From a virus, in IMG/VR virus record IMGVR_UViG_3300025732_000320, positions 1 to 21,247 of that record: a stretch of DNA of 21,247 bases. The stretch is one strand, 5' to 3'. Numbering within the stretch: position 1 is the first letter of the stretch; every line of letters starts with the position of its first letter. The notes beneath the pieces were generated by a model. It searched no databases. It saw only the letters and a program-made list of their open reading frames with translations, and was not told where the DNA came from. Positions 1 to 21,247 of this stretch are shown piece after piece. The position numbers were made by a program, and so were the translations under genes.

Positions 1-227
1 TCGCGGCGTTCTCGGCCGATGCCGATACTAACTGGCTCCTGACCAACGCGCCGCAGGTCTACCTGTTCGGGGCGCTCTATGCGTCCTCGACGATGACCAC
101 GAACAAGATGGGGGCGCAGTGGCTCGCGAACTTCGCGGGCTCGATCAATTCGCTGAACGAGGCGGACAAATCCGACCGCTACTCCGGCGGCGTGCTGCAG
201 ATCCGCTCCGCCACGGGCAATCCCTGA
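1..227 (+). CDS. Phage head-to-tail adaptor protein, C-terminal part
   Basis: Only the last 74 codons are in the window, read from base 3, and the 5' end lies outside. The segment contains NWLLTNAPQVYLFGALY, a signature I recognise from portal-ring adaptor proteins of short-tailed phages (the role of P22 gp4), which dock under the portal and carry the tail hub. The stop codon TGA at 225-227 overlaps the ATG of the next gene by one base, so the two are probably translationally coupled. The neighbour is a tail-hub/stabilisation protein, the expected partner of an adaptor, and this supports the call. Family assignment is from motif memory only, so subtype is uncertain. Confidence 0.7.
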   Translation, partial: AAFSADADTNWLLTNAPQVYLFGALYASSTMTTNKMGAQWLANFAGSINSLNEADKSDRYSGGVLQIRSATGNP

Positions 228-1708
228 TGGCGGTCCTCTTCGCAGAATGGCGCCCTGATCTTCCGGCCCTCGGCAATGGCGCCACGGTCGCCAAGAACGT
301 GTTCCCGTCCGGGGCCTCGTATCGGCAGGTGCTCTCATTCACCAACGCCATCACGGCGCTTGCCGCAAGGGTGCAGGGCGCGACCTCGGCCCGTGCGGCT
401 GACGGCATCACCTACAACTACGCGGGCACGGAAACGAAGCTCTACGAGCTTTCGGCGTCGTCCTCGACATGGACGGATCGCTCGGGAGCGACCTATTCCT
501 GCGGTGCGGTGGAGTTCTGGCAGTTCGCGAAGTTCGGCAACTACATGGTCGCCGCGAACATCGACGACCCGATCCAGTACACGACCATCGGGGCCGGCTC
601 GAACTTCGGCAACCTCTCGGCCTCTGCGCCTCAGTGCCGGCATCTAGCGGTGGTTCGGGACTTCCTGATTGCCGGGAACACTTGGGACGCGACGGACGGC
701 TTCAAGCCGAACCGGCTGTGGTGGCCGGCAATCGACGACATCACCTCCTGGCCGACGCCCGGCTCGACCGCCGCCGCCAGCGTCCAGTCGGACTATCAGG
801 ATCTTGCCGAGGGCGGATCGATCACCGGCATCACCGGCGGCCAGTCCGGCGTCGTTGTGTGCGAGCGGTCGGTCTACACGATCAACTACATCGGCTCGCC
901 CCTGGTGTTCGATATCCAGCGGGTAGAGAAGGAGCGCGGGTCGCTCTATGCGGGATCGGTGATCGGCGACGGCCGGTATACCTACTTCCTCGGCAATGAC
1001 GGCTTCTATCGCTTCGACGGCGTGTCGTGCGTGCCCATCGGGGCGGACAAGGTCGATAACTGGTTCCTGGCCGACCTGGCGCCGAACACGTCGCCGCGCA
1101 TCTGCGCCGCGCTCGACCCGGTCAACAAGATCGTCATGTGGGCCTATGCCTCGCTCAATTCGGGCGCGGGCACGCCGGACAAGATCATCTGCTTTCATAC
1201 CCCCTCGGGTAAGTGGTCGATCATCGAGCAGTCGGTCGAGTGGCTGGCGTCGATCTCCTACACCTTGGGCTACACGCTCGACGGCCTCGACGCGGTGTCG
1301 TCGTCGCTGGATGCGCTGCCCTACAGCCTCGACAGCTACGTGTGGCAGGGCGGCGCGGCGATCCTCGGCGCCTTCGATACCTCGCACCGCTTCGGCTACT
1401 TCAACGGCTCGGCGATGACGGCGACGGTCACGACCGGGGAGGTGCAGCCGATTGCCGGCAAGCGCTCCCTGGTGACGGAGGTTCGCCCGCTGATCCAGAC
1501 GGTTGGCGGCACGCCGACCATCACCCCCATCACCCGCAATCGCCTGATCGACAACTTCACGACGGGCACGGCCTCTTCGGTGAATGCGGTCGGCGTGTGC
1601 CCGATGCTCGTGGACGCGCGGTACTTCCGATATCAGGCGACGATCCCCGGCGGCTTCGAGCACGCCATGGGGGTCGAAGACAACGCTGTTGATAGTGGGT
1701 CGATATGA
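227..1708 (+). CDS. P22 gp10-like tail hub / packaged-DNA stabilisation protein
   Basis: A 493-residue structural protein. The start at 227 is chosen because the ATG overlaps the upstream stop; an in-frame extension to 119 would lie inside the adaptor gene. The central part has YTINYIG (217-223), then RVEKERG (232-238), then FLGNDGFYRFDG (254-265). This order is typical of proteins related to P22 gp10, which sit below the adaptor, plug the portal channel and receive the tail needle and fibres. The sequence is rich in Gly, Thr, Ser and aromatic residues, as in beta-propeller or beta-sandwich virion proteins, and has no signal peptide or membrane segment. It lies between the adaptor and the ejection-protein genes. 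The structural role is fairly secure; equivalence to gp10 is inference. Confidence 0.7.
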   Translation: MAVLFAEWRPDLPALGNGATVAKNVFPSGASYRQVLSFTNAITALAARVQGATSARAADGITYNYAGTETKLYELSASSSTWTDRSGATYSCGAVEFWQFAKFGNYMVAANIDDPIQYTTIGAGSNFGNLSASAPQCRHLAVVRDFLIAGNTWDATDGFKPNRLWWPAIDDITSWPTPGSTAAASVQSDYQDLAEGGSITGITGGQSGVVVCERSVYTINYIGSPLVFDIQRVEKERGSLYAGSVIGDGRYTYFLGNDGFYRFDGVSCVPIGADKVDNWFLADLAPNTSPRICAALDPVNKIVMWAYASLNSGAGTPDKIICFHTPSGKWSIIEQSVEWLASISYTLGYTLDGLDAVSSSLDALPYSLDSYVWQGGAAILGAFDTSHRFGYFNGSAMTATVTTGEVQPIAGKRSLVTEVRPLIQTVGGTPTITPITRNRLIDNFTTGTASSVNAVGVCPMLVDARYFRYQATIPGGFEHAMGVEDNAVDSGSI

Positions 1709-2028
1709 GCATCGCCCCCGTCCAGCCCTTCATTGCCGACAAGACGACGTGGCTCGACCGGATCACGCGCACGCTCAACGGCGTGCTCGACGGCCGGCAC
1801 AACGCCTATGGGTCGTTCACGCTCGCGACTTCGACGGTGACGACGGAAGTCATCGACATGCGCGCGGGCATTTCCAGCGTGCCGGTGTGGACGCCCACGA
1901 GCGCAAGGGGGGCGGCGGCGATGACCGCGCTTTACCTGTCGCAGCGCAAGCAGGGCTCGTTCGTGCTGACCCACGACAGCCAGACCTACACGGACAGGAC
2001 GTTCATCTACCAGATCGGGGGCGCGTGA
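1705..2028 (+). CDS. Small phage structural protein of unknown function
   Basis: A 107-residue protein whose ATG overlaps the previous stop in an ATGA junction. The pattern TTEVIDMRAGISSVPVWTPT followed by a C-terminal GSFVLTH...DRTFIYQI strand pattern resembles small proteins found right after the tail-hub gene in many podoviruses. It has no membrane segment and no catalytic motif that I recognise. The predicted content is mostly beta strand, fitting a small virion or tail component. The position suggests tail assembly, but I cannot assign a defined role. Confidence 0.65.
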   Translation: MSIAPVQPFIADKTTWLDRITRTLNGVLDGRHNAYGSFTLATSTVTTEVIDMRAGISSVPVWTPTSARGAAAMTALYLSQRKQGSFVLTHDSQTYTDRTFIYQIGGA

Positions 2029-2594
2029 TGGGCCTTATCGACGCCGGCAATCCGCGTGCCTTCAAGTCGCGCCGCGGCATCCTTGCCGATGAGACGACCG
2101 CCACGCCGACGACCGATACCGGGGTTATCGGCGGCGAGACGAACATGGGCGACCCGCGCGCCGCCGGGATCGATCAGGAGCCGTTCAACGGGGAGAAGTT
2201 CTCCCGCGATCTGGGCAAGCTGTTCGACATGGCGATGGGCGTGTCGCCGTCCGTGAGCGCCTTCAACATGGCGACCGGCGGGTATGCCGGCATGGGGCCG
2301 CAGATGCCCTCGTTCGGCATCAACGACGCCGTTGCGGACGAAATCGGCAGCGCGGCGATGGGGTCCGGCGGTGGACTTGCGAGCATCGACGTTGAGCCGT
2401 CCGCGCCCGGCCTGTTCGCGAAGGGCGGCAAGGTCGGCCGCAAGGGGTTGCTCGACGGCGACCCGCCCGGCCCGGACAACGTCATCATTGGCGCCAAAAC
2501 CGGCGAGCGCATCCTGAACGAGAAGCAGTTCGGCGCCCTCTCGAAAGAGGCGCAGGCCGAGGTCGAGCGCGTCCTGAAGGCGAAGGGCAAATGA
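2028..2594 (+). CDS. Phage protein with C-terminal GPDNV...GERILNEKQF motif
   Basis: A 188-residue protein. The start at 2028 overlaps the upstream TGA by one base (TGATG), which is preferred over longer in-frame extensions into the previous gene. The N-terminal two thirds are Gly/Met/Ala-rich and probably flexible. The C-terminus reads GLFAKGGKV ... GPDNVIIGAKTGERILNEKQ followed by an amphipathic helix. This resembles the GPDxVPAxLxxGExVI-type endings seen on many phage internal or tail proteins, which are thought to be assembly or anchoring peptides. It precedes a GNAT-like gene and the ejection-protein block, so a minor or internal virion protein is the best guess. No enzymatic motif is visible. 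Confidence 0.65.
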   Translation: MGLIDAGNPRAFKSRRGILADETTATPTTDTGVIGGETNMGDPRAAGIDQEPFNGEKFSRDLGKLFDMAMGVSPSVSAFNMATGGYAGMGPQMPSFGINDAVADEIGSAAMGSGGGLASIDVEPSAPGLFAKGGKVGRKGLLDGDPPGPDNVIIGAKTGERILNEKQFGALSKEAQAEVERVLKAKGK

Positions 2595-3001
2595 GGGCCG
2601 TCGTCGCCATCAACCCGATGCAGGTGGGCCATGTCTGGCCGGCGGCCGAGCCGTTGGTCGAGGCTGCGCTCGCCTCGGGCGACGGCGGATATACGGCGGC
2701 TGACGTGCTGCGCCAGGTCCGCGACCGTATGGCGGTCTTGTGGCTCGGTTACGCCGGGGGCGCCGTCGAAATGGCGGCCGTTACTGAGGCGGTACAGCGG
2801 CCCCAAAAGAAGGTCGCGCGGGTCATGACGCTCGGTGGCCGGAACCTCCGAGCATGGCTCCGGGCGGGAATGCCGACCCTCGACGCATGGGCGCGGGCGG
2901 AAGGGTGCGAAGCGTGGGAGATGCAGACGAAGCGCGACGGCTTCGCCCGCGTCTTGCGTGACTGGACGCCAATCGGCGTCGTGATGCGGAGGTCCCTATG
3001 A
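2591..3001 (+). CDS. GNAT-fold-like phage protein (T7 gp13-like internal virion family)
   Basis: A 136-residue protein starting in an ATGA overlap with the previous gene. The layout matches small GNAT-like proteins encoded before the ejection genes of podoviruses: an N-terminal VWPAAEPLVEAAL helix, a YTAADVLRQVRDRMAVLWLGY stretch broken by the core strand, a VARVMTLGGRNLRAWL segment in the acetyl-CoA-binding region, and WARAEGCEAWEMQTKRDGFARVL. T7 gp13 has a comparable fold and position, and is needed for virion morphogenesis. Whether it acetylates anything cannot be told from sequence. Nothing in it suggests a membrane or secreted protein. Confidence 0.6.
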   Translation: MRAVVAINPMQVGHVWPAAEPLVEAALASGDGGYTAADVLRQVRDRMAVLWLGYAGGAVEMAAVTEAVQRPQKKVARVMTLGGRNLRAWLRAGMPTLDAWARAEGCEAWEMQTKRDGFARVLRDWTPIGVVMRRSL

Positions 3002-4347
3002 GCGGCGGCGGCGGTCAGACGACTACTCAGCGGAGCGAACCCTGGGACGGTCAGAGGTCCTATATCACCGAGGGCTACAGGGAGGCGCAGGACCTTTTCA
3101 ACAAGGGGCCGTCGACCTATTACCCCGGCTCCACCGTCGCGGATCAGTCCGACACGACGCGCAACGCGCTCAGCGCGATCGAGCAGCGCGGCATGTCCGG
3201 CGCCGATGGTCGCTCCCGCCAGCAGTATGCTTTGAACCAATTCGGCGAGGGCAACCTTGGCGACTGGGGCACGGTTCAGCAGATGCGAAATCTCGGCGGC
3301 GGGAACTCCTACCTCAAGAACCCCGCCGTCTCGGGGCTCTCGGGCATGGCGGCCGATGGCAGTGGGCTCGGTGTCGGCGCGGCGAAGCGCGTCGGTGACA
3401 TCTCCGCTGCCGGCGCGAACAGCCTCGCCCAGTACCGGGGAGATGTTGGCGACATCATCACGGGCTACGCCCAGTCCCTCAACCCTGCGCTGGCGCCGAT
3501 CATGGCGACGGCGGGAGGTGGGTATCTTGCGGGCTCCCCCTACCTCGATGCGATGTACGGGAAGGCCGCTTCCGGCCTGACCCGTCAGTTCGCAGAGGGT
3601 GTTTCTCCGGGCCTCGACAGCGCCGCCTCCCGTGCGGGCCGGTACGGCTCGGGCATGCACGCGAACGTTAAGGATGCGGCCGGGGAGAGCTTCGGGCGTC
3701 AGCTTGGCGACCTCGCAACCGGGATCTACGGTCAGAACTACGAGGCCGAGCGTCAGCGCCAGGAAGCGGCGACCGCGAACGCCTCGAACATCTACCAGCA
3801 GGGCCTCGCCCTTCGTGCCAACACGGCGGCGACCTCCGCCGGCCAGGGCGCCACGGATGCCAACCTCCGTCTCGCCGCGTCCGGTCAGATCGGCCAGGGA
3901 CAGGCGCAGGACGCCGCGAACCAGCTTGCCGCGAACGAGCAGCTTTCCCGCGCCTACGAGAGCGGGGCGGATCGCCAGTTGCAGTCTCTTGTCGCGGGGA
4001 ACAACGCCTACAACCAGCAGCGTGCCCAGCAGCTCCAGGCGCTCGGCCTGCAGCCCGCCTATCAGCAGATGGACTACACCGACCTCAACAACGCTTCGGC
4101 CGCGGGACAGGCGCGCGATCAGTATTCGCAGCAGCTCATCAATGCCGACATCGCCCGCCACGACTTCGGGCAGAACGCGGAGTGGCAGAACCTCTCGCGC
4201 TATCTCGCCGCGATCAACGGCGGGTCTCCGGGCGCGTCGGTCACGACCACGGGCGGCGGTGGCGGCCTCGGGGGCCTCGGTTCGATCTTTGCCGGCCTTG
4301 GGGGCCTGGGACAGCTCGTGACCGGCACCCGCGGCCTTCTCGGGTGA
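2998..4347 (+). CDS. Internal virion / ejection protein (Gln-Ala-rich, Gly-rich ends)
   Basis: A 449-residue protein with an ATGA overlap to the upstream gene. The N-terminus has a short Gly run, then EPWDGQRSYITEGYREAQ and STYYPGSTVA, a signature common to large podovirus internal proteins. The middle contains GGGYLAGSPYLDAMYGKA and AGRYGSGMHA. Residues of roughly 245-390 are very rich in Gln, Ala and Asn, with long helical heptad-like stretches that could form coiled coils. The C-terminus is a Gly-Leu-rich tail (GGGGGLGGLGSIFAGLGGLG) that looks membrane-active. These properties fit proteins packaged in the capsid and ejected with DNA to build a trans-envelope conduit. The exact counterpart in P22 or T7 cannot be named. 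Confidence 0.6.
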   Translation: MSGGGGQTTTQRSEPWDGQRSYITEGYREAQDLFNKGPSTYYPGSTVADQSDTTRNALSAIEQRGMSGADGRSRQQYALNQFGEGNLGDWGTVQQMRNLGGGNSYLKNPAVSGLSGMAADGSGLGVGAAKRVGDISAAGANSLAQYRGDVGDIITGYAQSLNPALAPIMATAGGGYLAGSPYLDAMYGKAASGLTRQFAEGVSPGLDSAASRAGRYGSGMHANVKDAAGESFGRQLGDLATGIYGQNYEAERQRQEAATANASNIYQQGLALRANTAATSAGQGATDANLRLAASGQIGQGQAQDAANQLAANEQLSRAYESGADRQLQSLVAGNNAYNQQRAQQLQALGLQPAYQQMDYTDLNNASAAGQARDQYSQQLINADIARHDFGQNAEWQNLSRYLAAINGGSPGASVTTTGGGGGLGGLGSIFAGLGGLGQLVTGTRGLLG

Positions 4348-4355
4348 GGTGAAAC

Positions 4356-5843
4356 ATGGGCCTCCTGGACATCTTCAACGATCCCTACCAGCCCTCCGCA
4401 TCGAGCGGCACGGCGGGCCTCCTGTCGCCTGAAGACAAGCTGATGGCGCTGTTCTCCGGGCTCTCGGGCGCCGGCATGGCGATGGCGCAGCCGGGCATGA
4501 GCAAGGGCCAGGCGCTTGCGATGGGCCTCGGCGGTCTCGGGCAGGGCATCGCGCACGGTCGCCAGTCGGCGCTGCAGCAGCGGCTTCTTGAGGAGCGGTT
4601 CGCGGATAGCAGGGCGAAGAAATTGGCGCAAGAGCGCTTCGCAACCATGCTTGCCGGCGGCGCCAACGGCCCCCGCGCTGACGTTGGCGGCGGTATTAAT
4701 CCCGAGCATCGTCAGGTGATGGCGGCGCTGGCATCCATTGATCCCGGGGCGGCGGCGACGATGTATGGCAAGGCGATGGAGGGGAACAAGCCGAAGGACC
4801 AGCTTATCGAGGTCAACGGCAAGCTCTTTAATGTGTCCGATCCTAGTCGCCCCGTGCAGGTGGCGAACGCTCAGAGGCCCCAGCAGAACCTTGGGCAACT
4901 GCTTGAGGAGCAAAAGGCGTATGCGCCAGGGTCGCCGGAATACAACGCCTATCAGTCCGCAATTCAGCAAGTGCAGATTAAGGACGGTTTCCGGGTTGGC
5001 GCAGATGGGGGAATGTCGTCTGTAAGGGGCGGCCCCGCCGACCCGAGGTATCTCGGGACCAAGGCGGGCGCGGAAGCGTGGGGGCGCGCGCCGGCCACCG
5101 TCGCAATCAACAATGCCCAAGATTACACGCTTGGCGAGGGACAGACCCGCATGCGTGGATCTCCGCTCGGTCTTATGCCCGGCTACGGGCTTCCTCCCAG
5201 TGCGCCCCGCGTTGGCGCTCAATCGTCTTCGGCGCCGCCGGCTCCCGCAGCATCGCAGCCGCCGGGCGTGCCGCCCGGGGCAATCGCCTCAATTCCGAAG
5301 CCGGCATCCGATGGAGAGAGGAAGTGGCGCGAGGAACTGAAGTCGCCGATCAATCAGGCGACCGACCTCGTCACACAGAACAACATCATCAAGACGGCGC
5401 TCGCCAAGGGCGACGGCACGGGCGATATCGCCGCCATCGTTGCCTTTAACAAGTTGCTCGATCCGGGCGCTGTGGTGCGCGAAGCAGATGTGCAACTGAC
5501 GTTGGCTGCACAGGGGCTTGCTGATCGAATTGCCGTCTGGGCACAGAACAAGCGAGAGGGTGACATCCTTCCGCCGGCTCTGCGTCAAAAGATGGCGGAG
5601 CTTTCCGACCAAATTTACAGGACAAGCGCGGAAACTATCAAAGCGCGCGTGATGCCCTATCAGTCGGTTATCGAAGGACAGGGCGGCGCATTCGGGAATG
5701 TCGTGCCGGAAGATTTGCAGCGAGCCCTGGGCTGGCTTGCTCCGTCTCAACCTGACCCGAACGCTTGGCGCCCCGTCACCGTGCCGCCCAACATGATGCG
5801 TCCGAAACAGTCGGGCTACACCATCACGCCGGTGCCGGGCTGA
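4356..5843 (+). CDS. Internal virion / ejection protein, second of three
   Basis: A 495-residue protein with a good ribosome-binding site (GAGGTG, then AAAC before the ATG), eight bases after the previous stop. The N-terminus MGLLDIFNDPYQ is followed by a Gly/Ala/Met-rich, mildly hydrophobic segment (about residues 20-70), then a helical Arg/Glu/Gln stretch. The middle is low-complexity Pro/Ala/Ser (about 285-310). The C-terminal half (about 325-450) is helical and charged, with no enzyme motif. It lies between two other large ejection candidates and has similar composition, so I infer a pilot/ejection role. I do not recognise a named family. Confidence 0.6.
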   Translation: MGLLDIFNDPYQPSASSGTAGLLSPEDKLMALFSGLSGAGMAMAQPGMSKGQALAMGLGGLGQGIAHGRQSALQQRLLEERFADSRAKKLAQERFATMLAGGANGPRADVGGGINPEHRQVMAALASIDPGAAATMYGKAMEGNKPKDQLIEVNGKLFNVSDPSRPVQVANAQRPQQNLGQLLEEQKAYAPGSPEYNAYQSAIQQVQIKDGFRVGADGGMSSVRGGPADPRYLGTKAGAEAWGRAPATVAINNAQDYTLGEGQTRMRGSPLGLMPGYGLPPSAPRVGAQSSSAPPAPAASQPPGVPPGAIASIPKPASDGERKWREELKSPINQATDLVTQNNIIKTALAKGDGTGDIAAIVAFNKLLDPGAVVREADVQLTLAAQGLADRIAVWAQNKREGDILPPALRQKMAELSDQIYRTSAETIKARVMPYQSVIEGQGGAFGNVVPEDLQRALGWLAPSQPDPNAWRPVTVPPNMMRPKQSGYTITPVPG

Positions 5844-7888
5844 TGCCTGACTTCATCATCACAGCGCCAGACGGGAAAAAGTTCCAGGTGAGCGCGCCAG
5901 AAGGGGCGACTGCGGACGATGCCATGAAGCATTTCATGGACAATCATGCCGCCAAGGAGTTCCGCAACGGGCCGCTCGGCTTCATGGACAACATGGGGCG
6001 TCGGCTCGCGGGCGGGGCGTCGTTCGGTTTCGCGGACGAAATCGCCGCCGGCATGGACGCCTTGACGCACCCGTTGCTCGGGCGCGGATCTTCGGCCCCG
6101 ACCATCGGGGAACGATACGACGCCAACCTTCAGGGCGAGCGCGGGATCGATCGGGCGTTCGAGAGGCGCGCACCTGTCCTGTCTGCGGTCGGCGATGTCA
6201 CCGGCATGATCGGCGGCACGATTGCCGCGCCGCTGCTCGCGCCCGGCAAGGTCGCAGGGATGATCCCGGCGCCCACTTCCATGCTCGGCAAGATGGCTCT
6301 CGGCGGAACCGCTGGCGGGGCCGTTGGCGCTGTCGAAGGCTTTGGGACGGGCGAGGGGGGCTTTACCAATCGGGCCGAGAATGCGGCGACGCATGGCGCG
6401 GTCGGAGCGGGAACGGGGGCGCTCATTCCTCCCATGCTCGCGGGCGTCGGCAAGCTCGCCGGCCCGGTGCTCGATAAGCTCGGCCTTCGCAACGCCGACA
6501 AGGCCGCGCTGAACCAGACGCTCCGGGCATTCGAGCGTGACGGCATCTCGCCTGAAGATGCGCTTGCCAAGCTGAGGGAGTGGCGCGCTGCCGGATCGAA
6601 GCCGGAGGCCCTGGTCGACCTCGGCGGCGAAAACGTCCGGGCGCTCGCGTCGACGGCGGCGAACCTGCCCGGCAAGTCGCGTCAAGCGGCGATGGATCTT
6701 GTCGAAGCTCGCAAGGGCGGAGCGTCCGAGCGCGTCGGCGCCGACGTTGCCCGCGCGATCAGCCCGAGCACGAACTACGCAGGCACGATCGACGACCTGA
6801 TGACGGCTCGTCAAGCGACCGCTCAGCCGCTCTACGACAAGGCATACGAGGCGAGCGCGTGGAGTCCCAGGCTTCAGGAGTTCATCGCCGACCCCATCAT
6901 GAAGGACGGACTGAAGCGCGGCATGAACATGCTGCGGCTGGAGGCTGTGGCCGCCGGAAAGCCGTTTAATCCGACCGCGCTCGGCGTGGAGATCGACGCC
7001 GCAGGCGACGTGATCCTCCGGGATGTGCCTAACATGCGCGTTCTCGACGCGGCCAAGCGTGGGCTGGACGACATCCTGGAGAAGTATCGCGACGGCACCA
7101 CGGGGAAGCTGAACCTCACGCCCGAAGGCCGTGCGATCGATCAGTTTCGCCGCTCTTACCTGAACGTGTTGGACGATCTCAACCCGGATTACAAGACGGC
7201 CCGCGCTGCGTGGGCCGGGCCGACCCAAAGCCGAGAGGCGATGACGCTCGGCCGATCGATCCTGAGCGAGGACGCGGACATCACCGCCAAGAAAATCGCC
7301 TCGCTTGACCCAGGCGACAAGGAGTTCTTCCGAGCCGGTGTGGTCAAGGCCATTCAGGACAAGATCGAAAACACCGCTGACGGCCGGAACGTCGTCGCCT
7401 CGTTCTTCAACAAGCCCGCGCTCCGCAACAAGCTGCAGGCGGCCTTCGACAGCCCGCAAGAGTTCGCCCGTTTCGAGGCTGCAATGAAGCGCGAAATGGA
7501 CATGGCGGCGACGAACAACATGATTTCGCCGCGCGCGGGCTCGCAGACCATGCGGCTTCTGTCCGGGGCCGAGGACATGAAGACGGACCCGCACGTAGGG
7601 CCAATCGCCAATCTGCTTAACCTGCAATTCGGGACGGCGGCAAAGCAGGCGCTGACCTCGATGCTTCGCCCGACTTCGCAGAGCATGAACAGCAACACCG
7701 CCGACGCGCTGGCTCCGCTGCTGTTCCAGCAGACGCCGGAAGAGACGGCGCGAGTGCTGCGCGGGTTGATCGCGGCCCAAGGCAGCCATCAGGCGGTCGG
7801 AGCCGGACGGGCGCAGATGATGCCCGGACTGCTCGGCGGTGCCGCAAATGCTCCGATGGGCCTGCTCGGCCCCTATCGCCGCCAATGA
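5843..7888 (+). CDS. Large internal virion / DNA-transfer protein, third of three
   Basis: A 681-residue protein. The ATG at 5843 overlaps the previous TGA by one base and is preferred to in-frame starts inside the upstream gene. It begins with IITAPDGKKFQVSAPEGATA, a short N-terminal module found on many large ejection-type proteins of alphaproteobacterial phages. About residues 90-215 contain long Gly/Ala/Met/Pro hydrophobic stretches that could insert in membranes. Residues of about 230-640 are mostly charged helices. No lytic transglycosylase Glu motif or peptidase motif is evident, so peptidoglycan cleavage is not supported. It closes the overlapping virion operon and is followed by the fibre genes. 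Confidence 0.62.
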   Translation: MPDFIITAPDGKKFQVSAPEGATADDAMKHFMDNHAAKEFRNGPLGFMDNMGRRLAGGASFGFADEIAAGMDALTHPLLGRGSSAPTIGERYDANLQGERGIDRAFERRAPVLSAVGDVTGMIGGTIAAPLLAPGKVAGMIPAPTSMLGKMALGGTAGGAVGAVEGFGTGEGGFTNRAENAATHGAVGAGTGALIPPMLAGVGKLAGPVLDKLGLRNADKAALNQTLRAFERDGISPEDALAKLREWRAAGSKPEALVDLGGENVRALASTAANLPGKSRQAAMDLVEARKGGASERVGADVARAISPSTNYAGTIDDLMTARQATAQPLYDKAYEASAWSPRLQEFIADPIMKDGLKRGMNMLRLEAVAAGKPFNPTALGVEIDAAGDVILRDVPNMRVLDAAKRGLDDILEKYRDGTTGKLNLTPEGRAIDQFRRSYLNVLDDLNPDYKTARAAWAGPTQSREAMTLGRSILSEDADITAKKIASLDPGDKEFFRAGVVKAIQDKIENTADGRNVVASFFNKPALRNKLQAAFDSPQEFARFEAAMKREMDMAATNNMISPRAGSQTMRLLSGAEDMKTDPHVGPIANLLNLQFGTAAKQALTSMLRPTSQSMNSNTADALAPLLFQQTPEETARVLRGLIAAQGSHQAVGAGRAQMMPGLLGGAANAPMGLLGPYRRQ

Positions 7889-7981
7889 TCAACCGCGATC
7901 ACCAGAAGGACGATTACGGCGACCGTCGCGAGGTTAGCTGCGATCTGTCCGAGCATGGCCGCATTCTATCAGGAGTAGCCC

Positions 7982-9010
7982 ATGGCTAACAATGTCAGGG
8001 CGTGGTCTACCACGGCCGCCAGCAACGGCACGGCCGACAGCGACATCAACGCGGCGGAGGGCTGCCCTCCCTCGGCGGTGAACGACGCCGAGCGCCAGAT
8101 CATGGCGAAGGTCAAGAACACCCTGATGGGGATCGAATACCTCGATCACGGGTACACCGCGACCTTCGCGACCACGACCACCTTCGCCTCTCCAGGAGAC
8201 CTGACGGCGATCTACCTTGCCGGCCGCCGTCTCAAGTTCGACTGCAGCACGACGCTGTACGGCACCGTCCGCTCGGCTTCCTACGTCGCTTCCAACACCA
8301 CCGTGACGATGGTGATGGACAGCTCGACGACGCTCTCCTCGTCCCTGTCGGCGGTCTACATCGGGTCTCTCGCGCCGACCAATCCCTCGATCCCGCCGAA
8401 CTTCCTCAAGTTCAACGGGGCGACCACAAGCGGCACGTCCACCGCGTACACGGCGACCTTCACCCCGGGCATTCCCGCCCTGGAAACGGGCGTCGAGGTG
8501 GTCATCAATTTTCATACGGCCAACGGCGCCGCCCCGACTTTCGCGCCGGACGGGCTGACCGCCAAGGCGATGACCAAGAACGGCGGGACCGACCTCGCCT
8601 CGGGCGACTTCTCGACCGGGGCGTGGGGGCGGTTCCGCTACGACGCGACCCTCAAGAGCGCTGCCGGTGCGTGGGAGGCGGTGGGCTCCGTCGCGGCGTC
8701 CGGCGCGGGCTCCGCGTGGTCGATCAAGACCGCCGACTATACCGCCGTCGCTGGCGACAAGATCCTTGCCGACTGCACCAACGGGACGTGGACGCTGACG
8801 CTGCCTGCGTCTCCTGCAAATACCGACAGCCCGATCGCGGTCAAGAAGATCGGCTCGTATCAGCTCACCATCGGGCTCAACAGCAAGAACATCCGCCTTC
8901 GCGACAACTCCGTTTCGAGCAGCAATCCCACAATCGATTTTCCCGACCAGTTCGACTTCGCCTATCGCGGCACGGACGCGGCGGGACAGACGAACGTTTG
9001 GGTCTACTAG
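7982..9010 (+). CDS. Tail fibre / tailspike-type protein
   Basis: A 342-residue protein with a ribosome site AGGAG ending about 8 bases before the ATG. The N-terminal segment, about residues 8-46, contains WSTTAASNGTADSDIN and a following SAVNDAERQIMA. This is a recognisable virion-attachment module in tail fibres of many phages. The rest is Thr/Ser/Gly/Ala-rich with alternating strands, typical of trimeric beta-structured fibres. The C-terminal domain (about 240-342) reads like a small beta-sandwich and may form the tip. It directly follows the ejection block and precedes two further distal-tail candidates. Receptor identity cannot be inferred, and no enzymatic depolymerase motif is apparent. 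Confidence 0.72.
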   Translation: MANNVRAWSTTAASNGTADSDINAAEGCPPSAVNDAERQIMAKVKNTLMGIEYLDHGYTATFATTTTFASPGDLTAIYLAGRRLKFDCSTTLYGTVRSASYVASNTTVTMVMDSSTTLSSSLSAVYIGSLAPTNPSIPPNFLKFNGATTSGTSTAYTATFTPGIPALETGVEVVINFHTANGAAPTFAPDGLTAKAMTKNGGTDLASGDFSTGAWGRFRYDATLKSAAGAWEAVGSVAASGAGSAWSIKTADYTAVAGDKILADCTNGTWTLTLPASPANTDSPIAVKKIGSYQLTIGLNSKNIRLRDNSVSSSNPTIDFPDQFDFAYRGTDAAGQTNVWVY

Positions 9011-9017
9011 GAGCATC
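9007..9017 (+). repeat. 11-nt repeated leader CTAGGAGCATC, copy 1
   Basis: This short element contains the stop codon TAG of the fibre gene, the Shine-Dalgarno sequence AGGAG and a CATC spacer. An identical 11-mer occurs at 9631-9641 in the same relative position. It places the ribosome-binding site of the next gene on top of the preceding stop codon, which suggests coupled translation. Confidence 0.7.
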
Positions 9018-9022
9018 GACCG

Positions 9023-9634
9023 ATGGTCAGTCTCACGCCGGGCTCTGTTTTCCAGAAGTCTATCGACTGGTGGCCGATCAAGTCTGTGGTCGCGTCCACC
9101 ATGGGCACGCCCTCGACCGCCGGCAACGCCGCCGGGTTTTTTACCGGGGATAGCTACTCCATGGACCGGCAGGGCGCCCAGGATGACACGAACTGGACGG
9201 CCGACACCTACAAGACCATCGTCAACCTGACCGCCACAAAGAGCGGTTTGCTCACCGGCTTCATCGGCCCGACGCTTCCCACGGCCGCCGACACCTGCAC
9301 GATCCGGGTCACTGTCGACGGCGTCGCGGCCACGCTGGTGGGCACGGCGCAGGAGAACGCGGCGCGCATCATCTTCGGCCCGCTGCCCTCCATCGAAACC
9401 GTGTTTACGACCGCCAATCGTCTGATCGCCTCGATGGGCGCCGCGCCTTCGGACGGCATCACGCTTCGGGGTAACGCCGGCACCGTCATAGGCCCAATGG
9501 ACGCGCTTTTCTACGGCTGCCCGGTCATTCGCTTCAACGCCTCCCTGCTGATCGAGGCGAAGATCAGCGTGAACCTCACGACGACGACCAACGTCGAGCG
9601 CCGCTGCGGCGCGTACTACCTGCGGAACACCTAG
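9023..9634 (+). CDS. Putative distal-tail / fibre-associated protein
   Basis: A 203-residue protein preceded by the CTAGGAGCATC leader. Composition is Thr/Ala/Gly-rich with few charged residues and no signal peptide. A middle part such as TKSGLLTGFIGPTLPTAAD and TIRVTVDGVAATLVG suggests repeated beta strands. The final region (about 140-203) is again strand-rich. The size, composition and place right after the fibre gene fit a fibre extension, receptor-binding tip or head decoration. I do not recognise a specific family. Operon position is the strongest evidence of function. Confidence 0.55.
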   Translation: MVSLTPGSVFQKSIDWWPIKSVVASTMGTPSTAGNAAGFFTGDSYSMDRQGAQDDTNWTADTYKTIVNLTATKSGLLTGFIGPTLPTAADTCTIRVTVDGVAATLVGTAQENAARIIFGPLPSIETVFTTANRLIASMGAAPSDGITLRGNAGTVIGPMDALFYGCPVIRFNASLLIEAKISVNLTTTTNVERRCGAYYLRNT

Positions 9635-9641
9635 GAGCATC
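9631..9641 (+). repeat. 11-nt repeated leader CTAGGAGCATC, copy 2
   Basis: Identical to the copy at 9007-9017. It overlaps the stop codon of the 203-residue gene and supplies the ribosome-binding site of the 138-residue gene, whose ATG follows two bases later. Confidence 0.7.
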
Positions 9642-9643
9642 CG

Positions 9644-10060
9644 ATGACGAGCTTTTCCGTTCCCGCCGGCGTCGTGGTCCTGACCGGCTTCGGCGGCGCT
9701 CCGCGCGATCCACAGCCCGCCTCGATCACAATCGAGGATGCCGGCAACGGCGTCGTCGGCCGCTGGCCGGACGGCACCGAGAAGAACATCAACGCACCGG
9801 ACGAGGCCCCGGCACCGAAGCCGCGCATGCTGACGCCGAACCAGGTCGTCGACCTGATGCTTGCGGTTCTCGGAGCTTCTGGCTTCGCGGCGTGTGTGCG
9901 CTCGGACCTCGATGCGATGGTGACGTGGCGCTACAAGCTGAATATTGCCCGCGACATCGCCAAGGATCAGGCGGCGCAGGGGCTTTCGATCATCGTCGCG
10001 GCCGGGCTCATGACTGCCGATCAACGCACTGCGATCCTTTCGAGCTGGCCGACGATCTGA
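9644..10060 (+). CDS. Phage protein of unknown function at the end of the tail-fibre module
   Basis: A 138-residue protein with a strong ribosome site (AGGAGCATCCG before ATG). The N-terminal half (about 1-60) is beta-like with Gly, Pro and Asp, including ITIEDAGNGVVGRWPDG. The C-terminal half (about 64-138) is helical and begins LTPNQVVDLMLAVLGASGF, resembling small helical domains on tail-associated proteins. A tail-fibre chaperone is possible because such genes often close fibre modules, but I see no diagnostic motif. After it come 66 bases without a gene and then an exported protein, so it may end the transcription unit. Confidence 0.55.
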   Translation: MTSFSVPAGVVVLTGFGGAPRDPQPASITIEDAGNGVVGRWPDGTEKNINAPDEAPAPKPRMLTPNQVVDLMLAVLGASGFAACVRSDLDAMVTWRYKLNIARDIAKDQAAQGLSIIVAAGLMTADQRTAILSSWPTI

Positions 10061-10126
10061 CGAGCGGCCGAGGCGGTTCGTTGCGCGTCCCGCCCCGGCC
10101 ATCCACACCAACGGAGGGTTAGTCCG

Positions 10127-10489
10127 ATGGCGCAGACGGGCGAAAGGCTGACACGGGGCACGGCCGGGAGTCGATGGGCTGCACCCCTAGTTTTCTTGGC
10201 GGTGCTCTGCTTTGCAGGGCTTTCGCATGCCCATGAGGACTACCCCTGGGTGCGAAATCCTCAGTACCGCACCGCCTCCGGGGCTCACTGTTGTGAAGAG
10301 ACTCATTGCCAGCCGGCCGCGGCGGGCGAGATGACGCCTACGCCTACGGGGTGGCGCCACAACCCCACGGGGACGGAAATCACCGCCGACAAGCCGGGCA
10401 TCTACCAGACCGAGGATAAGGCCGGGCGGGTCTTCCGCTGCGTGATGGGCGGCAAGCTCGTCTGCGTGTTCGAGGGAGCGGGCACATGA
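10127..10489 (+). CDS. Exported Cys-containing protein of unknown function
   Basis: A 120-residue protein with a strong Shine-Dalgarno sequence (GGAGG) about 10 bases before the ATG. Residues 1-36 form a classic signal peptide: Arg residues, then the hydrophobic core APLVFLAVLCFAGL, and a likely signal peptidase I site after SHA. The mature part has HCC and C pairs (ASGAHCCEETHC) and a C-terminal pair (FRCVMGGKLVC) that could form disulfides in the periplasm. Similar small exported proteins occur in Rhizobiales genomes and phages; their role is unknown to me. The position between tail and lysis genes allows an envelope-modifying or superinfection role, which is speculation. Confidence 0.65.
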   Translation: MAQTGERLTRGTAGSRWAAPLVFLAVLCFAGLSHAHEDYPWVRNPQYRTASGAHCCEETHCQPAAAGEMTPTPTGWRHNPTGTEITADKPGIYQTEDKAGRVFRCVMGGKLVCVFEGAGT

Positions 10490-10620
10490 AAGCGGCCCTT
10501 CTGATCGTCGGCGTCCTGATCCTGGGGCTCTTGACCGTGAGGAGCTTCAACTACTCGGCCATGGTGGAGAGCCCGATGTTCCGGGGCGTCTTCCAGGGCC
10601 AGCTTGCGGTGGGCTTCTGA
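10486..10620 (+). CDS. 44-residue single-pass membrane protein
   Basis: The ATG overlaps the previous stop (ATGA) and the stop overlaps the next ATG (TGATG), so the short frame is tightly embedded in the operon and is likely real. The translation starts MKAALLIVGVLILGLLTV, a single hydrophobic helix of about 16 residues after one Lys, then a polar tail of about 25 residues. It could be a signal anchor with the tail outside the cytoplasm. No cleavage site or lipobox is visible. An accessory lysis role is possible because it sits among small membrane proteins, but no family is recognised. Confidence 0.55.
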   Translation: MKAALLIVGVLILGLLTVRSFNYSAMVESPMFRGVFQGQLAVGF

Positions 10621-10859
10621 TGACCGGGGAGATGCAACGCGACCTCGGCCGCGCCGAAGGGCGCCTGTCGGCGCTTGAGCACAACATCGACGACATCAAG
10701 GACAGCCTGGAAAGCCAGGGCGAGCGCCTGGGCCGCATCGAGCGGATGCTGTCCGAGACAAAGGGCTCGTGGCGGGCATTGCTGGCGGTTGCGGGGCTGG
10801 CCGGCACCATCGGCGCCGCGCTCGCCAAGATCGTCCCCTTTATCCCGTTCGGTCGCTAG
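10620..10859 (+). CDS. Coiled-coil plus C-terminal membrane helix protein (XhlA-like)
   Basis: A 79-residue protein overlapping the previous stop by one base. Residues 1-50 are a charged amphipathic helix with heptads (RLSALEHNIDDIKDSLESQ, then RLGRIERML). Residues of about 53-75 form a hydrophobic segment ending in a Phe/Pro-rich tail. This N-terminal coiled coil with a single C-terminal membrane helix is the layout of XhlA-type proteins that help holins or anchor at the cytoplasmic face. It lies several genes before the endolysin and holin, separated by the phosphoesterase gene. The next gene's ATG follows its TAG directly. A holin-associated role is inference. Confidence 0.6.
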   Translation: MTGEMQRDLGRAEGRLSALEHNIDDIKDSLESQGERLGRIERMLSETKGSWRALLAVAGLAGTIGAALAKIVPFIPFGR

Positions 10860-12932
10860 ATGCCGCCCCGGGGTATATCCGACGATGAGCTCCACCGCAC
10901 CATCGAGGCGTGGTGGACCGCCGACCGCAACCGTGCCGTCGCAGCCCGGAAGCTCGGTCTGTCAGTCGCCGGCCTCGACAAGCGCATGTCGATCGCCACG
11001 TCGCGCGGCATGATCGACCACGCGCCGAACGGCCAGCCAAGGCCCGCCGACCTGTCGCTCAGGAACTTCAAGGTCGACACACTCCCAGACGAAGACGCGC
11101 CGGTTGACGAGATATTGAAGCGCCGGACGCGCGAGTTCGAGCGCCGCAGCCGGGCCAACGATGCGCGAAAGCTCGTGCATGTCCGGGTGGCCGACAAGGG
11201 GCCGATCGGCATCGCCATCTTCGGCGACCTGCACATCGACTCCCCCGGCTGCAATCTGCCGCTTCTTCGTTCTCATATCGAGCTGGTCAAGAAGACACCG
11301 GGCCTCTACGCCGGGTGCATCGGCGACCTGCAAGACGGGTGGGTCGGCAGGCTCGCGCGGCTCTGGGCAACCCAGGGCGTCACCGCGAAGGAAAGCCTCA
11401 AGCTGGTCCGCTGGTACATGGAGCAGTTGCAGGACAAGCTCCTCTTCGTCGTCGAGGGCAATCATGACTGTCTCGATATGGAGACGGAGGCCCTGACGAC
11501 GCGCGGCTGGATGTCATATGACCAGATCCGAGATGACGATCTGGTCTACTCCATAGACCCGGAGACCGGAACCGGACATTGGGACCGCATCAACGGTCGT
11601 ATTCGGCGACCCGCTCGCGAGGGCGAGCTTGTTTCTATCGAGACGCGGTCTCTCTCGCTTCGCTGTACCCCCAAGCATCGCGTGCTCGTTCAGGGGAAGA
11701 CCGGCCAAAGGCGCGGGTGGCGATTTACCACGGCAGACAAGCTGCCGCCTTACGTGACGGTTCCGGCTTCCGCGCAATGCCTCAACCCGGACTTGGACGG
11801 CATCTCTGACGACATGCTCAGGCTTGTCGGCTGGATTTTGACCGACGGGATGATCCATCAGGCTGAGCGGGGCACCCCCACTATCGCCATATACCAGAGC
11901 AAGGACGGCTCGGAGATCGAGCGGACCCTCGGTAGCCTTGGTTTGCGTCATTCCAAGCACACGCGGCAGCGCAACATCACGGCCGTTTGTGGTAGGCCGC
12001 TGGTCAAGCCATCGCGGCCCGAGGTTCAGTATCGTCTTTCGTCCGAGGCTGCTCGGCAGGTTCTCCCGTGGCTGCCGGACAAGTCGCGCCTGCCGGAATG
12101 GGTCGCTAAGCTAAGCGCCCGTCAGTTTGACGTGTTTCTTGGCGCCATCATTGCCGGAGACGGCTCATGGGTCGGTAAGCGTGATGGCCGGTGCGCCGTC
12201 ATCCATGGCCGCAAGAAGTTCCTCGATGAGGTTCAGGCCGCTGCGGTGACGCATGGCTGGTCGGCCTTTTTGAGCGTCGCTCGCGAGAAGGACTGGCGCC
12301 TGAATCTCTCCCGGCGACCCCGTCATACGCTCTGGCGGGACGAAAGGGTGAGCCGCGAAACCTACCAGGGCGATGTCTGGTGCTTGACCGTGCCGCTGAG
12401 CAATTTCCTCGTTCGTCGGAACGGGAAGGTGCATTTCACCGGAAACTGCTGGGCCAACGGGGTCAACGGCATCAGCCCTATCGAATGGATCGCCGCGCAT
12501 ACGGGGACGCTGACGCAATCGGATGGCGTGCGGCTGTCGGTCGACCTCGGCGGCGAAAGCTGGGTCATGAACGCCCGTCACGACTTCCGGGGCCGCTCGC
12601 AATGGAACGCCGCGCATGGCGGGACCAAGGCGGCGATGATGGGCTGGCGCGACGACATCATGGTCGCCGGGCATACCCACGAGAGCGGGTACAACATCAT
12701 CAAAGACCCGAAGACGGGGATGGTGACGCACGTTCTCCGGGTCGCCTCGTACAAGCATATCGACGCCTACGCCAAGACCGAGGGCTTCCCCGACAACAAC
12801 AGCTTCGAGTGTCCTGTCGTTATCCTCAGACCGCGCGTTGCGGATGACAGGTTCCGCACGCAGACGATCACCGATCCTTTCCTGGCGGCGAAGTGCCTCG
12901 GTGTGCTGAGGCGGGAGGCGAGCCGTGGCTGA
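10860..12932 (+). CDS. Metallophosphoesterase with N-terminal HTH, interrupted by an intein
   Basis: A 690-residue precursor. Residues of about 8-50 look like a helix-turn-helix DNA-binding segment (AVAARKLGLSVAGLDKRM). Calcineurin-like phosphoesterase motifs follow: GDLH (122-125), GDLQD (155-159), GNHD (200-203), a lone His in NARHD (574) and GHTH (604-607). The residues of the two-metal centre are present. Residues 204-529 are an intein placed immediately after GNHD; removing it gives a 364-residue enzyme, the usual size. The substrate is unknown; DNA or cyclic nucleotide phosphodiester cleavage is possible. The gene follows a TAG without a gap and overlaps the next gene by 8 bases. The phosphoesterase call is firm, the biological role is not. 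Confidence 0.9.
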   Translation: MPPRGISDDELHRTIEAWWTADRNRAVAARKLGLSVAGLDKRMSIATSRGMIDHAPNGQPRPADLSLRNFKVDTLPDEDAPVDEILKRRTREFERRSRANDARKLVHVRVADKGPIGIAIFGDLHIDSPGCNLPLLRSHIELVKKTPGLYAGCIGDLQDGWVGRLARLWATQGVTAKESLKLVRWYMEQLQDKLLFVVEGNHDCLDMETEALTTRGWMSYDQIRDDDLVYSIDPETGTGHWDRINGRIRRPAREGELVSIETRSLSLRCTPKHRVLVQGKTGQRRGWRFTTADKLPPYVTVPASAQCLNPDLDGISDDMLRLVGWILTDGMIHQAERGTPTIAIYQSKDGSEIERTLGSLGLRHSKHTRQRNITAVCGRPLVKPSRPEVQYRLSSEAARQVLPWLPDKSRLPEWVAKLSARQFDVFLGAIIAGDGSWVGKRDGRCAVIHGRKKFLDEVQAAAVTHGWSAFLSVAREKDWRLNLSRRPRHTLWRDERVSRETYQGDVWCLTVPLSNFLVRRNGKVHFTGNCWANGVNGISPIEWIAAHTGTLTQSDGVRLSVDLGGESWVMNARHDFRGRSQWNAAHGGTKAAMMGWRDDIMVAGHTHESGYNIIKDPKTGMVTHVLRVASYKHIDAYAKTEGFPDNNSFECPVVILRPRVADDRFRTQTITDPFLAAKCLGVLRREASRG
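11469..12446 (+). mobile_element. Intein with LAGLIDADG homing endonuclease domain (326 residues)
   Basis: The element is in frame inside the phosphoesterase. It begins with Cys204 in CLDMETEALTTRGW (block A) and has TPKHRVLV (270-277), the block B Thr-x-x-His signature. Two LAGLIDADG-type motifs follow: LVGWILTDG (322-330, Asp329) and FLGAIIAGDG (426-435, Asp434). It ends with WCLTVPLSNFLVRRNGKVHF and Thr-Gly-Asn529 (blocks F and G). Cys530 is the +1 extein nucleophile. The penultimate residue is Gly instead of the common His, a variant I recall from many phage inteins that still splice. Both acidic endonuclease residues are kept, so the homing domain may be active. A sampled stretch (11521-11580) has 33/60 G+C against 40/60 in the extein at 12601-12660, consistent with separate ancestry. 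Confidence 0.93.
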
Positions 12933-13194
12933 CAAACCGAGGTCAATGCCCATTGTCCAGGTCGACTGGCTCGACGCCGCTGCCGCCTCTGCGGGGTGGG
13001 AGTCGCTTCAGTCGGTCGCCCGCGAGGAGCCTCACCTTATTCACTCGTGGGGCGCGCTGCTCAAGAAGACGAAGAAGGAAATAGTCATCATCACCGACCA
13101 CGACCCGCGCATGGCGGCGGTCAATGGCGGGACGGTCATCCCGCTCGGCATGGTGAAGAAGATCATCCGCCTCGGCGTATGGAAGGCGAAATGA
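12925..13194 (+). CDS. Small conserved-type phage protein of unknown function
   Basis: An 89-residue protein starting at GTG (12925), overlapping the phosphoesterase stop by 8 bases. The Shine-Dalgarno sequence GGGAGG at 12913-12918 supports this GTG. The layout is a short strand (PIVQVDWLDAA), a helix, GALLKKTKKEIVIITDHD and then VIPLGMVKKIIRL. This resembles small proteins found beside phage replication or lysis genes in Rhizobiales. There is no membrane segment and no metal-binding cluster. Coupling to the phosphoesterase suggests a related task, but the function is unknown. Confidence 0.6.
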   Translation: MADKPRSMPIVQVDWLDAAAASAGWESLQSVAREEPHLIHSWGALLKKTKKEIVIITDHDPRMAAVNGGTVIPLGMVKKIIRLGVWKAK

Positions 13195-13460
13195 GTGATA
13201 ACCGAAATCCGCTGGTGGCCGATCCGAAAGCGGTTGCCGAAGGGCTGGCGGGAGAATGGGGAAGACCGGACCTCGCATCACCACCAGTATCAAAGGCTGA
13301 TCGTCCGCGATACGCCCTCGCTTGGCTCCGGCACCACGAGGAAGTCGTCGAGCTGTGCGTCCAGCCCAGAGACGGGAACCTGCAAGTCTACTCGATCAGC
13401 CCGAACGCGGCCGGCGGGCTCCTCCGCTCGGCGGCGGAAGTCGTGACGAGGCGGCGATGA
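13191..13460 (+). CDS. Small phage protein of unknown function
   Basis: An 89-residue protein whose ATG overlaps the previous stop (ATGA); longer in-frame starts would run through the upstream gene. The N-terminal half is Pro/Ala-rich and polar. The middle has ALAWLRHHEEVVELCVQP and a strand NLQVYSISP, ending in an Arg-rich helix. I recognise no family. Coupling on both sides (its own stop overlaps the endolysin ATG) makes translation likely. Confidence 0.55.
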   Translation: MSDNRNPLVADPKAVAEGLAGEWGRPDLASPPVSKADRPRYALAWLRHHEEVVELCVQPRDGNLQVYSISPNAAGGLLRSAAEVVTRRR

Positions 13461-13900
13461 CCCGCTCCGCCCTCCTAGCCATGCTGGAACAGGACGAGGG
13501 GCGCCGTAGGTTCGTCTATGACGACGCCACCGGAGAGCCGATCAAGAAGGGCTCGGTGGTCAAGGGCAACCCTACGATCGGGATCGGGTGCGAGCTTTCC
13601 ATGACCGGCCTCACGGATGAGGAAATCGATTACCTCGCGGAGAACCGGGTGGGCCGATGCGAAGCCGAGTTGGACCGCCGCTGGCCGTGGTGGCGAAGAC
13701 TCTCAGAGGCTCGCCAGCGGGTGCTTGTCTCGATGGTGTTCCAGATGGGCGGCACTGGCGTAAGCCGCTTCCCGAAGTTCCTGGCGGCCCTGCAGAGGGG
13801 GGATTACGCGGAGGCCGCGGCGGAGATGGAGTCCTCAGCGTGGGCCAAGCAGACGCCGGCACGGTGCGAGCGTTTGGCTCGGCTCATGGAGCAGGGCTAA
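13457..13900 (+). CDS. Endolysin, T4-type lysozyme (glycoside hydrolase family 24)
   Basis: A 147-residue muramidase that cleaves the glycan strands of peptidoglycan at the end of infection. The ATG at 13457 overlaps the previous stop (ATGA). The catalytic triad of T4 lysozyme can be placed: Glu14 in DEGRRRF, Asp23 in VYDD and Thr40 in PTIGIG. An insertion of about 12 residues (GEPIKKGSVVKG) widens the loop between Asp and Thr. The C-terminal half, VLVSMVFQMGGTGVSRF through WAKQTPARCERLARLM, matches the helical lobe of T4 lysozyme closely. There is no signal peptide or signal-anchor segment, so release should depend on a holin. The holin and spanins follow directly. Confidence 0.93.
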   Translation: MTRSALLAMLEQDEGRRRFVYDDATGEPIKKGSVVKGNPTIGIGCELSMTGLTDEEIDYLAENRVGRCEAELDRRWPWWRRLSEARQRVLVSMVFQMGGTGVSRFPKFLAALQRGDYAEAAAEMESSAWAKQTPARCERLARLMEQG

Positions 13901-13928
13901 TGGTCGGAAATTCCGAGTAACTGACCCC

Positions 13929-13950
13929 GCCGTCGGGTGGACGGCTTTCT
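13929..13950 (+). terminator. Hairpin with short T tract between endolysin and holin
   Basis: GCCGTC (13929-13934) and GACGGC (13940-13945) form a perfect 6-bp stem with a 5-base loop, followed by TTTCT. This resembles a weak intrinsic terminator that could lower holin expression relative to endolysin, or an RNA structure before the holin RBS. The T tract is short, so efficiency is doubtful. Confidence 0.4.
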
Positions 13951-13966
13951 GACGTGAGGTAACACC

Positions 13967-14140
13967 ATGACTTGGGAAATGACCGCCGGCATCCTCCGGC
14001 ACGTTCTGACCGCTGCCGGGGGCATCCTGGCGAGCAAGGGCTTCATCGGGGCGTCCGATGTCGAGATCCTGACCGGCGCCGTCATCGCCATCGGTGGCGT
14101 TGTGTGGTCTGTCGTCGCCAAGAAGAAGGCTGCGGCGTGA
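13967..14140 (+). CDS. Holin, Pam3-gp28-like
   Basis: A 57-residue membrane protein with a ribosome site GAGG about 8 bases before the ATG. It starts MTWEMTAGILRHVLTAAGG, has a short amphipathic middle (SKGFIGASDVEIL), then the membrane helix TGAVIAIGGVVWSVVA, and ends in KKKAAA. The layout MTW..., a small-residue helix, a second helix ending VWSV and a Lys-rich tail matches the Pam3-gp28 group of small putative holins as I remember it. It would form the inner-membrane lesions that release the cytoplasmic endolysin encoded just upstream. Its stop overlaps the GTG of the i-spanin. Other small membrane proteins nearby could act as holin or antiholin. Confidence 0.75.
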   Translation: MTWEMTAGILRHVLTAAGGILASKGFIGASDVEILTGAVIAIGGVVWSVVAKKKAAA

Positions 14141-14358
14141 CCACTGTTGCCGTCGTCATCGTCCTGGTCGCGTGCTTCGGGCTCGTCCTATGGGCGGCGC
14201 TCCGAAGTGCGCGGGCGGTCGGTGGCGCTGAGGCCCGAGCAGAGGAGGCCCAACATGCTGTCGAGAACGCCGAGCGGATCACGGCTGCGAGGGATGCTGC
14301 CCCTGCTGACGTTGGCGCCCTTGCTAAGCGGGTGCTTGACGATGGGAAGCCCCTGTAA
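14137..14358 (+). CDS. i-spanin-like protein (Rz functional analogue)
   Basis: A 73-residue protein starting at GTG 14137, which overlaps the holin stop by 4 bases (GTGA). Residues of about 3-22 form a membrane helix (TVAVVIVLVACFGLVLWAAL). The rest is an Ala/Glu/Arg-rich helix suited to a periplasmic coiled coil. A lipoprotein gene begins inside it in another frame, the classic Rz/Rz1 arrangement. Together they would bridge inner and outer membranes and disrupt the outer membrane in the last step of lysis. It is shorter than lambda Rz. Assignment relies on architecture and position. Confidence 0.65.
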   Translation: MTTVAVVIVLVACFGLVLWAALRSARAVGGAEARAEEAQHAVENAERITAARDAAPADVGALAKRVLDDGKPL

Positions 14359-14497
14359 GCTTCTCCCCTTGGTCGAGTACGACCGCGAGCGATCGGCTGT
14401 CATCGTCCGGCAGATCCAGGCATCCCCTCCCGAGTTGCAGCGCTTCGCCTTGGATGCCGTCGAACTCCGCGACGCGGTACGCGCATGTCGAGGATGA
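14255..14497 (+). CDS. o-spanin lipoprotein (Rz1 functional analogue), overlapping frame
   Basis: An 80-residue lipoprotein in the +1 frame relative to the i-spanin, starting inside it. The ATG at 14255 is chosen because an excellent ribosome site, AGAGGAGG (14241-14248), precedes it; a later ATG at residue 14 is the alternative. The signal sequence ends in the lipobox Leu24-Ser-Gly-Cys27 after the hydrophobic run MLPLLTLAPL, so lipidation at Cys27 would leave a mature protein of 54 residues. The mature part is charged and helical with one more Cys pair (Cys33 and Cys78). It overlaps the i-spanin for 104 bases and then extends beyond it. Confidence 0.8.
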   Translation: MLSRTPSGSRLRGMLPLLTLAPLLSGCLTMGSPCKLLPLVEYDRERSAVIVRQIQASPPELQRFALDAVELRDAVRACRG

Positions 14498-14649
14498 AAC
14501 CCGCCGTCCTGACTGCGCTGATCACCGCTGCCCTGAGCATCGGCGCCAGCGTCTTCACCTTCGGCGAGCGCCTTGGGAGGGCCGAGGCTGAGGCTTCCTA
14601 CTGGTATCGCTACGCTGAGGGGCTTATGAAGCGGCCGGAGTGTCGGTAG
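14485..14649 (+). CDS. Small membrane protein at the end of the lysis cassette
   Basis: A 54-residue frame starting at 14485, or 51 residues from the ATG at 14494 that forms an ATGA overlap with the o-spanin stop. It has a hydrophobic segment (AVLTALITAALSIGASVF) and a short polar tail rich in Glu, Arg and Tyr. The layout is N-in signal-anchor-like. It is the last rightward gene before the convergent minus-strand operon. It may be a lysis accessory, for example an antiholin, but I do not recognise it. Confidence 0.5.
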   Translation: MSRMKPAVLTALITAALSIGASVFTFGERLGRAEAEASYWYRYAEGLMKRPECR

Positions 14650-14745
14650 GGACGCATCTCGCCGATACGCAGTGCTTCCGGAGAAGACGCGGGCAGAGTT
14701 CAGCGCGTAAATCACTGCCGCCCCCATCCTCATTCCTCCATCTGG

Positions 14746-14910
14746 TCAGGCTGACGGTAGCCAAAGTGTCGGATGCCTGTCGCCGTTAAACTCGATCGGT
14801 TGCCAGCCGCCGTTCTTCCAGAGCGCGTGGTAGGGCGCCCACCAGCCCTTCCGCACCTTGATGATCGTCCCATCCTTCGGCGCCGATGCGATATCACGCC
14901 ACTCAGACAT
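14746..14910 (-). CDS. DUF551-like small protein
   Basis: A 54-residue minus-strand gene. The translation starts MSEWRDIASAPKDGTIIKV and ends in QPIEFNGDRHPTLWLPSA. The W-x-x-I-x-S-A-P-K-D-G-T opening and the WKNGGWQP...W endings are the hallmark of the short DUF551-type proteins common in phages; their function is unknown. GGAGG lies 5 bases before the ATG (on the - strand) and supports the start. It is the most downstream gene of the leftward side, facing the lysis cassette across 96 bases in which I see no strong terminator. A hairpin covers part of its ribosome site. Confidence 0.8.
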   Translation of the reverse strand: MSEWRDIASAPKDGTIIKVRKGWWAPYHALWKNGGWQPIEFNGDRHPTLWLPSA

Positions 14911-14911
14911 G

Positions 14912-14931
14912 CGAGCCTCCGAAACGGCTCG
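14912..14931 (-). promoter_or_regulatory. Hairpin overlapping the RBS of the DUF551-like gene
   Basis: CGAGCC (14912-14917) and GGCTCG (14926-14931) form a perfect 6-bp stem with an 8-base loop. On the minus strand, the GGAGG ribosome site of the DUF551-like gene lies partly in the loop and partly in the arm. Pairing would hide part of it, so translation could be structure-controlled. No ligand or partner RNA is evident. Confidence 0.4.
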
Positions 14932-15095
14932 TGAACATCTTCCCCCAGTCTTTCCCCCAGTTGGCTGTCATGTTCTGTCCTCGTTCATGCAGATTTGGCC
15001 GGTGTCGGCCATTCGCAAAGCGCGGGAAATGGCCGGTTTCCTTGGGGTTTCCGCTCTTTCGCATCTTAGGTCCGCTGCCCTCGTAGGGCCGAAAC

Positions 15096-15104
15096 AGTAT
15101 AGCA
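15096..15104 (-). promoter_or_regulatory. Candidate extended -10 promoter reading leftward
   Basis: On the minus strand the sequence TGCTATACT matches an extended -10 element (TG-n-TATACT); the -35 region 17 bases upstream (GAGCAA) is poor. A start about 7 bases downstream would fall at a 5-bp palindrome, GCCCT-CGT-AGGGC (15077-15089), which could be an operator. The transcript would include the DUF551-like gene. The AT-rich patch stands out from its GC-rich surroundings. Confidence 0.35.
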
Positions 15105-15143
15105 AAATCAGTGGCCATTTGCTCGTTTCCCCCGCTTGTCCCC

Positions 15144-16124
15144 CTAACCTTTCAGCTTCGCCATCTTCCGCTTCGCCTCGCGGACCTCGCGGATGCCGGC
15201 TGACTGATAGCGGAGAGACGATGACGCGCTGGCGTGCCCGAGGGCTTCCATGATCGTCTTCAAGCCCGCTCCCGACTCGTTGAGCCAGGTGCCGACCGAA
15301 TGGCGGGCCATGTGCGGGGTGAACTCGACGCCGAGCCTCTTGGCGAGCGGCCAGAGCCACTTGTAGACGCTCGACCGATCGGACCAGGGCCACAGGGGCT
15401 TCGCCTGATCCTCGTTCGCCAGCGCCGCCACCAAGGCGTCGTCCAAGGGGAAGGTTTTCCATTCCTGGGTCTTGCTGACCCAGACCTTCACCGTGGCCTG
15501 CCGAAGGTCGATCTGCGGCCACTCGATACGCAGGGTCTCGGTGATCCGCGTGCCCTGGCCGAACAGCCACAGGATGAGCAGGCGCTTCTTCCCCTCGGTG
15601 TTGGCCAAGAGGAGCTTTCTGACGGACCTGGAGGCCGCCCTGGTGGTCGGCCTCGGCTCCTTGAAGAGTTTGACCCGGAGCCAGTCGCGCCACTTGTTCT
15701 CCGCCGCGTAGTGCAGGATTGCCGCTGCGGGCTTGATGACGCCGCGGTTCTTCGTGGCGTTCTTCTTCCCCGCGTACAGGGCGTTGGCGGCCTCGACCAG
15801 ATCCGCGTGCACCATCCTGGCGACCACCTTCCCGCCCATATGCAGGATGAGCTTGTCGATGCGCAGGCGGTCGGCCTTCGAAGGGTTCCGCCAGCCGATG
15901 TAGCGCTGAGCGGCTTCCTCGAACGTCAGGGTTTCTGCATCGGGACCACGTTCCCGCTGGGCTTGGGCGAGAAGTCGGACGCTGAGGTCCGCTGCAAATC
16001 GTTCCGCAGCGCCCTTGTCTGCCGTCTGCGTAGACATCTCAATGCGTCTGCCGCCGACCGTCCCCCGGACGATGTAGTAACGATTGTCTTTCCGTCTTCC
16101 TGGGGCAACGAGTTTGAGGGGCAT
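15144..16124 (-). CDS. int: Tyrosine-recombinase integrase
   Basis: A 326-residue site-specific recombinase that joins phage attP to host attB and, with an excisionase, reverses it. The core residues can be placed: Arg193 in GQGTRITETLR, Lys218 in SKTQEWK, His271-x-x-Arg274 in HMARHSVGTWL, His297 in LGHAS and the nucleophile Tyr306 in SLRYQSAG. The N-terminal part (about 1-60) resembles the arm-binding domain of Rhizobiales phage integrases, and about 65-150 the core-binding domain. GAGG about 5 bases before the ATG supports the start. The 5' end overlaps the excisionase-like gene by 199 bases in another frame. The catalytic set is complete, so the enzyme is probably functional. Confidence 0.93.
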   Translation of the reverse strand: MPLKLVAPGRRKDNRYYIVRGTVGGRRIEMSTQTADKGAAERFAADLSVRLLAQAQRERGPDAETLTFEEAAQRYIGWRNPSKADRLRIDKLILHMGGKVVARMVHADLVEAANALYAGKKNATKNRGVIKPAAAILHYAAENKWRDWLRVKLFKEPRPTTRAASRSVRKLLLANTEGKKRLLILWLFGQGTRITETLRIEWPQIDLRQATVKVWVSKTQEWKTFPLDDALVAALANEDQAKPLWPWSDRSSVYKWLWPLAKRLGVEFTPHMARHSVGTWLNESGAGLKTIMEALGHASASSSLRYQSAGIREVREAKRKMAKLKG

Positions 16125-16300
16125 GGCGGCCTCAGAGCCTCCTTGAGCCTTGCATAGGCGGGTTCATCGAAGAGATAGGAGCGGCCCAGTTTGATCGGCC
16201 GCACTTCCGGGTGCTCGGCAAGACGACGGCGTAGGGTGCGCGTCGAAGTGTGCAGCCGCGCCGCCACGTCCTCAAGCGTCATTTCCCTGGCCTGCGTCAC
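15926..16300 (-). CDS. Excisionase-like HTH protein overlapping the integrase gene
   Basis: A 124-residue frame beginning with GTG at 16300; an ATG at 16282 (residue 7) is an alternative. Residues of about 7-56 form a helix-turn-helix of the MerR/excisionase type: MTLEDVAARLHTSTRTLRRR followed by a wing with KLGRSYLFDEPAYARL. The C-terminal half (residues of about 59-124) is Ser/Arg/Pro-rich and coincides with the out-of-frame start of integrase, so it may be tail sequence without a fold. Excisionase genes just upstream of and overlapping int are known in lambdoid phages. It would bend attachment-site DNA and set the direction of recombination. The HTH part is well supported; the extent of the C-terminus is less so. 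Confidence 0.7.
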   Translation of the reverse strand: MTQAREMTLEDVAARLHTSTRTLRRRLAEHPEVRPIKLGRSYLFDEPAYARLKEALRPPCPSNSLPQEDGKTIVTTSSGGRSAADALRCLRRRQTRALRNDLQRTSASDFSPKPSGNVVPMQKP

Positions 16301-16341
16301 CTACTGTGCCCCGTCAGATCTCGGTGTGAGTGTCGGTCATG

Positions 16342-16863
16342 TCACTCGGGCTCCTTGAGTGCGCGGATGGCTCTAGCGCTGTCGTGATCCCCGTTTTCTC
16401 CTGCGAGGCACGCCGCCATCTCTATCCCCTCGTTCCTCGCCCTGACGCGATCAGCCTCGCGCTCATCGTCATGGACGTGCAGCCAAGCGACCTTCTCGTC
16501 TGCATCCGCGCACGCCTTCTCGATGCCGTGCTCGCCAAGATAATGACCGCCGTCTCGATGGATGCGCGCGAGCAGATTGAACAGTCGGTTATCAGCAGCC
16601 TCGCGCGACTGAGAGAGGGCTTCGAGCATGGCGGCGGCTTCGGTGATTGTTGCGTACATCTCGCGGCCACCGGGCATCCCAATGATGAAAGCAGCTTCTT
16701 TCTCCAGCCTCTTCACCATCTCGGCCACGTCGCCGCCGACGACGGGCGGGAGGGCGGAGAGGTAGGCGGTGATACACTTGGCAAGCCAGTCTTCACGATG
16801 ATCTTTGCACGACCGAAGCATGTCACGTGCCGCCTCCAGCGCCTTCATATCGAGGTCAGCCAC
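16342..16863 (-). CDS. Helical phage protein of unknown function
   Basis: A 173-residue protein starting at GTG 16863, supported by AAGGAG a few bases upstream. Almost the whole chain is charged helix: KALEAARDMLRSCKDHREDW, then a VAEMVKRLEKEAAF stretch, then LEALSQSREAADNRLFNLLARI, and a C-terminal His/Asp/Glu-rich region. There is no membrane segment. The style is that of early-region accessory proteins in temperate phages (ead/Ea22-type), but I do not recognise a specific family. It sits between an aromatic-rich small protein and the excisionase gene. Confidence 0.6.
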   Translation of the reverse strand: MADLDMKALEAARDMLRSCKDHREDWLAKCITAYLSALPPVVGGDVAEMVKRLEKEAAFIIGMPGGREMYATITEAAAMLEALSQSREAADNRLFNLLARIHRDGGHYLGEHGIEKACADADEKVAWLHVHDDEREADRVRARNEGIEMAACLAGENGDHDSARAIRALKEPE

Positions 16864-16988
16864 GGTGATCTCCTTTGCGTGTGCGTGCCGTCTTCATGGT
16901 CATGACTGGTTCACCTCTGAGAGAAGAGGATTAGGGGCTGAACTGCTAACGAGCTTCATCGGAGGGGCTTCCTGTCGGGACAAGCGAG

Positions 16989-17213
16989 TCATTGCTTTTC
17001 CCACGGCGCCTCGACCGTCCAGGGCGTCCACGGCATTCGCCATGAGACGTTGAAGAACCAGAAGCCAAAGCTGTCGTGCGGGCCGTCGTAGTAGAACCAC
17101 TCGCGGCCCCAATATCGGTTCTCCACCGGCAGCCAATTGAACGGATAGAAGTAGTAGGGCCAGCGCACCCATTCGATGCCGCCGTTTTTGAATTCGAGCG
17201 GCCCAATCTTCAT
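16989..17213 (-). CDS. Aromatic-rich small phage protein
   Basis: A 74-residue protein whose ATG overlaps the upstream stop (ATGA). Of 74 residues, 10 are Trp, 8 Phe and 6 Tyr, about a third aromatic. It starts MKIGPLEFKNGGIEWVRWPY and continues WFYYDGPHDSFGFWFFNVSW. I recall related short proteins starting GPLEF in Rhizobiales phages, of unknown role. The pattern suggests a compact beta sheet or a membrane-surface protein; there is no clear transmembrane helix. After it come 125 bases with only very short frames. Confidence 0.65.
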   Translation of the reverse strand: MKIGPLEFKNGGIEWVRWPYYFYPFNWLPVENRYWGREWFYYDGPHDSFGFWFFNVSWRMPWTPWTVEAPWEKQ

Positions 17214-17566
17214 CGTCCCTTCCCATGTTCAGCCCGGTACCTGCGGCCATGTGGTGAAAGCTGCCAGTTGGCAGCCGCAGCCTTGTCCAGATCGCACCTG
17301 TGCTTCGTCTGGAAGGTGACGGCACCCACGGTGTGAAGCTGGCGATGATGGAAGGCGCAGAGGGCCACCACGTCGTCGTCGCCGGGCTTGAGCCCCGTGC
17401 CAGCGTTACCGTTCTCCCGGACGTGATGGGCTTCCATGTTGCCCGAGCATTCGGCGTTCTCGACAAGGCAGCGGTTGCCCCTCGTCCAGGCGAGATGCCC
17501 TGAGCACCGCACCCGCTCGGACTCCCTCACCCCCATCTTCTGGCGAACACGGCGCTTGGGGATCAT
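17210..17566 (-). CDS. HNH-type Cys/His protein (DUF968-like phage nuclease candidate)
   Basis: A 118-residue protein with an ATGA overlap on both sides. It has Cys21 (RCSGHLAWTRG), Cys33, Cys40 (ENAECSG), then EAHHVR (45-50) and DVVALCAFHHRQLH (65-78) with Cys70, His73, His74 and His78. The order Cys-Cys, His-His, then Asp...Cys-x-x-His-His-x-x-x-His matches HNH/beta-beta-alpha-metal domains of the DUF968-like group in lambdoid phages, which sit among recombination genes. Members are thought to be structure- or site-specific nucleases. Here it follows the recombination module, so a role in processing recombination intermediates is plausible but not shown. Confidence 0.72.
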   Translation of the reverse strand: MIPKRRVRQKMGVRESERVRCSGHLAWTRGNRCLVENAECSGNMEAHHVRENGNAGTGLKPGDDDVVALCAFHHRQLHTVGAVTFQTKHRCDLDKAAAANWQLSPHGRRYRAEHGKGR

Positions 17567-18087
17567 CGGCGGCGCTCCGGAAACTGGCCCGTGTCTTCAA
17601 GGAACCGGGTTTCGAGGTCGAGCCACTTCTTGGCAGCCTCGGTGCCCGGAAGGATTTCGGCACGGGACTTGACGTGGCACCACCCGCGCACAGCCCCCGC
17701 CGTTTCCTCGGCCGAGGTCGCTGCGGCGGGCCAGCCTACATATTCTGCGGTCCACTTCTGAAATCGCTTGTCCGCGCACCGCATCCCGACCTTCTCCGGC
17801 AGCGTCTTCTCTCGTTTGGCCCCACCCGGAGCCGCAGACCTTTCAGGAGGAGGGGGGTGGTCTGCTGCGGCCGACCCGATAGCCGCTCCCGTCGTCGCTC
17901 CGGGTGGGATGGGGTTGCCGTCGTCCCCGATCTTCGCCACCGCCACCATGTAGCGCGTGCCGAGAGGAGCGACGGCGAAGTCTGCATTCACGTCATTGGG
18001 ATGCACCACGAACGAGACAACGATCCCGTCCTGCACCTGCCTGTAGCTGTGCTTCTTGGCCTCGAAGTGGATGGCGGGGACGGTCAT
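17563..18087 (-). CDS. Conserved-type recombination-module protein of unknown function
   Basis: A 174-residue protein joined to both neighbours by 1-4 nt overlaps. The N-terminal 55 residues are a beta-rich domain (HFEAKKHSYRQVQDGIVVSF, then NADFAVAPLGTRYMVAVAKI). A Pro/Ala linker of about 40 residues follows. The C-terminal helical part (about 95-174) contains GMRCADKRFQKW and a segment CHVKSRAEILPGTEAAKKW, seen in proteins next to annealing-protein genes in alphaproteobacterial phages. I know no biochemical function. Context suggests DNA recombination or replication. Confidence 0.65.
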   Translation of the reverse strand: MTVPAIHFEAKKHSYRQVQDGIVVSFVVHPNDVNADFAVAPLGTRYMVAVAKIGDDGNPIPPGATTGAAIGSAAADHPPPPERSAAPGGAKREKTLPEKVGMRCADKRFQKWTAEYVGWPAAATSAEETAGAVRGWCHVKSRAEILPGTEAAKKWLDLETRFLEDTGQFPERRR

Positions 18088-18329
18088 CAGCCGAACGGAT
18101 CAGGCTCGGGCTGCGCCTTCTCAGCGCTGCGCTCGTCTTCCATGCGGAGGCTGAGGAACTTGTCTTTCCCGCCTTCCCCGCCCTTGAGCCATGCGGCAAG
18201 CCGAAGCTTCTCGCCCTTCTTGATGTCCCGGTGAGCGGTGATGTCGCCGGTATAGGCAGGCGACTTGTCGCTGGTGCCCTTGGTGTTCTTGAACAAAGTC
18301 CCGTCGCCGGGCTTAGGTGTGTAGGCCAT
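18087..18329 (-). CDS. Small basic protein next to the Rad52 gene, ssDNA-binding-like
   Basis: An 80-residue protein with AAGGGA before the ATG, 10 bases after the Rad52-family stop. The sequence YTPKPGDGTLFKNTKGTSDK, then the short strand pattern YTGDITAHRDIKKGEKLRLA and KFLSLRM, resembles short beta-barrel (OB-like) phage proteins that accompany recombinases. The tail is acidic and Pro-rich (KAQPEPDPFG), as in single-stranded DNA-binding proteins whose acidic C-terminus recruits partners. This points to an ssDNA-binding accessory role. It is inference; no database comparison was possible. Confidence 0.55.
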   Translation of the reverse strand: MAYTPKPGDGTLFKNTKGTSDKSPAYTGDITAHRDIKKGEKLRLAAWLKGGEGGKDKFLSLRMEDERSAEKAQPEPDPFG

Positions 18330-18339
18330 CGTCGGTCCC

Positions 18340-19056
18340 TTATGCTGCGAGTACGTTGGTCCGCTTGCGAGCGGCGGTGAGGGCGGTCTGGACTTCCTTC
18401 CACGATGCCGGCGCCTGGTTGTTCAGCGCGGCGATGTGGTCGCGGTTGTCCTCCTCCAGCTTGAGGAGCTGGTCGGCGTGCCACGCGAGGCCGGCGGCCT
18501 TCACGAGCTTGTCGGCGATCTGCAGGAGGTCGTTACCGGGGAACTCGTAGCTGTCGCGCTGGAAGAACTTGGCGATGGCGGGATCGATGCCCGTGGGGGC
18601 GCCGGGGGCTCGGGGCGGCGCTGGCGCAGCATCCTCGACGTGCTCTTGGTCTTTGTCGTAGAGCGCCAGGCCGAAGGGCCAGCCGAAGGTCATGAGGGCG
18701 CGCTTCGTGGCGTCCGTCTCGGCCTCCTTGACGGCCTTTTCGTGCGCCGCGCCTTCCGTCCGATCGATCCCGTGGCCGGCGCCGGTTCCCTCGCGGGCGA
18801 CTCCGCAGACCGTGACGCGCACCTTGGCGGTGTAGGTGACGGCCGGCTTCCCGTTGACCTCGCCGCGCCACACCAGCGCCATGCTTACGGTCTCTCGCGT
18901 CCAGGCGTCATGCCCGAAGATGCGATTAGCCTCGGCAACGGCGTGCCAACCCTCGATGTAGCTGAGGGTCTGGCCGGACTGCGTGCGCGACTTGACCGCG
19001 CCAGCCTTCAGGTCGGCGTTCAGCGACGCCTTCTGTGCCTCGGTAAATCCGGTCAT
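18340..19056 (-). CDS. Rad52/Rad22-family single-strand annealing protein
   Basis: A 238-residue recombinase that anneals complementary single strands, serving phage recombination and repair. The diagnostic order is present: LSYIEGWHAVAEANRIFG (about 31-48), the strand pair TAKVRVTVCGVAREGTGAG (about 76-94), and AHEKAVKEAETDATKRAL followed by TFGWPFGLALYDKD (about 104-136). These match the ring-forming annealing domain of Rad52-type phage proteins. A Pro/Ala linker and a helical C-terminal region of about 80 residues follow. The ATG overlaps the Gp157-family stop (ATGA), so the two are coupled. I see no exonuclease partner in the window. Confidence 0.85.
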   Translation of the reverse strand: MTGFTEAQKASLNADLKAGAVKSRTQSGQTLSYIEGWHAVAEANRIFGHDAWTRETVSMALVWRGEVNGKPAVTYTAKVRVTVCGVAREGTGAGHGIDRTEGAAHEKAVKEAETDATKRALMTFGWPFGLALYDKDQEHVEDAAPAPPRAPGAPTGIDPAIAKFFQRDSYEFPGNDLLQIADKLVKAAGLAWHADQLLKLEEDNRDHIAALNNQAPASWKEVQTALTAARKRTNVLAA

Positions 19057-19562
19057 TTCCGCCTCACGCTCAGGGTGACGCCGCCGTTGGAGAGCATCGC
19101 GCCGGGAACGTCCTTCTTGGCCTTCAGGGCAGCGCTGATGCCCGCCTTGTCCAGCTTGGGGTCCTGCGGCTTCCAGTAGTCGGCAGGGATGGCCTTCTCG
19201 TCGGTGACGATCACGGCGGCCGGGGTGGCCTGCACCGAGACGGTGAAGTCCGGGGCCTCAATCCTCTTCAGGCAGGCCCGCTCCATCGTGTGCTGGACAA
19301 GGGCTTCCTTCGCCTCGATCCGGCGCTCGATGCGCTTCTTGCGCTCGTTCAGTTCCTCGACGCGGGCCTTGATGCCGGCGACCAGAAGCCCGTCCTCGTC
19401 CGCCGATCGCAGGACGGCGATAAGCAGGGCGTCCAGATTGCTTTCGCCTTCCAGCGTGTCGGCGAGCGTGTCCTCATCTGCGGTCGGGAAAGCTAACCTC
19501 AGCTGATCGCGTAAGTATTCGTGATGGGCGAGCGCCACCTGAATTGCATGTGCGTTAGACAT
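19053..19562 (-). CDS. Gp157-family phage protein
   Basis: A 169-residue protein with GGAG a few bases before the ATG. The middle is a long charged coiled coil (about 65-95: IKARVEELNERKKRIERR). It is followed by the conserved block EAPDFTVSVQATPAAVIVTD, then YWKPQDPKLDKAGISAALKA and VPGAMLSNGGVTLSVRRK. This is the signature of the Gp157 family, first noted in Streptococcus phages and linked to phage resistance and recombination modules. It is usually beside single-strand annealing or SSB genes, as here. The mechanism is unknown. Its first bases overlap the end of the HNH endonuclease gene by 8 bases. Confidence 0.88.
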   Translation of the reverse strand: MSNAHAIQVALAHHEYLRDQLRLAFPTADEDTLADTLEGESNLDALLIAVLRSADEDGLLVAGIKARVEELNERKKRIERRIEAKEALVQHTMERACLKRIEAPDFTVSVQATPAAVIVTDEKAIPADYWKPQDPKLDKAGISAALKAKKDVPGAMLSNGGVTLSVRRK

Positions 19563-20031
19563 GGCTCCACACCCTCTTGGTTCGAATAGCGTAGACGTGA
19601 GAGCGATTAAGCCCGTATTTACGGGCGAGCTTCGTCAGTCCCAAGGTGCTTTGACGGATGGTCAGAACATCGTCGGCTGAGAGCTTCGCCCGCCCATTCT
19701 CTTCTCCTGCCGTGATCCCGCGACGACGCCCCTTGTTAGCCATGTCGGTCATGTTGTCCTCGTTTGTTCCGAGGAAAAGATGATCCGGGTTGACGCAGCA
19801 CCGCACATCGCAGCGATGCAGGACGAAGAGGCCGTCCGGGACTGTGCCCCGGTGCAATTCATATGAATGTCGGTGAGCCAAGACACTTCTGGCACCATTC
19901 CAAAAGTGGCCGTATCCACTCGTTGTCAGACCGCCAAGCCAAAGCCAGCAGCCACTATTGGGCTCGGGCGTGTAGCGAGTGGGGAAGCGCGTCGCCAGCG
20001 GAAGCCTGCGCCTGATGTATTTACGCGGCAT
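19555..20031 (-). CDS. Free-standing HNH homing endonuclease
   Basis: A 158-residue protein. About residues 24-60 carry GCWLWLGGLTTSGYGHF and AHRHSYELHRG, and the core is LHRCDVRCCVNPDHLFLGT (71-89) with His72, Asn81 and His84 as the HNH residues and Cys74, Cys78 and Cys79 as likely zinc ligands. It continues NMTDMANKGRR, typical of HNH_3-type homing enzymes. The C-terminal part (about 117-155) is a helix-turn-helix (SADDVLTIRQS ... KLARKYGLNRSHVYAIRT) that would read the target. GGGAG precedes the ATG. It overlaps the upstream gene by 11 bases and the Gp157 gene by 8, so it is snugly inserted. It may cut phages lacking it and spread by repair. Confidence 0.88.
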   Translation of the reverse strand: MPRKYIRRRLPLATRFPTRYTPEPNSGCWLWLGGLTTSGYGHFWNGARSVLAHRHSYELHRGTVPDGLFVLHRCDVRCCVNPDHLFLGTNEDNMTDMANKGRRRGITAGEENGRAKLSADDVLTIRQSTLGLTKLARKYGLNRSHVYAIRTKRVWSHV

Positions 20032-20233
20032 CTTTGAACTCCCTCGCCACGGTCCCTTCAGGGAGGTGGCCTTTGTTCGGTTGCGTGAGCCTGACCATCC
20101 GCTCGGCGAGTTCCTTGAACTCCTCCGCTCCGGGGCCGGTCATGTAGTGGCCCAACATCTCCCTCTCCAGGTCGGTGACAGACTGGCGTATCCGCTCCAG
20201 GGCGGAGGTGATGTAGCCGATGGAGGGGGTCAT
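20021..20233 (-). CDS. Small helical protein of unknown function
   Basis: A 70-residue protein starting in an ATGA overlap with the 35-residue gene upstream. Its stop lies 11 bases inside the HNH gene. The N-terminal 35 residues are a helix with heptad spacing (YITSALERIRQSVTDLEREM), followed by a second helix EEFKELAERMVRLT and a short tail. This style recalls small regulatory or structural proteins of phage early regions. No DNA-binding motif is clear. Confidence 0.55.
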   Translation of the reverse strand: MTPSIGYITSALERIRQSVTDLEREMLGHYMTGPGAEEFKELAERMVRLTQPNKGHLPEGTVAREFKDAA

Positions 20234-20337
20234 CGCAGCGCGCTCTTTCCGCTGGTTGCGTTCAGGATCGAAACGGCGATCAGCCGCGCTGCGAGCGTGT
20301 CGGGCGAGCGACGGAACAGGCGCAGGAACCAGGTCAT
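20230..20337 (-). CDS. 35-residue basic amphipathic protein
   Basis: Too short for most gene finders, but its ATG overlaps the upstream stop and its stop overlaps the downstream ATG, both in ATGA form. Translation: MTWFLRLFRRSPDTLAARLI then AVSILNATSGKSALR. The start is an aromatic/Arg-rich amphipathic segment that could lie on membranes. Double coupling within the operon argues that it is translated. Function unknown. Confidence 0.5.
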   Translation of the reverse strand: MTWFLRLFRRSPDTLAARLIAVSILNATSGKSALR

Positions 20338-20567
20338 CCGACTTCCTCCATGATCCCGGACTCAATCGCCCCGATGACGCACAGGTGTGTGTAGGCTGCC
20401 TGCCTGATGCGCTCGGAAGCCGCTGGTGACGTGGCGAGGCCCCAGAGGTGCGCCTGAGCGATGCTGGCGAACTGCTGGACCGGATGACGTGCCGTGTGAG
20501 CGTTGCGCCAGAAACTCATCGCCATCCCGGCGAGCGGGCCGCTGCAGACGGGGGAGGAGGGGGTCAT
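20334..20567 (-). CDS. Small helical protein of unknown function
   Basis: A 77-residue protein. The ATG at 20567 overlaps the stop of the upstream gene (ATGA) and follows GGTGACCGC, preferred over a longer in-frame start at 20672 that would lie inside the upstream gene. The centre is an Ala/His-rich helical part (FWRNAHTARHPVQQFASIAQ, then a second helix SERIRQAAYTHLCVIGAI). No membrane segment is strong enough to call. I do not recognise a family. Confidence 0.5.
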   Translation of the reverse strand: MTPSSPVCSGPLAGMAMSFWRNAHTARHPVQQFASIAQAHLWGLATSPAASERIRQAAYTHLCVIGAIESGIMEEVG

Positions 20568-20779
20568 GCGGTCACCCGACCGGCGAGGCCGCAGCCGCCC
20601 TTGGGAAGACGTTCCCAGACGTTCGTGAGCGGGTTGTGGTGGCCCGCGTCGCCCCATTTCCACGCCATGCACTGAGAGCCTTCACACTGACGACGAGTGA
20701 TGTTGCTACCGAAAGTGCTCCCAGCCCACGGGCCGCCGACGCACCACCTCCGCTTCGCCTCTTCTTCGGTCATCAGCAT
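20564..20779 (-). CDS. Small Cys/Trp protein with MTEEEAKRRWC opening
   Basis: A 71-residue protein from the ATG at 20779, chosen because GGAG lies 8 bases upstream. A GTG at 20788, which overlaps the previous stop, and an ATG at 20773 are alternatives. It begins MLMTEEEAKRRWCVGGPWAG, has RQCEGSQCMAWKWGD and ends GGCGLAG. The opening E-E-A-K-x-x-W-C with a downstream C-x-x-x-x-C-M-A-W matches short phage proteins I have seen in Rhizobiales phages. Its Cys set (Cys at the opening, the CEGSQC pair and the GGC near the end) could bind a metal. Function unknown. Confidence 0.6.
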   Translation of the reverse strand: MLMTEEEAKRRWCVGGPWAGSTFGSNITRRQCEGSQCMAWKWGDAGHHNPLTNVWERLPKGGCGLAGRVTA

Positions 20780-20784
20780 GTCCG

Positions 20785-21108
20785 TCACTCCGCAGCAGCT
20801 AGCTTGTGAACATCGAGCCGGCGCATCTCAGCAGCGCTCTCCCGGGCGTAGGCATCGGCTCCCCGCCAGTCCTCAAGGCACAGGGCCTCAAGGTCGGGGA
20901 TCATTGCTTCGATGGCGTACTGAGACAGCAGCGGGTGCTTCTCGCCGTTGACCAGCGCATACACGCTGCCGACCTCGACGTGCTCGGGCTCGCTCGGCTC
21001 TGACCGGCCGCAGTTGAACGCCTTCCGGTGCCAGTATTCGACCACCACGGGGAACGTCTTCTCGTACCCGCCGACGGTGACGGTCAGGTCGGTGGTGAGG
21101 CGGTTCAT
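20785..21108 (-). CDS. Small early-region protein of unknown function
   Basis: A 107-residue protein. The ATG at 21108 overlaps the stop of a preceding tiny frame and follows GAGG at about 10 bases. The N-terminal half is beta-like (DLTVTVGGYEKTFPVVVEYW), with a Cys and a Pro/Glu-rich loop. The C-terminal half is helical (SQYAIEAMIPDLEALCLEDW). There is no membrane segment and no recognised DNA-binding motif. A longer in-frame extension to 21234 is not favoured: that part is Arg-rich and lacks a ribosome site. Confidence 0.55.
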   Translation of the reverse strand: MNRLTTDLTVTVGGYEKTFPVVVEYWHRKAFNCGRSEPSEPEHVEVGSVYALVNGEKHPLLSQYAIEAMIPDLEALCLEDWRGADAYARESAAEMRRLDVHKLAAAE

Positions 21109-21191
21109 AGTGTCAGTCCTCGACAGTGTTCTGATCTGGCTTCGCCTGAGGGCGATGGGGCGCGACCAGCACCCCCGGAAATCTTCTGCAT
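21105..21191 (-). CDS. Possible 28-residue frame
   Basis: A tiny frame (MQKISGGAGRAPSPSGEARS then EHCRGLTL) whose stop overlaps the next ATG (ATGA) and whose ATG lies just after the stop of the preceding partial gene. The ribosome site is weak (AGAG). It may be a short coupled gene or a leader. Support comes only from the junctions. Confidence 0.3.
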   Translation of the reverse strand: MQKISGGAGRAPSPSGEARSEHCRGLTL

Positions 21192-21193
21192 CT

Positions 21194-21247
21194 CTATGCC
21201 CCCGTGGCCTTGGCCAATGCGCTCTCGGCTCCATCGACAGCCGCTTG
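21194..21247 (-). CDS. C-terminal end of a truncated gene
   Basis: The last 17 codons (QAAVDGAESALAKATGA, stop TAG) of a minus-strand frame that begins beyond the right edge. The Ala-rich helical ending is plausible as coding and is in line with the leftward operon. Too little is visible to name it. Confidence 0.4.
   Translation of the reverse strand, partial: QAAVDGAESALAKATGA

Follow-up and report, generated by a model that had tools for sequence, protein, structure and literature searches.

This locus raises the question of why the reading frame of a phage phosphoesterase gene is interrupted, directly behind one of the metal-binding motifs of the enzyme, by 326 codons, and of what those codons encode. 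The reading that we prefer, at a probability of about 95%, takes the insert for a class 1 intein that carries a LAGLIDADG endonuclease, stands at the GNHD site of a phage phosphoesterase and is distantly related to the inteins of mycobacteriophage recombination directionality factor (RDF)/metallophosphoesterase genes.

A phosphoesterase gene divided after its GNHD motif

The window, that is, the whole stretch of DNA analysed, corresponds to an IMG/VR virus record 21,247 bases long, in which the precursor gene forms a single open frame of 690 codons plus a stop codon (10860-12932, + strand). The initial annotation had placed an in-frame insert of 326 codons at 11469-12446, behind GNHD at residues 200-203, and these coordinates and numbers are all correct. 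The insert begins at Cys204 (nt 11469), ends at Asn529 (nt 12446) and has exactly 326 codons, and Cys530 follows it; joining the flanks without it gives a protein of 364 residues. GC content at the third codon position is 0.73 in the insert versus 0.86 in the flanks. The gene and its extein features are:

10860..12932 (+): precursor gene, predicted intein-containing calcineurin-like metallophosphoesterase (690 aa), PHROG 7339
10860..11468 (+): N-extein, 203 aa, with a helix-turn-helix-like N-terminal stretch and then GDLH, GD and GNHD motifs; common to intein-free relatives
11223..11234 (+): GDLH metal-binding motif, residues 122-125; D123 invariant
11457..11468 (+): GNHD motif, residues 200-203, directly before the insertion point; G200, N201, H202 and D203 invariant
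11469..12446 (+): predicted intein, 326 residues, HINT splicing domain plus LAGLIDADG homing endonuclease
12447..12932 (+): C-extein, 161 aa, beginning with Cys+1 and carrying the metal motifs RHDF and GHTH
12669..12680 (+): GHTH metal-binding motif, residues 604-607, within the C-extein

As the initial annotation had also described, metal motifs of the host enzyme stand on both sides of the insert (GDLH, GD and GNHD before it, RHDF and GHTH after it), and because they are split in this way the precursor is probably inactive until spliced. A second IMG/VR contig (L006) covers the same region with 99.9% identity over 8659 bases and encodes a precursor protein that is 100% identical, which makes a local assembly error unlikely. 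A near-identity DNA search of the whole window against named phages gave no match.

At positions 4-118 the profile of PHROG 7339 (263 positions) aligns with the N-terminal flank of the insert (E 3e-22), and at 121-250 with the C-terminal one (E 4e-12). Since it spans both flanks and skips the insert, nothing in the family corresponds to the inserted residues. PHROGs names this family 'DNA repair exonuclease', and the enzymatic activity, whether nuclease or phosphatase, is predicted from that name. Scanning viral contigs gave 225 relatives, of which 80 were kept, and scanning bacterial genomes gave four. Among the 81 related loci with script-readable motifs the insert is present in one, the L006 contig described above, which belongs to the same phage as the window. 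The distance from GNHD to the NARHD-type motif is 42-49 residues in nearly all insert-free loci, versus 371 in the window; in one locus of this count (L032) the motif script picked a wrong upstream match. At 60 distinct intein-free sites the residue corresponding to +1 is Ala in 49 and Cys in seven, so that the Cys+1 required for splicing occurs there naturally.

Intein-free alleles, for which the initial annotation had proposed a search, are thus plentiful at the level of the family, with about 80 relatives lacking the insert. They are some 37-46% identical to the window in protein, and no near-identical intein-free allele was found among them. The same protein in Pseudomonas phage vB_PaeP_FBPa42, for example, is 39% identical and reads GNHD-AWSG without an insert. 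The gene lies in the replication region of that phage, and in the window between virion/ejection genes and the endolysin gene. The helix-turn-helix-like stretch at the start of the phosphoesterase (window 10860-11010) is found in intein-free relatives as well.

Enzymes of this kind can have insert domains, and the 326 residues could in principle be an ordinary part of the phosphoesterase that is never excised, such as a DNA-binding or nuclease domain. We take this to be almost certainly wrong, given the many relatives that do without the insert, the Cys start and Asn-Cys end that fall exactly at its boundary, its predicted intein-homing endonuclease fold and the presence of a homologous insert at the same point of an otherwise barely similar extein (both described below). 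The initial annotation would have given up an intein had homologues shown the same 326 residues as a normal domain, or had there been no intein-less alleles at all, and neither was found.

Two other parts of the window were noted in passing. A free-standing HNH endonuclease gene at 19555-20031 (- strand; PF13392, E 6e-14), adjoining Sipho_Gp157 and Rad52-type genes, is possibly another homing element. A tyrosine integrase gene at 15144-16300 (- strand) has an excisionase-like HTH gene directly upstream of it, from which the phage is probably temperate.

Splicing motifs and predicted fold of the insert

The motifs to which the initial annotation had pointed within the insert and at its end (Cys1, a TPKH block B, two LAGLIDADG motifs, a terminal Asn and Cys at +1) are all present, and they are arranged as follows:

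11469..11507 (+): intein block A, beginning with the nucleophile Cys1 (CLDMETEALTTRG); C1, T10 and G13 invariant
11649..11690 (+): intein block B (SLSLRCTPKHRVLV), with TPKHR, T67 and H70; T67 and H70 invariant
11820..11849 (+): LAGLIDADG motif 1, RLVGWILTDG, insert residues 118-127, with acidic D126; helix 114-126
12135..12164 (+): LAGLIDADG motif 2, FLGAIIAGDG, insert residues 223-232, with acidic D231; helix 217-230; D231 invariant
12363..12413 (+): intein block F (YQGDVWCLTVPLSNFLV), including YQGDVWCLTVP; Cys305 is position F:4
12423..12446 (+): intein block G, GKVHFTGN, with His322, Thr324, penultimate Gly325 and terminal Asn326

The insert has the features of a class 1 intein, with Cys1 as nucleophile, T67-P-K-H70 in block B and a terminal Asn326 that is followed by Cys+1 (Cys530). 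Across eight aligned inteins, the invariant residues include Cys1, T67, H70, D231, V303-W304-C305, G325 and N326. Penultimate in the window intein is Gly325 and not the usual His, a residue of block G that is usual for class 1 inteins and not a defining one. Matches to intein family models are weak and lie below the curated cut-offs (Pfam Intein_splicing, E 0.0024; NCBIfam intein_Nterm, E 0.0097). Among named phages the insert matched 491 records, and in 287 of these the match covered 80% or more of the insert.

Searching the PDB by sequence with the insert returned no relative, and relatives there were seen through fold comparison alone. An AlphaFold2 model built from the eight-intein alignment (mean pLDDT 86.3, pTM 0.85) was compared with the PDB using Foldseek, with the TliVMA intein as the best match (E 2.4e-13), followed by PI-PfuI, PI-SceI and then the LAGLIDADG endonuclease I-DmoI. 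The predicted model has the HINT fold, as judged from its similarity to intein structures, and the two LAGLIDADG motifs fall on helices, as expected, with the Asp kept in each. TliVMA (7qsu), PI-PfuI (1dq3) and PI-SceI (1vde) are like the window intein in combining HINT with a two-motif LAGLIDADG endonuclease, but they are only 9-14% identical to it in sequence and their hosts are other proteins. Motifs and predicted fold agree with the initial reading, in which an intein bearing a LAGLIDADG endonuclease interrupts the active site at GNHD.

The Cys at F:4 invites a different view of the chemistry, in which the insert is a class 3 intein and splicing is begun by Cys305 of block F rather than by Cys1. 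Class 3 inteins are defined by the WCT signature (Trp B:12, Cys F:4, Thr G:5) together with the lack of an N-terminal nucleophile, and class 1 inteins with Cys at F:4 have also been noted (PMC3196547). Two of the three signature residues, Cys at F:4 and Thr at G:5, are present in the window intein. Position B:12, however, is Val, and with no Trp at that position and Cys1 in place we rejected class 3 splicing as highly improbable here.

For a class 1 intein, the established pathway and the residues present suggest how the insert would be removed. Cys1 would form a thioester with Asp203 just before it, the acyl group would be transferred to Cys+1 (Cys530) and cyclisation of Asn326 would then release the intein, with the two halves joining as GNHD-CWANG to yield the 364-residue enzyme. 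We infer that the window intein splices in this manner, and that its endonuclease can cut the intein-free site. During co-infection the endonuclease would cut intein-free alleles at the GNHD codons, and repair would copy the intein in.

The same insertion point in mycobacteriophages

The best of the 491 named-phage matches is the metallophosphoesterase of mycobacteriophage Turj99, which aligns with query residues 1-326 of 326 at 30.4% identity (E 1e-29). The Turj99 gene reads GNHD-CSWTNARAVTRRG...KIHLTGN-SRARDYL, an insertion point identical to that of the window. In their survey, Kelley et al. 2016 catalogued 37 inteins in mycobacteriophage RDF/metallophosphoesterase (PMC5050341). The suggestion of the initial annotation that host gene and site may be new is not upheld, as a homologous intein at the same site in cluster A1 mycobacteriophages was published in 2016 (PMC5050341) and 16 further viral contigs have inteins in phosphoesterase genes (next section). 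Outside mycobacteriophages, no published description was found of an intein in the PHROG 7339 host subfamily.

The cluster A1 intein (Bethlehem gp51, Turj99 gp50) is like that of the window in its position after GNHD, its architecture, its similar size (317 versus 326 residues), Cys1, the penultimate Gly and the terminal Asn, and the two are about 30% identical over the full length. It differs in having Ser rather than Cys at +1. Its host phosphoesterase belongs to a different subfamily from that of the window, without significant overall similarity (E 6). Equating Turj99 gp50 with Bethlehem gp51 rests on their shared description, cluster and intein length, Gly316 being next to last in both.

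The Bethlehem gp51 intein, with its penultimate Gly, has been cloned and splices completely in E. coli, whereas changing the Gly to His strongly slows splicing; toxicity required the use of an endonuclease-inactive mutant (PMC5050341). These results bear on the question of whether the window carries an intein by descent that is decaying or already dead for splicing, which would leave the phosphoesterase inactive or as a two-piece protein. The Gly in place of the penultimate His and the family-model scores below cut-off could be taken that way. But since the Gly-bearing Bethlehem intein splices, the absent His is no sign of a dead intein, and penultimate Gly is in fact common to every same-site intein with a readable end. 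Moreover, the intein retains Cys1, T67, H70, N326 and the Asp of each endonuclease motif, Cys+1 is in place, and the 690-codon frame is open and identical in the second contig. Loss of splicing is thus very unlikely in our estimate, and an intact class 1 intein remains the preferred reading.

When the 30 bases surrounding the empty site are compared as DNA, the window and Turj99 agree at 20 positions. A homing site shared with Turj99 was considered on this basis and set aside; intein-free relatives agree with Turj99 at 14-19 positions and with the window at as many as 22, and since they score similarly the agreement says little. In trees, the window and mycobacteriophage inteins were grouped with support of 72/90 in a tree of 21, but are not sisters in a tree of 36 phage inteins, where they fall in separate small clades, the mycobacteriophage intein in the one neighbouring that of the window.

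Inteins at GNH(D/E) in other phage phosphoesterases

A degenerate DNA pattern, written for GNH(D/E)-Cys and a following intein start, was run over viral contigs and matched 17 stretches. Each is a phosphoesterase-type ORF in which an intein begins, and one of them is the window's own relative. Sixteen further viral contigs (L125-L141 except L129) carry phosphoesterase inteins, eight after GNHD and eight after GNHE. Where the ends of same-site inteins lie inside the open frame, they read (T/S/A)GN and then Cys or Ser. The corresponding pattern placed one residue earlier (GNH-C) returned mostly chance ORFs, with a few real cases (L142, L153, L154). In public records the annotations of such genes are inconsistent, and include 'phosphoesterase', 'LAGLIDADG endonuclease', 'metallophosphoesterase and HNH endonuclease' and 'hypothetical protein'.

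Two of these loci are close to the window in the tree of 36, in which the inteins of the window, L132 and L139 form one clade (support 100/99). In L132 (IMGVR_UViG_3300032225_000578) the intein likewise follows GNHD and is 45% identical to that of the window over its full length, and the two host proteins, with 35% identity across 318 residues (E 6e-53), belong to one family, but the +1 residue is Ser. We know of no published description of the L132 intein. L139 (IMGVR_UViG_3300044960_000205) has a natural mini-intein of 159 residues after a phosphoesterase GNHD, with most of the LAGLIDADG domain deleted and the splice junctions intact. The exteins of L139 and the window gave no blastp match at E 10, and the joint clade of their inteins, despite such dissimilar exteins, points to movement of inteins between phosphoesterase families. 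The sample for the tree was partly chosen by pattern, and the tree is therefore no measure of how common such inteins are.

A more distant case is the phosphatase intein of Rheinheimera Barba phage (L005, P0004), which is like that of the window in its similar size, in its location in the GNH motif of a calcineurin-like phosphoesterase and in its TGN-C end. Unlike the window intein it lies one residue earlier (GNH-C), and it is 23% identical to it and distant in the tree.

Other observations were made on single contigs. In L130 (7244-9196) the second LAGLIDADG motif reads LEANAS instead of ..GDG, and the endonuclease of this same-site intein hence looks decayed. L108 (IMGVR_UViG_3300020034_000004) has a RecB/Cas4-like exonuclease ORF with apparently two inteins, of which the second lies upstream of the one that was matched.

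This collection gives good support for GNH(D/E) as a site at which inteins recur in phage phosphoesterases that are otherwise dissimilar. A broader proposal would make it a general hot spot across many phage groups, at which one or a few intein lineages hop between phosphoesterase families sharing mainly the active-site motif and splicing serves as a post-translational switch; taken as a whole, switch included, we consider this unlikely. With the window, the intein site published for mycobacteriophages is now also seen in an uncultivated phage, in a phosphoesterase of a different family. Together with the 16 contigs, the GNH(D/E) motif makes a useful test case for inteins that follow a conserved active site between dissimilar hosts.
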